From contig CANFCK010000010.1 in assembly GCA_947445035.1 (NCBI GenBank), forward strand, positions 62,001-126,000: 64,000 nt of DNA, in the 5' to 3' direction. The translations under genes were made by a program, and so were the position numbers. This DNA comes from Deltaproteobacteria bacterium (GTDB taxonomy: Bacteria > Myxococcota_A > UBA796 > SXON01). Under the pieces are notes generated by a model. It worked only from the letters and a program-made list of their open reading frames with translations. It was not told where the DNA came from and made no database searches. Positions 1 to 64,000 of the stretch are shown here, in pieces (the first letter of the stretch is position 1; each line of letters starts with the position of its first letter).

Positions 1-589
1 GCGACGCCTCGTGAAAGGCGGAGCACCGGTCAACGCTCCACGCGCCGTCCACGAAGGCGTCCCCCGGGCAGGTGGTGATGCAGGGTGCTGGGCATCCGAC
101 GCACGGATCGACCTCGATTCGCTGGGAAAAAGGAAGCGCCAAATCGGTAAAGCAGGCCGCCCGCAGACCCAGCCAAAGGCCGAATTCCGGGTGGAGCAAA
201 AGGCCCATTCGCGAGCGGCCGCCGAGCCCGGCCAGGTCGGCGAGCATTCGGAAGTCGAGGTGAAGTTCGGCATCCCCCGAGGCGAAAAACCAACGGCGGC
301 GCGCGCCTCCAAGGTGAGAATCCGCCCGGCTGACCGCGCGGCGCGCGTACGCGTCAAGCGGATGCGCCTCCTCGCAAAGGTGCTCCGGATGGGCGCGGAG
401 GTCGTCGAGCAAGGCATTCCACAGCGCCGGACCCCCACTGCCGAAGACCAGGATCGAGCGCGTCCCCGGGAGCAAATGCTGCGCTTGCCGCTCGCGTCCG
501 GCGCTCACGTCCCAGCGCGCCGGATCGGCGACGCCGAAGGCGTTGAGCCCGATCCCGGCCAACTCAGAACGGAGCGCGTCGACATCCAC
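1..589 (-). CDS. QueG-like 4Fe-4S protein, 3' part cut by the window edge
   Basis: Read on the minus strand from a GTG at 589, 196 residues are visible before the sequence ends. A cysteine cluster, C163-x2-C166-x3-C170-x3-C174 followed by P-G-D-A-F, is the ferredoxin-type 4Fe-4S signature. The upstream part (an N-terminal LNAFGVADPARW stretch, a VFGSGGPALW strand and an HPEFGLWLGLRAA segment) resembles the epoxyqueuosine reductase (QueG) family and its relatives, which act in the cytoplasm on redox substrates. C189 may begin a second cluster that is cut off. The start is inferred from the reading frame alone, because no good ribosome site is visible. The gene is divergent from the sulfotransferase at 656. 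The iron-sulfur protein call is firm. The QueG substrate is only an inference, because the diagnostic C-terminal part is missing. Confidence 0.72.
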   Translation of the reverse strand, partial: MDVDALRSELAGIGLNAFGVADPARWDVSAGRERQAQHLLPGTRSILVFGSGGPALWNALLDDLRAHPEHLCEEAHPLDAYARRAVSRADSHLGGARRRWFFASGDAELHLDFRMLADLAGLGGRSRMGLLLHPEFGLWLGLRAACFTDLALPFSQRIEVDPCVGCPAPCITTCPGDAFVDGAWSVDRCSAFHEAS

Positions 590-601
590 CCCGCGAGCGT
601 A

Positions 602-629
602 CCACCCTGCCCGCCCCTGGGCAGGGTGG
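602..629. promoter_or_regulatory. Perfect 11-bp inverted repeat between divergent genes
   Basis: CCACCCTGCCC (602-612) and its exact complement GGGCAGGGTGG (619-629) flank the six bases GCCCCT. The element lies between the starts of the divergent genes at 589 (minus) and 656 (plus), so it is not at the end of either gene. Because it sits between two starts, an operator or a 5'-UTR hairpin is more plausible than a terminator. The symmetry is seen directly; a regulatory role is inference. Confidence 0.45.
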
Positions 630-655
630 CGCCCAGCGTGTGACAATGCGGCCGC

Positions 656-1672
656 GTGTCCGCTCCCATCTTCATCATCGGCACGGAGCGATCGGGGTCG
701 AACCTCTTGCGCCTGATCCTGGATGCGCACCCCAACATCGTGGTGCCGCATCCCCCACACGTCATGCGCTACTTCGGCCCACTGGAGGCCGGGTACGGCG
801 ACCTCGCCGAGCCCGCGCGCTTTGGCGCGCTGGTGGCCGACGTTCTGGCGCTGGTGGCCTCGCACATCCATCCCTGGCCGTGGGTCCCGAGCGCGGAGGC
901 CGTGCTCGCCGCCGCCCCGGAGCGCTCGCTTTTCGGCGTCTACCTGGGCCTCCACGACGTGGTCCGCGGGCACGCGGGCAAAGCGCGCTGGGGCTGCAAG
1001 AGCACGTTCATGGTCGATCACGTCGACCTCGTGCGCGCCGCCCGCCCCGACGCCCGCTTCTTGTGGTTGATGCGTGACGCGCGGGACGTCGCCGCGTCGG
1101 CGAGGGAGTCCGTCTTCTCCTCGTTTGCGCCCGCTTTCTCGGCGCGTCTGTGGAGCGAGCAGCAGGCCAAGGCGCTCGCCGCCGAGGCGGGGGGCGGCGT
1201 CCTCCGCGTCCCCTATGAGTCCCTCGTGGCCGAGCCGGAAGCGCAGGTGCGGCGGATCTGCGAGTTTCTCGAAGAAGAGTTCGACCCCGCGATGCTGCGC
1301 TGGTTCGAGGGCGAGGAAGCGACCAAGTCGGCCTCCCTCTCGGAGTCCTGGAAGAACACCGCCACGCCGATGCAGACCAGCCGCCTTGCCCGTTACCGCA
1401 AGGACCTCAGCCCCGAGGACATCGCTGTTGTCGAGGAGATCGCGGGTCCGATGTTGGTCGCGTTGGACTACGCGCTGGACCTTCCGCCCCGCCCCACCCC
1501 GACCGGGCTCGCCGCTCGGTTGCGGGAGTTGCGCTGGTCGTTGAGCGATGAATGGTCGCGATTGCGAGTCGAGTGGCGATCCTTGTGGAAGGACAAGAAC
1601 GTGCGCCGGCGGTGGCGTCGTGAGTGGCTGATGACGACGATTCGATGGCGGCTGGTGCTCCGTGGCCGCTGA
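656..1672 (+). CDS. Sulfotransferase-family protein (338 aa)
   Basis: Predicted PAPS-dependent sulfotransferase, which would transfer sulfate from 3'-phosphoadenosine-5'-phosphosulfate to an unknown acceptor. The N-terminal strand and P-loop-like motif FIIGTERSGSNLLRLIL (about residues 6-22) is the 5'-phosphosulfate-binding loop of this family. Further in, FLWLMRDARDVAASARES (about 136-153) is the second PAPS-contact region with the R-D-x-R-D pattern. The C-terminal 60 residues are rich in Arg and Trp, with no clear domain. Translation starts at GTG 656. The last 11 bases overlap the next gene, a second sulfotransferase, so the two are probably co-transcribed and may act on the same substrate. 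The acceptor cannot be told from sequence. Confidence 0.85.
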   Translation: MSAPIFIIGTERSGSNLLRLILDAHPNIVVPHPPHVMRYFGPLEAGYGDLAEPARFGALVADVLALVASHIHPWPWVPSAEAVLAAAPERSLFGVYLGLHDVVRGHAGKARWGCKSTFMVDHVDLVRAARPDARFLWLMRDARDVAASARESVFSSFAPAFSARLWSEQQAKALAAEAGGGVLRVPYESLVAEPEAQVRRICEFLEEEFDPAMLRWFEGEEATKSASLSESWKNTATPMQTSRLARYRKDLSPEDIAVVEEIAGPMLVALDYALDLPPRPTPTGLAARLRELRWSLSDEWSRLRVEWRSLWKDKNVRRRWRREWLMTTIRWRLVLRGR

Positions 1673-2924
1673 TCTCGCCGCGGTCCGCGAACGCGTCGCC
1701 CGGTTGCGGAGCGGCCTCCCCGCGCTCGACGTCGCTGCGGCGGCCCGCGAAGTCGTCGTGATCGCATCCAGCTCGCGCGGCGGGAGCTCCATCTTCGCCG
1801 AGGTTTTGCGGCGGAGTCCATCCCTGCTCCACTGCCGCGCCGAGGTGAACCCGCAGCTCCGGCTTTTCGGCTGCGAGGGCGACGACGACGACACCGTCCC
1901 CGGGGCGCATCCCGTCCCACCCGGCCTGGGACTCGCGCTCGGCGCGGACTGCGGCCGACCCACCGATCGGCTCGACGATGACGCCGCGGTCGAGGCGTTT
2001 GCCCGCGAGATCGCCGCCCGCCTCGTGCTCCAGTGGCCGGAGCTCCCCATCCAACTCGAGCCGGTGCTCGCGGATGTCCGCACGTCCCTTGCGCCGGGCA
2101 GCTTCGGCGATGCCCAGGCCTTCTATGCGAGGTTCTTCACCCGCCTCGCCGCCCGGTGGCCAAGTTTCCATCCCGGCGCCTACGACCTGGACCGCCGACG
2201 CATGGGCGGCATCGGGCCGACGGCGCCTTTCGTACCTGTGGGGCCAATCGAGGAGCCCCCCTACGTGCTGCCCCTGCCCTGGAGGCACGCAACGCCCCAC
2301 GAGCTCGCCACCCAGCCGCTGATCATCAAGACGCCGAGCAACGTCTACCGGCTTGCGTGGTTGCGCCGCCTCTTTCCGAATGCGCGGGTGAGGGTGCTGC
2401 ACCTCACGCGCAACGCCGCGGCCAGCATAAACGGCCTGTACGATGGGTGGCGCTTTCCCGGCTTTCATAGCCACGAGGTCGGCAATCTTGCCATCGCCGG
2501 CTACTCCGACACCACGCCCGGAGGCGAGCGCTGGTGGAAGTTCGACCGGCCCCCCGGATGGCGAGACTACACCCATTCGCCCTTAGAGCAGGTTTGCGCC
2601 TACCAATGGACGTCCGCCCATCGAGCCGTGCTCGCCGATGCGGCCGCCGATTCGTTCTCGCTCCGGTTCGAGGACGTCCTCGGGTCGCGACAGGCGCAGG
2701 ACGATGCCATGGGTCGGCTGTCAGACTGGCTCGGCGTGCCAGTGCATGACGAGCTTTCGGGGGTGCTGGCCAAGGGACTCCCCTTGGTCATGGCCACCGA
2801 ACAACCCCGCCATCGCCGCTGGTTTGCACGGATGGAGATGCTGGGCCCGGTCTGCGCGCTGCCCGAGGTGCGCGCGGTGCTCGACGCGCTGGGGTACGTC
2901 GGCGATCCGACGGGGTGGGAATAG
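1662..2924 (+). CDS. Second sulfotransferase-like protein (420 aa)
   Basis: The start codon is GTG at 1662, inside the last codons of the preceding sulfotransferase, which suggests translational coupling. After a 27-residue helix, VVIASSSRGGSSIFAEVL (about 31-48) matches the 5'-phosphosulfate-binding loop with S-S-R-G-G-S-S in place of the G-x-x-R-S-G-S-x of its neighbour. LHLTRNAAASINGLYDGW (about 247-264) corresponds to the second PAPS region, with the R-N pair replacing R-D. ISLRFEDVLG-like sequence near residue 338 is the usual late strand of the fold. The protein is longer than common bacterial sulfotransferases because of a 120-residue insert between the two motifs. The family call is good. 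Substrate and exact reaction are unknown. Confidence 0.75.
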   Translation: MAADLAAVRERVARLRSGLPALDVAAAAREVVVIASSSRGGSSIFAEVLRRSPSLLHCRAEVNPQLRLFGCEGDDDDTVPGAHPVPPGLGLALGADCGRPTDRLDDDAAVEAFAREIAARLVLQWPELPIQLEPVLADVRTSLAPGSFGDAQAFYARFFTRLAARWPSFHPGAYDLDRRRMGGIGPTAPFVPVGPIEEPPYVLPLPWRHATPHELATQPLIIKTPSNVYRLAWLRRLFPNARVRVLHLTRNAAASINGLYDGWRFPGFHSHEVGNLAIAGYSDTTPGGERWWKFDRPPGWRDYTHSPLEQVCAYQWTSAHRAVLADAAADSFSLRFEDVLGSRQAQDDAMGRLSDWLGVPVHDELSGVLAKGLPLVMATEQPRHRRWFARMEMLGPVCALPEVRAVLDALGYVGDPTGWE

Positions 2925-2956
2925 GGAACGCAGGTGGGCGCGGACTATCAGGAAAC

Positions 2957-2985
2957 GGGGGAAGACGCTCGCCGCGTCCTCCCCC
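2957..2985. terminator. GC-rich hairpin after the sulfotransferase pair
   Basis: Bases 2957-2968 pair with 2974-2985 in a 12-bp stem that has a single A-C mismatch and the five-base loop TCGCC. It starts 33 bases after the sulfotransferase stop at 2924 and precedes the 3' end of the convergent Uma2 gene at 3103, so it could end transcription from either side. No T-tract follows on either strand, which weakens the call as an intrinsic terminator. The rest of the 178-base gap holds nothing I recognise. Confidence 0.4.
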
Positions 2986-3102
2986 TACCGTCGCCTACCC
3001 TCCGGCCTCCAAGCTACGCTTTCCGGCCTGCGGCGGCGGGCGGCATGGGTAACTCACCGGCGCCGCCGTCCGCTCCCGCGGCCTCGAAACCACAAGCGAC
3101 GC

Positions 3103-3813
3103 TCACATCGCGTCGGGATCGAGCCCCAGCGCCCTGAGCCGCGCGGCCATCGCTTCGGCCTTCGCGCGGGCCGCATCACGCTCGGCGGCGGCCGCATCAC
3201 GCTCGGCGGCGGCCGCATCACGCTCGGCGACCGCCGCATCGCGTAGCTCCTCCATCTCGCGAAGCGTACGAAAAGGGGTCCCGTCGGGGCGGAACATGTG
3301 AAGGACGTTGTTTTTCACCTCAAACCGAACGCCGATGATCGGCGAGGTGAACCCCTCGCTGACGTCGACCGGCTCCAGGCCGTCGCCCACCCGGATGAAC
3401 GCCGCAAAGGTACGTCGCACCTGATCCCATGAGTAGAACTCCCGGACCCCGTGCCGATCGTAAAAGCGCAGCTTCGCGAATTCTTTCGGGAATGTGGAGT
3501 TTGGCGACCACCACTCGAAGACCACCGTCAGCGGGACAGCGCCCTCTTCCCATTGTCGGTACGAGCCGCGGGGACCCTTGGGACGACCGACCGCCACATA
3601 CACATCGGGCGCGGCCCGCACTTCGGGGTGGCCCTCAACCGGGTACCAGAGGTGATCGCCGGCCACGAAGTCGTCGCGAACGGCGTCGAGGTTTGCCTGC
3701 ACCAACTGGATGAAGGCGAACTGTTCGGTATTGTCGGCCATGGGCTCCCCGTCTGAGTCCGGGTAGACCACCGGGCCGGCCGGAGCGTGCAACAAGGCGG
3801 CGGTGGGGGACAT
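3103..3813 (-). CDS. Uma2-family (DUF820) PD-(D/E)XK protein with coiled-coil tail
   Basis: The 236-residue protein starts at ATG 3813. Its first 180 residues match the Uma2 family, a widespread restriction-endonuclease-fold group of unknown role. Seen here are the family hallmarks VVYPDSDGEPMADN near the start, APDVYVAVGRPKG (active-site Asp strand) and VVFEWWSPNST with the Glu of the second catalytic strand, then a K-x-x-F-Y-D-R-H-G-V-x-E-F-Y strand. After residue 180 comes a short hinge and four near-identical RDAAxAE heptads that should form a coiled coil, encoded by a 21-base tandem repeat. An internal ATG at 3741 would drop the conserved DSDG segment, so the upstream start is preferred. 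The gene is divergent from the amidinohydrolase gene 22 bases away. Confidence 0.85.
   Translation of the reverse strand: MSPTAALLHAPAGPVVYPDSDGEPMADNTEQFAFIQLVQANLDAVRDDFVAGDHLWYPVEGHPEVRAAPDVYVAVGRPKGPRGSYRQWEEGAVPLTVVFEWWSPNSTFPKEFAKLRFYDRHGVREFYSWDQVRRTFAAFIRVGDGLEPVDVSEGFTSPIIGVRFEVKNNVLHMFRPDGTPFRTLREMEELRDAAVAERDAAAAERDAAAAERDAARAKAEAMAARLRALGLDPDAM
3170..3232. repeat. 21-bp tandem repeat, three copies, inside the Uma2 gene
   Basis: Three head-to-tail copies of a 21-base unit (3170-3190, 3191-3211, 3212-3232), beginning GCCGCATCACGCTCGG, are nearly identical. Only the last copy differs at its final bases. A fourth degenerate unit follows. Each unit encodes seven residues, exactly one coiled-coil heptad, so copy number changes would lengthen or shorten the coiled coil without breaking the frame. 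Confidence 0.85.
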
Positions 3814-3835
3814 TGGGATAGTGTACTCCGCCACG

Positions 3836-4768
3836 ATGCTCCCCTCTACTCTCAAGGGTCCCGGCTGGCTGGATCGCACCGGCTCCCACGCCGCGGACGT
3901 CGCCGCCGGCTCACATTGGGCGCCGTTTCGGGTCTCCAACAGCGTAGGCCGCCTCCGCGCCGTGCTGTTGACGTGGCCCGGAGACGAACTGGCATACGAC
4001 GGAGCCCCCGCCGACTGGCTGATGGCAGCGCGCCCAGACCTCACGGTCATGCGTGAGGAGGCGACCAACATCGCCAATTTCTACGCGTCGGTCGGCGCCG
4101 CGGTGCACTGGATCCGCCCCGCCGCTGCGGCGCCTCCGAACCTCGTCTTCGCGTGCGACCTGTTCGTGATGACGCCGGAAGGTGCCATCCTCGGGCGGAT
4201 GGGGGCGGGACAGCGCGCGGGCGAAGAGCGTTGGGCCGCCCGTGCGCTGCTCGACGCTGGCGTGCCGATCCTGGCGACGCCACGGGGGACCGCGACACTG
4301 GAAGGCGCCGACGTGCTGTGGGTGCGTCCGGACCTGGTCCTGGTCGGGCTCGGCAACCGGACGAATGAAGCGGGGTTTCTGACGGTCGGCCGGGTGCTCG
4401 CGGACCAGGGCGTGCGCTGCGTCGGCGTGCAGCTGCCCCCGACGGTGCAACACCTCCTGGGCAGCATCAACTTCGTCGACGACGACCTGGCCGTGGCCTA
4501 CGATGCCACCCCGTCGATGCGCGCGGCGCTCGCCGACGCCGGAGTGCGCACCCTCGATTTTGTCGATGTGGCCGAGGTGACGGAGGCGCGCGCGCTCAAC
4601 TTCGTGGCAGTGAATCGTCGTGAGATCGTGATGCCGGCGCGGGCGCCCCACACCCGCGCCCGACTCGAAGCCGCGGGGGTGCGCTGCCATGAGCTGGTGG
4701 TCGACCAGTACCTTGGCGCCGAGGGCGCTCTGGGCTGCCTCACCGGCATCCTGTCCCGCGACGACTGA
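3836..4768 (+). CDS. Amidinotransferase/DDAH-family protein (310 aa)
   Basis: Member of the pentein-fold guanidine-modifying family that contains arginine deiminase and dimethylarginine dimethylaminohydrolase. Visible signatures are MREEATNIANFYASVG (about 72-87), TLEGADVLWVRPDLVLVG with the E-x-A-D pair, GLGNRTNEAGF (family G-x-S-x-R-T-N-x-x-G strand), a His in the VQHLLGSINFVDDDLAV strand and a C-terminal Cys in GALGCLTGIL, the expected position of the nucleophile. Length fits DDAH-like enzymes. The reading frame stays open to 3803, but ATG 3836 leaves room for a promoter facing the divergent Uma2 gene and is preferred. The substrate is unknown: free arginine, methylarginine and agmatine-like compounds are all possible. 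Confidence 0.8.
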   Translation: MLPSTLKGPGWLDRTGSHAADVAAGSHWAPFRVSNSVGRLRAVLLTWPGDELAYDGAPADWLMAARPDLTVMREEATNIANFYASVGAAVHWIRPAAAAPPNLVFACDLFVMTPEGAILGRMGAGQRAGEERWAARALLDAGVPILATPRGTATLEGADVLWVRPDLVLVGLGNRTNEAGFLTVGRVLADQGVRCVGVQLPPTVQHLLGSINFVDDDLAVAYDATPSMRAALADAGVRTLDFVDVAEVTEARALNFVAVNRREIVMPARAPHTRARLEAAGVRCHELVVDQYLGAEGALGCLTGILSRDD

Positions 4769-4807
4769 CCGCTCGGGACGCGTTAGCTCCCGCGGCGAGG
4801 CATATCC

Positions 4808-6208
4808 ATGACCGCTACGCTCTTGTACGCCCTGCTCGCCTGCAACACCGACGCCCCGGCTCCCAAACTGCAGGCCCCCGTCGCCGCCCCCCTTGGGCCG
4901 AGCTTCGATTACGCGGCCGAGCAGAAAAGCCTCAACGTGATCCTCGTGAGCATGGACTCGCTGCGTGCCGACCACACCGGTCTGGGCGGCGGCTCGTTCA
5001 CGCCCAACCTCGACGCCTTCCAGAACGAGGCCGTTGCGTTCAAAAACGCCACGGCGGCCGCCCCGTGGACCGTACCCTCCCACATGTCCATCTTCACCGG
5101 CCGCTGGCCAACCCACCACGGCGTCGTCAACAAGCTCATTCCGGATCCGGCCGGTGGAAAGGAGCTGATCTTCGACAAGCTCGAGGACTCGATTCCGCTC
5201 TTGCCCGACACGCTGATCGCCAATGGATGGGAAGCGGTCGGCTTCACCGGAGGCGCGGGCGTGTCCGGAAAGTTCGGCTACAACCGAGGCTTTACCAGCT
5301 ATCTCGACGATAAGACCTTCGCCGGCATGGACTACAGCGGCCCCCCGGCCATGCAGTGGCTCACCGACCACAAAGACGGCCACTTCTTCATGTTCTTCCA
5401 CGGCTACGACACCCACGGCCAACATCCCGTCATCAAGACGGTCAAAGAGATCGACCCCACCTACGCCGGCACCCTGGATGGAAGCATCGAAGAGCAGGCC
5501 AAGCTGCGCGAGGCGGGCCTGGCCCAGATTGTCAACCCCGGGGACCCGCCCAAGGGCGACGTGTCCCCCGAGGACGCGGCGCTTTTGCTGAAGGTCTACC
5601 AGGAGAAGGTGCGCGAGGCCGACGGGCGCCTCGGCCTGTTCTTCGATCGCGTCAAGGAGCTGGGCCTCTACGACAAGAGCATCATCGTGGTGCTGGCCGA
5701 CCATGGCGAAGAGTTCATGGAGCACGGGTACGTCGATCACGGCGCTACGCTCTGCGAACACCAGCTGCACGTGCCGCTGATGATCCGGTTCCCCAAGGGC
5801 GAGGGTGCCCGCGTGGTGGACACGCCGGTCCGCACCATCGACACCTTCCCGACAATCTTCGATGCGCTGGGGCTTCAGACCCCCGCGAACATCGACGGCA
5901 AGAGTCTCATCCCACTTTTGCGAGGAGAGGCAACGGACCTCCCCATCCACGCCGAGTCGGACTACCGACTTTTCGTGCATCTCCGGTCGAGCCGGGTCGG
6001 CGACAAAAAGCTCATCCTCGACCTCGAAGACGGGCAGCGCTCGCTCTACGATCTGTCGGCAGACCCCGGGGAAAAAACCGACCTTTCCACGACCGACGCG
6101 CGCACCACCTACGAGGTAGAACAGGACGTGCGCGGGTGGATGGGCACCATGAAGAGTGACCCCAATGCGTTCCTCGGGGTGAAGGAAGAACACATCAAGC
6201 TCTTCTGA
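4808..6208 (+). CDS. Sulfatase-fold lipoprotein with a Thr nucleophile position
   Basis: A 466-residue alkaline-phosphatase-superfamily hydrolase. The first residues end in LLYALLAC, a lipobox with Cys12, so it should be a lipoprotein acting outside the cytoplasm. VILVSMDSLRADHTG carries the first metal-binding Asp (D50). WTVPSHMSIFTGRWP follows, and VVLADHGEEFMEHG carries the later metal-binding Asp-His. At the position where type I sulfatases have the Cys or Ser that becomes formylglycine (C/S-x-P-S-R), this protein has T88-V-P-S-H, so the usual maturation cannot occur. Thr nucleophiles are known in phosphotransferase members of the fold. Phosphodiester or phosphoethanolamine-type chemistry is therefore as likely as sulfate hydrolysis. 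It lies just upstream of the radical SAM operon on the same strand. Confidence 0.85.
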   Translation: MTATLLYALLACNTDAPAPKLQAPVAAPLGPSFDYAAEQKSLNVILVSMDSLRADHTGLGGGSFTPNLDAFQNEAVAFKNATAAAPWTVPSHMSIFTGRWPTHHGVVNKLIPDPAGGKELIFDKLEDSIPLLPDTLIANGWEAVGFTGGAGVSGKFGYNRGFTSYLDDKTFAGMDYSGPPAMQWLTDHKDGHFFMFFHGYDTHGQHPVIKTVKEIDPTYAGTLDGSIEEQAKLREAGLAQIVNPGDPPKGDVSPEDAALLLKVYQEKVREADGRLGLFFDRVKELGLYDKSIIVVLADHGEEFMEHGYVDHGATLCEHQLHVPLMIRFPKGEGARVVDTPVRTIDTFPTIFDALGLQTPANIDGKSLIPLLRGEATDLPIHAESDYRLFVHLRSSRVGDKKLILDLEDGQRSLYDLSADPGEKTDLSTTDARTTYEVEQDVRGWMGTMKSDPNAFLGVKEEHIKLF

Positions 6209-6231
6209 TCGCGATCTGGCTCACAGATCAG
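6205..6231. terminator. Possible weak hairpin after the sulfatase gene
   Basis: GATCTG (6213-6218) pairs with CAGATC (6224-6229) around GCTCA, and CTGATC (6205-6210) could instead pair with GATCAG (6226-6231). The stem is only six bases and no T-tract follows, so this is a weak candidate for a terminator separating the sulfatase gene from the promoter at 6247. Confidence 0.25.
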
Positions 6232-6246
6232 AGGCCCCCGATCCGA

Positions 6247-6275
6247 TTGACGGGAGGGCGCCTATCCGGTACCCT
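6247..6275 (+). promoter_or_regulatory. Sigma-70-type promoter for the radical SAM / GyrB-methyltransferase operon
   Basis: TTGACG (6247-6252) and TACCCT (6270-6275) are separated by exactly 17 bases, close to the housekeeping consensus. Transcription would begin near 6282, leaving a short leader before ATG 6301. It also argues against using the upstream in-frame TTG at 6247 as the translation start. Confidence 0.5.
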
Positions 6276-6300
6276 AGCCATACTCGTCCCAGGACCCTTG

Positions 6301-7917
6301 ATGGCGTACACCCCGTCGCTCGATCCCAGCCTGTATGCGGTCGCCAATGGCCGCACCGATCAGGAGCTGATGGACCTGATGGCCCAGCAGGATCGCAGTC
6401 CCGTCACGACGGACTCCCGCAAGCCACGCGTGGCCCTCGTCGTAGGACCGTCGCCGTTTTCGATGCCGCGCGGCTGGGAGTTCTTCCTCACCTCGCCCTA
6501 TGAAGGCGTCAGCTACATCGCGACCGTGCTGCACAACGCCGGCTACCCGGTGCGCATCATCGACGTGCGCTACGACCCGACCCCGTTGCAGACCGCGCAC
6601 CGGCAGATCCTTGAGGGCTGCGACGTCCTGGGCCTGGCCACCTATGAAGACTGCTACCCCTTCCTCGAACAGCTGATCCGCGAGGTCAAGTCCAGCAAGC
6701 CGCGGCTGCCGATCATCGTCGGCGGATCGCTCGTCACCTCCGTCCCTCACGTCTTCATGCGCGAAACGCAGGTCGACGTCGCGGTCATCAGTGAAGGCGA
6801 GTTGACCATACTCGAGGTCATGGAAGCGTTCACGGCGGGGCTGTGGAGCAGCCGCCTCCCCGAGATCAAGGGCATCTGGTACCGGGATGCGAAGGGTGGC
6901 GTGCATGCGACCGCGCCCCGCGGTCAGATGCCGAACCTCGACTCATTACCGACGATGAACCTGGACCTCTGGCCCCAAGCGCGTGACCCGCGCGGCTTGC
7001 AGCCTCAGATCATCGCCAGCTACAGCCGCGGCTGCAAGATGGACTGTTCTTTCTGCTACCGGACGACGCCGCAGGAACGGGTGAAGTCCCCCGAGAAGCT
7101 CGAACGTGAGCTGACGACGTACAAACAGAAGTACGGCATCGAGTTCGTCTTCTTCGTCGACCTCACCTTCACCGCGCACAAGAAGCAGACGCTCCAGTAC
7201 CTCGACGTCATCCGCGAACAGGACCTCCGCTGGACCTGCCTGACCCGCAACGCCGACGTCGACGCCGAAGTCGGCAAGGCGATGGGCACCGCCGGCTGCG
7301 ACATCGCGCTGTTCGGCGTCGAGACATTGAGCGCAGCCGCCCTGAAGAGCTCCCGCAAAGGGAGCACGGAGAACCTCGTCTACAAGGCGCAGAAAGCCAC
7401 ATGGGATGGCGGTGTGCGCTACGGCGGGTTGACCATCGTCGGCCTGCCCGACGAAAGCGACTCGTCGCTTGACCATATGTGCGAATGGGCCGAAGAGAAC
7501 CAGCACATCACGCGGGTGAAGTACCTTTCGGCGATGCCGGGCACCACCGTCTACCGGGACTCGCTCAAGAGCGGCGCGATCAAAGACGAAGTGGAGCACT
7601 TGCGTTGGTTGGCGGTCGAACAAGCGCTCCATCGCGACGAGTACATCAACTACAACGCCCTGCCCGACGAGACGATGCGCGGCGCGTACAAGCGGTTGTA
7701 CGACTCTTACCAGCCCGGCCCGGTCATGGAGTTCAAGCACTTCCCTGAGCATTTCGCCTACTTCGATCCCGAGCCCACGACCGAGTGGCGGGCCGAGTTC
7801 TCGTCCGCCGGTGGACACATGGACCCCTGCGCGATGGAGTACAAGGGGCTCTACAGCGCCGCTGAGGGCGTGACGCTGACGCGCGTGAATCAGGGCGAGT
7901 TCACGGTTCAGGTCTGA
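6301..7917 (+). CDS. B12-binding radical SAM enzyme (538 aa)
   Basis: Radical SAM protein with an N-terminal cobalamin-binding Rossmann domain (about residues 25-180; strands VALVVGPSP, VRIIDVRYD, VLGLATYED, LPIIVGGSLV and VISEGELTI). The catalytic 4Fe-4S motif follows, C245-x3-C249-x2-C252 within SRGCKMDCSFCYR. FVFFVDLTF and DIALFGVETLSAAALKSSRKG are later barrel strands seen in this class. Such enzymes catalyse methylations, ring rearrangements or other radical steps on natural products, lipids or cofactors. ATG 6301 lies just after a good promoter. The gene runs into a rubrerythrin-like gene 13 bases later and then the GyrB-methyltransferase fusion, which suggests a shared pathway. The substrate is unknown. 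Confidence 0.88.
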   Translation: MAYTPSLDPSLYAVANGRTDQELMDLMAQQDRSPVTTDSRKPRVALVVGPSPFSMPRGWEFFLTSPYEGVSYIATVLHNAGYPVRIIDVRYDPTPLQTAHRQILEGCDVLGLATYEDCYPFLEQLIREVKSSKPRLPIIVGGSLVTSVPHVFMRETQVDVAVISEGELTILEVMEAFTAGLWSSRLPEIKGIWYRDAKGGVHATAPRGQMPNLDSLPTMNLDLWPQARDPRGLQPQIIASYSRGCKMDCSFCYRTTPQERVKSPEKLERELTTYKQKYGIEFVFFVDLTFTAHKKQTLQYLDVIREQDLRWTCLTRNADVDAEVGKAMGTAGCDIALFGVETLSAAALKSSRKGSTENLVYKAQKATWDGGVRYGGLTIVGLPDESDSSLDHMCEWAEENQHITRVKYLSAMPGTTVYRDSLKSGAIKDEVEHLRWLAVEQALHRDEYINYNALPDETMRGAYKRLYDSYQPGPVMEFKHFPEHFAYFDPEPTTEWRAEFSSAGGHMDPCAMEYKGLYSAAEGVTLTRVNQGEFTVQV

Positions 7918-7930
7918 GTTACAGCTAAGC

Positions 7931-8383
7931 GTGGCCGAATCGACCCTCCCGGCAGCGCGGTACACGCCGCCCAAGCTCGACGACACCCTCACCCGGGAAC
8001 ACCTCGAGGCGGCGCTGCGTGACGAGGCGGTGGCGGCCGTCGAGGCCTCGTGGTTCGCGCGGATCGCGGAGATCGAGGGCGAACCCGAGGCCGCCCGCGC
8101 CCTGCGGGAGATCGCCGAACAACACAACCTCAACGCGCGCGGCACGCTGGACCTTCTCCTGCGCGCGCGGGAGCCGCTGACCGGGCGGGTGGTGGGCGCC
8201 ACCGCCCAGAACATCGCCGCGTTGGAGCGCTTCTACGCTGAGGACGCGCTGTCCGAGGCGCGGCGGGCGTCAGCGGCGCGGCGCGAGGGGTTCTCCGACA
8301 TCGGCAGCTGGTTTGAAAGCGTGGGCAGGCTACGCGCGGCCCACGCGGCCCGCCTCGCGACGATTCGGACCGGGACCGACTGA
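7931..8383 (+). CDS. Degenerate rubrerythrin/ferritin-like protein (150 aa)
   Basis: Starts at GTG 7931, 13 bases after the radical SAM gene. The sequence fits the four-helix rubrerythrin pattern: AALRDEAVAAVEASWFARIAE (first helix), EGEPEAARALREIAEQ (second) and, in the C-terminal half, ARREGFSDIGSWFESVGRLRAAHAARL, which mirrors the family's EGF-x-x-[VI]-x-x-WFE-x-[LV]-x-[RK]-x-E-x-x-H pattern. By my alignment several diiron ligands are gone. The helix-2 His position is Asn (NLNA), the first Glu of the third-helix pair is Phe, and the Glu three residues before the last His is Arg. No rubredoxin domain is present. It may be a structural or partner protein rather than a peroxidase. Its stop overlaps the next start by one base. 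Confidence 0.55.
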   Translation: MAESTLPAARYTPPKLDDTLTREHLEAALRDEAVAAVEASWFARIAEIEGEPEAARALREIAEQHNLNARGTLDLLLRAREPLTGRVVGATAQNIAALERFYAEDALSEARRASAARREGFSDIGSWFESVGRLRAAHAARLATIRTGTD

Positions 8384-10332
8384 TGGCTGACCCTCGGGAA
8401 ACGGTCACCCGCTACGATGCTGACAGCATCGTGGTTCTGGAGGGGTTGCAAGCGGTGCGGATGCGCCCGGCGATGTACGTCGGCAGCACCGGCTCCGAAG
8501 GCGTGATGCAGCTGGTCGTGGAGGTGCTGCAGAACTCGCTGGACGAAGCGCTGGCGGGCCACGCGGCGCGCATCGAAGCGTCGGTCGACGCCGATGGCAA
8601 CTGGGTGATCGCGGACAACGGGCGCGGGATCCCCATCGGTCAGCACAGCTCGGGCCGGCCGATCCCCGAGGTGGTGGTCACTGAACTCCACGCCGGGGGA
8701 AAGTTCAAGGAAGGCGCGTACCGTCTGCCTGGGGGCCTCCACGGGGTGGGCCTGACCTGCGTGAACGCCCTGTCGTCGAGTTTTGAGTTGGAAGTGCGCA
8801 GAGGCGGCGGGCGGTGGCTGGGGCGGTGGGCCGCTGGCGCGGCCGTGGCGCCGTTTCAGCGGGTCGGGGATGCCGCGGACGTGGGCACCATCGTGCGCTT
8901 CACTCCCGACGCCGCCATCTTCGGTGGGGCCGCCGCCGACGCCGCAGCGGTAGAGCGCTGGCTGCGGGCTCAGAGTTGGCTCACGTCGGGGCTGTCCTGC
9001 AGCTTCCGCCGACCCGGGGGCGAGGTTCGGTTCTCCTCGGATGAGGGTCTCGGCGGCTTTGCACGCTGGCTCAGCGACGGACAGGAATGGGTACACCCTG
9101 ACCCCGTGGTCATTTCTGGCGAGGCCGTCGGCATTCAGGTCGATGCGGCGCTTTTGTGGACCCGCGCCTTCGCCGAGCACGTGGACTGTTTCGTCAACCA
9201 CGTGCACACGCCGCTGGGTGGCGCGCACACCGACGGGCTCCGCGCCGCAATTGGCCACGCCCTGACCCGCTACGCCCGCGACGCGGGACTCATCGATGCC
9301 ACGGAGCCGCTGCAGGGTAGCGACACCATGGAAGGGTTGATGGCGGTGCTGTCGGTGCGGATGCGCGACCCGCACTTCGAGGGCCAGACCAAGACCCGCC
9401 TGCTGGATCCAATCGCGGGCCAGGCCGTCGAAAAGGCCGTCGGCATCGCGCTGGCAGATTGGTTGCGCGCGCATCCGGCAGACGCTGCAGCGGTGGTCGG
9501 GCGGGCCATAGAAGCCGGCCGGGCCAGGATGGCGTCCCGGCGTGCCAGCGAGCGCGCCCGCTACGAACGCGTCGAGCACCTGGTCGACAAGGACATCTAC
9601 CGCCAGCAGTTCGGCATCCGCAGCAAGAACTGGCACACCTCGGCCGACTGGATCACCAACGCCGGACTGCTCGGTCTGCACGGCGGCTCCAGCCAGCTCG
9701 CCGAAGACGCGGTCGTGCTGGATGTCTGTTGCGGCTCCGGTGTGGTCGGCAACAGCTTCCGTGGAAAAGTCGGCAAGATCATCGGGCTGGACCTGACGCC
9801 GGAGATGGTGGCGCTGTCGCGCACCCGACTGGACGAGGTGGTCCAGGGGGACGTGTACGACATCCCCTTCCCCGATGCCACCTTCGACGGGGTGTGCAAT
9901 CGCGAGGTGCTGCACCTGCTTCCCCAGCCCGAACGTCCGCTCTCCGAGATATTCCGTGTCCTGAAGCCCGGGGGGCAGTTCGTCGTGGGCCAGTGGGTGC
10001 CCTTCTCCGCGATCGATGGCCCGTGGATGTTCCAGGTGGTGAAGAAGAAGCAGCCGCTCTTCGTGAACAACCTCTACGACGAAGACATGCGCGCGCTCCT
10101 TGCCCAGGCCGGCTTCGAACGCCTCACGACGCAGGAATACCTCCAGTGGGAAGACATCGACAACTGGATCGCCACCTGGGAAACACCCCAGCTTCACCGG
10201 CACCAGATTCGCGACCTGTACCACCACTGCCCGGCCGAAGTGCGCGCGGTGCACCCCTTCGAGATCTCGCCCGCCGGCGCCATCCGAGACTGTTGGCGCT
10301 GGGTGATCTACTCGGTGTTCAAGCCGGGGTAG
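8383..10332 (+). CDS. Fusion: GyrB/ParE-type GHKL ATPase + class I SAM methyltransferase
   Basis: One uninterrupted 649-residue frame joins two unrelated modules. Residues 1-395 are a complete GyrB-like N-terminal half. The catalytic Glu47 and Asn51 lie in VVEVLQNSLDEALAG, Asp78 in ADNGRGIP, the ATP-lid glycines in GGLHGVG (117-123), and a transducer domain follows with the QTK loop at 335-337. The TOPRIM nuclease and C-terminal domains of a topoisomerase are absent. From about residue 400 the protein is a SAM methyltransferase with motif I DVCCGSG (447-453), an Asp after IIGL for the ribose, and FRVLKPGGQFVVGQW. The enzyme cannot cleave DNA, but could bind ATP, dimerise and methylate. ATG overlaps the preceding stop, so it is coupled to the rubrerythrin-like gene. 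The 3' end overlaps the convergent pirin gene by 14 bases. The domain calls are firm; the function is unknown. Confidence 0.85.
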   Translation: MADPRETVTRYDADSIVVLEGLQAVRMRPAMYVGSTGSEGVMQLVVEVLQNSLDEALAGHAARIEASVDADGNWVIADNGRGIPIGQHSSGRPIPEVVVTELHAGGKFKEGAYRLPGGLHGVGLTCVNALSSSFELEVRRGGGRWLGRWAAGAAVAPFQRVGDAADVGTIVRFTPDAAIFGGAAADAAAVERWLRAQSWLTSGLSCSFRRPGGEVRFSSDEGLGGFARWLSDGQEWVHPDPVVISGEAVGIQVDAALLWTRAFAEHVDCFVNHVHTPLGGAHTDGLRAAIGHALTRYARDAGLIDATEPLQGSDTMEGLMAVLSVRMRDPHFEGQTKTRLLDPIAGQAVEKAVGIALADWLRAHPADAAAVVGRAIEAGRARMASRRASERARYERVEHLVDKDIYRQQFGIRSKNWHTSADWITNAGLLGLHGGSSQLAEDAVVLDVCCGSGVVGNSFRGKVGKIIGLDLTPEMVALSRTRLDEVVQGDVYDIPFPDATFDGVCNREVLHLLPQPERPLSEIFRVLKPGGQFVVGQWVPFSAIDGPWMFQVVKKKQPLFVNNLYDEDMRALLAQAGFERLTTQEYLQWEDIDNWIATWETPQLHRHQIRDLYHHCPAEVRAVHPFEISPAGAIRDCWRWVIYSVFKPG

Positions 10333-11338
10333 GCGGCCGCTCCATCCGCCCGTCGGCGTGCCGGGCGAACCGCCCTTCCTCCCGCGGATGTACCGGGTCG
10401 GACGCTGGCCAGGGCCAGCCGCCGAAGCTGGTGCGACGATAGTCGGCGAAGGCCTGCTGTATCTCCGCGGCGGTGTTCATCACGAAGGGGCCGTGCTGGG
10501 CCACGGGCTCGCCGATGGGGCGGCCTTGCAGCAAGAGCAACTCGCAGGCCGTTCCCGCCACGAGCGTGGCGGGAAGCTCACTACGGAGCTGCAGTGCGTG
10601 ATTCGCTGGCGACGCGATGCCATCGAGAGTGAGCGCGGAGCCCGAGAAGAAGTAGAGCACCCGATTGAGGCCGGCCCCCGCCGCCGGGATGGTGAAGGTG
10701 GCGCCGGCGTCGAGGCGAATCGTCCAGATCCAGACCTGGTTTGCGGCGTCAGCGGCCCAGGAGTGCGGGGGCGGGGGCGGGGGCTTGGCGTCGCCAAGCG
10801 CCCCGGCCACCACCGTCACGGTCGCGGCGCGCCCGGTGGGTCCGGACGCCACCACCGGGATCGACTCGTTCCACAACATCGAGAAGTGGGGCGGCACGCG
10901 CTTGGAGCGGCCCGGAAGATTGATCCAGATCTGGAAGAGCTCGGCGGGGTTGTCACCATCCTGGCGGACGAGGGGAAACATCTCGCTGTGTACGATGCCG
11001 TCGCCTGCGGTCATCCACTGGGCGTCCCCGCGCCCGAAGCGGGCCGCAGCCCCCAGCGAGTCGGAGTGATCGATGTACCCGCTGCGCGCGACGGTGACGG
11101 TCTCAAACCCGCGATGGGGATGCGAGGGGAAGCCGGGCACGGTTTTCCCGTGGTACATGCTCCATCCATCCTTGCCGGCGAAGTCCTGGCCCAGCTCCCG
11201 ACCCGCCAAAGAAGCAACCGGGCCCATACGCTCGTTGCCGGGCGGGTAAGCGTCATTGTGGTGGACGCAGAACAGGAAAGGATCAACGGTGGGCCATGGC
11301 GGGGCGCCCAGCGGCACGGTGCTTAGGAGCGGGCTCAT
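10319..11338 (-). CDS. Pirin-family cupin protein (339 aa)
   Basis: Bicupin of the pirin family. The N-terminal cupin carries the metal-binding pattern HPHRGFETVTV, followed by GDGIVHSEMFP with the later His and Glu ligands. The C-terminal half contains the second, non-metal cupin (LNRVLYFFSGSALTLDG and LLLLQGRPIGEPVAQHGPFVMNT, the usual pirin ending). Known pirins include quercetin dioxygenases and redox-sensitive transcription cofactors, so the role is open. The start is ATG 11338, giving MSPLLSTVPLG. The frame extends upstream but lacks similarity there. An insert of six prolines lies in the interdomain linker (about residue 210). Transcription converges with the GyrB-methyltransferase gene. 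The start is only eight bases from the stop of the PH-domain gene upstream, so the two may be co-transcribed. Confidence 0.85.
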   Translation of the reverse strand: MSPLLSTVPLGAPPWPTVDPFLFCVHHNDAYPPGNERMGPVASLAGRELGQDFAGKDGWSMYHGKTVPGFPSHPHRGFETVTVARSGYIDHSDSLGAAARFGRGDAQWMTAGDGIVHSEMFPLVRQDGDNPAELFQIWINLPGRSKRVPPHFSMLWNESIPVVASGPTGRAATVTVVAGALGDAKPPPPPPHSWAADAANQVWIWTIRLDAGATFTIPAAGAGLNRVLYFFSGSALTLDGIASPANHALQLRSELPATLVAGTACELLLLQGRPIGEPVAQHGPFVMNTAAEIQQAFADYRRTSFGGWPWPASDPVHPREEGRFARHADGRMERPPTPA

Positions 11339-11346
11339 GTGCGTGC

Positions 11347-11850
11347 TTAGCCCGCCGGCGAGATGATCACCGGTCGCCCACCCGTCTCCACCAAGACCGC
11401 ACAGGCCGGGTCGGTCACCCAAGCGCGTGCCAACCGCCCATCGACCACGAACCAGCCGTACCACCCGAAGCCGCCGTTGATCGCGAAGCGGTCCGTCCCC
11501 ACCCCGCCGATGGGCGCTTCGGCGAGCCAAGGCACCCTGACGCGGCGCAGACGGGTGACCACCGTCAGCGAGTCGCCATCGCGCTCGTAGCGAAGCGGCG
11601 CGTCAGCGAGGACCCACAAGAGCGACGCCCCGACGACGACAAAAAAGCTCGCCGCGATCCACGGGGGGCGGCCGGCGAGGACGTCGCCGACCAGGGCGCT
11701 TGCGGCGGCGAGCCACAGCGCGACCGCCGTCACGCCCAAAACCCTCGCGCGCAGCGGCAGGGCGGCGGGGAGGAGCGTCACGGGTGGGGCAGCTATCCCC
11801 ACCAGGCGTTCATCGGTGCCCCTGCGCCGCAAGCGTCCACTCCGATGCAC
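11347..11850 (-). CDS. Membrane protein with bacterial PH domain (167 aa)
   Basis: Two hydrophobic segments (about residues 35-55 and 63-82) precede a short domain containing the patterns LTVVTRLRRVRVPW, FAINGGFGWYGWFVVDG, AWVTDPACAVLVETGG and a terminal RPVIISP. That series of strands fits the membrane-linked bacterial PH-domain proteins (PF10882-like): a GLPGLYxxG-like turn and a closing LLE-T-x-x-G-R-x-[VI]-L-I-S-P. The Arg-rich N-terminus is expected to face the cytoplasm. The function of this family is not known. It sits directly upstream of the pirin gene on the same strand. Confidence 0.6.
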   Translation of the reverse strand: MHRSGRLRRRGTDERLVGIAAPPVTLLPAALPLRARVLGVTAVALWLAAASALVGDVLAGRPPWIAASFFVVVGASLLWVLADAPLRYERDGDSLTVVTRLRRVRVPWLAEAPIGGVGTDRFAINGGFGWYGWFVVDGRLARAWVTDPACAVLVETGGRPVIISPAG

Positions 11851-12021
11851 GATCTACACGTCCTACACGTGACGGGTCCCTCGGTCAAGCGCCGCCGAGC
11901 GCGGGTGACTCCTCCGGCAGCCGACGCCATCCTCGACCGCCTTCGCCGCCGACGACACCCGGATCACGACCGCCCCCGGCCCGCAGACGACGACCGAGCG
12001 GGAACCTCGATTTTCGCTCCT

Positions 12022-12037
12022 GGCACGCCCATTGCAC
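12022..12037 (+). promoter_or_regulatory. Consensus sigma-54 promoter
   Basis: TGGCACG-CCCA-TTGCA at 12022-12037 matches the sigma-54 -24/-12 consensus at every conserved base, with the GG and GC doublets at the required spacing. The predicted start of transcription is near 12048, about 28 bases before ATG 12077. Such promoters need an AAA+ activator bound upstream. The 170 bases before it hold no gene, but I cannot identify the activator site. A direct repeat CTACACGT (11854-11861 and 11863-11870) lies near the far edge. It should drive the secreted protein at 12077 and the coupled dikinase-like lipoprotein. Confidence 0.8.
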
Positions 12038-12076
12038 TACCGCCTGAGCAGTTCCCCCGCTACCCTGGAGTTCCCC

Positions 12077-12868
12077 ATGTTCTTGCTCCTCTCCCTCAGC
12101 GCAGCCTTCGCCGACGTCACCGACGTCGCCGCCCCCGAGATGTGCATGGCGGCGACGCCGTCCCAGACCTTTCCGGGCAACGGAGCGACCAACGTGCCCC
12201 TGGACGTCGTTCCGGCCGTGGTCTTTACCGACAACGGCTGTGGCAACAGCGAGTGGGTGCTGACCCTGACGCGGGACGAGGATGGCGAGGTCGCCGGCAC
12301 CGTGAATGACGCGGCCCCGGACTTCCTCGCCGAGCTGGCGCTGGACGCCGACCTGGACGCCGACACCGCCTACACCCTGACGATCAGCGGCACGCAGGAG
12401 GCCATCGTCACCTTCACCACCGGCGCTGCCCTGGTGCAGCCTCACGGACTGGTGCCCGAGGTGCTCGACGTGAGCGCCACCTGGGAGGATGTGACCCAGC
12501 AGGTGGTGTTCAGCGGCAATGTCCTCAATGGAGCTTCGGCCGGCCAGGACCTCATCGTCCAATGGCAGACCGCCGCGCCCGGGGGTGGAGACGAGCTGAA
12601 GAACACCTTCGTCGACGCCGCAGGCACCCAAGCGGAACACGTCTATGTGGCCGCCGGCTCGATCGACGCGCCCAGCGACTGGTGCCTCACGCCGTCGATT
12701 CGCAAGGACGACGGCACCTGGAACGTGGGCGAGGAAGTTTGCGGCGAGGTCGACGACCAGAGCAGCGACGACCCCTTCTCCTGCAGCACCGGCGGCGGGA
12801 GTTCGTCGGCGTTTGCCGCGCTGCTGGCAAGTGCTTCCCTGCTGGCTCGCCGGGCCCGACGCGCATGA
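12077..12868 (+). CDS. Secreted protein with MYXO-CTERM-like tail (263 aa)
   Basis: Begins with a short signal peptide (MFLLLSLSAAFA). PSQTFPGNGATNVPLDVVPAVVF is an Ig-like SbsA/Big_5-type strand pattern found in surface proteins. The C-terminus, a Cys in DPFSCSTGGG followed by a hydrophobic helix (about 20 residues) and the basic ending LLARRARRA, resembles the MYXO-CTERM sorting signal that anchors proteins at the myxobacterial surface after processing. Cys residues at C-G, C-L and C-G positions in the ectodomain suggest disulfides. ATG 12077 is preferred over an upstream frame because of the signal peptide and the CTGGAG ribosome site. A consensus sigma-54 promoter lies 40 bases upstream. 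Its stop overlaps the start of the dikinase-like gene (ATGA). Confidence 0.75.
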   Translation: MFLLLSLSAAFADVTDVAAPEMCMAATPSQTFPGNGATNVPLDVVPAVVFTDNGCGNSEWVLTLTRDEDGEVAGTVNDAAPDFLAELALDADLDADTAYTLTISGTQEAIVTFTTGAALVQPHGLVPEVLDVSATWEDVTQQVVFSGNVLNGASAGQDLIVQWQTAAPGGGDELKNTFVDAAGTQAEHVYVAAGSIDAPSDWCLTPSIRKDDGTWNVGEEVCGEVDDQSSDDPFSCSTGGGSSSAFAALLASASLLARRARRA

Positions 12869-14946
12869 TATGGTCGCGACGAGCGGCGCTGGCGCTCCTT
12901 GTCGCGCTCCTCGGCTGCGACGGGGCGACGACGCCCGACCCCACCACGTGCGACCTCGCCAACGAGCAGATGGGTGTCACCGTGTGTGTGGAGTCCGTCG
13001 CGACCCGAAGCGTCTGGGAATTGCTTTCGTTGGACGCGCCCCAGGTCGATATCGCCAACGCGCTGAAGTACCTCGTGCCCACAGACGACAGCGTGCCGTT
13101 GCCGGCGATGTTCGTCAACTCCCGGGGTTTCAATCTCCACTACGACTTCCTGCTGGCGGTCTTTCCCGAACACTATGCCGCCTTGACCTGGGCCCAGTAC
13201 GTGGCGATGGTCATCAGCCCGGCTGACCGCCAGTATTGGGGCGGCGACGTGTCCGAGTACCTGGAATCCGGGGGGAAAACCCGGTTCGGCTTCATCGTCT
13301 GGGACGACCCGGCGGACGAGGCGTCGATGCCCAGCTACGACGACGTGCTCTACGTGTGGCGTGAGCTTCAGCCTCGATTCTCGCTGGGTGAGCTGATGTT
13401 CGTCCCCGCGTCACAGAACCAGCGAGATGCAGTGGCCGCCTGGACTGACGCGCCATTTGCCATCCGCGGCGAGGACCACATCACTTACGAGCCGTACAAC
13501 GAGGCGGTGGGCTACGGAACCCTGCGCTTTCAACCTTTGGAGACGCTGGAGGCGGACAGCCTGGCCGGGGCCTTCGGCTACCAGGACCTGCTGGTGCTCG
13601 ACGAAGCGCCCATGGACCTCGGTCGCGTGGTCAGCGGCGTGGTGACGGGAACCCGACAGGCGGCCTTGAGCCACGTCAATGTCCGCATGAGCGCGCGCGG
13701 TACGCCCAATTGTTTCACCGCCGAGCCGTGGACCAAGCTGGCGGGCTGGGAGGGTCAGCTCGTCCGGCTGGAGTGTGCCGAAGACGCGCTCCTCGTCAGC
13801 GCGGCCAGCCCAGAGGAGGCGCAGGCCTGGTGGGAGAGCATCCGGCCTGATCCCGTCACCATCGCGGCCGCCGACACCGAGTGGACCGCGCTCGTGCCCC
13901 TTCTGGACGCCCCGACCGACACCGAAGGAGAGCGCCATCAGAACTTCCTCCGCTTCGGGGCCAAAGGCGCCAACCTCGCCACCCTTTACCAGCGCATCGA
14001 TCCCGGCCCCCAGTTCGACGGCTTCCTGATTCCGTTCGCCTTCTACAGTCGTTTCCTCGAGAATCGTTGGGATGCGCCCGTCGCCGAGGGCACCGAGGCG
14101 CTCAGCTTCGCCGAGACCATCGTCGCGTGGCACGCGGAACCCGAATTCCTGACCAACGCCGCCCTGCGATCGTCACGATTGGCGGCGCTCCGGGCTGCCA
14201 TGCTCGTGGCGCCGGTCGACGCGGAGGACCTCGCAGCCATCGGCGAGAGGGTGGAGACCGAGTTCGGCGGTGCCGATGTCATGGTGCGCTTTCGGAGTTC
14301 GTCCAACGCGGAGGACGGCGTCGAGTTTTCGGGTGCAGGGCTCTACGACAGCGTCAGCGCCTGTGTTGCGGACGACCTCGACGACGGGACTACCGGGCCG
14401 AGCCTCTGTGACGACGACAAAGATGAGGAGAAGCCGGTCTGGGATGCGCTCCGGGCCGTGTGGGCGAGTGTGTGGAACAGTGGCGCTTGGGAAGAGCGCG
14501 CCTGGTACGGCATGGAGCAGACCGATGTCGCGATGGCGATTTTGGTGAATGACCAGTCGGAGCGCGAAGAAGCCAACCTCGTCGCGTTCACTGGCAACCC
14601 GACAAACGCCGACACCCGCTGGCTCGTCGAGGCGCAGGCCGGCGATATCGACGTGGTCGCGGCGGAGGCCGGTGTCTCCCCGGAGCGCACCTTGCTCACG
14701 GTCATGTTCGACGCGGTGACCGGTATCGAGCGGGTGGACGGCTCCAGCGAGGTGTCGGACGGGGAGGTCGTGCTGTCGGACGCGCGGCTCTACGAGGTGG
14801 GCGCCCTCTTGCTGGAAGTGGAGGCGGTCATGCCCCACGACGGCGCGCTCGACGACGTCCCCTTCATGTGGGACACCGAGCAGAAGATTCTTGAAGACGG
14901 GCGGTTGGTCATCAAACAGGTGCGCCCGTTCGCGCGGGACGAGTAG
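12865..14946 (+). CDS. Extracytoplasmic dikinase-like lipoprotein (PEP-utilising His domain + PPDK ATP-binding domain)
   Basis: 693 residues from ATG 12865, overlapping the preceding stop. The start MIWSRRAALALLVALLGC is a lipoprotein signal. Residues 120-240 have no family I recognise. Next comes a swivel-type phosphohistidine domain, GVVTGTRQAALSHVNVRM, with His270 at the position of the catalytic His in TSHAA of PEP synthase and LSHVSVRAR of glucan water dikinase. From about 363 to the end is a PPDK_N-type ATP-binding domain: RFGAKGANLATLYQRI, VRFRSSSNAEDGVEFSGAG (about 473-491) and a final VIKQVRPFA strand typical of the family. The His-then-ATP domain order matches glucan water dikinases rather than PEP synthase. 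Being a lipoprotein, it would face a compartment lacking ATP, so it may have lost catalysis or bind another ligand. Confidence 0.72.
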   Translation: MIWSRRAALALLVALLGCDGATTPDPTTCDLANEQMGVTVCVESVATRSVWELLSLDAPQVDIANALKYLVPTDDSVPLPAMFVNSRGFNLHYDFLLAVFPEHYAALTWAQYVAMVISPADRQYWGGDVSEYLESGGKTRFGFIVWDDPADEASMPSYDDVLYVWRELQPRFSLGELMFVPASQNQRDAVAAWTDAPFAIRGEDHITYEPYNEAVGYGTLRFQPLETLEADSLAGAFGYQDLLVLDEAPMDLGRVVSGVVTGTRQAALSHVNVRMSARGTPNCFTAEPWTKLAGWEGQLVRLECAEDALLVSAASPEEAQAWWESIRPDPVTIAAADTEWTALVPLLDAPTDTEGERHQNFLRFGAKGANLATLYQRIDPGPQFDGFLIPFAFYSRFLENRWDAPVAEGTEALSFAETIVAWHAEPEFLTNAALRSSRLAALRAAMLVAPVDAEDLAAIGERVETEFGGADVMVRFRSSSNAEDGVEFSGAGLYDSVSACVADDLDDGTTGPSLCDDDKDEEKPVWDALRAVWASVWNSGAWEERAWYGMEQTDVAMAILVNDQSEREEANLVAFTGNPTNADTRWLVEAQAGDIDVVAAEAGVSPERTLLTVMFDAVTGIERVDGSSEVSDGEVVLSDARLYEVGALLLEVEAVMPHDGALDDVPFMWDTEQKILEDGRLVIKQVRPFARDE

Positions 14947-15408
14947 CTACTCCGCCGGCCAGGTGTATTCGGCGCCGGCTGAGAGGTGGCCATCGTCGTC
15001 CATCGCGTAGAGCTGCACCGTCCCGGTGAGGGTGCAGGACTCCTCGTCCTCGGTGGACGTCCAGCTCGACAGCAGTGCTCCATTGGCAAACACCGCGGGC
15101 TGCTCGTCGCCAGGACGGTCGTTCTGGACGATGACGGCGAAGTTCTGCGACACGGTGATGTCGTCTTCTCCCTGCGGATCGGTCGCAGTACCGTTGACGA
15201 TCCAGGTGGGCTCGGCATCGACGTTCACGGCGCAGGAGACCGAGGTGATCTCGACCACCGGCGCGTTGACGTCCACATCGGAGTCGGAGTCGGCGTCGCT
15301 GTCGGCGTCGGCGTCCGCATCTGCGTCCCCTTCGGCCGAGTCGCCCAGGCCGACGGGATCCCCACAGCCTACAAGGAAGAGCGAGAGCGAGAGGGAAAGC
15401 CGAAGCAT
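14947..15408 (-). CDS. Small lipoprotein with Asp/Ala/Ser linker (153 aa)
   Basis: MLRLSLSLSLFLVGCGD is a lipoprotein signal with Cys15. It is followed by a low-complexity stretch of alternating Asp with Ala or Ser (about residues 28-47), probably an extended, calcium-binding or spacer region. The rest (VEITSVSCAVNVDAEPTWIVNGTATDPQGEDDI...) looks like a single Ig-like beta domain with two cysteines that could pair. It is convergent with the dikinase gene, whose stop it abuts, and lies nine bases downstream of the second sulfatase, so it is likely in that operon. No family is recognised. Confidence 0.65.
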   Translation of the reverse strand: MLRLSLSLSLFLVGCGDPVGLGDSAEGDADADADADSDADSDSDVDVNAPVVEITSVSCAVNVDAEPTWIVNGTATDPQGEDDITVSQNFAVIVQNDRPGDEQPAVFANGALLSSWTSTEDEESCTLTGTVQLYAMDDDGHLSAGAEYTWPAE

Positions 15409-15417
15409 GAGCGACTC

Positions 15418-16776
15418 CTACGAGATGCGAGTGGAGTATGCCTCGAAATCGGTGACGAGGCGACGCAGTCGGGTTCTCGACTCGGGCTCGTGGCTCAGCT
15501 CTTCCACAGGATCGACGCCGGGGGGCAGCGGGCGGAACTCCGGTTCACCGGCGAGCGTCGAGACCTGGGCGCCCAGCCAATGACCGTCGCGACGCAAGAA
15601 CCGATCGTTCCCGTTGACGAAGGCGAGCTGGTTGTACTTGTAGCGCGGTAACGTCTTGCCCTGGGAGTCGTACCAGGCGCTCTCCAGGACGCACTCGCTG
15701 CGCTCGGGCGCGCGCACGATGCTGGGCGGAACGTCCGCTCCGGCGGCTTCAAGCACCGCGCCATGAACGTCCCGCGCGCTCACGGGACGCTCCACGATCT
15801 TCGACGCGCCGCCGGGCTCGAGCCAGAAGAGCGGGACACGGTTGCCGCCATCGGTGACGTTGTTGAAGTGGTAGCTCCACCCCATCTCGCCGAAGCAGTC
15901 GCCGTGATCGGAGCCCACCATCACCGTCGTGTCGCGACCCTCATGAAGCTCGCACACAAAATCGTCGACTTGACCGGCGATGCGCTCCCAAGCGATGCGC
16001 TGTCGGGACTTGATGCGCCCCATCGTCCCCGGACCGAAGGGCTGCTTCCCCGTGGTCATGAAGGTCTGATTCACGAGGTGGTACAGCGCGACGACCTCGG
16101 TCACCGCATCCAGTCCGCGCCCGAGCGGCTCGAAGATCGGGGCGACGTGGTAGGGAAAGTGCGTCTCCATCAGGTTGATGAACAAGAAGGTGGGCTGGTT
16201 CTTTCGTTCGTTGTGGGCGAGGATGCGCCGGGCCCGGTCGAAGATGTCCGCCACCGTGTCCTGGAGCCAGACCTTGCCGGCCTCGATGTCCTCCGACAAC
16301 TTGCCGCGAATCCAATCGGTCGACAGGACCTTCTTGCGAAGCCGCGGCTTGCCCACGAGCACCATCGCTTCGTGGAGTTTGCGGTGCTGCGCCGGCACCT
16401 CCTTCCAGATGCGTACCACCTCGTCAAAGCCTCGATCCAGGCCGAATATGTCGGTCGTCGCCACATTGGCGGTGACCTGATGGGTAGAGTACCCCCGCGC
16501 CCGCAGCCGCTCGGCGAGCGTCGGCACCGAAGGATCGAGGCCCTGGCGGCTTTGGGTGTCCGCGCCGTGTTCATGAGGGAGGAGCCCGGTGAACATCGAG
16601 GCCGTGGCCGGGAGCGTCCAACAGCCGGCGCTTCGGGCCCCCGTAAACTGTGTGGCATGGCGAACAACGTAGGGCAGACGAGGACCGTCACCGCCGTACA
16701 CGGAGTCCCATCGCAGGGAATCCGCTACGAGCATCACGATGGCAGCAGGCCGAGGCAAGGTCGCGAGCGCTATCAC
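15418..16776 (-). CDS. Second sulfatase-fold protein, no signal peptide (452 aa)
   Basis: Alkaline-phosphatase-superfamily hydrolase. IVMLVADSLRWDSVYGG carries the first metal Asp, WTLPATASMFTGLLPHEHG the nucleophile region and VMVGSDHGDCFGEMGW the Asp-His pair. At the maturation site it has T54-L-P-A-T, so neither Cys nor Ser is available for formylglycine, as in the lipoprotein at 4808. C52 lies two residues earlier and is not in the motif register. No signal or membrane segment is seen, so it may act in the cytoplasm or be exported otherwise. GTG 16776 keeps the first beta strand; ATG 16734 would remove part of it. It is divergent from the NAGPA-type gene 14 bases away. Confidence 0.82.
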   Translation of the reverse strand: MIALATLPRPAAIVMLVADSLRWDSVYGGDGPRLPYVVRHATQFTGARSAGCWTLPATASMFTGLLPHEHGADTQSRQGLDPSVPTLAERLRARGYSTHQVTANVATTDIFGLDRGFDEVVRIWKEVPAQHRKLHEAMVLVGKPRLRKKVLSTDWIRGKLSEDIEAGKVWLQDTVADIFDRARRILAHNERKNQPTFLFINLMETHFPYHVAPIFEPLGRGLDAVTEVVALYHLVNQTFMTTGKQPFGPGTMGRIKSRQRIAWERIAGQVDDFVCELHEGRDTTVMVGSDHGDCFGEMGWSYHFNNVTDGGNRVPLFWLEPGGASKIVERPVSARDVHGAVLEAAGADVPPSIVRAPERSECVLESAWYDSQGKTLPRYKYNQLAFVNGNDRFLRRDGHWLGAQVSTLAGEPEFRPLPPGVDPVEELSHEPESRTRLRRLVTDFEAYSTRIS

Positions 16777-16790
16777 GCTGCGGGGCCCGA

Positions 16791-17747
16791 GTGACGGACT
16801 CGGCGCCGCCTGTACCGCCGCCGCGCTCCGGCCGGGCGCGCTGGTTAGGCATCAGCGCGCTGATCCTCGTTGGCGTCGGGATGGTGGCGGTTCTGGGCGA
16901 GGACGTCGCGTCCACGGGGGCGGCGCTCCTACACCGGGCCGTGGGCGGCGGCCGTCTCTACTGGAGCCAAGGTGACAGCCCGCTCGTAGAGCTTCCGTTG
17001 GCATTGCAGTTACGACGACACTGGGGGCCCACCGACGCCGTGATCCACCCCGAATGGAGTCATCCGGCACCCGGTTTGGCGCTTGCAGAGCTGCGGTTTG
17101 AACGGCCTCCCGACCCCCGCGCGGTGACCGTGGTGATCGCGGACCTCGACCCGGCTCTCTGGCGGTTTCGGGTTTTCGGTCGCACGGATTGGCGCCGCGA
17201 CAGTGTCGCCGATCTGGCGGATGAAGCCAAGCTGTCCGTCGCGATCAATGCCTCGTACTTCGCGGAGGACGGTCCACTGGGACTGGTGGTGAGCGACGGG
17301 ACGGTGAGAAATCGGCAGGGCAGCCTCCGGGCCGCGCATTTTCTGGTCGACGGGCCGTCGACGGCGCCGCGGATCGTGAATGAACGAAGCGCGGAGGTCA
17401 CCGGCGCTTACCAGGGTTTCCAGGGCTTTCCCGCCATCATGTCCGACGGACACACCTTCGCGTACATGCGCACCGGCGGGCGGGGATTCTCGGTGCGCGA
17501 CGTGGATCGGCGCTCCGCGGCGTGCACCGACAGCCGGGGGCACATGCTCCTGCTGGCCACCGACACCTGGACCAGCGGGCTGTCGTTCAACGACCTCGCG
17601 ACCGTCCTCGGCGCCCTCGGTTGCGTCGACGCGATGGCCTTCGACGGGGGCGCGTCGACGTCGATGTGGATCGATGTGGGCGAGGTGCGGCGCAACGTGG
17701 ACGGGCTGGAGGGGGTGCCGGTGATCGTAGGAGCGTCCCCGCGCTAG
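16791..17747 (+). CDS. Phosphodiester glycosidase (NAGPA)-family membrane protein (318 aa)
   Basis: Starts at GTG 16791, giving a Pro-rich cytoplasmic tip and one transmembrane helix (LGISALILVGVGMVAVLG, about 19-36). The rest is an extracytoplasmic NAGPA domain (PF09992): LSVAINASYFAEDGPLGLVVSDG, then YQGFQGFPAIMSDG, and the signature VDAMAFDGGASTSMWID near the C-terminus, where the D-G-G-x-S turn forms the active site of the uncovering-enzyme family. Bacterial members cleave phosphodiester-linked sugars or act in cell-envelope remodelling. The gene is divergent from a sulfatase-fold enzyme, so both may act on envelope polymers. The 3' end overlaps the convergent PIN gene by four bases. Confidence 0.8.
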   Translation: MTDSAPPVPPPRSGRARWLGISALILVGVGMVAVLGEDVASTGAALLHRAVGGGRLYWSQGDSPLVELPLALQLRRHWGPTDAVIHPEWSHPAPGLALAELRFERPPDPRAVTVVIADLDPALWRFRVFGRTDWRRDSVADLADEAKLSVAINASYFAEDGPLGLVVSDGTVRNRQGSLRAAHFLVDGPSTAPRIVNERSAEVTGAYQGFQGFPAIMSDGHTFAYMRTGGRGFSVRDVDRRSAACTDSRGHMLLLATDTWTSGLSFNDLATVLGALGCVDAMAFDGGASTSMWIDVGEVRRNVDGLEGVPVIVGASPR

Positions 17748-18199
17748 GGTGCGCCAGGCAGCAAGAGCTGCGGGGGCGGCGCGAGCGTGGGCACTCTGGG
17801 CTCCAGCCGATGGAAGTCCCTGACGTTGAGTGTCAGCAACGCGTCGCAACCCAGCCGCTCCGCCGCTACCAGGTGAAGCGCGTCGAAAATCGCGCCAGAG
17901 CGAGAGCCGAACCGCGCGCAACGTGCCGCCGCCGCCTGGTAGTCCGTCAGCAGCAGCGCCTGGGGCGGCTGGACGGCGACCAGTGATTCCAGGATGGCCG
18001 TAACGGCCTCAAGCGACAACCTCGTGGCGAGCGGCAGGCGCGTCAGCACACTCCAGGTCTCGGCGTACGCATGCGTCGACCACACCGCGGACACCACGCC
18101 GCGGTCGGCGGCGTCCAGCCAGAGCGATGCCCGCTCGAACTCTGGGTGCGCTTCGACCAGGCCGGCCACGAGAACGGACGTGTCGAACGCGATCTTCAC
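17744..18199 (-). CDS. PIN-domain toxin-like ribonuclease (VapC type)
   Basis: 151-residue PIN domain. The acidic residues expected for Mg2+-dependent RNA cleavage are present: Asp6 in MKIAFDTSVLV, the Glu of AYAETWSVL, Asp in GAIFDALHLVAA, and Asp in LLTLNVRDFHRL. Length is slightly over the usual 130-140, with a Pro-rich tail. Translation starts at GTG 18199, overlapping the stop of the AbrB-type gene upstream (GTGA), the standard arrangement of a toxin translated after its antitoxin. The pair is likely autoregulated from a promoter upstream of 18456. Whether it is an active toxin cannot be told from sequence. Confidence 0.85.
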   Translation of the reverse strand: MKIAFDTSVLVAGLVEAHPEFERASLWLDAADRGVVSAVWSTHAYAETWSVLTRLPLATRLSLEAVTAILESLVAVQPPQALLLTDYQAAAARCARFGSRSGAIFDALHLVAAERLGCDALLTLNVRDFHRLEPRVPTLAPPPQLLLPGAP

Positions 18200-18456
18200 C
18201 GACCGCCCAGCGCCACCGCCCGCTCCTCGCGCAACTCACGGTGGTCGGGAACCGCGCCGATGAGCTCCCCTCGCGCGACCAGCAGCCTACCCCTGCTCGC
18301 CAGCGACGCGGTGCAGGTCGGGCGCAAGTGTACGGTTCCACCCTCGACTGCGACCACGAACTCGGCGCCACCCACGAGCGCGAGCTCGCGCCGGATGGCC
18401 GCGGGGATGACGAGGCGGCCAGCGGCGTCCATCGAAATGGTCAGGGCTTCATCCAT
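18196..18456 (-). CDS. AbrB/MazE-type antitoxin and DNA-binding protein (86 aa)
   Basis: ISMDAAGRLVIPAAIRRELAL near the N-terminus is the swapped-hairpin SpoVT/AbrB DNA-binding motif found in VapB, MazE and AbrB antitoxins. The C-terminal half (ELIGAVPDHRELREERAVALG) should contact and block the PIN toxin encoded immediately downstream with a four-base overlap. Autorepression of the pair is typical of the family, but I see no clear operator. The 217 bases between this start and trmH at 18674 contain no gene I can support. Confidence 0.85.
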   Translation of the reverse strand: MDEALTISMDAAGRLVIPAAIRRELALVGGAEFVVAVEGGTVHLRPTCTASLASRGRLLVARGELIGAVPDHRELREERAVALGGR

Positions 18457-18673
18457 GAGGGATGGTACACCCCTCCACCTTGCCCGTCCACCATGGCGTT
18501 ATCCCAGGGGTGCCGCCAGCCCAAACGTGAAGAGCCCCATCAGCTCCGGCGTCGCCGCCGCCGGGGCCCGCGCTCCGCATCTCGCGCAGCACCAACCGCG
18601 CCGCCACGATTGCCGCGACCAAGAAGGAGCTCATGGACCGCGCGCGGCGCACCAAGGCGATAGTTCCCGCCGC

Positions 18674-19306
18674 GTGAGCGAAGCCTTCGTCAACCCGGAA
18701 CGCGTGGCGCGTGTCGCCGCGGCGCTGGAACAGCGCGTTGGCAGCGTGGTCGCGGTGTGCGAAGCCCTGAACCGACGCCACAACGTCAGCGCGGTTTTAC
18801 GCAGCTGCGAGGCCTTCGGCATCCACGAAGTCCACCTCATCACGCCGAGCTTCCGCCCGGCCTACGGGACCGCGCGCGGCGCCGAACGCTGGGTGGTGCG
18901 CACCCGCTTTGAGCACGTCGCCGACTCGTTCGCAGCGCTCCGTGCCCGCGGCTTCCGCGTGTTCGCCGCCGACCTGGACGTCGGTGCGTTCACGCCGGAA
19001 ACGGTGCCGGTCGACACGCCCGTGGCCGTGCTCTTCGGCAGCGAAATGCTGGGCGTCAGCGCCGAAGCGCGCGCCGGTTGCGACGGGGTCATCCGGGTGC
19101 CGATGGTGGGCCTGACCGGCTCGCTCAACGTCAGCGTGAGCGCGGCGATCATCCTGCGGGTCCTGGCCGAGCGGCGGCGGGCGCTGGTGGGAGCGGACCT
19201 TTCGAGCGAGGAAAAGGCACGCTTTTTGAAGGAGTGGCTCGACGCCGAGGAGCGTGCCGTGAGGGGGGAGGCGGCGCGAACCGCTGCGGTTCACCGCGAA
19301 ACGTAA
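18674..19306 (+). CDS. trmH: TrmH-family tRNA/rRNA 2'-O-ribose methyltransferase
   Basis: SpoU/TrmH class methyltransferase of 210 residues, a SAM-dependent enzyme that methylates ribose 2'-OH, by similarity G18 of tRNA. The three SPOUT motifs are present in order: NVSAVLRSCEAFGIHEVHLI (motif 1, with the catalytic Arg), VAVLFGSEMLGVS (motif 2) and IRVPMVGLTGSLNVSVSAAIIL (motif 3, trefoil knot). The long N-terminal helix (RVARVAAALEQRVGSVVAV) and the terminal basic extension fit TrmH rather than rRNA enzymes. GTG 18674 is chosen because the longer open frame upstream has no similarity and crosses the antitoxin start. The last 16 bases overlap the convergent glycogen phosphorylase gene. Confidence 0.85.
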   Translation: MSEAFVNPERVARVAAALEQRVGSVVAVCEALNRRHNVSAVLRSCEAFGIHEVHLITPSFRPAYGTARGAERWVVRTRFEHVADSFAALRARGFRVFAADLDVGAFTPETVPVDTPVAVLFGSEMLGVSAEARAGCDGVIRVPMVGLTGSLNVSVSAAIILRVLAERRRALVGADLSSEEKARFLKEWLDAEERAVRGEAARTAAVHRET

Positions 19307-21282
19307 AACCGAGTCGCATACTCCCCAACCATCCGGTCGGTATGGAAAGCCTGCAGGCAGGTCTCCAGGCTGCGCCGCATGCGCTTGAGCCACGCGCGGG
19401 GGATGCCGTGGGAGTCGCGGTCGAAGAACTCCGGGACGACCTGGTCTTCGAGGATGGAGAACAGGCTCTGGGCGTCGGCGGCGTCCTGCTCGTCGGCGCT
19501 GGCGTACTCGCGAGCTTCTCCCACCGCAAAGCCGTTGGTCCCGTCGTAGGCCTCGGGCCACCATCCGTCGAGCACGCTGGCGTTGACGCCGAGGTTGAGC
19601 GGCACCTTCATGCCGCTGGTGCCGCTGGCTTCACGGGGGCGCCGCGGGAGGTTGAGCCACAGGTCGACGCCCTGGGTGAGGCGACGGCCCAACTCCATGT
19701 CGTAGTCGGGCAAAAAGACGACCCGGCCGCGGAAACGTTCGTCGCGCGTCCAGGACAACACCTCGCGGATGATGGCCTGCCCCGCGGCGTCGCGGGGGTG
19801 GGCCTTCCCGGCGAAGAACAGGTGGATCGGGTGGCGGAACAGCAGCCGAGCCAGGCGATCCGGGTCAGAGAAAAGGAGGTTTCCCCTCTTGTACGGCGCA
19901 AAGCGTCGCGCAAAACCCATGCACAACGACTGGCTGACCAGCGTCTTGTGCCCGGTGCGGCGGCGGGCGTAGCCAACCAGCTCAAAACGGAGGTCGTTGC
20001 GTAGCCCCCACAGCTCGTGATCCGAGATCTCGGCAAGGGAAACCTCGCCACCGGTGCGCCAGCCGGGGCTGGCCCGATCGAGCATGTCTGCGATCCGGGG
20101 ATGAATCCAGCTGGGCACGTGAACGCCGTTGGTGACGTGCTGGATTGGCACGTCGTCCTCCTTCAAGTCGGGCCACAGCCCCTGCCACATGGCCCGGCTG
20201 ACCTGCCCATGCAACGCGGCGACCCCGTTGGCCGAACGCGAACCGCGCAGCGCCAGCACGGTCATGCACAAGGTCTCGCTCATGTCGCCGGGCTTGACCC
20301 TACCCAGGTCCATGATCGCGCCCTCAGGTAGTCCCATCGCCACCCGCATTCCCGCCAACGCCTCGTTCTTGAGTTCCCAGCCGAAGCGGTCATGACCCGC
20401 AGGAACGGGGGTGTGCGTCGTGAACACACATCGTTTGCGCGCCGCTGCGAGCGCGGCTTCACGCTTCAGGCCGGCCTCGATGCCCTCGCGCCACAGCTCC
20501 AAAACCGCGAAGGCGCAATGGCCCTCGTTCATATGAATCACCGCCGGATCCACCCCCAGCGCGCCCAGAAGTCGAACCCCGCCGATGCCAAGGAGCACCT
20601 CCTGTCGGATGCGCATGACCTCGTCGCCACCGTAGAGCTGTCGGCTGAGCTGCCGATGCTCGGGCGGGTTCTCGGGCAGGTCGCTGTCGAGCAACAACAG
20701 GCGCACCCGGCCTACGTTCACCTCCCAGGCGGTGGCCAGGTAGTAGCCTCGGCCGTGGGGCACGCGGATGGTGACGTCCAGCCGCCGCATCGGCATCAGC
20801 TCCAGCGGCACCTTGGGGTACGCGGCGACCTGCCCGCCGTACTCGATCACCTGCTTGAAGTAGCCCTCGCGGTACAACAGCCCCACCGCCACAAAGGGAA
20901 GACCAAGGTCCGAGGCGGACTTGACGTGGTCGCCGGCGAGCACGCCGAGCCCCCCCGAGTAGATGGGCAGCGACTCGTGCAGCGCGAACTCCATGGAGAA
21001 GTACGCCACCGGCGATCGCAGCTCGGGCACGTTCTGGGCCGCCCAGGTGTCCCCGCTCTCCATGTACGAGCGAAAGTGATGTTCAACGGCTTCGAGCCGA
21101 AGAAGCTGGGTTCGTGCCGCGAGAGTCTCGTCCGAGAGCTCGGCGAGCAAATGCACCGGATTGTGATGCAGTTCGGCCCAACGTTCGGGGTCCAAGCGGC
21201 GGAAGATCGCGCCCGCTTCGGGATTCCAACACCACCAGAGATTGTTGGCGAGGATGTCGAGTCTGGCGCGGATGGGAGTCAT
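19291..21282 (-). CDS. glgP: Alpha-glucan (glycogen) phosphorylase
   Basis: 663-residue GT35 enzyme that releases glucose-1-phosphate from glycogen or maltodextrin in the cytoplasm with pyridoxal phosphate. VAYFSMEFALHESLPIYSGGLGVLAGDHVKSA (in 20-residue windows: YFSMEFALHESLPIYSGGLG then VLAGDHVKSASDLG) is the N-terminal signature of the compact phosphorylase type. VIHMNEGHCAFAVLE, TTHTPVPAGHDRF and HVTNGVHVPSW follow. EASGTSGMKVPLNLG holds the PLP-binding Lys. It lacks the long N-terminal regulatory extension of animal and E. coli enzymes, as usual for this subtype. ATG 21282 precedes MTPIRARLDILANNLWW. The 3' end overlaps trmH by 16 bases. The 173 bases upstream contain an AT-rich stretch that may hold its promoter. 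Confidence 0.92.
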   Translation of the reverse strand: MTPIRARLDILANNLWWCWNPEAGAIFRRLDPERWAELHHNPVHLLAELSDETLAARTQLLRLEAVEHHFRSYMESGDTWAAQNVPELRSPVAYFSMEFALHESLPIYSGGLGVLAGDHVKSASDLGLPFVAVGLLYREGYFKQVIEYGGQVAAYPKVPLELMPMRRLDVTIRVPHGRGYYLATAWEVNVGRVRLLLLDSDLPENPPEHRQLSRQLYGGDEVMRIRQEVLLGIGGVRLLGALGVDPAVIHMNEGHCAFAVLELWREGIEAGLKREAALAAARKRCVFTTHTPVPAGHDRFGWELKNEALAGMRVAMGLPEGAIMDLGRVKPGDMSETLCMTVLALRGSRSANGVAALHGQVSRAMWQGLWPDLKEDDVPIQHVTNGVHVPSWIHPRIADMLDRASPGWRTGGEVSLAEISDHELWGLRNDLRFELVGYARRRTGHKTLVSQSLCMGFARRFAPYKRGNLLFSDPDRLARLLFRHPIHLFFAGKAHPRDAAGQAIIREVLSWTRDERFRGRVVFLPDYDMELGRRLTQGVDLWLNLPRRPREASGTSGMKVPLNLGVNASVLDGWWPEAYDGTNGFAVGEAREYASADEQDAADAQSLFSILEDQVVPEFFDRDSHGIPRAWLKRMRRSLETCLQAFHTDRMVGEYATRFYVSR

Positions 21283-21423
21283 GCCGCAGCAAGGTCGCGC
21301 GGCGCGGGCTTGGCGGCAAGCTAGCGCTACGATCGGGGGTGGCGATCCGGGTTGATGGGAGAGTCGCCGCGGCGACGAAAAGGCCGACTGTATTTCGTAT
21401 TATAGGTTACATTATTCCGCCTC

Positions 21424-21456
21424 TGTCGCGACGCGATCGCTGCTATTGTCGCGACA
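21424..21456. repeat. Direct repeat of the palindromic core TGTCGCGAC
   Basis: TGTCGCGAC occurs at 21424-21432, and the full 10-bp palindrome TGTCGCGACA at 21447-21456, 23 bases apart, with another palindrome, GCGATCGC, between them (21433-21440). The pair lies just before the small lipoprotein start at 21456 and next to an AT-rich stretch (about 21388-21417) that is unusual in this GC-rich sequence. It could be an operator. That role is inference. Confidence 0.4.
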
Positions 21457-21599
21457 TGATCAGGCGGTTCCTTCGTGTGCTCGCCATCCCCAGCGTTCCC
21501 GCGATGCTGGCGCTCGGTTGCGACGTCGACACCCACACGTCACGAGTCGCCGACGTCCCGGATCCGGAGCCCGGTGTGAGCTACCTTGCCTTCCTGTAG
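21456..21599 (+). pseudogene. Short lipoprotein remnant (47 aa)
   Basis: ATG 21456 opens MIRRFLRVLAIPSVPAMLALGC, a convincing lipoprotein signal with Cys22, but the frame stops at 21597 after only 25 more residues (ending GVSYLAFL). The sequence beyond the stop belongs, on the other strand, to a decayed DUF2330 gene. The most likely explanation is the 5' end of a lost lipoprotein gene joined by deletion to the DUF2330 remnant. A genuine very small lipoprotein is possible. Confidence 0.4.
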
Positions 21600-21659
21600 A
21601 ACAACGGCAAGACGGGAGTGCCCTTCGTCGGCGGCGCCGCAGGACTGGTCGAGCTGGCC

Positions 21660-22202
21660 ACTGACGGCTCGGGAGCTTGCGACGGCGGGGTGCGCGTAGC
21701 CGTTTTCGTCGAGCCAGCCCTACAAGCCCGACGATTCTTCGGCGCTGAGCACCACGAAGGTGTACCCGGCCTTGGAAAAGCTCGACTCGACCGTCACCGA
21801 ACCCTAGGCCGATTCGCCGTCACCGCCATCGCCAAGCCGATTGTCGAGCGAGTACTCCGCGCAGCCCATCACCGCCCCGCAGCCACCGAGCGAGTATTCT
21901 ACGCTCACGATGTCATCACAGGTGTACGCCACCTCGCGCGGCACCGACCACGCGTCGTGCCGGGTGATCAGCGCCTGATCCACGGCGCTGACCGACTCCG
22001 CGGTGAGCACGTCGGGCACGGGCAGGATCAGCGCAAAGTCAGCGGCGTCCCCGCGGTAGTCCATCGCCAGGGTCAGCGTGGTCATGGAGCCGGTGTGGGC
22101 CAGGACGACGCGACTCTCAGTGTTGGCGAGCAGCGCGCCATCGCCACCGACGAAGGTGCCGCAGAAGGCATGGGCCGGGGCCGCGAGTAGGAGCACGAGC
22201 AT
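21660..22202 (-). pseudogene. DUF2330 secreted protein, broken by nonsense codons and 3' loss
   Basis: From ATG 22202, MLVLLLAAPAHAFCGTFVGG is a signal peptide plus the typical DUF2330 opening. LTLAMDYRGDAADFALILPVP and PREVAYTCDDIVSVEYS continue the family pattern. The frame meets TAG at 21806-21804, yet family similarity resumes in the same frame with SVTVESSFSKAGYTFVVLSA. A second TAG at 21722-21720 interrupts ESSGL*GWLDENGYAHP, where relatives have Glu-Thr. Similarity ends near 21670 and the frame closes at 21540. Full-length members are about 350-450 residues, so more than half is missing. Two nonsense codons with a lost C-terminus make a pseudogene the best call. Amber read-through is a remote alternative. 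Function of the family is unknown. Confidence 0.7.
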
Positions 22203-22311
22203 GGTCACCGCAGGTAGAAAACGCCGCGAACGTGACCAATGTGACAGCTCGGACGCGACGCGCCCTGCCTCCGTTCGCCCCAACGCGGCCAGCGCCGGCG
22301 CGTTGCCCCGA

Positions 22312-23319
22312 TCACGCCCCCGCAAGCTCGCGAAACAACCACGGCAACGACACTTCCATCCGATAGTCGATGTCCGAGTGGTCGTCGTCGAACTCCTCGT
22401 AGTGGTGCTGCACCCTATAGCGGGTGAGGCGCTCGTGCACCATCCTCGCGCCATACAGCAGCATGTACTGGTCTTTTCTCCCGCAGTCCACGAACAGACC
22501 GCGCTTTGGCAGGGTCGGCCCCCGCGCGTCGAGCATCCGGACCGGGTCGTGTTTGAGCCAGGCCTCCCACCGCTCGGGTCGCAGCTCGCCGGTCTGCGGA
22601 TCGAAGGGCAGGTGGAAGCGTCCCGCAACGGCGTCGATCGGGTCGTAGGTCGCGGCCATCCCGAGCAGCATGATCCCCATGATCTCGTCGTGAACGAGCT
22701 TTTCCTTCTTGTGGAGCGAAGCCAGATAGCGCTCCGGATCGCCGTCGTGAGGGGCGAGCTGCCGCAAAAGGATCGGAAAATCGCGCTGATACACGTATTC
22801 GAAGTAGGCATCGCCCGAGTGACAGACCGCCGCGGCCCAGATGTCAGGTCGCGACATCCAATGCACAATCGCCCCGTAGCCGCCGCTCGACTTGCCGAAG
22901 ACGCCTCGCTTCCCAGTGCTGGGGAATCGCGACTCCACCAGGGGCACGACCTCGTCGCACAAGAAGTCCATGTAGCGGCCGACGGCGGTGCTGTTGATGT
23001 ACTGATTGCCGCCGAAACGGGTGAAACAATCGGGGAGCACCACCATCACATCCCCGATGGCGCCTCGTTGATGGAGGCACGCCATCCGGTCGGGGATGTT
23101 GAGACCAAATGGTTTCCAGTTGAGATGACTGTGGCCCGTGCCGGTGTAGCCCACCAGATCACAGAAAAGCGGGAGCGGGGTGCGGCCGTCCCAACGCGGT
23201 GGCGTCCAGACCACGATGTCGCGCTCCGAGGGGTCGCCCGCCGCGTTCCCCCGCAAAGCGCCGAAGTCGTGCCGGATGCGGTGGAGGGTCCCTTCCGGGA
23301 CGGTTGGCGCGCGCCGCAC
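22312..23319 (-). CDS. Esterase D-like alpha/beta hydrolase (335 aa)
   Basis: Predicted serine hydrolase of the putative-esterase family. IVVWTPPRWDGRTPLPLFCDLVG is the first core strands. VFGKSSGGYGAIVHWMSRPD contains the G-x-S-x-G-G nucleophile elbow. LFVDCGRKDQYML gives the acidic residue, and DDDHSDIDYRMEVSLPWLF holds the catalytic His near the C-terminus. No signal peptide is seen. GTG 23319 overlaps the stop of the upstream LURP-one-type gene (TAGTG), which indicates translational coupling. The long open frame upstream of this GTG is only a shadow of that gene. Natural substrate unknown. Confidence 0.85.
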   Translation of the reverse strand: MRRAPTVPEGTLHRIRHDFGALRGNAAGDPSERDIVVWTPPRWDGRTPLPLFCDLVGYTGTGHSHLNWKPFGLNIPDRMACLHQRGAIGDVMVVLPDCFTRFGGNQYINSTAVGRYMDFLCDEVVPLVESRFPSTGKRGVFGKSSGGYGAIVHWMSRPDIWAAAVCHSGDAYFEYVYQRDFPILLRQLAPHDGDPERYLASLHKKEKLVHDEIMGIMLLGMAATYDPIDAVAGRFHLPFDPQTGELRPERWEAWLKHDPVRMLDARGPTLPKRGLFVDCGRKDQYMLLYGARMVHERLTRYRVQHHYEEFDDDHSDIDYRMEVSLPWLFRELAGA

Positions 23320-23894
23320 TAGCCCTGGCGCCCTTCGATCGCGAGGAGGAGCACGACCAGCGCGATCCCCAGCCGAGAATCGAGGGCCGAGTTGTTCCCG
23401 CCCGAAAAATCCACGTCGTAGGACAGCTGAAACGGGTTGAAGCGCTGCCGGATCGAGCCGAGCTTCGTCCCGCCGGCGTCTTTGACCGTGAAGCGCTGCG
23501 GTAGCCAGTTCTTGAAAATCATCCGCCGCAACATCGCCATGAGCATGCTGTCTTCTTCGCACTTGCCGATCACCGCATCGCCCTGGCCGAGCACCAGCCA
23601 GCTGTCCCGGAACATCGACTTGAGCCCCTCGCGCTTGCAGGCGCCGACGGCAGTCCCGTCCGTCGCGTCGGTCACGTCGTACGCGCTGGAAAAGTCGGCC
23701 CAGCTCCTCGCCTTGATGGTGAGCCGCTTTTGGGTCTGGCCCTCGTCCGCGAAGACGTTGAGCTCTTCTTTGAGCTTGAACGCCTTCTGCTTCACGAAGA
23801 ACTGGAGAGCGCCGCTGGTGTCGAAGATGCGGAAAGTGCCGCCGAGAAAAGAGAAGAGCGCCTTCTTGGCCAGGAACTGACGACCGACTTCCAT
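23319..23894 (-). CDS. LURP-one / scramblase-like protein (191 aa)
   Basis: The sequence follows the tubby-like barrel pattern of the LURP-one-related family: FLAKKALFSFLGGTFRIFD, FFVKQKAFKLKEELNVF, LTIKARSWADFSSAYDV and RFTVKDAGGTKLGSIRQRF, ending in a hydrophobic helix, LDSRLGIALVVLLLAIE, that passes through the barrel or the membrane in this fold. Relatives include phospholipid scramblases and plant stress proteins; bacterial roles are unknown. Start is ATG 23894 (MEVGRQFLAKK). The downstream esterase gene starts within its stop codon. The divergent epimerase gene begins 72 bases away. Confidence 0.72.
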   Translation of the reverse strand: MEVGRQFLAKKALFSFLGGTFRIFDTSGALQFFVKQKAFKLKEELNVFADEGQTQKRLTIKARSWADFSSAYDVTDATDGTAVGACKREGLKSMFRDSWLVLGQGDAVIGKCEEDSMLMAMLRRMIFKNWLPQRFTVKDAGGTKLGSIRQRFNPFQLSYDVDFSGGNNSALDSRLGIALVVLLLAIEGRQG

Positions 23895-23966
23895 GTTTCG
23901 ATCCAGGGTGCGGGAGCTTACTCCGCCAACGCATCGAGCGGGAGCCGCGCGCGATAGGCCGGCCCC

Positions 23967-24380
23967 ATGATTCGGCGCCTCGACCACATCGCCATCGCCG
24001 TTCCCGACCTCGCCCGGGCCATCCAACTCTACTCCGAGGATCTCGGGCTGACGTTGGCGGGAACGGAGGACGTACCCACGGAAAGCACGAGCACCGCGTT
24101 CTTTCCGGTCCAAGGGACGCGGATCGAGCTGGTGCACCCGATGGCAGGCCGGGGCCCGATCGCGAAGTACCTGGACAAGCGGGGCGGCGGACTTCACCAC
24201 GTCTGTTTTGAGACCGACGATCTGGATGGCGACGTCTCGCGACTGAAGGGGCGGGGCTGGACGTTTTTGAGCGACTCCGCCAAGCCCGGCGCGCACGGCA
24301 GCCGGGTGATCTTCGCCCACCCTCGCTCCTGCGAAGGCGTCCTCATCGAGCTTTCAGAGCCGAAGAAGGACCAAGGATGA
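23967..24380 (+). CDS. mce: Glyoxalase-fold protein, probable methylmalonyl-CoA epimerase
   Basis: 137-residue vicinal-oxygen-chelate protein. The metal ligands are placed as in methylmalonyl-CoA epimerase: His in RRLDHIAIAVPDLARAIQLY, His in GGGLHHVCFETDDL and Glu in EGVLIELSEP. FPVQGTRIELVHPM is the second-strand Glu region, and IAKYLDKRGGGLHH is the epimerase-specific loop. The enzyme interconverts R and S methylmalonyl-CoA in propionate and odd-chain fatty-acid metabolism. A related lactoylglutathione lyase is less likely given that loop. Its last four bases overlap the nagZ start (ATGA), an unrelated partner. Confidence 0.8.
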   Translation: MIRRLDHIAIAVPDLARAIQLYSEDLGLTLAGTEDVPTESTSTAFFPVQGTRIELVHPMAGRGPIAKYLDKRGGGLHHVCFETDDLDGDVSRLKGRGWTFLSDSAKPGAHGSRVIFAHPRSCEGVLIELSEPKKDQG

Positions 24381-25486
24381 AGGTCATAGGGCTCACGACC
24401 AGCACCGCGGATCGAAAGCGCAGGGCCGGCCAACGACTGGTCATCGGGCTCGCGGGCACCTCGATCTCCGAAGAGGAGCGGGCGTTCATTCGCGAAGTGC
24501 GCCCCGGTGGCTTCATCCTCTTTGGACGAAACGTCGAGGACGCCGCGCAGGTGCGGGAACTCAACCGCGAGCTGCGATCCCTCCTGCCCGAAGAGCTGCC
24601 CCCGGTCCGCACCGTCGACCAGGAAGGCGGGCGGGTACAGCGGATCAAAGCGCCGGCGACGCTCTGGCCGCCGATGCGCCATCTAGGAAATGTCCAGGAT
24701 CGGGAGCTGACTCGTCAGATCGGGGCCGCACTGGGGCGGGAGGTGCGAGCCTGCGGGTTCGACCTCGACTTTGCCCCCGTCGCCGACGTCGACTCAAACC
24801 CCAAGAACCCGGTCATCGGCGACCGGGCCTTCTCGGCAAAACCGAGAGACACCGCCCGTCATGTCGCGTCGTTCATCGAGGGGATGCAGGGCGAAGGCTG
24901 CATCGCTTGCGCCAAACACTTTCCCGGTCACGGAGACACGACCGTGGACAGCCATCTGGACCTACCGGTGGTCGAAAAAGACCCTCCCGACCTTGATCAG
25001 GTGGAACTTCCTCCGTTTGCAGCCGCCATTCGGGCCGGCGTCGGAACGGTCATGACCGCACACGTCGTGTACCCCGGGTGGGATGAGGACCGGCCGGCCA
25101 CGATGTCCACACGCATCGTGCGCGGACAACTGCGGGAGCGGCTGCGCTACGAGGGCGTGGTCTTCTCAGACGACATGGAGATGAAGGCTGTTCGCGGCCG
25201 ATATCCACTTGACATGCAACTGCGCGAAGCCACCGCCGCATCGGTGGACATCTTCTTGATGTGCAAGGATCTGCAACTGGCCCATGAAGCCTGGGAGCTG
25301 CTCGTACGCATGCAGGAAGACGACAAGGCCCACGAAGACGCCGCGATCGACAGCGTCAAACGCTGGAACCTTCTTCGCGAGCGCTTTTTCATCGATGCCT
25401 CTCCCCAGCCGGGGTTGGACATTTTGGGCTGTCCCGACCATCAACTGCTCGCCGCCCGCATCCGCGCGCAGGGAGGCCAATCGTGA
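24377..25486 (+). CDS. nagZ: Beta-N-acetylhexosaminidase NagZ (GH3)
   Basis: 369-residue glycoside hydrolase family 3 enzyme that removes N-acetylglucosamine from muropeptides during cell-wall recycling. GGFILFGRNV, then VDQEGGRVQRI, then GFDLDFAPVADVDSNPKNP, define the barrel. CAKHFPGHGDTTVDSHLDLP is the NagZ loop with the catalytic His-Asp pair, and GVVFSDDMEMKAV carries the Asp nucleophile. No signal peptide, so cytoplasmic as in Gram-negative NagZ. ATG 24377 overlaps the epimerase stop. The stop overlaps the next gene's GTG start. Confidence 0.92.
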   Translation: MKVIGLTTSTADRKRRAGQRLVIGLAGTSISEEERAFIREVRPGGFILFGRNVEDAAQVRELNRELRSLLPEELPPVRTVDQEGGRVQRIKAPATLWPPMRHLGNVQDRELTRQIGAALGREVRACGFDLDFAPVADVDSNPKNPVIGDRAFSAKPRDTARHVASFIEGMQGEGCIACAKHFPGHGDTTVDSHLDLPVVEKDPPDLDQVELPPFAAAIRAGVGTVMTAHVVYPGWDEDRPATMSTRIVRGQLRERLRYEGVVFSDDMEMKAVRGRYPLDMQLREATAASVDIFLMCKDLQLAHEAWELLVRMQEDDKAHEDAAIDSVKRWNLLRERFFIDASPQPGLDILGCPDHQLLAARIRAQGGQS

Positions 25487-26022
25487 GGCTGCTCGTCGCT
25501 ACGATGCTGACGCTGACGCTGACGTGCTTTCCGGGCGCCGGCCACGCGTGCGAGCCGGTCGCCGAGGTGGGTGAAGCGCTCCAAGTGGCCTGGATCAGCA
25601 AGGTGCCCGCCACGGCCTCGAACCAGACGTGGTTGCAGGTGGTTCAGCTTGGCGACCTGCGCTCGCTCATCACGCGCTCGACACGCGACAGCGGCGCGGC
25701 GCTGCGCGCGTTGGGGCTGCTCGGGCGGCTCCAGAAGCCGCGCGCCGCCTACAAGGTGACGGTTTTCGAGGTGCCTCGGAGCGCGCTGTGCCGACCGATG
25801 GAGGGCGTGCCGGGTACGGTCGTGGCGGGCGTGCCGATCTGCGACACGCCCGAGCAGCGCGCCGGCGCCGGGGTCAAAGCGGGCTCCTACTCGTCGTGCG
25901 GCTATGGCACCCATCTCGGGGCTGGTGTCCGCGGCCTCGACGTTTTCCGGATTCGCTGGGCAGACGCGGTGACCAAGGGCTTTTGCGTGCTCCCATGGGA
26001 GCGCATGCTGGCCGAGGGTTGA
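25483..26022 (+). CDS. Secreted Cys-containing protein of unknown function (179 aa)
   Basis: GTG 25483 overlaps the nagZ stop (GTGA). The start (LLVATMLTLTLTCFPGAGHAC) is a signal peptide, cut either as a lipoprotein or after GHA. Five further cysteines are spread through the mature part (ALCRP, PICDT, SSCGYG, GFCVL), which suggests disulfides in an extracytoplasmic domain. I recognise no family. Position after nagZ hints at an envelope role only. Confidence 0.65.
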   Translation: MRLLVATMLTLTLTCFPGAGHACEPVAEVGEALQVAWISKVPATASNQTWLQVVQLGDLRSLITRSTRDSGAALRALGLLGRLQKPRAAYKVTVFEVPRSALCRPMEGVPGTVVAGVPICDTPEQRAGAGVKAGSYSSCGYGTHLGAGVRGLDVFRIRWADAVTKGFCVLPWERMLAEG

Positions 26023-26025
26023 CGG

Positions 26026-26676
26026 CTACTCGTCGACCCCGTTGCCGAAGCTCGCGCCAAGCTGAACCATCATGCCCCAGGTGACGATGTCCGCGTCGTT
26101 GAGTACGTCCGCACCGAAACCCCGATACCCGCTGGCCTCGATGGCGAAGAGGCCCCGTGTGCCGGCGTCCAACGGCGGCCGCCAGGAGATACCACCCCCG
26201 TACTGGAGCCAGGGATAGAGCCGATCCCCGGGGTTGTAGACCGGGTTTACGGTGAGGCCGGCGTAGGGCCGAAGGTTGGCGCCGATGTTGCGGGAGACCA
26301 CCGCGCCCCCATGCAGCCCGAACATCAGGCTTTCCCCGTGCGCCTGCCCGTAGGCGTCGATGCCGCCACGAACGCTGACGGTCACCGGCGCTTCGCGCAG
26401 CACGCGGCCCTGCACCTCGATCTCCATGACTCCGGTCGGATCGTTGTCGAGCGAGGCAACGGCAAGTCCCCCCGAAAGTTGCACCGCGACGTCGCGACCA
26501 AGGCGTTGCCGACCCTGGAGGCCCACGCCGGTCGTGTCCAGCAGCGAGAGTTCGTCGGAAGCGGCCCCGGGGAACGCCGCACCGACCGCGGACAACTCCG
26601 TGTTCATCGGCATCGAGCCGTCGAAGCGCAGCCCGTAGACGGCCGCGGGAACGCAGGCCAGGACCAGCACCAACAT
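26026..26676 (-). CDS. Outer-membrane beta-barrel-like secreted protein (216 aa)
   Basis: ATG 26676 opens a signal peptide (MLVLVLACVPAAVYG). The mature sequence alternates polar and hydrophobic residues in Gly-rich strands (VAVQLSGGLAVASLD, VTVSVRGGIDAYGQ, LFAIEASGYRGFG, TWGMMVQLGASFG), the look of an 8- to 10-strand outer-membrane barrel. No family is recognised. It is convergent with the secreted protein at 25483 (three bases between stops) and divergent from the TPR-like gene 75 bases away. Confidence 0.6.
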   Translation of the reverse strand: MLVLVLACVPAAVYGLRFDGSMPMNTELSAVGAAFPGAASDELSLLDTTGVGLQGRQRLGRDVAVQLSGGLAVASLDNDPTGVMEIEVQGRVLREAPVTVSVRGGIDAYGQAHGESLMFGLHGGAVVSRNIGANLRPYAGLTVNPVYNPGDRLYPWLQYGGGISWRPPLDAGTRGLFAIEASGYRGFGADVLNDADIVTWGMMVQLGASFGNGVDE

Positions 26677-26751
26677 GCTTCTGACGCTAACCCGCTGGCC
26701 GATCGCGTCCGGTTTGCGTAAGCTCCACCGTCGCGCCAGCGTACAACGTCG

Positions 26752-27789
26752 ATGCTCCTCCTTTCGCCCGCCCTCGCCGCCACCCTCGCCGTGCTCCCGC
26801 TCGACGGGCGCGGGGTCACCGCCGAAGAGGCGGACGAGGCCACCGAGTTGCTCCGTGATGCGCTCGCCGCCGATGGCCGCTTCGATGGGCCGCGGGGCAC
26901 GGCCATCGGTACCGCTCTCGCCGTCGGACACGAGACAGAGCTTCGCCAAGCTCGGGAAAAGGCGGCCGCCGGGCGCGCCCTCCTGGGCAAGGGAGACGCG
27001 CGCGGAGCGCTCACCGCGCTGGACGAAGCGGTCCATCTGCACATCCCCACGGGATCGGGCTGGGCGCGCCGAAGCGAGCTCGCGGACGTCGCCTGGGCGA
27101 TGGCCGACGCGCACCTCCGCCTCGGCGACACGCTCGCCGCACGGGACGATCTCCTCGCCCTGGCTCAGCTATGGCCGGGGTACACGCGGTCGCGCACACA
27201 AGCCAAGGGCACCGCCGCCAAGATGTTCGCCGAGATCGAGCTCGGCGCGGCGAAAGAGACGTGGGAGCCACCCGGGGACGGCCAGATCGCCGCGCTCTTT
27301 GCCGCCCTGGGTAGTGACCACCTGCTTTTCGGCGCCCTCGACGGGGCCGGCACGTTGCGGCTTTCCCTCCGCGACCGCGACGGGGACGTCGAGAACCTTA
27401 GCACCACCGTGACTTTGCCCCTGGACGCCCTCTCCGACGAGTGGACGGACCTGGCGAGCGAAGTGGCCCAGCGGGCGGGCGGCGCAGGCCGCGCACCGGC
27501 GCGCGGTGGTACCGACGACGACATCGACGAGGACGAGCTGAATCTCGACGAACCCGTGGTGATCAAGCCGTCGGCGCCTGCCCCCGCGTCGCGGCCATTG
27601 AAAATTCGCGAGGGTGGGGGCGGCTTGCGCTACGACGAGGGCCCGATCACCGGCAAGTGGTGGTTCTGGGTGGCGCTGGTAGGGGTAGTCGGTGGCGGCA
27701 CCACCGCCGCCATCGTCGCCAGCCAACCGGCCGAGGTGGTGACCGTCTACGAAGCACCGCTGTGGAGCGTCACGGTTGTTCCCCCGTGA
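26752..27789 (+). CDS. Helical-repeat envelope protein with C-terminal membrane helix (345 aa)
   Basis: A hydrophobic N-terminus (MLLLSPALAATLAVLPLDG) is followed by alpha-helical sequence with TPR-like units (about residues 60-160, for example GRALLGKGDARGALTALDEAV and MADAHLRLGDTLAARDDLL). An acidic linker (DDDIDEDELNLDEP) comes next, then a single transmembrane helix near the end (WFWVALVGVVGGGTTAAIVAS). This layout of helical repeats plus late membrane anchor recurs in myxobacterial envelope proteins, but I cannot assign a function. A promoter for the following gene lies just after its stop. Confidence 0.55.
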   Translation: MLLLSPALAATLAVLPLDGRGVTAEEADEATELLRDALAADGRFDGPRGTAIGTALAVGHETELRQAREKAAAGRALLGKGDARGALTALDEAVHLHIPTGSGWARRSELADVAWAMADAHLRLGDTLAARDDLLALAQLWPGYTRSRTQAKGTAAKMFAEIELGAAKETWEPPGDGQIAALFAALGSDHLLFGALDGAGTLRLSLRDRDGDVENLSTTVTLPLDALSDEWTDLASEVAQRAGGAGRAPARGGTDDDIDEDELNLDEPVVIKPSAPAPASRPLKIREGGGGLRYDEGPITGKWWFWVALVGVVGGGTTAAIVASQPAEVVTVYEAPLWSVTVVPP

Positions 27790-27798
27790 CCGGATTGA

Positions 27799-27827
27799 TT
27801 GACAAAGGAACGCTGAACCCGTAGGCT
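27799..27827 (+). promoter_or_regulatory. Sigma-70-type promoter before the GltJ-like gene
   Basis: TTGACA (27799-27804), a perfect -35, and TAGGCT (27822-27827) are 17 bases apart. Transcription would start near 27834, about 25 bases before ATG 27859. Confidence 0.55.
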
Positions 27828-27858
27828 CGGGCGCTCTGTTTCCCCTGGGACAACGAAC

Positions 27859-29247
27859 ATGCGCGTCGTATGCGACAATTGCGGTGCTTCCTACAAGATT
27901 CCCGACTCCAAGCTCACCCAAAAGGTGAACAAGGCCACCTGTCGGAAGTGCGGGAACCCCATCATCATCAGCCGGCCCGACGCGGCTCCGGCCCAGGGGC
28001 CCTCGACAGAGGAGCTCGCCGACGAGCGAACGCTGATCACCACTCCGGCCGACCTCGAACGGCAGGCCCGCAGCCGGACGGCCGCGCCGGCCGATGACGG
28101 CAGCGCCGACCCTCGGCCCACGCAGGTCTCGCCCGACAACTCGGGCGCGGAAATGACGGTCCCACGGGAGCCGGTTTCCATGTTGGATCAGGCGGCACCG
28201 CCCTCCGGCGATGCGCCTACCATCGCATCCGTAGAGCCAGCGCCCCCGCCCGTATACACGCCCCCGCCCGCGATCGCCGCGTCGCGGCAGGTGCCCAGCG
28301 CGCTGCCGCCGCCGACCGCCACACCGCCAGCCCCGCTCCCGTCCGCAACGCCGCAGCGCGTCGCCGCCGCCTACGATGCCGCCGCCGCCGGGCCGCCCCC
28401 GCCCCGGTTCTCCGACAAGCCCCCGTACGATCCACGGGGCGACCTGACCTTTGCGGCGCTTTTGGCACTGCTTGGGATGGGGGGCGCGCTGTTGAACCTG
28501 GTGGCCGCGTGGTTGGACTTCTCCGCCATCGCGTCCGTCGGGACCTTCATCACGGTCTTCGGCTCTGCTGGGGCCGCCCTGGTCATCCTCACCGGGGGTC
28601 GGGGTACGCGCCCGGCCAGCATCGTGCTGGGGGGGACCGGCGGATTCTTCCTGGCGATAATCCTTGGTGTTGGCCATTTTCTGGCCGGCGGCGGCTTCGC
28701 CGTCGTCGCGCCTCCAACTGCGCCGGTGCCCGTGCCCGTGCCCCTCCCGGTTGCCCCGCCGATCGAGCCGCCGCCGCCGGTCGAGCCGCTCGTCGCGCCG
28801 GCTCCGGTCCCGCCAGCCGCCCCAGTGGCCCCGGTCGCGCCGAAGCCCGCGGAGACCAAGCCGGTCGCTACCAAGCCGGCCGAGGCCAAGCCAACACCGG
28901 AGCGCATCCCGCCCAAGCCGACCGAAACTGCCAAGGCCAAGCCTGCCCGGGCCGAAGAGGGTGGCAGGACCCTCCCCGTCAGCGTCATCGACACCATGAT
29001 GAAGAGCAACAAGGGCGTGAAGATCTGCTACATCAAAGAGAACAAAACCAGCGGCGAAATGCCCAGCAACGTCAAGCTGAAGATGACAATCCAGCCCTCG
29101 GGTTCGGTGTCATCGGCGAGGATTCCTTCGGGCGACTGGAAGGGCACCGACTTCGACTCTTGTCTGTCGGCTGCCGCCCAGTCCATCGACTTCCCTGAAT
29201 TCGACGGCGAAGCGCTGAGTATGACCTACGCGTTCCCGAACTTCTAG
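27859..29247 (+). CDS. AgmX/GltJ-like protein: zinc ribbon, membrane helices, TonB-like tail (462 aa)
   Basis: The N-terminus [17 protein letters not shown] with C5, C8, C28 and C31 is the zinc ribbon found on many myxobacterial regulators and motility proteins. A Pro-rich cytoplasmic linker leads to three hydrophobic helices (about residues 199-217, 226-246 and 252-276), then a long Pro/Ala/Lys-rich periplasmic spacer. The C-terminal 80 residues ([20 protein letters not shown] to [10 protein letters not shown]) match the AgmX/PglI C-terminal domain, a TonB-like module with two cysteines. In Myxococcus, GltJ/AgmX belongs to the gliding-motility machinery that spans the envelope. A role in motility or force transmission to the outer membrane is inferred, not shown. 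Led by its own promoter. Confidence 0.75.
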
Positions 29248-29315
29248 CCAGTTCTTCGCGCCATGGTTGCGCGCACGCTCGCCCCGGGTGAGACGGCGCC
29301 CCCCTTGGAGCCACC

Positions 29316-31124
29316 GTGAACTTGCGCAACCTCGCCATCATCGCCCACGTCGACCATGGCAAGACCACTCTGGTGGACTTTCTCCTGAAGCAGGGCGGGA
29401 CCTTCCGCGCCAACGAACACGTTGCGGATCGGGTCATGGACTCCATGGACCTGGAGCGCGAACGCGGCATCACCATCATGGCCAAGGTCGCGTCGATTCA
29501 CTTCGGCGACACCAAGATCAACATCGTCGACACCCCAGGCCACGCCGACTTCGGCGGTGAGGTCGAGCGGACCCTGAAGATGGTCGACGCGGCGATCCTC
29601 CTGGTCGACGCGAGCGAAGGGCCGTTGCCGCAGACCCGCTTCGTGCTCCGCAAGGCGCTGGAGCAGGGCCTCGCGATCCTGGTCTGCGTGAACAAAATCG
29701 ACCGACCCGACGCGCGCGTTCAGGAGGTCGTCAACGAGGTGTACGACCTGTTCATCGACCTGGGCGCCGACGAAAAGCAGATCGAGTTCCCGATCTTGTA
29801 TGCGGTCGCACGTGACGGCTGGTGCACCACCACCTACGGCGAAAAGACCGACAGCCTCCTTTCGATGTTCGAGGCGATCGTCAAGCACGTGCCGCCGCCG
29901 AAGGTCACCATCGACGGCGACCTTCAGGCGATGGTCAACCAGCTGGACTACGACAACTACGTCGGCCGGCTCGCCATCGTCCGCGTGGCGACCGGCGCCA
30001 TCCGCGAAAAGACCGACGTGGCACTCGTCGGCGTCGACGGCATCCCCAAGAAGGTACGCGTTTCCTCGCTCTTCCAGTTCGAGGGCATGAAGCGTGTTCC
30101 GGCGACCGAGCTGACCGCGGGCGATATCGGCGCGATCGCCGGCATCCCCGACGTCAACGTCGGCGACAGCTTCTGCTCGTTGGAGGACCCCAAGCCGCTG
30201 CCGCGTTTGAAGGTCGACGAGCCCACGATCGGCATGACCTTTTCGGCCAATACTTCCGGCCTCGCCGGACGCGAAGGCAAATACGTCACGGCTCGCCAGA
30301 TTCGTGAGCGGCTCGAGAAGGAGATGATGATGAATCCGGCCCTCAAAATGGAGGAGACCGGCGTGGTCGAGGCGATGCGGGTTTTCGGCCGGGGCGAGCT
30401 CCAGCTCGGCATCCTCATCGAGACGATGCGGCGCGAGGGCTTTGAGCTCTCGGTCTCCCGTCCCGAGGTCAAGATGATCCACGAGGATGGCATCCACAAG
30501 GAGCCCTACGAGGTGGCGCAGCTGGACTTCCCCGAGCAGTTCATGGGCGTCGTCACCCAGAAGATGTCCGGCCGAAAAGGACGGATGACCGAGATGAAGA
30601 TGGACGGCAGCGCGCGCGTGCGGCTGTTCTTCCGCATCCCGTCGCGCGGCCTGATCGGCTTTCGCGGCGAGTACCTCAACGACACCCGCGGTCAGGGCCT
30701 GCTCAACACCTTGTTCGACGGGTACGACGTGCACGCGGGCTTCATCCAGAGCCGCAGCAACGGCTCGCTGATCTCTGACCGCACCGGGGAAGCGACGACC
30801 TACGCCCTCTTCCACCTTCAGCCCCGCGGCAGGATGTTCATCCACCCGCAGACCCAGGTGTACGAAGGGATGATCGTCGGCGAGAACAGTCGCGACAACG
30901 ACCTGAACATCGACTGCACGCGTGAAAAGCAGCTCAACAACATCCGCAGCGCCGGCGCCGACGAGAAGCAGATCCTCGTTCCGCCGATCCAGATGAGCCT
31001 GGAAAAGGCGCTTGAGTACATCGCCGAAGACGAGTTGGTCGAGATCACGCCGGGCGCAATCCGGCTGCGGAAAAAGGAGCTGCGGAAGAACCATCGCAGC
31101 GTCGTCCGCGGCGAGCGCGACTAG
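29316..31124 (+). CDS. typA: Ribosome-associated GTPase TypA/BipA
   Basis: 602 residues from GTG 29316, the normal family length. GTPase motifs: [12 protein letters not shown] (G1), RGITI (G2), [11 protein letters not shown] (G3), NKIDRPDA (G4). The EF-G-like domains follow. [20 protein letters not shown] and [16 protein letters not shown] are TypA-specific, and the end [13 protein letters not shown] is the family's C-terminal signature. TypA binds 70S ribosomes and supports ribosome assembly and growth under stress. The ABC-F gene starts two bases after its stop, so both translation factors are probably one transcript. Confidence 0.95.
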
Positions 31125-31126
31125 TC

Positions 31127-32707
31127 ATGATCGTCGTCGACAACGTCTCGAAAAGCTTTGGAGGAAAAAAGCTTTTTGACGAGGTGACCACGTCGTTCGG
31201 ACCCGGAAAGCGCTTCGGCCTGACCGGTCCCAACGGCGCGGGGAAGTCGACGTTCATGAAGATCCTCATCGGGGACCTCGATCCAGACACCGGTCGCATC
31301 TCCAAGCCAAAGCGTCTCGGCATCCTCCGCCAGGACCACACCATCTACGACCACATGCGGGTGATCGACGTCGTCATCGCCGGCAGCCCGCGCTTGTGGG
31401 AGGCGATGCAGCGCAAAGAGGTCCTGCTCGCCCAGGACGAGCAAACCGAAGACGAGGGCATGGAGCTCGGCGAGCTCGAGTGTGTCGTCGCGGAAGAGGA
31501 CGGGTACAGCGCCGAGGCCGATGCCGCCGTGCTTCTGGAGGGGCTCGGCATCGTCCAGGGCAGCCAGGACAAGCCGCTGTCCGAGCTCAAGGGTGGCTTC
31601 AAGTTGCGGGTGCTCCTGGCACAGGCACTTTTCGGCCGCCCCCAGGCGCTCTTGTTGGACGAACCGACCAACCATCTGGACCTTGAATCCATCGAGTGGT
31701 TGGAAGACTTCCTGCTTTCCTTCGACGGCGTGCTGGTGGTGATCAGCCATGACCGGCACTTCCTCAACGCGGTGTGCACCCACATCGCCGACATCGACTA
31801 CGAGTCCATCCTTCAGTACACCGGCAACTACGACGACATGGTCCGGGCCAAGGCCCAGGTGCGCGGCCAGGTCGAGTCGTCCAACGCCAAGAAGATGGAG
31901 AAGGTCAAGCAGCTGCAGGACTTCATTCAGCGCTTCGCCGCTGGCACCCGGTCCACCCAAGCCGCCAGCCGGAAAAAAGAACTCGACCGGCTGCGCCCGG
32001 ACGAAATCAAGCGGAGCAATATCGCGCGGCCGTTCATCAAGTTCGAGTTCGACAAGCCAGGCGGGCGCGACGTCCTGGAGGTCCACAAGCTCGCATGTGG
32101 TTACGACGGCACGCCCATCTTCAAGGGACTCCACCTTGCGCTGACCCGCGGCGACAAGGTGGCGGTGATCGGGCGCAACGGCGTAGGCAAGACGACCCTC
32201 ATCGAGACCCTCATCGGAAAGTTGCCGATGATCCAGGGTAATATCAAGTGGGGTCACGAGGTCGACGTCGGCTACTTCCCGCAAGAGCACGAGGGCCTGA
32301 TCCCCCCGGGACACAAGATCTTCGATTGGATGTTCGAACAGAAGCCCTCTGCCGGCAAAGAAGGCGTGCGCAGCGTGCTCGGCCGCATGCTCTTCTCGGG
32401 CGATGACGGCGAGAAGCCGACCACCACATTGTCCGGCGGCGAGCGCGTGCGGGCGATTCTGTCGCGACTCATGCTGCTCCGACACAACACGCTGATCCTG
32501 GACGAGCCCACCAACCACATGGATCTGGAGTCGATCTCGTCGTTGCGAGATGGCATCTCCGGCTTCCCAGGCACCTGCGTTTTTGTCACCCACGACCGCG
32601 ACCTCGTCGAAGGCGTGGCCAACAAGATCATCGCCATCGAGGACGGCCGCATCGACGTCTTCCCCGGCGGATGGGCGGAATACCGGCGGGCGAAGGCCAA
32701 GGCGTGA
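31127..32707 (+). CDS. ybiT: ABC-F protein of the YbiT type
   Basis: 526 residues with two ABC ATPase domains and no membrane region. Domain 1: GPNGAGKSTFMKIL (Walker A), LSELKGGFKLRVLLAQAL (signature), LLLDEPTNHLDLES (Walker B), then the P-site linker (KAQVRGQVESSNAKKMEKVK). Domain 2: GRNGVGKTTLIETL, LSGGERVRAILSRLM, LILDEPTNHMDLES. Sequence order and the DGYSAEADAAVLL insert match E. coli YbiT, an ABC-F factor that acts on the ribosome to modulate peptide-bond formation. It starts two bases after typA. Confidence 0.9.
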   Translation: MIVVDNVSKSFGGKKLFDEVTTSFGPGKRFGLTGPNGAGKSTFMKILIGDLDPDTGRISKPKRLGILRQDHTIYDHMRVIDVVIAGSPRLWEAMQRKEVLLAQDEQTEDEGMELGELECVVAEEDGYSAEADAAVLLEGLGIVQGSQDKPLSELKGGFKLRVLLAQALFGRPQALLLDEPTNHLDLESIEWLEDFLLSFDGVLVVISHDRHFLNAVCTHIADIDYESILQYTGNYDDMVRAKAQVRGQVESSNAKKMEKVKQLQDFIQRFAAGTRSTQAASRKKELDRLRPDEIKRSNIARPFIKFEFDKPGGRDVLEVHKLACGYDGTPIFKGLHLALTRGDKVAVIGRNGVGKTTLIETLIGKLPMIQGNIKWGHEVDVGYFPQEHEGLIPPGHKIFDWMFEQKPSAGKEGVRSVLGRMLFSGDDGEKPTTTLSGGERVRAILSRLMLLRHNTLILDEPTNHMDLESISSLRDGISGFPGTCVFVTHDRDLVEGVANKIIAIEDGRIDVFPGGWAEYRRAKAKA

Positions 32708-32770
32708 GCGAGTGGGGCACGGATGCCCCACCTGGGACATCGGCTCCGCGATCGAAGTGCTCGGATTTCC

Positions 32771-32799
32771 TTGTGAAATCGATACGTTTGCGGTAGCCT
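32771..32799 (+). promoter_or_regulatory. Possible sigma-70 promoter before the vWA lipoprotein
   Basis: TTGTGA (32771-32776) and TAGCCT (32794-32799) are separated by 17 bases within a locally AT-richer stretch, about 10 bases before the predicted transcript start and 16 before the GTG at 32815. Both boxes deviate from consensus, so this is tentative. Confidence 0.3.
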
Positions 32800-32814
32800 G
32801 CATGGCTCTGTGAG

Positions 32815-34818
32815 GTGCGTGTGCGTCCTTCGATCTTGGTACTGTTGGCGCTGGCGGGCTGCGGCTTCGGTGGAACCGAGGGGGGAAGCGACGATCCCAA
32901 CCAGCTCGTCTCGTGGAAGGACGAGGACGGGGACACCATCCTTGACCTGGACGAGGGCTATGTCGACCCCGCAGAGGTCGACTCGGCCGATGAGCAGGCC
33001 GGAATCTCGACCGACAGCGACGAAGATGAGACGCCTGACTACCAGGACCTCGACAGCGACGATGACGGCATCGACGACGACATCGAAGCGGGCGACGAAG
33101 AAGTCATCACGCTCCCTTGGGACAGCGACCTGGACGGCACGCCCGACTTCCGCGACCTCGACAGCGACGACAACTGCATCGACGACGAGGACGAAGGCCA
33201 GAAAGACAGCGATGACGACGAAGTCCGCAACTACGCCGACCTCGACGACGACGGCGACGGCATCCTCGACACCATCGAAATTGGCGCGGACTGCGCCGTG
33301 CTCGACTCCGATGGCGACGGCGACCCCGACTACCTGGACGAAGACAGCGACAACGATGGCGCCAGCGACGCGATCGAGTCCGGCACCAGCGCCTGGGAAA
33401 GCCAGCCCCGCGACCTCGATGGCGACGGCACCCCCGACTACCTGGACCAAGACAGCGACGGCGACGGCTTCTCCGATAGCGACGAATCCGGCGGCGGTGA
33501 CAACGCGCTCGACACCGATGGCGACGGCATGTGGGACGGCGCCGACACTGACGCCGACGGCGACGGCATTCTCGATGCCGACGAGGCCGCGCACGGCACC
33601 GATCGGCTCAACTCCGACAGCGACGGGGATGGGTTCACCGACGGCGCCGAGGTCGCGGCAGGCACCAATCCGGCCGACGCCGGCAGCGTGATCGAGGGCA
33701 TCTACGTCACGGTCCCCGAGCGGACCAACGTCGAGGAGACCTTCGAATTCACCCTCAGCGTCAGCCAGGGCGACATCGGCTTCCTGCTCGACACCACCTG
33801 CTCGATGTCGACCACGCTCAGTTCGATGGCGTCGCAGTTTTCGACGATCGTCACCGAGGTCTCGGCCCAGGTTCCTGACGCCCAGTACGGCGTCGCCACC
33901 TACGACGACTACAACTACGGTACATATGGCACCAGCGGCGACCTGGTCTACTCCCTGGTCCAGCCCGTCACCAGCAGCACCTCCCGCGTGCAGACCGCGC
34001 TCTCCGGTCTTGGTATCCACAACGGGGTGGATGGCCCAGAAGGCTCGATGGAAGCAGTGTATCAGGCGCTCAGCGGCGCAGGCTACGACATGAACTGCAA
34101 CAGCAGCTTCGACTCGTCCAAGGACGCTCGCCCATTCATCGCCAGTGGCGGCGACCCCTTCAATGGCGGCGGCGGACAGAACTACGACGCCGGAATTCCC
34201 GGCATCGGCACCGGCGGCGGCATGGGCTTCCGCCCCTACGCGCTCCCGGTCATCGTCTACGTGACCGACAACTACATGCGCGACCCCGAGGACGGCTACG
34301 GGAGCCCGGGCGGCTGCCCAGGTGACGCCGGCGAGAGCGACGTGGTCAGCGCTGCGGGCGCGCTCAACGCCACCCTCATCGGCATCGCAGTTTCCGGCTC
34401 GTTGCCCGTCGCGCAGATGAACTCGCTCGCCACCCGCACCAACAGCTACGCCGACACGGATGGCGACGGCGCTGCCGACGACAAGCTCGTGTTCCAGTGG
34501 TCGGGCAGCTCGGCTACCCTGCGCACGACCATCGTTGACGCGATCAGCGATCTCGTCGACAGCGTCCAGTTCTCCGAAGTGACGCTGGCCGTGGACGGAG
34601 ACGAGTACGGTTTTGTGAAGTCCATCGATCCAGAGACCGTCGCCCTGTCGTCGAGCGCCAACGGCCAGGTGCTGGAGTTCGATCTTGTGTTCCGTGGTGC
34701 CGTCGCGGCGGCCGAGGCCGACCAGACCTACAAGCTGACACTCAACGTGCTCGGGGACGGGACCGTGTTGCTCGACACCCTCGACATCTTCGTCGTCGTC
34801 CCGGGGAGGACCTACTGA
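32815..34818 (+). CDS. Lipoprotein with calcium-type Asp repeats and a von Willebrand A domain (667 aa)
   Basis: [16 protein letters not shown] is a lipoprotein signal. Residues about 35-290 are a run of thrombospondin type 3-like repeats (D-x-D-x-D-G-x-x-D; for example [19 protein letters not shown]), expected to bind calcium in an extended rod. From about 320 a von Willebrand A domain begins with [18 protein letters not shown], the metal-ion-dependent adhesion motif (D-x-T-x-S), and continues with [12 protein letters not shown] and [15 protein letters not shown] small beta domain ends the protein. It should sit on the outer surface as an adhesin or envelope scaffold. Start is GTG 32815, or GTG 32821 in the same frame. 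The stop overlaps the next ATG by one base. Confidence 0.85.
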
Positions 34819-35882
34819 TGCGCACCCTGCTTCCTGGATTTCTAGTAGCGTTCGCCGCGTGCGAGAACGAAAGCAATCTCGCCCGCGTCCCCGACATCTA
34901 TGGGCACGGGGACGGCTCGATCGCCGGCCGCGTATGCGACCCGGAGCGCTTCGTATGGCTTGAGGGTGCGACGGTCTACACCCACGTCATCGATACGTCC
35001 GGCGAGTTGCGCGACACCCGCAAAACCGAGTCAGATGAGGATGGAAGCTGGGTTTTGGACGGTTTGGCGGACGGAACCTACACCGTCTACGTGCAATATG
35101 GCTCCACGACCGTCGACATGTTCGACGTCAAGGTGTTCAACGGCCGGGAAACCGAGGTTCCGCAGGGAAGTTGTGCCGGCTCCGGCGACGTGGAGGTCGC
35201 GGTCATCACCGGCGACTTCGACGACTTCGATGCGGTGCTCCAAGCAGCAGGTGTCGGGGGCGCCCACGAGGTCAACGGCCAGAGCGGGGCCGAGCTCCTG
35301 CAGTTCTTGGAGAACCCCACCGAGATGGACGGCTACGACGCGATCTTCTTTGCCGGCGGTCACTTGGAGGACGGCATCTTCTACTCCACCGACGGCTCCG
35401 CGGCGGAGACGGTGACCCTGGTGAAAGACAACCTCCAGGCCTACGTCAACGCGGGCGGCATCGTCTTCGCCAGCGACTGGAGCTACGACGTCATCGAAGA
35501 AACCTGGCCGGCGCAGATCACCTTCCTGGGGGACGGCGGTCCAGAGACCGCGCAGGTCGGGGAACCTGAGCTTTTGAAATGCGACGTCAACAACGCCGAC
35601 CTCGAAGACGAGCTCGGCAAGGAGACGGTCAACGTTGACCTGGACCTCGACGCCTGGCCGGTTGTCGACGCCGTCGGTGACGAAGCGAAGGTGTTCTTGT
35701 CCGCGGACGCCACCTGGCGCAAGGGCATGGAGACTGGGACCGAAAAGAACTCTCCAATGCTGGTGGAGTTCGAGGTCGGCAAGGGCAAGGTGGTGTTCAC
35801 GCCGTGGCGAATGAGCGCCAACATCGATGACGCCAGGCTCAAGGTCGTGCGCTGGATCATCGGCCGCGAGCTCGAGGAGTGA
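34818..35882 (+). CDS. Lipoprotein with carboxypeptidase-regulatory-like and ThuA/GATase-like domains (354 aa)
   Basis: ATG 34818 overlaps the vWA gene stop. [17 protein letters not shown] is a lipoprotein signal with Cys15. Residues about 35-105 are a CarboxypepD_reg-like beta sandwich (SIAGRVCDPERFVWLEGATV, ending GLADGTYTVYVQYG). Residues about 125-350 look like a ThuA/glutamine-amidotransferase-like fold (EVAVITGDFDDFDAVLQAAG, YDAIFFAGGHLEDG, LQAYVNAGGIVFASDWSYD, GKVVFTPWRMSAN), without a visible catalytic Cys nucleophile. It probably forms a surface complex with the upstream adhesin-like protein. Function unknown. Confidence 0.7.
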   Translation: MRTLLPGFLVAFAACENESNLARVPDIYGHGDGSIAGRVCDPERFVWLEGATVYTHVIDTSGELRDTRKTESDEDGSWVLDGLADGTYTVYVQYGSTTVDMFDVKVFNGRETEVPQGSCAGSGDVEVAVITGDFDDFDAVLQAAGVGGAHEVNGQSGAELLQFLENPTEMDGYDAIFFAGGHLEDGIFYSTDGSAAETVTLVKDNLQAYVNAGGIVFASDWSYDVIEETWPAQITFLGDGGPETAQVGEPELLKCDVNNADLEDELGKETVNVDLDLDAWPVVDAVGDEAKVFLSADATWRKGMETGTEKNSPMLVEFEVGKGKVVFTPWRMSANIDDARLKVVRWIIGRELEE

Positions 35883-35892
35883 GCTTTCGGCG

Positions 35893-36774
35893 GTGAGCAG
35901 CGGACTGCTGGAGTTGTTTTCTGGCATCGGGGCGGCGGGCCGCGCCTGGGGTGGATCGGTCGTTGGCGCGATCGACCAGAATCCCCACGCGAACGCGACC
36001 TACCGGGCCAATCATGGCCTCGCGCCTCGCGCTTGGAACCTCGCGGGCGTCACCGCGGCCCAACTGAGCGCCTTTCAGGCCGAGCGCTGGTGGTTGTCGC
36101 CGCCGTGCCAGCCGTTCACGGTGCGGGGCGCGCGGCGCGACCTCGAGGACCCCCGCGTCAAGCCGCTGCTCCGCGTCCTCGCCATCCTGTGCGAGCTGCG
36201 CCCGCCCGTCGTGGCGATGGAGAACGTGCCCGGGTTCGTCGCGTCCGCAACCCGCGGAGAGCTGCGCGCCGCCTTGATCGCAGCGGGGTACACCCTCGAC
36301 GAACGACTCCTCTGCCCGACCTCGCTGGGGGTGCCGATGCGACGCCAGCGCTACTACCTGGTGGCCCGGCTTGGCCGCGATGGGGGCCACCGGTCCCAGT
36401 TCGAGACGCCCGCAGCCGCCCCGCCGGCGCGCCCGCTCGTGGGCTTTCTCGACGAGGTCCCGGAGCCCGCCCTGTACGTCAGCGAAGCGCTGATTTCGAC
36501 GTGGGGGCACTCGGTGAACATCCTGGAGGCCAAAAACCCTACCGCAGTCGCGACCTGCTTCACCTCGGCCTACGGGAGGTCGCCGGTACGTTCGGGCAGC
36601 TACCTCCGCGACGGCGGCGGCGTCCGCTACTTCTCGCCGGAGGAGATCCTCCGACTGATGGGCTTTCCCGGCGGCTTTGCCTTCCCGGCCGGGCTCGATC
36701 GCCACATCCGATGGGACCTGGCGGGCAACACGCTCAGCGTCGACGCGGTGCGTTCGCTGGCTCTGGAAACTTGA
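35893..36774 (+). CDS. DNMT2-like cytosine-5 methyltransferase (probable tRNA substrate)
   Basis: 293 residues from GTG 35893, eleven bases after the previous stop. C5-methyltransferase motifs in order: LLELFSGIGAAGRAW (SAM binding), WWLSPPCQPFTVRGARRDL with the catalytic PCQ Cys, VAMENVPGFVA (ENV), MRRQRYYLVARL, and EEILRLMGFPGGF then NTLSVDAV. Two points favour the Dnmt2/TRDMT1 subgroup: PPCQPFTxxG-x-x-x-D-x-x-D-x-R after the active site, and a C-F-T tripeptide in ATCFTSAYGRSPVRSGSYL, which is diagnostic for Dnmt2. Geobacter has a studied Dnmt2 homologue that methylates tRNA. No restriction enzyme is nearby, which fits. A solitary DNA methyltransferase remains possible. Confidence 0.78.
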   Translation: MSSGLLELFSGIGAAGRAWGGSVVGAIDQNPHANATYRANHGLAPRAWNLAGVTAAQLSAFQAERWWLSPPCQPFTVRGARRDLEDPRVKPLLRVLAILCELRPPVVAMENVPGFVASATRGELRAALIAAGYTLDERLLCPTSLGVPMRRQRYYLVARLGRDGGHRSQFETPAAAPPARPLVGFLDEVPEPALYVSEALISTWGHSVNILEAKNPTAVATCFTSAYGRSPVRSGSYLRDGGGVRYFSPEEILRLMGFPGGFAFPAGLDRHIRWDLAGNTLSVDAVRSLALET

Positions 36775-36798
36775 CGATCGGCCTGTACTCGGTAAGAA
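36771..36798 (+). promoter_or_regulatory. Possible promoter before the parvulin gene
   Basis: TTGACG (36771-36776) and TAAGAA (36793-36798) have a 16-base spacer, overlapping the end of the methyltransferase gene. The start would be near 36805, shortly before ATG 36820. The -10 is poor. Confidence 0.3.
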
Positions 36799-36819
36799 CG
36801 GCCGCGCTCTGAGGCTCCC

Positions 36820-37725
36820 ATGTTGTCGCTCGTCGCTTTCCTCCTCGTCGCCTGTGAACCCCCTCCTCCCCCGATCCCCGGCACGATCGAACGCAATGGC
36901 GAGGTGGTCAAGGTGATCAACGGCCAGAACGTCACCCAGGGCATGATCGACGCCCAGTTGGAGCAGTTGCCGGCGAACGTCAAGGACGGTCTGGTGGCCC
37001 GCGGACAGCTCGACAAGGTCAAGGATCAGGTCATCATCGGCGAGCTCCTCTACCAGGAAGCACTGAAGAAGAAGCTGCACGAAGACCCAAAGGTCAAGGC
37101 CGGAATCGGCTTTGCCGAACGCAATGCGCTCGCCACCGCGCTGATCGAACGCACCATCACCGAGCGCTCCACCGACGACGCCATCAAGAAGTACTACGAC
37201 GACCACGCAGTCGCGTTTGCGCGGCCCCAGGTCAAAGCTCGCCACATCCTGATCAAGGACAAGGCGGAAGCGACCGAGATCTTGGCGGCGGTCAAGGCCG
37301 ACCCCAGCAAGTTCTCGGCCATCGCCACCGAAAAGAGCGTCGACAAGGGCTCGGCGAAAGAAGGCGGCGAGCTCGGCTGGTTCGAGAAGGGCCGCATGGT
37401 TCCGGAGTTCGCAGATGCTGCCTTCGCGGCCAATAAGGGCGACATTGTCGGTCTGATTGAGACCAAGTTCGGCTTCCACATCATCGAAGTCGAAGACAAG
37501 CGTGAGTCGGTTCCGGTGGACGAGGTCAAGGACAAGATCAAGGAGCAGCTCCGCAACGAGGTCATCGAGGCGTACATCGAAGAGCTGAAGAAGGCGGCGA
37601 CGATGACCGACCCTGTCGCCGCAGCCGGCGGTGCCACCGTCACCCCTCCGGTCGAGGGCGCTGCGCCCGTCGCCCCCGCGCCCGACGCTCCGGCCACCGA
37701 AACCACGCCGCCGCCGGCACACTAG
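36820..37725 (+). CDS. Parvulin-type peptidyl-prolyl isomerase lipoprotein (301 aa)
   Basis: MLSLVAFLLVACEP is a lipoprotein signal (Cys12). An N-terminal helical chaperone region (about 25-125; GMIDAQLEQLPANVKDGLVA) precedes the parvulin domain (about 138-235): VKARHILIKDKAEATEIL, GELGWFEKGRMVPEFADAAF and IETKFGFHIIEVEDKRES. That is the PrsA/SurA/PpiC arrangement for folding exported proteins. A Pro/Ala/Thr-rich tail ends the protein. It should act in the periplasm, anchored to a membrane. The FabL-like gene follows five bases after its stop. Confidence 0.88.
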   Translation: MLSLVAFLLVACEPPPPPIPGTIERNGEVVKVINGQNVTQGMIDAQLEQLPANVKDGLVARGQLDKVKDQVIIGELLYQEALKKKLHEDPKVKAGIGFAERNALATALIERTITERSTDDAIKKYYDDHAVAFARPQVKARHILIKDKAEATEILAAVKADPSKFSAIATEKSVDKGSAKEGGELGWFEKGRMVPEFADAAFAANKGDIVGLIETKFGFHIIEVEDKRESVPVDEVKDKIKEQLRNEVIEAYIEELKKAATMTDPVAAAGGATVTPPVEGAAPVAPAPDAPATETTPPPAH

Positions 37726-37730
37726 GCCCG

Positions 37731-38498
37731 ATGGCCGCCGTCGTCATCCTCGGCGCCTCGTCCGGATTCGGCGCTGCGGCGGCACGCGCGTTCGCCAAAG
37801 CCGGCTTCGACATCGTCGGCGTGCACCTCGATCGGCGCGGCACCCAGCCCGCCGTCGATGCGGTGATCGCCGACATCGTCGCCGCCGGGCGCGTCGCTCA
37901 CTTCTTCAATCAGAACGCCGCCGACGACCAGGGGCGTGCCCAGATCGTCGCCACGGTGGCCGAACGGGTTGGCGCGGGCGAGGTCCGCGGGCTCTTGCAC
38001 TCCCTCGCATTCGGCTCGCTGGCGCCATTCGTCGGGACCAAACAGGTCACCCGCAAGCAGATGGAGATGACCCTGGACGTGATGGGGACCTCGTTGGTCT
38101 ACTGGGCCCAGGACCTCGTCACCGCGGGGCTGCTGGGGGCCGGCGGTCGGATCTGGGCCATGACCAGCGCTGGGTCCCACATGGTCTGGCCCGGGTACGG
38201 TCCGGTCAGCGCCGCGAAAGCGGTGCTCGAAGCTTCCTGTCGCCAACTTGCGGTCGAACTGGCGCCCCACGGCATCACCACCAACGCGATTCTCGCCGGG
38301 GTCACCGACACCGCCGCTCTTCGCAAGATTCCGGGTTCGGAGGAGCTGATCGCCAAGGCGATCGCGCGCAACCCTTCCCGTCGGCTCACGACGCCCGAAG
38401 ACGTCGCGGATGCCCTCGTACTCTTGTCGGGGCCGGGGGCACGCTGGATCAACGGGAACGTGCTCAACATCGACGGTGGCGAGGACATCGCCGGGTAG
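37731..38498 (+). CDS. FabL-like enoyl-ACP reductase (short-chain dehydrogenase)
   Basis: 255-residue SDR. VVILGASSGFGAAAARAF is the nucleotide-binding glycine motif, but the catalytic site is Y-x6-K (YGPVSAAKAVLEA) rather than the usual Y-x3-K. That spacing and the segments DTAALRKIPGSEELI and MIRGQT-like RWINGNVLNIDGGED are hallmarks of the enoyl-ACP reductases FabL and FabI, with FabL the closer match. LHSLAFGSLAPF sits where FabI-type enzymes have the substrate loop. It would reduce enoyl-ACP in fatty-acid synthesis, NADPH being the likely donor. It could also serve a secondary lipid pathway. Confidence 0.75.
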   Translation: MAAVVILGASSGFGAAAARAFAKAGFDIVGVHLDRRGTQPAVDAVIADIVAAGRVAHFFNQNAADDQGRAQIVATVAERVGAGEVRGLLHSLAFGSLAPFVGTKQVTRKQMEMTLDVMGTSLVYWAQDLVTAGLLGAGGRIWAMTSAGSHMVWPGYGPVSAAKAVLEASCRQLAVELAPHGITTNAILAGVTDTAALRKIPGSEELIAKAIARNPSRRLTTPEDVADALVLLSGPGARWINGNVLNIDGGEDIAG

Positions 38499-38504
38499 CG
38501 CGGG

Positions 38505-38518
38505 CCGATGCGCATCGG
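38505..38518. promoter_or_regulatory. 14-bp perfect palindrome
   Basis: CCGATGCGCATCGG at 38505-38518 is perfectly self-complementary and sits six bases after the FabL-like stop, in the 74-base gap before the broken esterase gene. It could be an operator or part of a small hairpin. Nothing else supports a function. Confidence 0.25.
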
Positions 38519-38572
38519 TGGCGGCATCGCCGCGAGCGTCGGTATCTGGCCCTCCTGCCAGGGCGAAGGCGA

Positions 38573-39335
38573 ATGTTGATCACACTTCTGATCGCCTGCG
38601 CCGCGTCCATTTGGCCGAACAATCGGCAGCCGGGGGATGAGGACGACGCCCCGATCGACACCGCGGAGTCCGGGACAGCGCCAGCCGCGGCCGACGTCCT
38701 GTCGGCGCTGGCGGCGAATCCGCACCACGCGCTTCAGACCTACGCCGACACCGATGGGTGGCCCGTACACATCGCCGAAGGCTGGCTCTTCGCCTATGCG
38801 CAGTCGGGCCAGTGGTCGGTCGCAGGAGAGTTCTCGTCGTGGGCCGAGCGGCCCATGTCCTGCGCCAACCAACTCTGCACGCTCCTCATCGCCGACGTTT
38901 GGGACCCGGACACCATCGGGCTCCTGGGGAGCTCGCTGGGAGGGCTCATCTCGTTGCACATCGCCGCCCGGCACCCCGCAGAGTTCGACTTTACGGCGTC
39001 TATGTCGGGCACCCTCGGCTGGGGGAGCATTGAAGATCAAAACGAGACAATGATCGCGCGCTATCGCGATGCGGGTCACCGCTCGACGGCCCTGTACCTC
39101 GACTCGGGAGGCGCCGGACCCTGTCGCGATAGTGATGGCGACGGGACCGAAGACGACGACCCCGTCGCGAGTGACAACTACTGCGAGACCGTCCAGATGC
39201 GGACTGGGTTGGAAGCGGCCGGGTATGCACATGACACCGACCTGTGGCATTGGTGGGAGCCCGACGCTCCCCACAACGAGCCGGGCCTGGGCGGCTCGTG
39301 TTGGCCGCCCTCTGGCGATCTTCGCGGCCCTGTAG
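38573..39335 (+). pseudogene. Secreted esterase gene with internal deletion and frameshift
   Basis: ATG 38573 opens MLITLLIACAAS (lipoprotein signal). Residues 45-110 resemble the N-terminal carbohydrate-binding-like domain of enterochelin-esterase-type hydrolases (GWLFAYAQSGQWSVAGEFSSW, then CANQLCTLLIA). The frame then passes at once to DTIGLLGSSLGGLISLHIA, the nucleophile elbow with G-x-S-x-G-G. The roughly 130 residues that normally lie between (rest of domain 1 and the first core strands) are missing. Near 39284 the reading frame shifts: similarity in WHWWEPDAPHNE continues as RAWAARVGRPLAIFAAL in the -1 frame, to a TAG at 39333, which fits one inserted C. With both defects the product should be inactive. 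A sequence or assembly error is the alternative. Confidence 0.68.
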
Positions 39336-39371
39336 CGGCAGGCATTGGCGGCGCGAGGTTAGGTTCTCGCG

Positions 39372-40580
39372 ATGAACGTCCTGTTCCTCGCCCCGAACTA
39401 CCCCCCCGAGATGCAGGACTTCACCCGCGGCCTCAGTCAGGTAGGCGCAACGGTGTACGGCATCGGCGATGGTCCCGCCGGGACCCTCTCGCCCAAGGTA
39501 CAAGCGGCGCTCGCCGGATACCGCCCCGGCCGGCTCCACGATCGCGACGAGACCCTGCGGGCGGCCCGCAGCTTCGGCGTCGCCTTCGACCGCGTGGAGT
39601 GCCTCTGGGAGCCCTTTGTGGAGCTGGCCGCCGACCTTCGCGAGTGTTTCGGCATTCCGGGAATGTCCCTCGACGTTGCGCGCGGCTTTCGGGACAAGGA
39701 GTTGATGAAGGAACGCGTGGAGGCCGCTGGTTTACGCGTCCCCCTTCACGCCCGCGCGCGAACCGCGGACGAGGTTCGTGCGGCCGCCGCCAAGATCGGC
39801 TTTCCGGTCATCGTGAAGCCCATCGCGGGCGCCGGGAGCGCCGACACGTTCCGCTGCGACGACCAGGGCGAGTTGGAAGCGGCCCTCCAGAAAACGCAGC
39901 ACGTCGATGAGATGAGCGTCGAGGAGTTCGTGGAGGGGGAGGAGTTCACGTACGACACCATCTCCATCGACGGCCGCCCCGCGTTCGAAAACGTCGCCTG
40001 GTACCGCCCGCGCCCGCTCATCGCCCGCAGCAACGAGTGGGTGAGCCCGCAGGTGGTGGTGCTCCGAAACATCGACCAGCCCGACCTCGCAGAGGGTGTT
40101 GCCCTGGGGCGCCGGGTGCTTGGCGCGCTGGGAATGGGCACCGGCTACACCCACATGGAGTGGTACCGCAAGGCCAACGGTGAGGTCGTCTTCGGCGAGA
40201 TCGGCGCGCGCTCTCCCGGTGGCCACCTGGTCGATCAGATGAACTTTTCCAGCGACGTGGACCTGTTCCGCGAGTGGGCGCGCGCGGTCTGTTGGAAGAG
40301 CTTCGAGGGTCGGATCACCCGCGACTACAACGTGGCCATCATTTTCAAGCGCGCTCAAGGAAAGGGCAGGATCACCAGGATCGATGGCCTGGCCGAGTTT
40401 CTGCTGAAGTACGGCGCCCACGTGGCCACCGAAGAACTGCTGCGCCCCGGAACCCGTCGCCGGGACTGGAAACAGACCCTCCTCAGCGACGGCTTCGTGG
40501 TGATCCGGCACCCCGACCTCGCCGCCACGATTGCCATGGCTGACGAGTTCGGAGCCAACGTCCAACTCTTGGCCGAGTGA
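39372..40580 (+). CDS. ATP-grasp ligase of unknown substrate (402 aa)
   Basis: An N-terminal Rossmann-like preATP domain (NVLFLAPNYPPEMQDFTRGL) is followed by an ATP-grasp fold: FRDKELMKERVEAAGLRVP, FPVIVKPIAGAGSADTFRC with the ATP-binding Lys, VEEFVEGEEFTYDTISIDG, and the metal-binding end VVFGEIGARSPGGHLVDQMN. The family joins a carboxylate to an amine or thiol through an acylphosphate. Peptide-like natural products, amino-acid ligation and PurK-type reactions are all possible. Relatives of this type in bacteria often sit alone, as here. Confidence 0.82.
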   Translation: MNVLFLAPNYPPEMQDFTRGLSQVGATVYGIGDGPAGTLSPKVQAALAGYRPGRLHDRDETLRAARSFGVAFDRVECLWEPFVELAADLRECFGIPGMSLDVARGFRDKELMKERVEAAGLRVPLHARARTADEVRAAAAKIGFPVIVKPIAGAGSADTFRCDDQGELEAALQKTQHVDEMSVEEFVEGEEFTYDTISIDGRPAFENVAWYRPRPLIARSNEWVSPQVVVLRNIDQPDLAEGVALGRRVLGALGMGTGYTHMEWYRKANGEVVFGEIGARSPGGHLVDQMNFSSDVDLFREWARAVCWKSFEGRITRDYNVAIIFKRAQGKGRITRIDGLAEFLLKYGAHVATEELLRPGTRRRDWKQTLLSDGFVVIRHPDLAATIAMADEFGANVQLLAE

Positions 40581-40589
40581 GTCCGAGGA

Positions 40590-42128
40590 TCAGTCCCCGC
40601 GCTCCATCTTCTTGACCACCATCTGCACGTATTTGCGAATGTTCGGGATTTCCGGGTCCAGAGCGTACGCGCGCTGAAGGTCCTGGAAAGCCTGACGATA
40701 GTTCTTCCGGTAATAGTGGCTGATTCCGCGCCGGCAACGCGCCATCGCGTGGCTGCCGTCCAACTCCACCGCCTGATCGTAAAACTCGATCGCCCGCCGA
40801 TACTCCTTCCTGGCGAAGTACAGGTCCCCCGTCGCGACGTGGGGTTCGGGGCGGTCGGGATGAAGGTCTTCCGCCCGTTGAAAGTCACTCATCGCCGAAC
40901 TGTAGTCGCCGAGTTCCAGGTAACAACGACCCCGACCGATCGACGCGTCGCTGCGATCGTGGCGCAGGTCGAGCACGTCGGTGAAGCACTGGATTGAGGC
41001 CTGCAGGTCACCGCGTCCCGCCGCGGCCACCGCGTCATCCATGAGCTGAGCCACGCGGCCGTCGTCGCCGGCCGGCCGGATGCTGGGGGTCTGGGTCTGG
41101 GTGACCGGCGCGTCGTCCGCGTCATCGGTCAGGCGCGGCGCGGCCTCCTCCGCACTCCGCCCGCCACGCCGTCGGGCAGCCCCACCGCCAAGGCGTATCC
41201 CGCCCCCGGGAGCCGCTACTCCCACCCCAAGCAGCGCGTCGTCGTCGTCGCTGTCGGTGGTCGCCGTGACGTCTTCGTCGACGATGGCCGGACCCCCAGC
41301 GCGCACCCCCACCGGAGCCACCGCCCGCGGTGCCGGCGCCAAGGCTTCCGGCACGATGGTCTGCTCGTCGACCAAGTCGTCCCCTGAGCCCATGACCGAG
41401 ACCGCTGCGACATGACGAGGCGGCGCCGGCGCGCGCGGCGGCTCTACACGCTGCGGAGCCACCTCGGCGACCGGCGGGAGCGTTGGCCGTTCGATCTCCG
41501 TGGGGGGCGCGGCGGCCGCGCCGGCCCCGGGAGCCAGCGTCGGGCCGCGCGAGATCGGGAGCTCGAGCTCGCCAAGCTCATCGTGTTCTTCGCCCGCCGC
41601 CGAAGCGGACAGGGCCAAGTCGGGATCCGGAGCAGCAGGCGCCAGAGTTTCCGGGGCGGGGGTCTCGGGGGCGGGGGCCGGAGGCTTTACGGCCCGTTCG
41701 GGCTCAGGGGCGGGGGTTGGCGCGGCGGCCAGTCCCCGCCGCTCGTTCGCGCGCGGCGCCGGTACCGCCGTCGCCACTTCCCGGGTCCGCCCCATGGCCA
41801 TGTGGCGTTGAAGTCGCGACGGCGACGCCGCGGACGCGCTCGGCGGGCTCACCCCCGCGGAAACCGTGTTGGCATCTCGCGGCGTGGCATCATCGTCGCT
41901 GCGCTCACTGGGGGGGCGCCCAATCCGCGCCCGAAAGATATCGACCCGCCGATCGAGCAGCCGCTGCGCCTCGCCGATGCGGAGAACCTCATCGTTGACG
42001 GCGATCGACACGGCGGTAAGGCCCGAAAAGCTCAGGTGGTCGGCGGCAAGCCGAAGCACCGCCGCCCGCCCCGCGCCGAGGGTTGCCAAGAGCCGCTCCG
42101 CGGCCTGGAGCGTGGTGGGTTCGGCCAT
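40590..42128 (-). CDS. TPR protein with long Pro/Ala-rich disordered middle (512 aa)
   Basis: Residues 1-70 form a helical domain with no assignment. About 90-330 is a low-complexity Ala/Pro/Glu region with acidic patches (TATTDSDDDDALLG). The C-terminal 160 residues contain three to four tetratricopeptide repeats, for example MDDAVAAAGRGDLQASIQCF, GRCYLELGDYSSAMSDFQRA, GDLYFARKEYRRAIEFYDQA and ISHYYRKNYRQAFQDLQRA. It likely scaffolds other proteins. The coiled-coil gene upstream ends six bases before its start, so the two form an operon. Confidence 0.75.
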   Translation of the reverse strand: MAEPTTLQAAERLLATLGAGRAAVLRLAADHLSFSGLTAVSIAVNDEVLRIGEAQRLLDRRVDIFRARIGRPPSERSDDDATPRDANTVSAGVSPPSASAASPSRLQRHMAMGRTREVATAVPAPRANERRGLAAAPTPAPEPERAVKPPAPAPETPAPETLAPAAPDPDLALSASAAGEEHDELGELELPISRGPTLAPGAGAAAAPPTEIERPTLPPVAEVAPQRVEPPRAPAPPRHVAAVSVMGSGDDLVDEQTIVPEALAPAPRAVAPVGVRAGGPAIVDEDVTATTDSDDDDALLGVGVAAPGGGIRLGGGAARRRGGRSAEEAAPRLTDDADDAPVTQTQTPSIRPAGDDGRVAQLMDDAVAAAGRGDLQASIQCFTDVLDLRHDRSDASIGRGRCYLELGDYSSAMSDFQRAEDLHPDRPEPHVATGDLYFARKEYRRAIEFYDQAVELDGSHAMARCRRGISHYYRKNYRQAFQDLQRAYALDPEIPNIRKYVQMVVKKMERGD

Positions 42129-42134
42129 GGGTGA

Positions 42135-42641
42135 TCAGTCCTTCAAGCCAAGTGCGGCCATCTTCGCCTTGAGCTCCGCCTTGAGTTTGTGGACCTTCTC
42201 TACCTCATCCTCTTGGGATTGGATCTTCGCGCGCAATCCATCGTTGTCGGCGCGTTTGCCCTCGACTTCAGCGTCCAACGCTCGCGCACGAGCGCGGAGG
42301 CGGTCCGACTCACCGCTGCCGTCGCGGGCTTCACCTTCGAGCCGCGCGACATCGGCGCGGAGCTTGTCGCGTTCGGCGAGCAGGCCCCCGTGGGCGGTAC
42401 TGACTTCGTCCGCCCGGACGCGCAGTGCGGCAGCTTCCTGCTTGATTTCCGCGGCCTCCCCGTTGAGGGACTGCTGCAGCTGCTTGTACCGAGAAATCTC
42501 CAGCTCGGCGGAGATGATCTGGCGCGTGACCGCCTCGGTGGTGCGCATCGCCGCACCCAGCTCGGTCAGGCGAGCCTCGAGGATTCCGTTGAGCTCAGCG
42601 GTGATGGAGCTGATTCGTTCTGCATCGTTCGACATGGACAT
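42135..42641 (-). CDS. Coiled-coil protein (168 aa)
   Basis: Almost the whole protein is heptad-patterned helix (ISSITAELNGILEARLTELG, EIKQEAAALRVRADEVSTA, LRARARALDAEVEGKRADND), without Cys, Trp or membrane segments. This predicts a long parallel coiled-coil rod. Start is ATG 42641 (MSMSND). It lies directly upstream of the TPR scaffold gene and may be its partner. No family is recognised. Confidence 0.7.
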   Translation of the reverse strand: MSMSNDAERISSITAELNGILEARLTELGAAMRTTEAVTRQIISAELEISRYKQLQQSLNGEAAEIKQEAAALRVRADEVSTAHGGLLAERDKLRADVARLEGEARDGSGESDRLRARARALDAEVEGKRADNDGLRAKIQSQEDEVEKVHKLKAELKAKMAALGLKD

Positions 42642-42687
42642 CCAGGGGCTACGGTCGCCGCTAACGCTCTGCCCGGGCTAAGCCAAG

Positions 42688-43143
42688 ATGATGGGCGCAC
42701 GCCGCCGCCGGTTGCTGCTTGTCGATCCCGACCTTCCGTTTCGCCTCAGGGCCATCGCCACGCTGGCGGAGGCCTTCGAGGTGACCGTGCCCGCGGTCGG
42801 GGACGACGTGGTGCGGCTGGCGCGCGCCGTTCGGCCCGAGGTGGCCCTTTTTGCCTCGGGCGGCCGACTTCGTGTCGATGCGATGCGCGTGACCCGGGTG
42901 CTGAAGACCGACGTCCGCGTGGTTCCGACGATCGCCCTCTACTCCCGTCGCGGGGAAGCGCTTCCGCCGCGCCCTGGACTACTGGCGGTCCTCGTCGACG
43001 CCTACCTACCGGATGCTGGCCCTGACGACCTCGGCCCGTTCGCCGAGGCGCTCGGCCGGGGCGAGCGGCCATGGCCTGATCCCTGGCCCGACACCGACCC
43101 CGGCTTGCTGCGCCGCGCGTTGACCCGAGTGCTCGGCCGGTGA
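42688..43143 (+). CDS. Pseudo-receiver (degenerate response-regulator) protein (151 aa)
   Basis: RRLLLVDPDLPFRLRAIATL has the first strand and acidic pocket start of a CheY-like receiver, but where the phosphorylated Asp should be (P-D-[LV]-[LV]-[LI]-L-D) it reads VRPEVALFASGG, with no Asp. The later Thr/Lys switch residues are also unclear. This suggests a phosphorylation-independent binding fold. It is divergent from the coiled-coil operon and lies 46 bases before the broken histidine kinase. Assignment rests on fold pattern and context only. Confidence 0.5.
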   Translation: MMGARRRRLLLVDPDLPFRLRAIATLAEAFEVTVPAVGDDVVRLARAVRPEVALFASGGRLRVDAMRVTRVLKTDVRVVPTIALYSRRGEALPPRPGLLAVLVDAYLPDAGPDDLGPFAEALGRGERPWPDPWPDTDPGLLRRALTRVLGR

Positions 43144-43189
43144 GGCGTCGCATGGGGCCAAACCGCACAGCTACGATACCGCTGCGGCA

Positions 43190-43917
43190 GTGAGCGAAGC
43201 AACCCTCCCCTCCCCAGTCGCGTCCCCGGCGAGCTTGACACGAGCGCTCATGCTGCTCGCCTCCGACGCGACCGTGGCCTCGGCCACCGTCGGCCGCGGT
43301 CAGCGCGTGGTCGCGAACCGCCCGGGCCGCCCGCTCAGCAGGGCGTCGGTGGCCCGTTGACGCCGGGCACGCAAGAGCTGATCGACATTGCCAGGCGCAA
43401 CACGTCGCGACTGGTTCGTCTCGTGAACGATGTCTTGGACCTCGAGCGCAGCCGCTCGGGCAGCATCTCCGACCACCCCGCGCGCCACGAGGTGCGGCAG
43501 CTGGCCGCGGCAGCTACGGAATCGGCGTTGCTTTTCGCACACCAGCGTGATGCGCGAAAGGCAACAGCGCGGACGCGGCGCCGGTCGTGGTGACGGATTC
43601 AGACGGGGTGGAACAGATACTCTCCAATTTACTGATGAATGCGGTTGGACACTGCCGAAAGGGCGGTCGCGTCGCCGTAAGCCAAAGCGGTGCGCGAACG
43701 CGATCACGGTCACCGACGACGGCCCGGGCGTCCCGGACTCGTTAATTCCAAGGTTATTAATGCCTTTCGCGCAGGCCGCCCCTCACGGTCCGGCGCCGGG
43801 CTCGGCCTGTCCCTTTGCCGAGCGCTGGCCACGTCACTTGGTGGCGAGGTAGGCTTTGATCGTGCGGGCCCCGTGGGCGCGGCACTTTGGCTTGAGCTCC
43901 CCATCGGAGAGGAATGA
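43190..43917 (+). pseudogene. Histidine kinase gene shattered by frameshifts, H-box missing
   Basis: Four kinase pieces lie in order but in different frames. GTG 43190 starts a 56-residue N-terminal piece ending at TGA 43360. LTPGTQELIDIARRNTSRLV and LVNDVLDLERSRSGS (dimerisation helix 2) lie in the frame from 43357 to 43593. VEQILSNLLMNAVGHCRKGG (N box) lies in the next frame. ITVTDDGPGVPDSLI and LLMPFAQA (G1 and F boxes) lie in the third, and SGAGLGLSLCRALA (G2) returns to the first and ends at TGA 43917. The H box (x-H-E-L-R-T-P-L) is absent altogether, so at least one deletion and three or four frame changes are needed. The final stop overlaps the response regulator start, marking an ancestral kinase-regulator operon. 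Confidence 0.8.
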
Positions 43918-44303
43918 CCCGCCGCCTCACAACCGTACTTTGCGTCGATGACGACGCCGACATTCTCGCCGTCGTGTCCCTGTCGCTCCGCACACTGGGC
44001 GGACTCACGGTGCACGCGGCTAGATCCGGCGCGGAAGCGCTTGCGGTGCTGCGGCGGGAACGGGTCGACCTCGTGCTGCTTGACGTGATGATGCCGGTGA
44101 TGGATGGGTTGGAGACCCTCGCCGAGATGCGAAAGGACCCCGCGATGGCAAAGGTGATGGTGGTCCTGATGACCGCCCGCGTTCAACTTTACGAACGCGC
44201 AGAGGCGCCCGAAGGCGTGCGAGCGGTGATCGCCAAGCCGTTCGACCCGGTCTCGCTCCCAAACCGCCTCCAGGCCCTCTGGGCGCGCGCTGACGCCAGA
44301 TAG
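43914..44303 (+). CDS. Single-domain CheY-like response regulator (129 aa)
   Basis: A complete receiver domain and nothing more. TTVLCVDDDADIL gives the acidic Mg2+ pocket, VDLVLLDVMMPVMDGLE the phosphorylated Asp, VVLMTARV the Thr switch, and VIAKPFDP the conserved Lys. With no output domain it should work by protein contact or in a phosphorelay. It starts within the stop codon of the broken histidine kinase, its likely original partner, so it is either orphaned or now driven by another kinase. Confidence 0.88.
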   Translation: MTRRLTTVLCVDDDADILAVVSLSLRTLGGLTVHAARSGAEALAVLRRERVDLVLLDVMMPVMDGLETLAEMRKDPAMAKVMVVLMTARVQLYERAEAPEGVRAVIAKPFDPVSLPNRLQALWARADAR

Positions 44304-44340
44304 CGGCGAGCAGGCGCCCAGGGCTGGATGGCGCCGATGG

Positions 44341-45960
44341 ATGGTGGTCGACGGCGCCGGGATGCTCGCGCTGGCCGCCCTGCCGCTGATGGCCTGGTCC
44401 CGCGAAGGCGTCGTCCGCGCCGAGAGGCAGCCGTGGTGGGTGCTCGACTCCGACCAGTACCTTTTCGGACCCGATGCGGCCGCCTGGGCCCAGAACGCGT
44501 TGGCGCTCAACCAGGGCCGCCTCGCCGACCTGGACCCCCACCGGCTTCCGACATGGACGATTTTTACCTCGTGGGCGATGGACATCGGCGGTTGGGACGT
44601 CGCGCTATCGGGTCATCTCGTCAATCGCGTGGAGCACGTCTTGCTCGGGCCGGTGATGTACCTGCTCGGTCGCGCCCTGGGCCTCGGGCCCTTTGCCTTT
44701 GCGGCCGCCGCGATCGCGACGATGCAGCCCGCGCTTCTGGCGGCTGCCTGCCACTTCGGCATCGACCCGACGGTGACGTTCTTGCTCGGGGTGATGCTCC
44801 TGGCCAGCTGGGCGGCCGGCCGGAGATGGTGGTTCGCACCCGTGGCCGGGGCGGTCGCGGCGCTGACCATGGTCTCACACCTCACCGCCCTCGCCTTCCC
44901 GCTGTGCGGACTGGGATTGTGCCTGACCAGCGGAAAGGGGGTGGTTCGGCGAGTCCTGGCCGTGCTGTTGTACGCGGGCGCCGGCGCGCTCGTCTTCCGG
45001 CAGGTCTTCAACGTCTTTCCGATGTTGCCCCAGGACTTCTTCGCGAACGCCCTCGCCGAGGGCGTCACGCCGACCGAAGGCGGGATGTTGTCACAGGCCG
45101 CGTCCCAAGAGGCCGTGTTAAGTGTGGTGCGCCAAAATGCGAGCCAGGGCCTGGATGGCGCGCTGCGCTTCATCGCCGAGGCGTTCCGGCCTGTCGGATT
45201 GCCCTGGCCCGCCACGATCCTCCTGATTTGGCTTGGGTTTATTGGTCCCAAGGCCTTCCGACGCCCGTTGGGCGAACGGCGCCGCCGAGGACCGGTGGTG
45301 CGTCGAGGATTGCAGTCGCTGGCAGAAGGCTTCTTCCTCGCCTCCACCTGCGCGCCCCTTCTCGCCTTTGCCGCCGCGAAATCACCGGAACGATACAGCG
45401 AGAACTTGCTGCCTGTCGCCGCGCTGCTGATCTGCAGGGGCGCCGCGACCCTGGTCTCGGCGGGGGCCTGGCTGGCGGAGTACGTGCCCGCGCTGGCGGA
45501 GAGGCGGTGGCGGCTCGAGAACGCAGTCGCCGCCGCCCTCGTAGGGGTATGGGTTGTCGGTGAGTGGCAGGAGCCGCACCAGCGCGCGGGTGTGCTCGCG
45601 CCCGCCTGGGAAAAAAACGCGTTGCTGATCGGCCGCTCGCTCGCCGAAAACTTTCCTGCGGGTGGCGGCGCCGCGAGCTCGCTGCGGGAAGCCTTGCCTT
45701 ACGCCGGCCTTTTGTACTGCCCCTCCACCGTCTGCCCTTTCGCCGACAGCGTGCCGAGCTTCCAGCAGTGCGTGGCGATCATCCGCGAAGAATGCGCTGG
45801 GACCGGCGCAATCCCCTTGGTCGTGACCGACGGGCTGACCCTGGAGCAACGCCCCGTCCTCCGGGGCCAGTTCGAGGCCTGGGCGGAGACGCAGCTTCAG
45901 CCGATCGCGACGATCGGCGGGTCGCGCATCTACAGCATCCCGCGGGCCGGGGAACTCTGA
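44341..45960 (+). CDS. Polytopic membrane protein, GT-C glycosyltransferase-like (539 aa)
   Basis: About nine to ten hydrophobic helices across residues 5-415, then a 120-residue soluble C-terminal domain with cysteines (LLYCPSTVCPF, CVAIIREECAG). An acidic D-S-D motif in the first loop (VLDSDQYLFGPDAAAWA) is the place where GT-C enzymes such as ArnT/PMT carry their catalytic acid, which suggests lipid-linked sugar transfer at the periplasmic face. Similarity is too weak to name the family. glmU, which makes the UDP-GlcNAc precursor, follows 22 bases later. Confidence 0.6.
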   Translation: MVVDGAGMLALAALPLMAWSREGVVRAERQPWWVLDSDQYLFGPDAAAWAQNALALNQGRLADLDPHRLPTWTIFTSWAMDIGGWDVALSGHLVNRVEHVLLGPVMYLLGRALGLGPFAFAAAAIATMQPALLAAACHFGIDPTVTFLLGVMLLASWAAGRRWWFAPVAGAVAALTMVSHLTALAFPLCGLGLCLTSGKGVVRRVLAVLLYAGAGALVFRQVFNVFPMLPQDFFANALAEGVTPTEGGMLSQAASQEAVLSVVRQNASQGLDGALRFIAEAFRPVGLPWPATILLIWLGFIGPKAFRRPLGERRRRGPVVRRGLQSLAEGFFLASTCAPLLAFAAAKSPERYSENLLPVAALLICRGAATLVSAGAWLAEYVPALAERRWRLENAVAAALVGVWVVGEWQEPHQRAGVLAPAWEKNALLIGRSLAENFPAGGGAASSLREALPYAGLLYCPSTVCPFADSVPSFQQCVAIIREECAGTGAIPLVVTDGLTLEQRPVLRGQFEAWAETQLQPIATIGGSRIYSIPRAGEL

Positions 45961-45982
45961 CCGGCCTGGGATACGCAGCGCC

Positions 45983-47323
<1,341 letters not shown>

Positions 47324-47424
47324 GCGCGCCCTGTGCGCTCCGCCACCAATCCCCCACGATCCCGGCCCGAGCCCTTGCGATCATGGCCCCTGACGCGCGA
47401 AACTGAGGTGTTGAGGTTTTTTCC

Positions 47425-48828
47425 ATGCGCGTGATGCTCATCCGCCCGCCCGCCCGACACAGCGTGGAGAGCGAGGTGCCAGAGGCAGTTTCCGCGGAAA
47501 ACCTTAGTTATCCGCCGTTGGCGCTGATGTGCATCGCGCAGTTCCTCAAGGAGCAGGGCACCCACGAGGTGCTGATCCTCGACGCGCAGCTCGACGACCT
47601 CGACTACGAGGTCATGGCCCAGAAGATCCGCGCCTACCAGCCCGATGTCGTCGGGGTCACCGCGTTCACCGTGCAGCTTGTGGACGTGCTCAAGACGGTC
47701 AAGACCGCCAAGGCGGCCGGCGTCAAGTACGCCGTGGTGGGCGGACCCCACGTCAGCGATTTCCCGCGCGAATGTGTGGGCCTGCCGGGTGTGGACGCAG
47801 TGGTCAAAGGTGAGGGGCAAAAGCCCATGTTGGACCTGTGTGATGCCTGGGCGCGCGGCGAGACCCCCAAGGGCATTCCCGGTACGATGTGCCACCCCGA
47901 CGATCCGATCCCTGAGCAGGACGTTTACTTCAGCAACAACCTCGATGACTACCCGATCGTCGACCGCACCATGGTCGACTACAAGCGCTATTACGACGTC
48001 ATGGGGAAAGGTGGTATTTTCACCACGCTGATCTCCAGTCGCGGCTGCCCATACCGCTGCACGTTCTGCAATACGCCGCGCCATCGGTACCGCGTGATGA
48101 GCCCCGGCCGGGTGTGCGAGGAAATAAAGGCTTGCCTCGACCTCGGCATCGAAGAGTTCTACTTCGTCGATGACACCTTCAACATCACCAATCAGCGGGT
48201 GATCGACCTCTGCGACGAGATCATCAAGCGGGGGCTCAAGCTCCGCTGGACCGTGCGTTTCCGGGTCAAGGGCGCCACGCGTGAGCTGCTGGAGAAGATG
48301 AAGGCGGCCGGATGCCATCGCATCCAGTTCGGCGTCGAACAGGGCACCGAAGAAGGCCTGCTCCGGCTCAAAAAGGACGTCACGGTGCGCGAAATCGAGA
48401 GCGCCTTCCGCCTCTGTCGCGAAGTCGGCATCAACACTGTGGCCTACTTCATGATCGGCACGCCGGTCGAACGTAGTCGCGACGATGTGCTCGACACCAT
48501 CGCCTACAGCATCAAGCTCGACCCCGACTTCGTGATGTTCAACGTGCTCACTCCTTTTCCGGGCACCACGCTTTACGACGAGGGAGAACGCGATGGCGTG
48601 CTCGACGTGACGCCGTGGATGGAGTTCATGCGCAACCCGCGCGAAGACTTCAAGGCGCAGGTGTGGGACGAACACTTCACGCGTGCCGAGCTCCGGGAAA
48701 TGCTGGACCTCGCCTACCGGCGCTTCTATTGGCGGCCGAAGTTCGTCATGCGCAACGTCACCCAGATTCAAAGCCCGAAAGATTTCATGCGTAAGGCCAC
48801 TGCTGGCCTCCGCATGCTCACCGCGTAG
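47425..48828 (+). CDS. B12-binding radical SAM enzyme (467 aa), first of a tandem pair
   Basis: The N-terminal B12-binding domain (about 1-140) has VMLIRPPARHS, LSYPPLALMCIAQFLKEQG and VVGVTAFTVQLVDVLKTVK, closing with AVVKGEGQKPML. The radical SAM motif is C208-x3-C212-x2-C215 in SSRGCPYRCTFCN. FYFVDDTFNITNQRVIDLCD, IQFGVEQGTEEGLLRLKK and FMIGTPVERSRDDV are the following barrel strands of the BchE/HpnJ-like class. Ribosome site GAGGT lies ahead of ATG 47425. The next gene, another B12-radical SAM enzyme, begins 11 bases after its stop, so they are one operon. Substrate unknown; hopanoid-type, lipid and natural-product reactions are all possible. Confidence 0.88.
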   Translation: MRVMLIRPPARHSVESEVPEAVSAENLSYPPLALMCIAQFLKEQGTHEVLILDAQLDDLDYEVMAQKIRAYQPDVVGVTAFTVQLVDVLKTVKTAKAAGVKYAVVGGPHVSDFPRECVGLPGVDAVVKGEGQKPMLDLCDAWARGETPKGIPGTMCHPDDPIPEQDVYFSNNLDDYPIVDRTMVDYKRYYDVMGKGGIFTTLISSRGCPYRCTFCNTPRHRYRVMSPGRVCEEIKACLDLGIEEFYFVDDTFNITNQRVIDLCDEIIKRGLKLRWTVRFRVKGATRELLEKMKAAGCHRIQFGVEQGTEEGLLRLKKDVTVREIESAFRLCREVGINTVAYFMIGTPVERSRDDVLDTIAYSIKLDPDFVMFNVLTPFPGTTLYDEGERDGVLDVTPWMEFMRNPREDFKAQVWDEHFTRAELREMLDLAYRRFYWRPKFVMRNVTQIQSPKDFMRKATAGLRMLTA

Positions 48829-48839
48829 AGGTACCAGGT

Positions 48840-50405
48840 ATGGCTGAGACTCCCCGAGCCACCAAGCGGTTCTCCGTTGTGCTGCTCACGATTTACTCCG
48901 TGGAGAACGCCGGCATTCGCTACGTCTCGGCGGCGCTCGACCGCGAGGGCTTCGACACCACAATCATCTTCCTTCGTGACTGGCGCCACAACGCGCTCGA
49001 CATGCCCACCGAGAAGGAGATTCAGCTTGCGCTGGGCGTAATCCGCGAAAAGAAGGCCGACATCGTCGGCCTGGGCTTCATGTCCTCGCTCTTGCCGATG
49101 GCCATGGAGGTCACCCGCCGTATCCAGGCGGCCTTCCCGGAAACGCCAGTCCTGTGGGGTGGCATCCATCCCACGAGCTGTCCAGAAGAGTGCATTCCCT
49201 ATGTGAATTACCTTGTGGTCGGCGAGGGCGAGGTGGCGGCCATCGACCTGTGCACCGCGTTGCGCGACGGCACCGACACCACTAATATCCCCAACGTCTA
49301 CGCCAGGATCGACGGCAAGATCCACGTCAACAAGCCCCGGCCGCTGATCCAGGACATGGACTGGCTGCCCTATCCGGACGTGCGCGACGAGAACAAATAC
49401 TACATCGAAGCCGACAAGATGACAGTGGAGGAGCCCTGGAAGCGGGGTGCGGAGTACCGCATCTATTTCAGTCGCGGCTGCCCCTACAATTGCAGCTACT
49501 GCTACGTTTCCATCCTTCGCGACGTGTACGACGAAAAGGGCAAGGACTTCTACCGGGCACGCTCGGTCGAACACATCCTCGGCGAGCTCGAGTTGATGAA
49601 GAAGACCTTCCCCAAGGTCGCGCGCATCAAGGTGGACGACGACACCAGCTTCGCCTTCGGTCAGCAGTGGATGGACGAGTTCCTCGAGAAATATCCTAAG
49701 CGCATCGGGATTCCTTTCGAGTGCCTGCTCATTCCGCCGATGTTGCGCGAAGACATGCTCATCAAGCTCAAGGCCGCCGGGCTCATCCGCGTGCAGACCG
49801 GCATCGAGTCGGGCTCCTCCAAAGAATCGAAGGAGATCCACAATCGTTCTCCTGGCAACGCCGCGATCCTGAAGTTCGGGGAGTTCAACAAGACGCTGCA
49901 GATGGACATCGTGTACGACGTCATCATCGACAATCCGTATGCAACCGAAGAGATGAAGCTCGAAACTGCCGAGTTCCTACTCGAAGTGCCGAGGCCCTAC
50001 AGCATCTACTTCTACAGCCTCAACTATTTTCCACACACGACGCTCACCCGCAAGATGCTCGCGGACGGGCTTTTGGACCCCAACGAGGTCGAAGGACGCG
50101 CCACCAAGAGCTGGAAGCAGTTCCGGGTGTCGATGGACTGGCCACGCAGCGATGAAGATAGGTTCTACCTGGCGGTCTACTGCCTCGCCTCGAAGAATTT
50201 CGTCCCCAAGAGCTTCATCCGCAAGCTCATCGATGAACGCGAATACTGGAAGCGCCCGGAGAACCTGGAAAAGGTCTTCTACCTGGCATGGGGCGCCAAC
50301 TATGTGCGCATGGCCCACGTCGGCTACCAATACTGGCGGCGTGGCGAACTGACCTGGTTCAAGGTGAAGCAGTACAGCAACCTGAAGAAGCTGATTTCCC
50401 AGTAA
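48840..50405 (+). CDS. B12-binding radical SAM enzyme (521 aa), second of the pair
   Basis: B12 domain about 10-140 (VVLLTIYSVENAGIRYVSAA, IVGLGFMSSLLPMAMEVTR, LVVGEGEVAAIDL). The catalytic cluster is C214-x3-C218-x2-C221 in SRGCPYNCSYCY. ARIKVDDDTSFAFGQQWMDE and LIRVQTGIESGSSKESKEIH are the later strands, and a 120-residue C-terminal extension (YFYSLNYFPHTTLTRKML onward, basic and aromatic) exceeds the core. It differs from the first enzyme throughout, so they are not a recent duplication. Coupled action on one substrate is a reasonable inference from the 11-base spacing. Confidence 0.88.
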   Translation: MAETPRATKRFSVVLLTIYSVENAGIRYVSAALDREGFDTTIIFLRDWRHNALDMPTEKEIQLALGVIREKKADIVGLGFMSSLLPMAMEVTRRIQAAFPETPVLWGGIHPTSCPEECIPYVNYLVVGEGEVAAIDLCTALRDGTDTTNIPNVYARIDGKIHVNKPRPLIQDMDWLPYPDVRDENKYYIEADKMTVEEPWKRGAEYRIYFSRGCPYNCSYCYVSILRDVYDEKGKDFYRARSVEHILGELELMKKTFPKVARIKVDDDTSFAFGQQWMDEFLEKYPKRIGIPFECLLIPPMLREDMLIKLKAAGLIRVQTGIESGSSKESKEIHNRSPGNAAILKFGEFNKTLQMDIVYDVIIDNPYATEEMKLETAEFLLEVPRPYSIYFYSLNYFPHTTLTRKMLADGLLDPNEVEGRATKSWKQFRVSMDWPRSDEDRFYLAVYCLASKNFVPKSFIRKLIDEREYWKRPENLEKVFYLAWGANYVRMAHVGYQYWRRGELTWFKVKQYSNLKKLISQ

Positions 50406-50489
50406 AGGTTGGGCGATTTCCCAGTTCGCCGCAGTTCTCGGCCCGGTCGTCGTTGCCGGGACGACGCACTCGACCGCATCGCGGCGTGA

Positions 50490-50684
50490 TCAGGAGGGAC
50501 TGGCCTCGGCCTCACGCGCGCCGCGGAGCGCGAGCACCAAGCCGACCGCCAGAACCGCATAAATCAGCGCAAAGCTGGCCTTCTGGAGGTCCTTCTGCAC
50601 CTCGACTGGGAGTTGGAACCAGCCGTAGGTGCCCCCGCCGGCCACGGCGGCCAGCGCCAAGAAGGTGATAATCGTGGGCTTCAT
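50490..50684 (-). CDS. Small two-helix membrane protein (64 aa)
   Basis: ATG 50684, MKPTIITFLALAAVAGGGTYG, forms one transmembrane helix or signal. A short polar stretch (QLPVEVQKDLQKA) leads to a second helix (FALIYAVLAVGLVLALRG). No family is recognised. It is convergent with the radical SAM pair (85 bases between stops) and divergent from the small gene at 50725. Confidence 0.5.
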   Translation of the reverse strand: MKPTIITFLALAAVAGGGTYGWFQLPVEVQKDLQKASFALIYAVLAVGLVLALRGAREAEASPS

Positions 50685-50724
50685 GGGCCCGGGCTAACCG
50701 GTTAGGCCGGGAACGAGGTGCCCG

Positions 50725-50994
50725 ATGGGCTTGCGTGACTTGGCGAAGCGGGCGATCGGTCGGGCAATCAGCGGCGGCGCGGCTCCGTCATCGCCCCCTC
50801 CCGCACGGGCCGCAGCGGCGGCCGCCGTTGCGCCGACTCCTCCGCAGCGGGCTACCGCCGCGGCGCCCCCACCCCAGGACGGCGAAACCGATCGTGCCGC
50901 AAAACCGTGGTTCCTCCAGGATACCGGGGATGTCGACGGCTGGGACGAGACCAACCCCGGCCAGGAGCCGGGGCAGAAGAATCTGCGACCCTAG
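50725..50994 (+). CDS. Small Ala/Pro-rich protein with conserved-looking tail (89 aa)
   Basis: A short helix (MGLRDLAKRAIGRAISGG) is joined by an Ala/Pro linker (about residues 20-55) to a distinct acidic-aromatic tail, AKPWFLQDTGDVDGWDETNPG. The tail looks like a binding motif because it is unlike the linker and rich in Trp, Gly and Asp. Nothing else is recognised. It lies just before the convergent arsC gene (four bases between stops). Confidence 0.45.
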   Translation: MGLRDLAKRAIGRAISGGAAPSSPPPARAAAAAAVAPTPPQRATAAAPPPQDGETDRAAKPWFLQDTGDVDGWDETNPGQEPGQKNLRP

Positions 50995-50998
50995 AGGT

Positions 50999-51394
50999 TC
51001 ACAGACGGTTTTCGGCTACGAACGCCGCAACTCTCCCTCGAATCTCGTCGCGGATCGCACGCACCCGTTCCATCGGCTGGCTCTTGGGGTCGGGCAGCGC
51101 CCAGTCGTCCCTGGCAACGTCGGACGCGGTCGGACAGGCGTCGCCACAGCCCATGGTGATCAACCAGCCGGCGCCTTCCAGCAGCGCCGGACTGAGCTTC
51201 TGCGGTCGCGCCGAAGAAAGATCGATTCCTACCTCCGCCATCGCGGCGACCACCTCCGGATGGAGTCGGGCGCCGGGCTCGCTGCCGGCCGAGATGGCCC
51301 TCGCGCGGGCCGGGTCGCACCGCTGATTGAAGAACGCCGCCGCCATCTGCGAGCGACCCGCGTTGTGGACGCATGCGAACACAACCGTGGTCAC
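50999..51394 (-). CDS. arsC: Arsenate reductase, low-molecular-weight-phosphatase type
   Basis: 131 residues. VVFACVHNAGRSQMAAAFFN holds the C-x5-R loop of the LMW tyrosine-phosphatase fold used by thioredoxin-coupled arsenate reductases. ISAGSEPGARLHPEVVAAM, PQKLSPALL, WLITMGCGDACPT (the resolving-cysteine region) and DDWALPDPKSQPMERVRAI are typical ArsC segments. It reduces arsenate to arsenite in the cytoplasm. GTG 51394 overlaps the stop of the aquaporin gene (GTGA), which fits an arsenic operon with export through the channel. Confidence 0.88.
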   Translation of the reverse strand: MTTVVFACVHNAGRSQMAAAFFNQRCDPARARAISAGSEPGARLHPEVVAAMAEVGIDLSSARPQKLSPALLEGAGWLITMGCGDACPTASDVARDDWALPDPKSQPMERVRAIRDEIRGRVAAFVAENRL

Positions 51395-52071
51395 GACGAC
51401 TGCCTTTCGGCCAGCATCCATCGCGTTCCCAGGAGCGCCAGCCCACCGCCCACGAACTGGACCACCACAAACGCCGGCACATCCCCAAGGCGGACGCCAG
51501 CGAAGCTGTCCGTGAAGGCTCGAGCAAAGGTCAGCGCCGGGTTGGCGAACGAGGTCGATGACGTGAACCAATAGGCGGCGACGATCCAGGCGGCGACGGC
51601 GTAGGGCACCGCGGCGGGCGTGCGGCGAGAGACAACCGCGATCGTGGCGACGAGCCCGGCGGTGGCAACGACCTCCGCCAGCCACTGGCCGGGCCCCGTA
51701 CGGGGGTGGCCGGAGAAGGAGATCAGCGGCAGATTGAACATCCCGTGGGCAACCACCACCCCGCCCAGGCCGCCGACCACCTGGGCCAGGACGTAGGCAG
51801 GGACCTGCTTCCAGCGCAGGCCGCCATCCAACCCGCTCACGACGGTCACCACCGGGTTGAAGTGCGCGCCCGACACCGGCCCGAAGGTCAGGATGAGCGC
51901 GACCAGGCCCGCCCCAGTGGCCAGCGCGTTGCACAAGAGCGCTACGGCCTGGTTAGCCCCGGCAAGGCGCTCGGCCATGATGCCAGAGCCGACGACGATT
52001 GCGGCGAGCAGCGCGGTGCCCGCGCACTCCGCGACTGCACGGCGAAGCAAACTCGGCGCGGGAGTATCCAC
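51391..52071 (-). CDS. MIP/aquaporin-family channel in the arsenic operon (AqpS-like)
   Basis: 226 residues with six membrane helices and the two half-helix pore motifs: FNPVVT in VSGAHFNPVVTVVSG and NPALTFARAF in SSTSFANPALTFARAF (first NPA altered to NPV). In rhizobia and others an aquaglyceroporin next to arsC replaces a pump, letting arsenite leave the cell down its gradient. The tight overlap with arsC points to that role. Start is GTG 52071. It is divergent from the truncated arsM, 65 bases away. No arsR gene or clear operator is visible in the window. Confidence 0.85.
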   Translation of the reverse strand: MDTPAPSLLRRAVAECAGTALLAAIVVGSGIMAERLAGANQAVALLCNALATGAGLVALILTFGPVSGAHFNPVVTVVSGLDGGLRWKQVPAYVLAQVVGGLGGVVVAHGMFNLPLISFSGHPRTGPGQWLAEVVATAGLVATIAVVSRRTPAAVPYAVAAWIVAAYWFTSSTSFANPALTFARAFTDSFAGVRLGDVPAFVVVQFVGGGLALLGTRWMLAERQSS

Positions 52072-52136
52072 CGGCCCTCACGTAATTCGATGTGCATCCT
52101 TTTGGGCGCCGCCCCGTCTTTAGGGGTGGAGAGTTC

Positions 52137-52723
52137 ATGCAACCCAACCCCGACATCATCCGCCAAACCGTCCGTGACCTATACGGCGCCATCGCCCGCG
52201 AGGGCAGCAGCTGCTGCGCCCCGTCGTGCTGTACGCCCGGCGCCACCGCCACCCCGGAAGGCCAGCTCCTCGGCTACTCCGCCGAGGATGAGGCCGTGGT
52301 TCCCGCCGGGAGCAACCTGGGCCTCGGCTGCGGCAACCCGCAGGCGATCGCCAGCCTCCAGCCGGGGGAAACGGTCCTTGACCTGGGCAGCGGCGCCGGG
52401 TTCGACTGCTTCCTCGCCGCCCGAGCGGTGGGGCAAGCCGGCCACGTCATCGGCGTCGACATGACCCCGGACATGCTCGCCCGCGCCAGGGCCAACGCCC
52501 AGAAAGCATCGGTTGCCCATGTGGAGTTTCGGCTCGGGGAGATCGAGCATCTCCCGGTCCGTGACGGCGAGGTAGACGTGGTGATCTCGAACTGTGTGGT
52601 GAACCTGTCGCCCGACAAACCCGCCGTCTACCGCGAGGCCTTCCGCGTGCTCCGACCGCGAGGCCGGATCGCGATCGCGGATGTGGTCGCGCGGGAGCCA
52701 CTCGCGGCGCAGTACCAAGCCGA
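52137..52723 (+). pseudogene. arsM: Arsenite methyltransferase ArsM, 3' end lost
   Basis: ATG 52137 follows a GGTGGAG ribosome site. The N-terminal region with clustered cysteines (GSSCCAPSCCTPG), LGYSAEDEAVVPAGSNLGLG and TVLDLGSGAGFDCFLAARAV (SAM motif I) match ArsM, as do VDVVISNCVVNLSPDKPAVY and FRVLRPRGRIAIADVVA. Similarity ends near residue 195 (QADP). The usual following block (C-x-C-[IV]-x-G-A) and the C-terminal half are missing. Beyond 52724 the DNA encodes, in another frame, the end of an ECF sigma factor, while the arsM frame runs on through 38 unrelated residues to 52838. A deletion that fused the two genes is the simplest explanation. The product probably lacks As(III) binding. 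Confidence 0.72.
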
Positions 52724-52957
52724 CCCTTTCTGGCCGGGATTCCGCCGCTTCAGGCAGAGGCGGTGCGGCTCTGCGAGCTCGATGGACTCACGCAGATCGA
52801 GGCGGCGGCCCGCGCTGGGGTCCCGCTGGCGACGATGAAGGCGAGGGTGCAACGCGGGCGGCGCGCGCTCAGGTTGGCCTTCGACGTGTGCTGCGACACG
52901 TTGCAAGACCGCCGGGGTGCGGTCGTCGAGGCTACGCCTCGCTGCGGGTGTGCCTAG
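52724..52957 (+). pseudogene. 3' fragment of an ECF sigma factor (region 4)
   Basis: PPLQAEAVRLCELDGLTQIE then AAARAGVPLATMKARVQRGR is region 4 of an ECF sigma factor (-35 recognition helix-turn-helix). The tail CCDTLQDRRGAVVEATPRCG with paired cysteines is that of SigZ-like or metal-responsive ECF factors. Region 2, the promoter-melting part, is not present upstream, where truncated arsM occupies the DNA. It is therefore a remnant and not a working gene, although an ATG-less frame remains open. It overlaps the convergent modC by four bases. Confidence 0.72.
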
Positions 52958-53577
52958 CCCACCCGTACGCGCCCGTCGGCGATCTCCCAGCGCTCCGCCG
53001 AAAACGGCTCCAGGTCCCGCTCGTCGTGGGTCACGAGCAAGGTGGGAATACGACGTTCGGCGCACCAGGCCGCCACCTCACCCGCGAGACGATCGCGAAG
53101 CGAGCGATCCAGCGCCGCGAAAGGCTCATCCAGGAGGAGCAAGGTTGGCCGCGACAAAAGTGCCCGCCCCAACGCCACCCGCTGCCGCTCTCCCCCCGAC
53201 AGGTTGCGCGGCGCCCGCGTCAGCAGCGCCGATAACCCCAGGAGCTCAGCCACCTCGGCAAGCCCCTGCCCGTCGGCATAGGCCAGGTTCTCCCTTACGC
53301 TCAGGTGAGGAAAGAGCGCCGCGTCCTGCGGAACCCAGCCCACGCGACGTTGCCAGGGGGCCACAAATACGCCGGGTCCCTGCCAGCTGACGCCGAGCGC
53401 CTTCACGGTGCCCGCGGCCCGCCGCTCCACCCCGGCCAAGACCCGCAAAAGCGTGGTTTTTCCTCCGCCCGACGGGCCGACCACCCCGACCGCAGCGGCC
53501 GAGGTGGCCAAGGACACCTCCAACGCGCGTGCTCCCAGCGGCACCCGCAGGGAGACCTGGAGCCACGGCTCAGCCAT
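52954..53577 (-). CDS. modC: Molybdate ABC transporter ATPase ModC (compact form)
   Basis: 207 residues. GVVGPSGGGKTTLLRVLAG (Walker A), VGWVPQDAALFPHLSVREN (Q loop), NLSGGERQRVALGRALLSRP (signature), LLLLDEPFAALDRSLRDRL (Walker B), TLLVTHDERDLEP (His switch). The usual C-terminal MOP/TOBE molybdate-sensing domain of ModC, about 140 residues, is absent, so feedback inhibition may be missing. Its start overlaps modB by eight bases. It is last in a modABC operon. Confidence 0.85.
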   Translation of the reverse strand: MAEPWLQVSLRVPLGARALEVSLATSAAAVGVVGPSGGGKTTLLRVLAGVERRAAGTVKALGVSWQGPGVFVAPWQRRVGWVPQDAALFPHLSVRENLAYADGQGLAEVAELLGLSALLTRAPRNLSGGERQRVALGRALLSRPTLLLLDEPFAALDRSLRDRLAGEVAAWCAERRIPTLLVTHDERDLEPFSAERWEIADGRVRVG

Positions 53578-54259
53578 CGTCGAGCTCCAGGCGCCGGCGT
53601 TGCCACCGATTGAGCAGCTCGAAGCCGACGAGGGCCATCACTGAAAGCCCGACGCTGACGGCTAGAAGGAGGGTGAGGGCCGACTCGCCATCGGGCGCCT
53701 CCAAGAGCGCGTAGACCGCCAACGCGATGGTGCGGGTGCGGCCCTCGATGTTCCCCGCGATTACGGCGGTGGCGCCGAACTCGCCGAGCCCGCGCGCAAA
53801 GGCGAGTACCATCCCGGCCGCCACTCCAGGCAGCGCCAGCGGCAGCGTCACCAGGAAAAAGGTCCGACTCGGCGTCGCGCCCAGGCTCGCCGACACTTCC
53901 TCCAGGCGAGGATCCACCGCCTCAAAGGCGCCGCGAATCGCGCTGACGTAAAGCGGGAAGCCCACGACGGCGGCGGCGATCGTCGCCCCGGTCAGCGAAA
54001 ACGGAACGGGCCAGCCCACTGCCTCCAACCACCGCCCCAGCGACGACGCGCGGCCGAGCAGCCTCAAGAGCAGCAGGCCGGTGACGACTGGCGGGAGCAC
54101 CAGCGGCGCCAGGACCAGGGCCGACAGGACCGAGCGCCCGAAAAAACGCTTGCGGGCCAACACCCAAGCCGTCGCAACCGCAATCGGCAGGGTCGCCACT
54201 GTCGAGGCGGCCCCGACGACCAGGGAGAGACCGACCGCGCTCCACGGATCGGGCGTCAC
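53570..54259 (-). CDS. modB: Molybdate ABC transporter permease ModB
   Basis: 229 residues with five to six transmembrane helices. The E-A-A loop that docks to the ATPase is in PRLEEVSASLGATPSRTFFLVTLPLALPG (split here as VSASLGATPSRTFFLVTLPL). ALVLAPLVLPPVVTGLLLLR is the characteristic ModB helix. GTG 54259 overlaps the modA stop (GTGA). It moves molybdate (or tungstate) across the inner membrane. Confidence 0.88.
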   Translation of the reverse strand: MTPDPWSAVGLSLVVGAASTVATLPIAVATAWVLARKRFFGRSVLSALVLAPLVLPPVVTGLLLLRLLGRASSLGRWLEAVGWPVPFSLTGATIAAAVVGFPLYVSAIRGAFEAVDPRLEEVSASLGATPSRTFFLVTLPLALPGVAAGMVLAFARGLGEFGATAVIAGNIEGRTRTIALAVYALLEAPDGESALTLLLAVSVGLSVMALVGFELLNRWQRRRLELDDG

Positions 54260-54963
54260 GGCGCGGGCTGGAGGAAGCCGGCAGCGGCGAAGATCGAGCG
54301 TGCCTCCGCCGACCGGCAGTAGCTCAGGAACGCGGCGGCGTCCGCTGCATGCGCACCGCCGCGCACCAGTGCGGCCGGGTACTCAATCGCGGGGTGGCTG
54401 CCCGAGGGGAAAACGAAGGCCGGCCGCACCCTCGGCTCGATCAAGGCGTCCGTAGCGTAGACGATGCCAGCATCGACCTCGCCCGTGGCGACCCACCCGA
54501 GCACCGTGCGAACGTTGTCGCCGGAGAGCACCCGCGCGGCCACCTGCGGCCAGATGCCGAGCGTCGTCAGCGCGGTGCGCGCGTATCGGCCTGCGGGAAC
54601 GTTTTCGCCGGCGAGACCGAGCCGCTTGACCACCGGCGCGGCCAGGTCCGCCGCCGTCGTGACCCGCAGCGTCGATGTGGACGGCACCACCGCTACCAGC
54701 GTGTTCCCAACGAGGTCGAAGCGGGTCGCGGGCTCAAGCATGCCCCCTGCTTCCAACTGGTCCATCCACTCGCCGTCAGCCGAGATGAAGGCGTCGGCGG
54801 GCGCGCCCTGCTCGATCTGCCGCGCCAGCCGCGACGAGGCGTCGAAGCTGAACTCCACGGAAGGGTGACCCCGCGCGGTCCATTTCCGGGCGATCGCCGG
54901 GAGCGTCTCGGTAAGGCTGGAGGCCGCCAGCACCAGGACGGCGGCCGCGGCGGCGATGGTCAT
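54256..54963 (-). CDS. modA: Molybdate-binding protein ModA
   Basis: 235 residues with a signal peptide (MTIAAAAAVLVLAASSLTE). FSFDASSRLARQIEQGAPAD is the ligand-binding Ser region. AFISADGEWMDQLEAGGML, NTLVAVVPST, and VRTVLGWVATGEVDAGIVYATDAL are ModA-specific. It binds molybdate or tungstate in the periplasm and delivers it to ModB. Start ATG 54963 is 33 bases from the divergent channel-fusion gene. Confidence 0.9.
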   Translation of the reverse strand: MTIAAAAAVLVLAASSLTETLPAIARKWTARGHPSVEFSFDASSRLARQIEQGAPADAFISADGEWMDQLEAGGMLEPATRFDLVGNTLVAVVPSTSTLRVTTAADLAAPVVKRLGLAGENVPAGRYARTALTTLGIWPQVAARVLSGDNVRTVLGWVATGEVDAGIVYATDALIEPRVRPAFVFPSGSHPAIEYPAALVRGGAHAADAAAFLSYCRSAEARSIFAAAGFLQPAP

Positions 54964-54996
54964 GCCCCCGACTATCGCTTCGTGCTACGCGCCGAC

Positions 54997-57063
54997 ATGC
55001 AATCCCGCTGGTTCCATCGCCCCCGGCTGCACGTGGCTCACCACGGAACCGCCAAGCGCGTCTCGTGGCTCGAGCTGTTCTACGACCTGGTCTTCGTGGC
55101 GGGGATCATCCAGCTCGGCGATGGACTGCAAAGCGAAGGATTCGCGATGTTCGCGCTGCACTTCGTGCCGCTGTGGATCGCCTGGACCGGGTTCTCGTTC
55201 TACGCCAACCGGTACACCATCGACGACCTGAGCCACCGGCTCGGCGTCCTCGCCAACATGTTCGTCGTCGGCGCCATGGCCATCGCCGCGTTGCCTTCGA
55301 TGCGGGGTGAGCCGGCCGCGTTCGCCGTCGCCTTCGCCCTGTCCCAGTTCATCATCGCCGGCTTCAACTTCCGGGCATGGAAGCACCTGCCCGAGGCGCG
55401 GGACTACGCCGCCTACTGGGGCGGCGTCTTCGCGATTTCTGGCGTTCTTTTCGCGGTGTCCGCCCTGGTCCCGGTGCCGTGGACCTATCTGCTGTGGACC
55501 GCCGGCATCGGCATCATCTTGCTGGCGCCGATGTCGCAAGCCGCCCGCGCGCTACAGGACCGCTACCCCTTCGACCAGGAGCACCTTTCAGAGCGGTATG
55601 GCCTGTTGACGATCATCGTGCTGGGGGAGTCGTTTGTGAAGGTGCTTTCGCTCTTGGCGTCCACCGATGCCGGACTCGACGCCCAGCTTCGCGGCTTCTT
55701 CAACCTGACCATCACCTGCAGCGTCTGGTGGATCTACTTCGACGACATCGCCGGAGCCGAGGTGCGAAAGGAGCGCGGAAGCTGGCTGGTGTGGCTGTTG
55801 TCGCACCTTCCGCTGACCCTGGGGATCACGTCGCTCGGTGTCGCGGTGAAGAAGGCCGCACTCTTGGAGGCGGGCGCACCGGCCCCTGAGGGCGTTCGTT
55901 GGCTGCTCGCGGGGAGCCTCGTGCTGATCTTCATCTCGATCGCCGCGCTGGACTCCGCGACGGAGCGCGCCGACGTGCAGGTCTCGGAGCGTATGCGCAT
56001 CGCCAGTCGGGTCGTGGGGGCGGCCTTGCTGGCCATCCTGGCCAAAGCCGGGGCCGGCATGTCAGGCGATGCCTTTTTGGGCGTCGCGGCCGTGCTCTGC
56101 GTCGCGCAAGTCGTCGTCGACCTCATCATCGCACCGACCACCACGGCGAACACCCTCGCCGAGACCGTTCCCACCGCGCAGATCGCGGCCGAGCGCCGGG
56201 ATGGCACACCCGTGACGCCGCCGCGCCGCGCCCTCGGGCAGGCGGTACGCGTCGGCGCGCCGCCGGAATTCAGGCGGGATCTGTACTTCTTCTTCCTCGA
56301 GGGCGGCTGGGCGAGGCTTTTCATGAGCTTCGTGGCGGTGTACCTGTTGTTGAATCTCTTCTTCGCCGGGCTGTTCATGCTCGAACCGTCGGGCGTGGGG
56401 GGCGCCGAGAGCCCCGACTTCGCCGACGCGTTCTTCCTGTCGGTCCAGACCCTCGGCACCATCGGCTACGGCGTCCTTCACCCGAAGTCGGAGTGGGCCA
56501 ATCTCGTCGTCACTGCCGAGGCGGCGGTAGGAATGTTGTTCGCTGCGCTTGCGACGGGAACGGTGCTCGCCAAAGCCGCACGACCGCGATCGGCGGTGCT
56601 CTTCGCTCGCGATGCGGTCGTCACCCACCGCAACGGCGTCCGCACCCTCCAGATGCGTATGGCCAACGCCCGAGGCAACGAGGTGGTCGAGGCCAGCGTC
56701 AGCGTCGCCGCCATCATCGACGAAATCAGCAGCGAAGGTCGCCACATGCGCCGCGTCGTCGATCTCGACCTTCAACGGAGTCGACAGCCGATGTTCGCCC
56801 TCAGTTGGACGCTGATTCACCCTCTCGACGACAAAAGCCCGCTGACGAAGATTGATCTTCACGACGCCAACGCCTGGCTCGGGGTGGTGGTCACGCTCAT
56901 GGGTCACGACGCGACCTACGGCCAGACCACGCACGCCCGACATGTGTACTCACCCGACAATCTGAAGTTCGACCACCACTACGTCGACGTCATCGGTCAG
57001 CTCCCGGACGGAAGGTTGGTCCTCGACCTCACCCGCTTCCACGACACCGAGGCGGACGAGTAG
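54997..57063 (+). CDS. Fusion: LtrA (low-temperature-requirement A) + KirBac-type inward-rectifier K+ channel
   Basis: 688 residues in one open frame from ATG 54997. Residues about 20-385 are an LtrA domain of about ten membrane helices with its hallmarks VSWLELFYDLVFVAGIIQLG, HLSERYGLLTIIVLGESF (196-213) and SVWWIYFDD. A 40-residue linker (PTAQIAAERRDGTPVTPPRR) leads to a KirBac channel: slide helix and M1 DLYFFFLEGGWARLFMSFVA, pore FFLSVQTLGTIGYGVLHP with the K+ filter TIGYG (488-492), M2, then the cytoplasmic immunoglobulin-like domain ARPRSAVLFARDAVVTHRNG onward. Both modules look complete. LtrA function is unknown, so this fusion suggests it senses or modulates ion flow. It is divergent from modA. 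The frame extends upstream antisense to modA, but that is not part of the gene. Confidence 0.88.
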   Translation: MQSRWFHRPRLHVAHHGTAKRVSWLELFYDLVFVAGIIQLGDGLQSEGFAMFALHFVPLWIAWTGFSFYANRYTIDDLSHRLGVLANMFVVGAMAIAALPSMRGEPAAFAVAFALSQFIIAGFNFRAWKHLPEARDYAAYWGGVFAISGVLFAVSALVPVPWTYLLWTAGIGIILLAPMSQAARALQDRYPFDQEHLSERYGLLTIIVLGESFVKVLSLLASTDAGLDAQLRGFFNLTITCSVWWIYFDDIAGAEVRKERGSWLVWLLSHLPLTLGITSLGVAVKKAALLEAGAPAPEGVRWLLAGSLVLIFISIAALDSATERADVQVSERMRIASRVVGAALLAILAKAGAGMSGDAFLGVAAVLCVAQVVVDLIIAPTTTANTLAETVPTAQIAAERRDGTPVTPPRRALGQAVRVGAPPEFRRDLYFFFLEGGWARLFMSFVAVYLLLNLFFAGLFMLEPSGVGGAESPDFADAFFLSVQTLGTIGYGVLHPKSEWANLVVTAEAAVGMLFAALATGTVLAKAARPRSAVLFARDAVVTHRNGVRTLQMRMANARGNEVVEASVSVAAIIDEISSEGRHMRRVVDLDLQRSRQPMFALSWTLIHPLDDKSPLTKIDLHDANAWLGVVVTLMGHDATYGQTTHARHVYSPDNLKFDHHYVDVIGQLPDGRLVLDLTRFHDTEADE

Positions 57064-57070
57064 CCGAGCC

Positions 57071-57526
57071 CTACATCGCCCCGGAGTGCGCGCCCACCAG
57101 GGCGATCTGCTCGACGCCAGCGGCCTGAGCGGTGCCGAGCACCCGCTGAAGTCGGCGCCACGGCACGGAGGCGTCCGCGTGAATCTCCGCGCGCTTTTTC
57201 GGTCGCGACTGCAAAAGCATCTGATACAGCGGCTCGATCGTCCCCTCCTCGCCGATGTGGGCCCACGCCGCGATGCGCTGGCCGTTGACGTGCACGGCGT
57301 CGACCGACAGGAGGATCTCGATCCCCCCGCGTCGCGCATCCTCGGAGTCGGTTCCAGCCAACGCAAACGGACCGGCCGTCGGCGCCGGAGCCACATCGGT
57401 GGAGTACGTCCGCAGCAGGAAAACCAGCAACAAGGTCATCATGTCGACCATCGGGGCCAGCGCGCCCACGTCGAGGCCCACGCCCGTCTCGGCCGAATGG
57501 CGAAAGAGGCCGCGGCGACGTTTCAT
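57071..57526 (-). CDS. ExbD/TolR-like proton-channel subunit (151 aa)
   Basis: One membrane helix near the N-terminus (VDMMTLLLVFLLRTY) with the family Asp just before it (MVDMMTLLL), followed by a periplasmic domain (IEILLSVDAVHVNGQRIAAW ... IHADASVPWRRLQRVLGTAQ). That is the ExbD/TolR pattern: the Asp conducts protons with ExbB. Start GTG or ATG 57526 overlaps the upstream gene (ATGA). It is the last gene of an ExbB-ExbD-ExbD operon and convergent with the channel fusion. Confidence 0.82.
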   Translation of the reverse strand: MKRRRGLFRHSAETGVGLDVGALAPMVDMMTLLLVFLLRTYSTDVAPAPTAGPFALAGTDSEDARRGGIEILLSVDAVHVNGQRIAAWAHIGEEGTIEPLYQMLLQSRPKKRAEIHADASVPWRRLQRVLGTAQAAGVEQIALVGAHSGAM

Positions 57527-58017
57527 CGGAGGCTCACCTTCGGAAATCTGGGCGCGTCGGCGACGCCTCGCACGATGTCCACCACCTGGAGCACCGTCGC
57601 CGTGGAGACGTCGGGACCGGGCTCCACCTCCGCTTGCTCTTGAGAGCGATCGATCTCATGCACAGTAGCGATGGCCGCGCTCAGGGCGACGCCATCGAGG
57701 ATGCCGTCACGCTCAGGTACCTCGATGCGGCGCAGCTCGCGGGTGGTGGACGACGCACCGATGTCCGTGGTCGCGACCTCGAACTCCACCGTGGCCGCCC
57801 GCTCACCCAGGGTCACGTGGACCGACTTCACCAGCCCGGAGTGCGGCAACGGGGGCGCCTGACCGGGCGCGGCCAGCCTCAGGTCGACCACCGCAAGCCG
57901 CTGGCCAGCGCTGGTCGACATCAGGAAGAACAACAGAAGGAACAACAGGGTCACCACGCCGAGAAGCGTCGGGCGGATGTCCGCCTCCACCATCGCCTCC
58001 TCCCGGAACAAACGCAT
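57523..58017 (-). CDS. Second ExbD/TolR-like subunit (164 aa)
   Basis: The N-terminal helix LLGVVTLLFLLLFFLMSTS matches the ExbD membrane segment, but the proton-carrying Asp is replaced (IRPTLLGVVTLLFLL shows Val and Thr where D is expected). The periplasmic part (VVDLRLAAPGQAPPLPHSGL, ELRRIEVPERDGILDGVALS, VVDIVRGVADAPRFPKVSLR) retains the family ending. Pairing of an Asp-bearing and an Asp-lacking ExbD suggests a heteromeric stator. It starts at the last base of the ExbB gene. Confidence 0.75.
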   Translation of the reverse strand: MRLFREEAMVEADIRPTLLGVVTLLFLLLFFLMSTSAGQRLAVVDLRLAAPGQAPPLPHSGLVKSVHVTLGERAATVEFEVATTDIGASSTTRELRRIEVPERDGILDGVALSAAIATVHEIDRSQEQAEVEPGPDVSTATVLQVVDIVRGVADAPRFPKVSLR

Positions 58018-58619
58018 CAGCGCGACGCCGCGCGGCGTAGAACGTGCACCTTCCCCGCCGTCGCCTCGATCTCCGCGAGGAGACCGCGCGCCCGAGCCTC
58101 GAGCGCAGAGTGCGCCGCCAACGCCGGGATAGCAACGAAAAGGCCAAACGCGGTGGCCGCCATCGCGGTGCTGGTGCCTTCGGACGCCCGGGCCGCCCGC
58201 TCGGCCGCCGCGATTTCCCCCATCGCTCCGAAGGCCTGAATCAGGCCGTACACCGTCCCCAAAAGCCCGACCATCGTCGCGATCGAGGCGACCGCGGCCA
58301 GATACGGAATCCGCCGCCGGACCCGCTGCTCCGCATCCACCGCGGCAGCCTGCATCGCCTCCCAGCCAAGCTCCGGATCGGCCTGGGCAAAGCCCGCCGC
58401 GAGCACGGTTTCGAGGGGCGTGGGGCCCCAGGAAGGCGCCGCACCGTCACGCACCGCCGCCTCCGCGCGGCGCAAGACACCCGGCACGTCCACCAGGCAG
58501 GCCATCAGCGTGACCGTCCGCTCGATGCAAACCGCGATGGCAAAGGCGAGGATGGCAAGCAGCGCGTACATGAAAGGGGCCGCGGGGCCACCGAAAGCAT
58601 CGAGGAGGTAGCGGAGCAT
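58017..58619 (-). CDS. ExbB/TolQ/MotA-family proton-channel protein (200 aa)
   Basis: Three transmembrane helices: PFMYALLAILAFAIAVCIER, the large central pair IPYLAAVASIATMVGLLGTVYGLIQAF with GLLGTV (the ExbB/TolQ signature), and the third at STAMAATAFGLFVAIPALAAH. Thr residues in the second and third helices are those that line the proton path. It forms the pentameric motor that powers TonB-like or Tol-like work at the outer membrane. First of the three-gene motor set, seven bases after the Cys-repeat protein. Confidence 0.85.
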   Translation of the reverse strand: MLRYLLDAFGGPAAPFMYALLAILAFAIAVCIERTVTLMACLVDVPGVLRRAEAAVRDGAAPSWGPTPLETVLAAGFAQADPELGWEAMQAAAVDAEQRVRRRIPYLAAVASIATMVGLLGTVYGLIQAFGAMGEIAAAERAARASEGTSTAMAATAFGLFVAIPALAAHSALEARARGLLAEIEATAGKVHVLRRAASR

Positions 58620-58625
58620 CGGGGC

Positions 58626-59564
58626 CTACTGGGTGACGAAGGCCAGGCACTTGGTCCGGGCTTCGGTGTTCTGGAGCGATTCGCAGATGGCGAGCTGGCG
58701 GGTGGGGTCGCCGCGTTTGAGTTGGTTGGCGACGCCGTGGCGGCAGTTGTCAGCATAGTCGCCGAACGCCGCACAGCTGGCGAGAGCCTGATCGACGTCG
58801 CGCTCGGCGCCGCCCCAGCCCACGCCGTGGAAACACTGGGCCTGCCACGACGGCGTGGCCTGCGCGCAGGCGGAGGCAGCCTCCGTCATGTCGCGACGAG
58901 CCAGATATTTTCCTGCGCCGTGCCAGCAGGTCTTGCGCGTGAGGGTGTCGCCTTCTTCGCGGGCGCAAATCGCCACCGCCGCCGGAAGGTTGACCATCGC
59001 CATCTCACCGACAACGTCATGCCGACAGAAGGTTCTGAACGCTTCCGCATCCTGACACCGGGCGATGGCATACTCCGGGTCGGTCTCGGCCAGCGCCAAC
59101 CCGATGCCGAAGTGGCACTGCCCCCGCCACTTCACCATGGGGATGCCCTTGCAGATGTCCTCAGCCAGGCCGCGATTTGTGGGCGCCACCGCCTCGCCGA
59201 CGTCGGATTGACACTCGACTTCCAGCTCGGGCGTCGTGAGTCGCACGCACACGCGCAACGCCTCCTCCGGGTCCGCCGCCGCCGTTTGCCGCGCCAACGC
59301 CTGCCAGCAGGTGTCCTGCAACTTCGGCGACATCGCCTCGCAGACCGAGGGCGTCAGCGCCGCGTCACCCTCCCCGTTGCCCGCGGCTCCCGCGGGCGCC
59401 AGACCGCCGGGTTTCGGCGGCACCGCCATCGTGGCGCTGATTTCGCTCGGCGCGTCAAGAGCCGCCACGCCCAACGCCGGCAGGCCGAACTCCAGGCCAA
59501 AACGCAGCCCCAGCAGGCCGGTCAGACAGGCGAGAACGAGGAGGCTGAAGGGGAAGGACGCCAC
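58626..59564 (-). CDS. Periplasmic Cys-repeat protein (312 aa)
   Basis: A hydrophobic start (FSLLVLACLTGLLGLRFGLEF) is a signal anchor. From about residue 70 to the end the sequence is made of about seven degenerate units of 30 residues, each with two cysteines (for example KWRGQCHFGIGLALAETDPE then YAIARCQDAEAFRTFC, and SWQAQCFHGVGWGGAERDVD then QALASCAAFGDYADNC). Units share A-x3-C and C-[HR]-x-G patterns, similar in logic to Sel1/TPR helical hairpins stapled by disulfides. I know no name for this repeat. It precedes the ExbB/ExbD genes by seven bases, so it may be the cargo or coupling part of that motor. GTG 59564 is the start. Confidence 0.65.
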   Translation of the reverse strand: MASFPFSLLVLACLTGLLGLRFGLEFGLPALGVAALDAPSEISATMAVPPKPGGLAPAGAAGNGEGDAALTPSVCEAMSPKLQDTCWQALARQTAAADPEEALRVCVRLTTPELEVECQSDVGEAVAPTNRGLAEDICKGIPMVKWRGQCHFGIGLALAETDPEYAIARCQDAEAFRTFCRHDVVGEMAMVNLPAAVAICAREEGDTLTRKTCWHGAGKYLARRDMTEAASACAQATPSWQAQCFHGVGWGGAERDVDQALASCAAFGDYADNCRHGVANQLKRGDPTRQLAICESLQNTEARTKCLAFVTQ

Positions 59565-59575
59565 GTGGACAGGGG

Positions 59576-59758
59576 TCAGTCGACGTAGCCGAGCTTGCGC
59601 ATCCAGTCCTCACGTTCTTTCTCGGTCATCTGCTCGAACGTGCGCTCGTCCAGCGGGATCACTGGCGGCGGTGGAGGCGGTTGCAGGGACCGCCACGTGG
59701 CGAACCCGGCGAAGGCCAACGCCACAATCGCGGCACCGGCAAGGACCATTCGACGCAT
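59576..59758 (-). CDS. Single-helix small membrane protein (60 aa)
   Basis: ATG 59758, MRRMVLAGAAIVALAFAGFA, is a single membrane helix. A Pro stretch (PPPPPP) and an acidic tail (RTFEQMTEKEREDWMRKLGY) follow. It is 11 bases from the start of the Cys-repeat gene, heading the motor operon. No family is recognised. Confidence 0.5.
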   Translation of the reverse strand: MRRMVLAGAAIVALAFAGFATWRSLQPPPPPPVIPLDERTFEQMTEKEREDWMRKLGYVD

Positions 59759-59769
59759 GACAGCAACTT

Positions 59770-59796
59770 TATCGCGGGCCGCGCCGCCTCGCGATA
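59770..59796. promoter_or_regulatory. 7-bp inverted repeat with 20-base centre spacing between divergent genes
   Basis: TATCGCG (59770-59776) and CGCGATA (59790-59796) are exact complements, their centres 20 bases (two helical turns) apart, between the start of the membrane protein gene (59758, minus) and the peptidase gene (59828, plus). That geometry suits a dimeric repressor or activator. The function is inferred. Confidence 0.4.
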
Positions 59797-59827
59797 GACT
59801 CGACCGTCTGTGACAAAGGGGTCCCTC

Positions 59828-62809
59828 ATGCGCTTCCTCAGCCCGGTCCTTGCTGCTGCCCTCGTTGTCGGGGGCGTCGCCCTCGCAACCGATGCGACCG
59901 CCGACACGCCTCCCCGTGCCGACATGAGAATCCAACTTCGCGAAACGAAGATCGTGCTTTCCGACTTCAGCTTCCCCAGCGGCTTCCGCGTGATCTTCAC
60001 TGAGGATCACAGCCAGCCGGTTGTGGCGCTCACCATGATGATCGATCACGGCAGCCAGGACGATCCCGAGGGTCGCGAGGGCATCGCCCACCTGATCGAG
60101 CACCTGTGGTTCCGCTCGGTGCACACCGGGACGGACGGCAAAGACCTGCCGAAGATCATGGACTTCATCAAGCAGATGGGGGCCTCGTTCAACGCCACGA
60201 CCAGCGCCGATCGCACAAACTACCTCACTGCGGTGCGATCGCCGCTGCTGGAAACGGCGATGAAGCTCGAGGCGCTACGGCTGCGTGACGCGGTCCGGAA
60301 GGTGACCAACGAAAATGTGCTCGTCGAGCGTGAGGTCGTCCGAAACGAGCTCCGGCTCGGCTACGAAAACGGCGGTCAGGCCGCGTTCGCCTATCTCTAC
60401 GACAAGCTCTGGCCGGTCGGCCACCCCTACCACCACCTCACCATCGGCACCCACGACTCGCTCAACGCGGTCACCCTCAAAGACATCCAGGACTACGTCA
60501 CGAAGTACTACCTTCCCAGCGAGTCCACGCTGGTGGTCGTCGGCGACCTGAAGCTCGCCGACGCCAGCAAATACCTCCAGGTCTTCGGCATCGACCAGCT
60601 CGCAGCGCCGGACGACCCCGAAGGGAAGAACCTCACGCTCGTTCCCCCGAAGATCCGCATCTCAGGTGCGCCAATCGAGCCGCCTGCGATGCCCGCGACG
60701 CCCATCGAGATCAAGGGGGATGTGACGGGGCTGCAGACGTACCATGCCGCAGTCGACAAGCCGAACGTCGTCATGGCTTGGACGCTCCCTTCGGCCTTTG
60801 GTCCCCAGGACCCCCTCATCGATGCGGCGGTGTTCCAGCTCGGCATCGCGATCAACCAGGAGTTGTTTCCTGCCTGGGAATACAAGGACGGGGAAGACCC
60901 TCCGGGCGGGGGCGGCTGCTTCGCCGACCGCGGCCGGTACGGCAGTTCGGCCATCTGTTTTGTGGAGTTCAAAGACGCGGTCGACGCACCCAAGATCGTC
61001 GAGAGTGCGCTCAACGGCGTGTACAAGGTCTACGATCGGGGCGAAAACCTGGCGGCGATCCAGAAGCTCTACTTCCAGTACGGGCAGCAGGACGGCATGG
61101 CGCAGACCCTTCAGCTCGTCGATGACGTGGCCAGCATCTGGGCCGGGCGCTCTGCGGTCATCGCGGATTTCGTGCACTACACCGGCGACCCGTTGTTCTA
61201 CACCCGACAGATCCAGTGGGGCGCCGCGATCACCATCGACCAGGTCCGCGACTTCGCCGGCAAGTACCTCCGCCGGGAGCGTGCCGTCGCCATTGCGATC
61301 GAACCCTACGAAGAAGGGGACCTCACCCTGGACAGCAGCGACTCGGCCTACCGCGGCCAGTCCCGCGACCAGAGCATCCTGACGCTCTTCAACCCGGATG
61401 AGGTCACCCCGGCCGCCATCAAGGAGACGATCGTCGTCCCCGACACCAAGAAGATCGTCCAGGAGACGCTGCCCAACGGCATGAAGCTCTTCATCATGCC
61501 CCACACTTCAGGTCCGCTGGTGCAGGTGGGCGTTTCGTTCGCCGGCGGCTCGAGCAGCGTCCGCATGCCCGGTGATCTGGAGGGGGTCGGAATGGGCCCC
61601 AACACCTCCTTCTCCCACCCGGGGGTCATCGACCCCCTACGAATCGCCGGATACGACGAGCTCTCATTCAGCCCCCTCAACGGGCAGGTGCTGGTGAACG
61701 GGTCCGCGGCGAATGTCAAGGACGCGGTTTTCGTCGCGCGATACCGCCTGGACGACATCATTCCCGACACCAACGGCCGGCTCGCGTGGATCAAGGGCGG
61801 CAAGGACGCCACGCTCAAGTGGATGTCCCCCGGCAAGGCCGCCGAAGCGGCGGGGCACATCCAGAACGCGCTCCTTTTCCCGGGGCACGATTACGGCCAG
61901 TTCAGGGACCATCAGGGATGGGACAGGCTTGACAAGCAGGGCAACGGCGAGATCGCTGCCAGTCTTGCAAAAATGTTGCGTCCGAAAAACGCCGCGCTGT
62001 TCATCGTCGGCAACATCTCGGTGGAGGAGGCTCGGGAGGCCGCAAAGACCTACTTTGCGGGCTGGACCGGGTGGGGCCCGGAGCCCAAGGACTGGACGGC
62101 GCCAAAAGCCGAGTACGCCCCCGCACCGCCGCCGCCGGAGCGGAAGGTGCTGCTGTTCGACAAGCCCCTGGCGACCCAGACCGGCATCAACTACGAGTGC
62201 CAGCTGGCGCCGATCACCGAGGAGAACGAGTGGGCCGCCAACGTCATGGCCGACGTCGTCAGCGACGGGCTGTGGCTGGCGCTCCGTGAGCAGACCGGCG
62301 CCAGCTACGGCGCTTACCCGTACCTGAACTATGCCCCTGGTGGTGTCGGTAGCTTCGGTCAAGCCGTCAGCGCTCAGAACGACCAGGTTGGCTACGCGGT
62401 CAAGGTCTTCCTCGAAAACGGCGAACGCACCAAGGCGGGCAAGCTCGACGACCGGATCGTGGCCACCCAGAAGTTCAACAACGCGCAGACCTACGTGCTC
62501 GGGCAGGTCAGCACCTACGATATGCTCTTGCGACTCATGGGCCGCTACTCGCGCGGCCACGGCATGGACTACTTCGACAAGATCGCCGAGCGCATCGGCA
62601 ACGTGTCACAGAAGGACTTCCCCCCCCTCCTGGAGCGCTGTGTCGGGCACGAGATCGTCACTGCGGTGGGCCCGGTGGCGATCATCAAGCCCCAGTTCGA
62701 CAAGCTCGGCATCCCGGTCGAGGTGGTCGATCTCGACGCCTACCGCAAGGACTACCGGGTCCGGATGGGGCTGAAGCCCGAGAAAGAGAAGAAGGACGCG
62801 AAGAAGTAG
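59828..62809 (+). CDS. M16-family zinc metalloprotease (993 aa), tandem-domain
   Basis: ATG 59828 (MRFLSPVLAAALVVGGVALA) gives a signal peptide and has a GGGG ribosome site. GTG 59810 would add six residues. The first M16 unit has the inverted zinc motif HLIEH (88-92), and VLVEREVVRNELRLGYE holds the third ligand about 75 residues on. From about 525 a second unit (PNGMKLFIMPHTSGPLVQVG) lacks HxxEH (SSVRMPGDLEGVGMG in its place), the normal non-catalytic half. An RxxxY-type C-terminal region (ASYGAYPYLNY) is as in pitrilysin-type pairs. It should digest peptides outside the cytoplasm. No partner gene of the paired bacterial type is adjacent. Confidence 0.9.
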   Translation: MRFLSPVLAAALVVGGVALATDATADTPPRADMRIQLRETKIVLSDFSFPSGFRVIFTEDHSQPVVALTMMIDHGSQDDPEGREGIAHLIEHLWFRSVHTGTDGKDLPKIMDFIKQMGASFNATTSADRTNYLTAVRSPLLETAMKLEALRLRDAVRKVTNENVLVEREVVRNELRLGYENGGQAAFAYLYDKLWPVGHPYHHLTIGTHDSLNAVTLKDIQDYVTKYYLPSESTLVVVGDLKLADASKYLQVFGIDQLAAPDDPEGKNLTLVPPKIRISGAPIEPPAMPATPIEIKGDVTGLQTYHAAVDKPNVVMAWTLPSAFGPQDPLIDAAVFQLGIAINQELFPAWEYKDGEDPPGGGGCFADRGRYGSSAICFVEFKDAVDAPKIVESALNGVYKVYDRGENLAAIQKLYFQYGQQDGMAQTLQLVDDVASIWAGRSAVIADFVHYTGDPLFYTRQIQWGAAITIDQVRDFAGKYLRRERAVAIAIEPYEEGDLTLDSSDSAYRGQSRDQSILTLFNPDEVTPAAIKETIVVPDTKKIVQETLPNGMKLFIMPHTSGPLVQVGVSFAGGSSSVRMPGDLEGVGMGPNTSFSHPGVIDPLRIAGYDELSFSPLNGQVLVNGSAANVKDAVFVARYRLDDIIPDTNGRLAWIKGGKDATLKWMSPGKAAEAAGHIQNALLFPGHDYGQFRDHQGWDRLDKQGNGEIAASLAKMLRPKNAALFIVGNISVEEAREAAKTYFAGWTGWGPEPKDWTAPKAEYAPAPPPPERKVLLFDKPLATQTGINYECQLAPITEENEWAANVMADVVSDGLWLALREQTGASYGAYPYLNYAPGGVGSFGQAVSAQNDQVGYAVKVFLENGERTKAGKLDDRIVATQKFNNAQTYVLGQVSTYDMLLRLMGRYSRGHGMDYFDKIAERIGNVSQKDFPPLLERCVGHEIVTAVGPVAIIKPQFDKLGIPVEVVDLDAYRKDYRVRMGLKPEKEKKDAKK

Positions 62810-62828
62810 TAGATCGCGGGGGCGGCGC

Positions 62829-63266
62829 TCAGCGGAGCTCGACCAGCTCGACGTCGAAGATCAGCGTAGCGTTGGCGGGAATCACCCCGCCGGCCCCCTT
62901 CTGGCCGTAGCCGAGCTCCGGCGGGACGTGAATCTGGCGCTTTTCGCCCACTTTCATGTCCATGACCGCCTCGTCCCAGCCCTTGACCACCTTGCCGATG
63001 CCGACCGGAAACGTGAAGAGCGTGCCGCGATCGACTGACGAGTCGAACTTCACGCCGGTGGTCAGCCAGCCGGTGTAGTGCACGGCGACGGTCTGCCCCT
63101 GCTGCGGCGACGCGCCCGCGCCCGGACGAAGCACAAAGTACTTCATCCCCGAGGCCGATCGTTGCTCGACAAGGGCAGCCACGCTGCTCGGCGCAACGGT
63201 CGCAGGGTTCGCCGCGGCATTTCCGCCGCAGCCGAAGAGGGAGAGCAGGAGCGACAGGGTGAACAT
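62829..63266 (-). CDS. FKBP-type peptidyl-prolyl isomerase lipoprotein (145 aa)
   Basis: MFTLSLLLSLFGCGGN is a lipoprotein signal (Cys13). The FKBP domain fills the rest: VAVHYTGWLTTGVKFDSSVD, FPVGIGKVVKGWDEAVMDMK, IHVPPELGYGQKGAGGVIP and TLIFDVELVEL are the standard ligand-pocket strands. It assists folding of exported proteins. It is convergent with the M16 peptidase gene (19 bases) and divergent from pgi. Confidence 0.92.
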   Translation of the reverse strand: MFTLSLLLSLFGCGGNAAANPATVAPSSVAALVEQRSASGMKYFVLRPGAGASPQQGQTVAVHYTGWLTTGVKFDSSVDRGTLFTFPVGIGKVVKGWDEAVMDMKVGEKRQIHVPPELGYGQKGAGGVIPANATLIFDVELVELR

Positions 63267-63317
63267 CCGCGTCGGCTATCCCGCCGGGCTACCTTCCGGC
63301 CCCCGGGGAGTGGCAGG

Positions 63318-64000
63318 ATGAGCAGGCAAGCGTGGCGGGACCTCGACCTGGGACTCGAGCTTGATTTTCAGTTTGCCGGCGTGGACGACACTGGCGCTGC
63401 GAGCGCGCTGGCGCCGGTGTTTCAGGAGATGGCCGCGCTGGAGTCCGGGGCGATGGCCAATCGCGACGAAGGGCGGCAGGTTGGCCACTACTGGCTGCGT
63501 GCGCCTGCACTTGCCCCGGGGGAGTTCGGCGACCAAATCGTGGGTGTTCGGGAGCTTTGCCGTACGCTAGCCGCGGCCATCCACGCTGAGCGCCGCTTCG
63601 AGACCGCGCTGGTGCTCGGCGTCGGCGGCTCTGCCCTGGGGCCGCAGCTCGTGGCCGACGCGCTGGCCGAACCCGATGACCGTTTGGCGGTCAGATTCCT
63701 CGACAATACCGACCCCGACGGCATGGCTCGCGTGCTCGGGCGGCTGGACCTCGACACCACCCTCGTGGTCTGCATCTCCAAGAGCGGCGGTACGCCGGAG
63801 ACGCGCAATGCCCTGGTCGAGACGCAGGCGGCGTTCGACCGTGCGGGGGTTGCCTTCGCTCCGCAGGCGATCGCGGTCACCGGTGAAGGCAGCCGCCTGT
63901 GGACCGAGGCGGAGACGTGGCGGGCGCGGGTGCCGATGTGGGACTGGATCGGCGGCCGGACGAGCGTCACCTCGGCGGTCGGGCTGCTCCCGGCGTTCCT
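63318..64000 (+). CDS. pgi: Glucose-6-phosphate isomerase, 5' part cut by the window edge
   Basis: ATG 63318 opens a frame that stays open for 227 residues to the end of the window. LVLGVGGSALGPQLVADAL is the first phosphosugar-binding turn. VVCISKSGGTPETRNALVE is the second (S-K-S-G-G-T-x-E-T), and WDWIGGRTSVTSAVGLLPAF carries the family's GGR-[FST]-S-x-x-S pattern. The enzyme interconverts glucose-6-phosphate and fructose-6-phosphate in glycolysis. N-terminal helix SRQAWRDLDLGLELDFQFAG is shorter than in E. coli, as in the compact bacterial type. The remainder lies outside the window. Confidence 0.9.
   Translation, partial: MSRQAWRDLDLGLELDFQFAGVDDTGAASALAPVFQEMAALESGAMANRDEGRQVGHYWLRAPALAPGEFGDQIVGVRELCRTLAAAIHAERRFETALVLGVGGSALGPQLVADALAEPDDRLAVRFLDNTDPDGMARVLGRLDLDTTLVVCISKSGGTPETRNALVETQAAFDRAGVAFAPQAIAVTGEGSRLWTEAETWRARVPMWDWIGGRTSVTSAVGLLPAF

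Follow-up and report, generated by a model that had tools for sequence, protein, structure and literature searches.

What can the ATP-operated clamp of DNA gyrase be used for when a different enzyme takes the place of its DNA-cleaving part? The GyrB N-gate is the textbook ATP clamp and, to our knowledge, otherwise part of topoisomerases, so that a gene in the 64,000-nucleotide stretch of deltaproteobacterial DNA analysed here (the window) raises this question directly. The first-pass annotation had described a GyrB ATPase module running into a SAM methyltransferase in a single frame, and the frame proved to be uninterrupted, with E47, N51, D78, GGLHGVG (117-123), QTK (335-337) and DVCCGSG (from D447) all in place. 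The gene and its domains are laid out as follows:

8383 to 10332, + strand: GyrB-methyltransferase fusion gene, 649 aa, ATG start, stop codon TAG at 10330-10332
8413 to 9042, + strand: GHKL ATPase domain including the N-terminal arm, residues ~11-220 (Pfam, structure matches, alignment)
9043 to 9558, + strand: transducer domain with QTK 335-337 and a long C-terminal helix, 365-392
9559 to 9588, + strand: linker of ~10 residues from transducer helix to methyltransferase, mostly inside the low-confidence model stretch 388-400
9589 to 10329, + strand: class I SAM methyltransferase, residues ~400-649

Domain layout and recurrence of the fusion

The GyrB-type half, consisting of GHKL and transducer domains, is complete (residues ~10-392), and its GHKL domain carries Y11, I16, E47, N51, D78, R81, K107 and the GGLHGVG loop. 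Pfam matches both halves: HATPase_c at residues 39-176 (2.3e-10), DNA_gyraseB at 222-390 (5.5e-39) and Methyltransf_11 at 446-535 (4.9e-22, over its cut-off), with no TOPRIM match in the window protein. The same three domain types match all 21 aligned fusion proteins, and TOPRIM is absent from the 14 Pfam families found across them. The gyrB/parE models of NCBIfam (625-803 positions) align over approximately the first 400 positions only and miss their cut-offs (350.6 against 882.4 bits for TIGR01059, 293.8 against 899.95 for TIGR01058 and 237.1 against 723.35 for TIGR01055). Devoid of TOPRIM (EGDSA, DxD), the fusion would, judged by its sequence, fall outside the type IIA topoisomerases despite its GHKL and transducer domains with QTK.

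The second half shows the methyltransferase motifs DVCCGSG (447-453), D470 and RVLKPGG (525-531), and its C-terminal part is conserved at KKKQPL (554-559), W589, HPF (624-626) and WRW (638-640). The closest solved structures are GyrB 43-kDa fragments for the first half (6enh leading with E 1.1e-82) and methyltransferases of the BH2331/YcgJ type for the second (1.6e-13 and 9.9e-12, of 42 distinct sequences). The predicted full-length model (mean pLDDT 84.9, pTM 0.58) superimposes its first half on GyrB43 with TM-scores by target length of 0.91 (1ei1) and 0.92 (best-ranked 3zkb chain); residues 388-400 fall under a pLDDT of 50, so that how the two halves are placed relative to each other cannot be read with confidence from the model. 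Modelled on its own (pLDDT 78.9; 78.9 to 51.0 across five models), the second half reaches TM 0.69-0.75 with the best chains of 1vl5 and 1xxl. SAM motifs and predicted Rossmann fold together indicate that this half is a class I SAM methyltransferase. Its best structural matches are BH2331 and YcgJ, followed mostly by small-molecule methyltransferases; the peptide methyltransferase LahSB also appears, so a protein or peptide substrate is possible. CouO, which we take to be a coumarin-antibiotic enzyme, is among the 42 matching sequences (3.1e-4), far below YcgJ and BH2331. Several genomes have an unfused methyltransferase of the same kin at the fusion locus or close to it; that of the window's own genome is on another contig.

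The fusion recurs. In 186 genomes of relatives, searched with its linker and methyltransferase part (E <= 1e-15), matches were obtained in 34; the fusion gene is the best match in 23 of these, window included, and the other 11 have separate methyltransferases only. It lies in one ORF in 22 of the 23 carriers, window included: 21 full-length ORFs (20 relatives and the window) and one partial ORF in G037, which is cut at a contig end and still reads from GHKL (query residue 134) through the methyltransferase. In the remaining carrier, G009, the gene runs into contig ends: the methyltransferase part begins at a contig edge, and a different contig has at its edge a 359-aa ORF that clusters in the fusion family, adjoining rubrerythrin-like, radical-SAM and sulfatase genes. 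All 23 carriers belong to one order of Myxococcota-like MAGs (families f1, f2, f4 and f6). A scan with short peptide patterns, which detects close relatives only, yielded 13 loci with 66-99% identity to the query part. The named records of fusion loci read Deltaproteobacteria, Myxococcales or proteobacterium, and isolate names such as Baikal and Erken point to lakes; the carriers are apparently uncultured freshwater bacteria. Two record names, Bifidobacterium breve and Klebsiella pneumoniae, fit poorly with the others.

The first-pass annotation had called for reads across the junction and for the same architecture elsewhere. Since 21 relatives (47-94% identity) repeat the junction within a single ORF, full-length in 20 and cut at a contig end in one, it reflects neither a lost TOPRIM segment nor a chimeric contig. 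Most named carriers are MAGs, which would suit an assembly chimera or a decaying pseudogene, but this recurrence, the absence of internal stops from the listed fusion matches and dN/dS values under 0.4 for every segment tested leave that explanation a vanishingly small chance: recurrence and selection together rule it out. A phage, plasmid or viral gene was likewise rejected: matches there are at the level of the methyltransferase, under 60% identity (427 plasmid and 14 phage records; about 27-29% in the 15 rows listed), and the close-relative patterns found no relative in viral contigs. A defence system was rejected as well: all that PADLOC returned was mad2 on the methyltransferase region (54 bits) and, weakly, PDC-M51A on the radical-SAM gene (34 bits).

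Conservation, selection and ancestry of the ATPase half

In the following, E. coli GyrB residue numbers are placed on the fusion columns by our own assignment. The alignment retains the equivalents of Tyr5, Ile10, Glu42, Asn46, Glu50, Asp73, Lys103, Arg136, Thr165, Gln335 and Lys337 in all 21 fusions, among them, in window numbering, Y11 and I16 of the arm, E47, N51, D78, K107, Q335 and K337; the Arg76 equivalent (R81) is kept in 20 of 21. The residues of the window fusion that would line the inhibitor and ATP site (D78, R81, R140 and T169) are conserved. The equivalents of two further residues are mostly replaced: His38 has become Gln in 12 fusions, Asn in three and Arg in one (His in five), and Asp45 has become Gln in 19 (Asp in two). 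The window protein has Gln at both sites, positions 43 and 50, where the order's GyrB and ParE proteins have His in 46/46 and Asp in 45/46 (the remaining one being X). The earlier impression that all ATPase residues look intact thus holds for the ATP-contact and arm residues and fails for these two. More broadly, GyrB and ParE of the order have 98 conserved columns; 72 of these persist in 90% or more of the 21 fusions, 81 in half or more, and 17 are lost.

Tyr5 and Ile10 are residues of the N-terminal arm, and arm and QTK loop are useful in the ATP-closed state only; their retention speaks for a functioning clamp and against a domain that only binds. His38 helps the general base, and since it and Asp45 are mostly replaced, ATP hydrolysis may be weak or absent. 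The fusions possess the ATP-contact set of a GyrB-kind GHKL ATPase (21/21 at each position) and lack, in most cases, the His38 of a functional one. Published work on GyrB describes what the retained residues do: Asn46, Lys103, Gln335 and Lys337 of the E. coli protein grip the triphosphate (PMC4388272), Lys337, Gln335 and Glu42 are located at the phosphate (PMC4159350), and a Lys337Gln mutant has undetectable ATPase activity (PMC2845627).

Both halves are under purifying selection, and the proposal that the gene is not debris is thereby borne out, together with the kept ATP and arm residues. Between the window and 11 of the 20 full-length relatives, dN/dS is 0.109-0.255 for GHKL, 0.052-0.222 for the transducer, 0.020-0.156 for the methyltransferase and 0-0.374 for the junction stretch 388-445, all values being rough, since several dS exceed 1. 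The GHKL half changes faster than either the methyltransferase half or canonical GyrB, the latter compared for one pair of fusion genomes (0.051; 0.0377/0.744).

The fusion has not taken over from the cellular enzymes. A PF00204 search of 39 order genomes gave three or four matches (GyrB, ParE-like and fusion, with a further fragment in G018) in the 17 fusion genomes and one or two in the 22 others; ordinary GyrB and ParE are retained in the former, and these counts rule out, for the 39 genomes, that the fusion replaces the cell's own GyrB or ParE. The ATPase half is 36-44% identical to the order's own GyrB and ParE. A tree built from 67 ATPase halves (30 GyrB, 16 ParE and 21 fusions) places the fusions close to GyrB, outside the order's GyrB group, and far from ParE, which forms its own group on a long stem (1.13; 100/100); an origin from ParE is accordingly less likely. 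The fusion halves do not form one group (two changes); L026, an unstable sequence, joins GyrB (95/70, not starred). Support for the deep fork is weak too (85/60), and a single origin is accordingly likely but unproven.

Neighbouring genes and possible mode of action

The fusion is the last gene of a row and is followed by a pirin gene on the opposite strand; its ATG shares one base with the TGA of the gene upstream. This row of radical-SAM, DDAH-like and sulfotransferase genes had not figured in the first-pass annotation. It comprises:

656 to 1672, + strand: sulfotransferase (Sulfotransfer_3, Pfam)
1662 to 2924, + strand: sulfotransferase-like protein, the second of the row (26.7 bits, just under the Pfam cut-off of 27)
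3803 to 4768, + strand: DDAH/arginine-deiminase-like enzyme (Pfam, NCBIfam) with conserved E167, H217 and C312
4808 to 6208, + strand: sulfatase/alkaline-phosphatase-superfamily protein (Pfam), lipobox-like N-terminus (by eye)
6247 to 7917, + strand: B12-binding radical-SAM enzyme, distant HpnJ/ApyD/BchE relative, CxxxCxxC intact
7931 to 8383, + strand: rubrerythrin/sulerythrin-like protein, most diiron ligands gone (by eye)

The three residues of the DDAH-like enzyme, presumably catalytic, are present in 19 of 20 family rows (one with gaps), and all 24 radical-SAM rows, among which one gene appears twice, have CxxxCxxC. The sulfatase-like protein has Thr in place of the sulfatase Cys/Ser nucleophile (position by eye); this Thr-for-Cys motif, WT[VL]P, can be read in 10 of the 24 printed family rows, some of the rows without the pattern being other paralogues. 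At what we take to be the diiron ligand positions of the rubrerythrin-like protein, only one of 15 rows shows the first E-x-x-H pair and no row the second (by eye). A carbamoyltransferase-family gene, assigned by Pfam on the copy of the window's genome only, lies beside the sulfotransferase genes in that genome and five relatives.

The row is linked to the fusion in other genomes as well. Across 22 stretches from relatives, some of them short, the rubrerythrin-like gene was found in at least 19, the radical-SAM and sulfatase-like genes in at least 16 each, the DDAH-like gene in at least eight and the sulfotransferases in at least seven and six; these counts are lower bounds, the GC3-based gene calling being crude, such that starts and short genes may err, and in one clustering built on it fused and stand-alone methyltransferases share a family. 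The DDAH-like and second sulfotransferase genes have identical distributions: both are present in 25 of the 63 order genomes, among them all 23 with the fusion; the other two are G001 (76% complete) and G045 (78% complete). The handle numbers imply that the 63 all lie within the 186 searched for the fusion. The hypergeometric value, 3e-15, disregards shared descent and incompleteness. At E <= 1e-80 the radical-SAM gene is found in 23 of 377 phylum genomes, namely 22 fusion genomes and G001, where the match stops five bases from a contig end, just where the next genes would come; the fusion genome G037 is absent from these matches and may lie outside the 377. The rubrerythrin-like family occurs in 37 of the 63 order genomes (E <= 1e-15) and is therefore not specific to fusion genomes, its weaker matches (about 33-38% identity) being mostly paralogues elsewhere. 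The shared presence of DDAH-like, sulfotransferase-like and radical-SAM genes indicates that the fusion belongs to a specialised pathway, and gene row and co-occurrence are the best clue to its function.

These observations could be united in the following manner, to which we assign a probability of roughly 45%: the fusion would be a dedicated pathway enzyme in which a GyrB-type ATP clamp pairs and gates two YcgJ-like methyltransferase domains. Two chains would bind ATP, exchange their N-terminal arms and close like GyrB43; that ATP drives a dimer to close is the most economical interpretation, conservation at the arm and QTK residues being as strict as at the ATP site. Each clamp arm terminates in a long transducer helix, which would carry one methyltransferase domain; as this helix leads to a methyltransferase where gyrase has TOPRIM, closure should unite the two domains. 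ATP binding and slow hydrolysis may then unite or open these domains, or control access of the substrate. Partner genes and methyltransferase type point to a small molecule, most likely an intermediate made by the neighbouring genes (DDAH-like, two sulfotransferase-like, B12 radical-SAM and a lipoprotein sulfatase-like hydrolase). More tentatively, with odds somewhat short of even, the gyrase-type clamp may have moved from DNA topology to service as an allosteric switch, in an ATP-gated methyltransferase dimer of a specialised biosynthetic pathway.

That most fusions have lost the His38 and Asp45 equivalents and that the GHKL half changes faster would also suit a pseudo-ATPase scaffold, whose GyrB half binds ATP and forms a permanent dimer or a dock for a partner, with little hydrolysis and no gating; the rubrerythrin-like neighbour, itself without most metal ligands, means that such reuse would not be isolated. 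A pure scaffold needs neither the general-base Glu (E47) nor Q335 and K337, however, all invariant in 21 of 21, and we regard this explanation as unlikely, though by no means far-fetched. Methylation of DNA, by a clamp that shuts round a duplex as the N-gate does on the T-segment, is in keeping with the retained clamp architecture and with Arg or Lys in 18 of 21 fusions at or near the equivalent of Arg286, presumably a DNA-cavity residue in E. coli. It is very improbable in view of a YcgJ/UbiE-like methyltransferase half with no DNA-methyltransferase family among the listed Pfam and NCBIfam matches, a mean transducer net charge (-5.4) slightly more acidic than in GyrB/ParE (-3.9 and -3.0), and neighbours that look like small-molecule enzymes.

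A GyrB copy amid biosynthesis genes is the usual sign of target-based self-resistance, and the position of the fusion thus invites the thought that the pathway makes a GyrB-directed inhibitor, which the GyrB half captures or carries and the methyltransferase modifies. The conserved D78, R81 (20/21), R140 and T169 of the ATP/inhibitor site speak for this, and so, mildly, do the weak CouO match of the methyltransferase half and the presence, next to the sulfotransferase genes of six genomes, of a carbamoyltransferase-family gene, novobiocin carrying a carbamoyl group. Arm residues and QTK, superfluous for a decoy of an ATP-site drug, are invariant too, however; a fusion without TOPRIM cannot stand in for gyrase as resistant GyrBs do, and with ordinary Arg136 and Thr165 equivalents it does not resemble a complete drug-insensitive GyrB. 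The same two residues are intact in 30 of 30 canonical GyrBs, 13 of them from fusion genomes, which argues mildly against the proposal, and no aminocoumarin gene is named among the Pfam and NCBIfam family matches. Protection of this kind is therefore improbable. The ATP-gated methyltransferase dimer remains our preferred reading, and it suggests that part of a DNA-handling machine has been reused to control small-molecule chemistry. A conserved enzyme with clamp and methyltransferase instead of the DNA-cleaving part would make the clamp a portable regulatory module and offer a small system for the coupling of clamp and downstream activity without DNA. The fusion is, moreover, a marker of a pathway (DDAH-like enzyme, sulfotransferases and B12 radical-SAM enzyme) that awaits characterisation and whose product could be looked for.

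Relation to known systems

The GyrB/ParE 43-kDa fragment (1ei1, 3zkb, 6enh) shares with the fusion the full GHKL and transducer fold and the ATP-contact and arm residues; the fusion differs by having a methyltransferase instead of TOPRIM and the later GyrB domains and by the replacement of most His38 and Asp45 equivalents. YcgJ and BH2331 (1xxl, 1vl5), which the C-terminal half resembles most in sequence and fold, are stand-alone proteins, whereas here the domain is joined to a GyrB clamp. A 369-residue chain, 3cwv ('DNA gyrase, B subunit, truncated'), presumably from Myxococcus, has a GyrB-like ATPase region as in the fusion and no methyltransferase, and is a weaker match (1.7e-21). We know of no methyltransferase fusion of MORC or other GHKL ATPases, which are joined to other domains and belong to GHKL families that differ from that of the fusion. 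MORC itself exemplifies a GHKL ATPase outside topoisomerases (PMC11879086). A shortened planctomycete GyrB paralogue differs between TOPRIM and tail and is no parallel (PMC8567305). The first-pass annotation knew of no described protein with this architecture, and open-licence papers likewise yielded no fusion of GyrB or GHKL with a methyltransferase. The closest published precedent found is Arabidopsis GYRB3 (PMC2845627), in which a GyrB fragment without TOPRIM is likewise reused in another protein; this plant protein retains the transducer only, has Gln at the Lys337 position and a SANT domain, and possesses neither ATPase nor methyltransferase. Both halves of the fusion belong to known families; their combination, the retained clamp and the linkage to a pathway are, as far as searched, new.

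Genes around the pathway operon

Two genes lying upstream of the window adjoin the sulfotransferase genes, and homologues are likewise placed beside sulfotransferase genes in five relatives (G003, G005, G006, G007 and G049):
L051:17098-18852, minus strand, carbamoyltransferase
L051:18856-19767, uncharacterised protein

Between the second sulfotransferase gene and the DDAH-like gene, a stretch of just under 900 bases (window 2925-3802) holds no assignable gene. In two other loci, a composite protein is encoded near the pathway genes:
L148:14956-17349, EamA transporter repeats joined to a Band-7/SPFH domain (Pfam)
L149:8962-11322, EamA and Band-7/SPFH-type protein (Pfam domains read from the L148 copy only)

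The fusion gene and its partners

A rubrerythrin/sulerythrin-like gene adjoins the fusion gene:
window 7931-8383, rubrerythrin/sulerythrin-like protein
The diiron ligands of its product are mostly substituted, yet the gene is kept in this position; the protein may serve as a scaffold or as a partner instead of acting as a peroxidase.

A methyltransferase akin to the fused one, lacking the GyrB half, is encoded at or near the fusion gene:
L020:795-1541, solo methyltransferase
The same holds for G024, G043, G049, G031, G037, G014 and G038, and the window's genome carries a relative on a separate contig (C38). The fusion gene is also present in public MAG records labelled Bifidobacterium breve and Klebsiella pneumoniae (L047, L050), labels that are ill-matched to these contigs.

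Sulfatase-superfamily proteins

Two genes of this superfamily lie in or near the operon:
window 4808-6208, sulfatase-superfamily, lipoprotein-like
window 15418-16776, minus strand, sulfatase-superfamily, divergent
In the lipoprotein-like protein, threonine occupies the nucleophile position (motif WTVPSHMSIFTGR), which suggests an exported transfer step; in this residue the protein resembles some phospho-transferring members of the superfamily.
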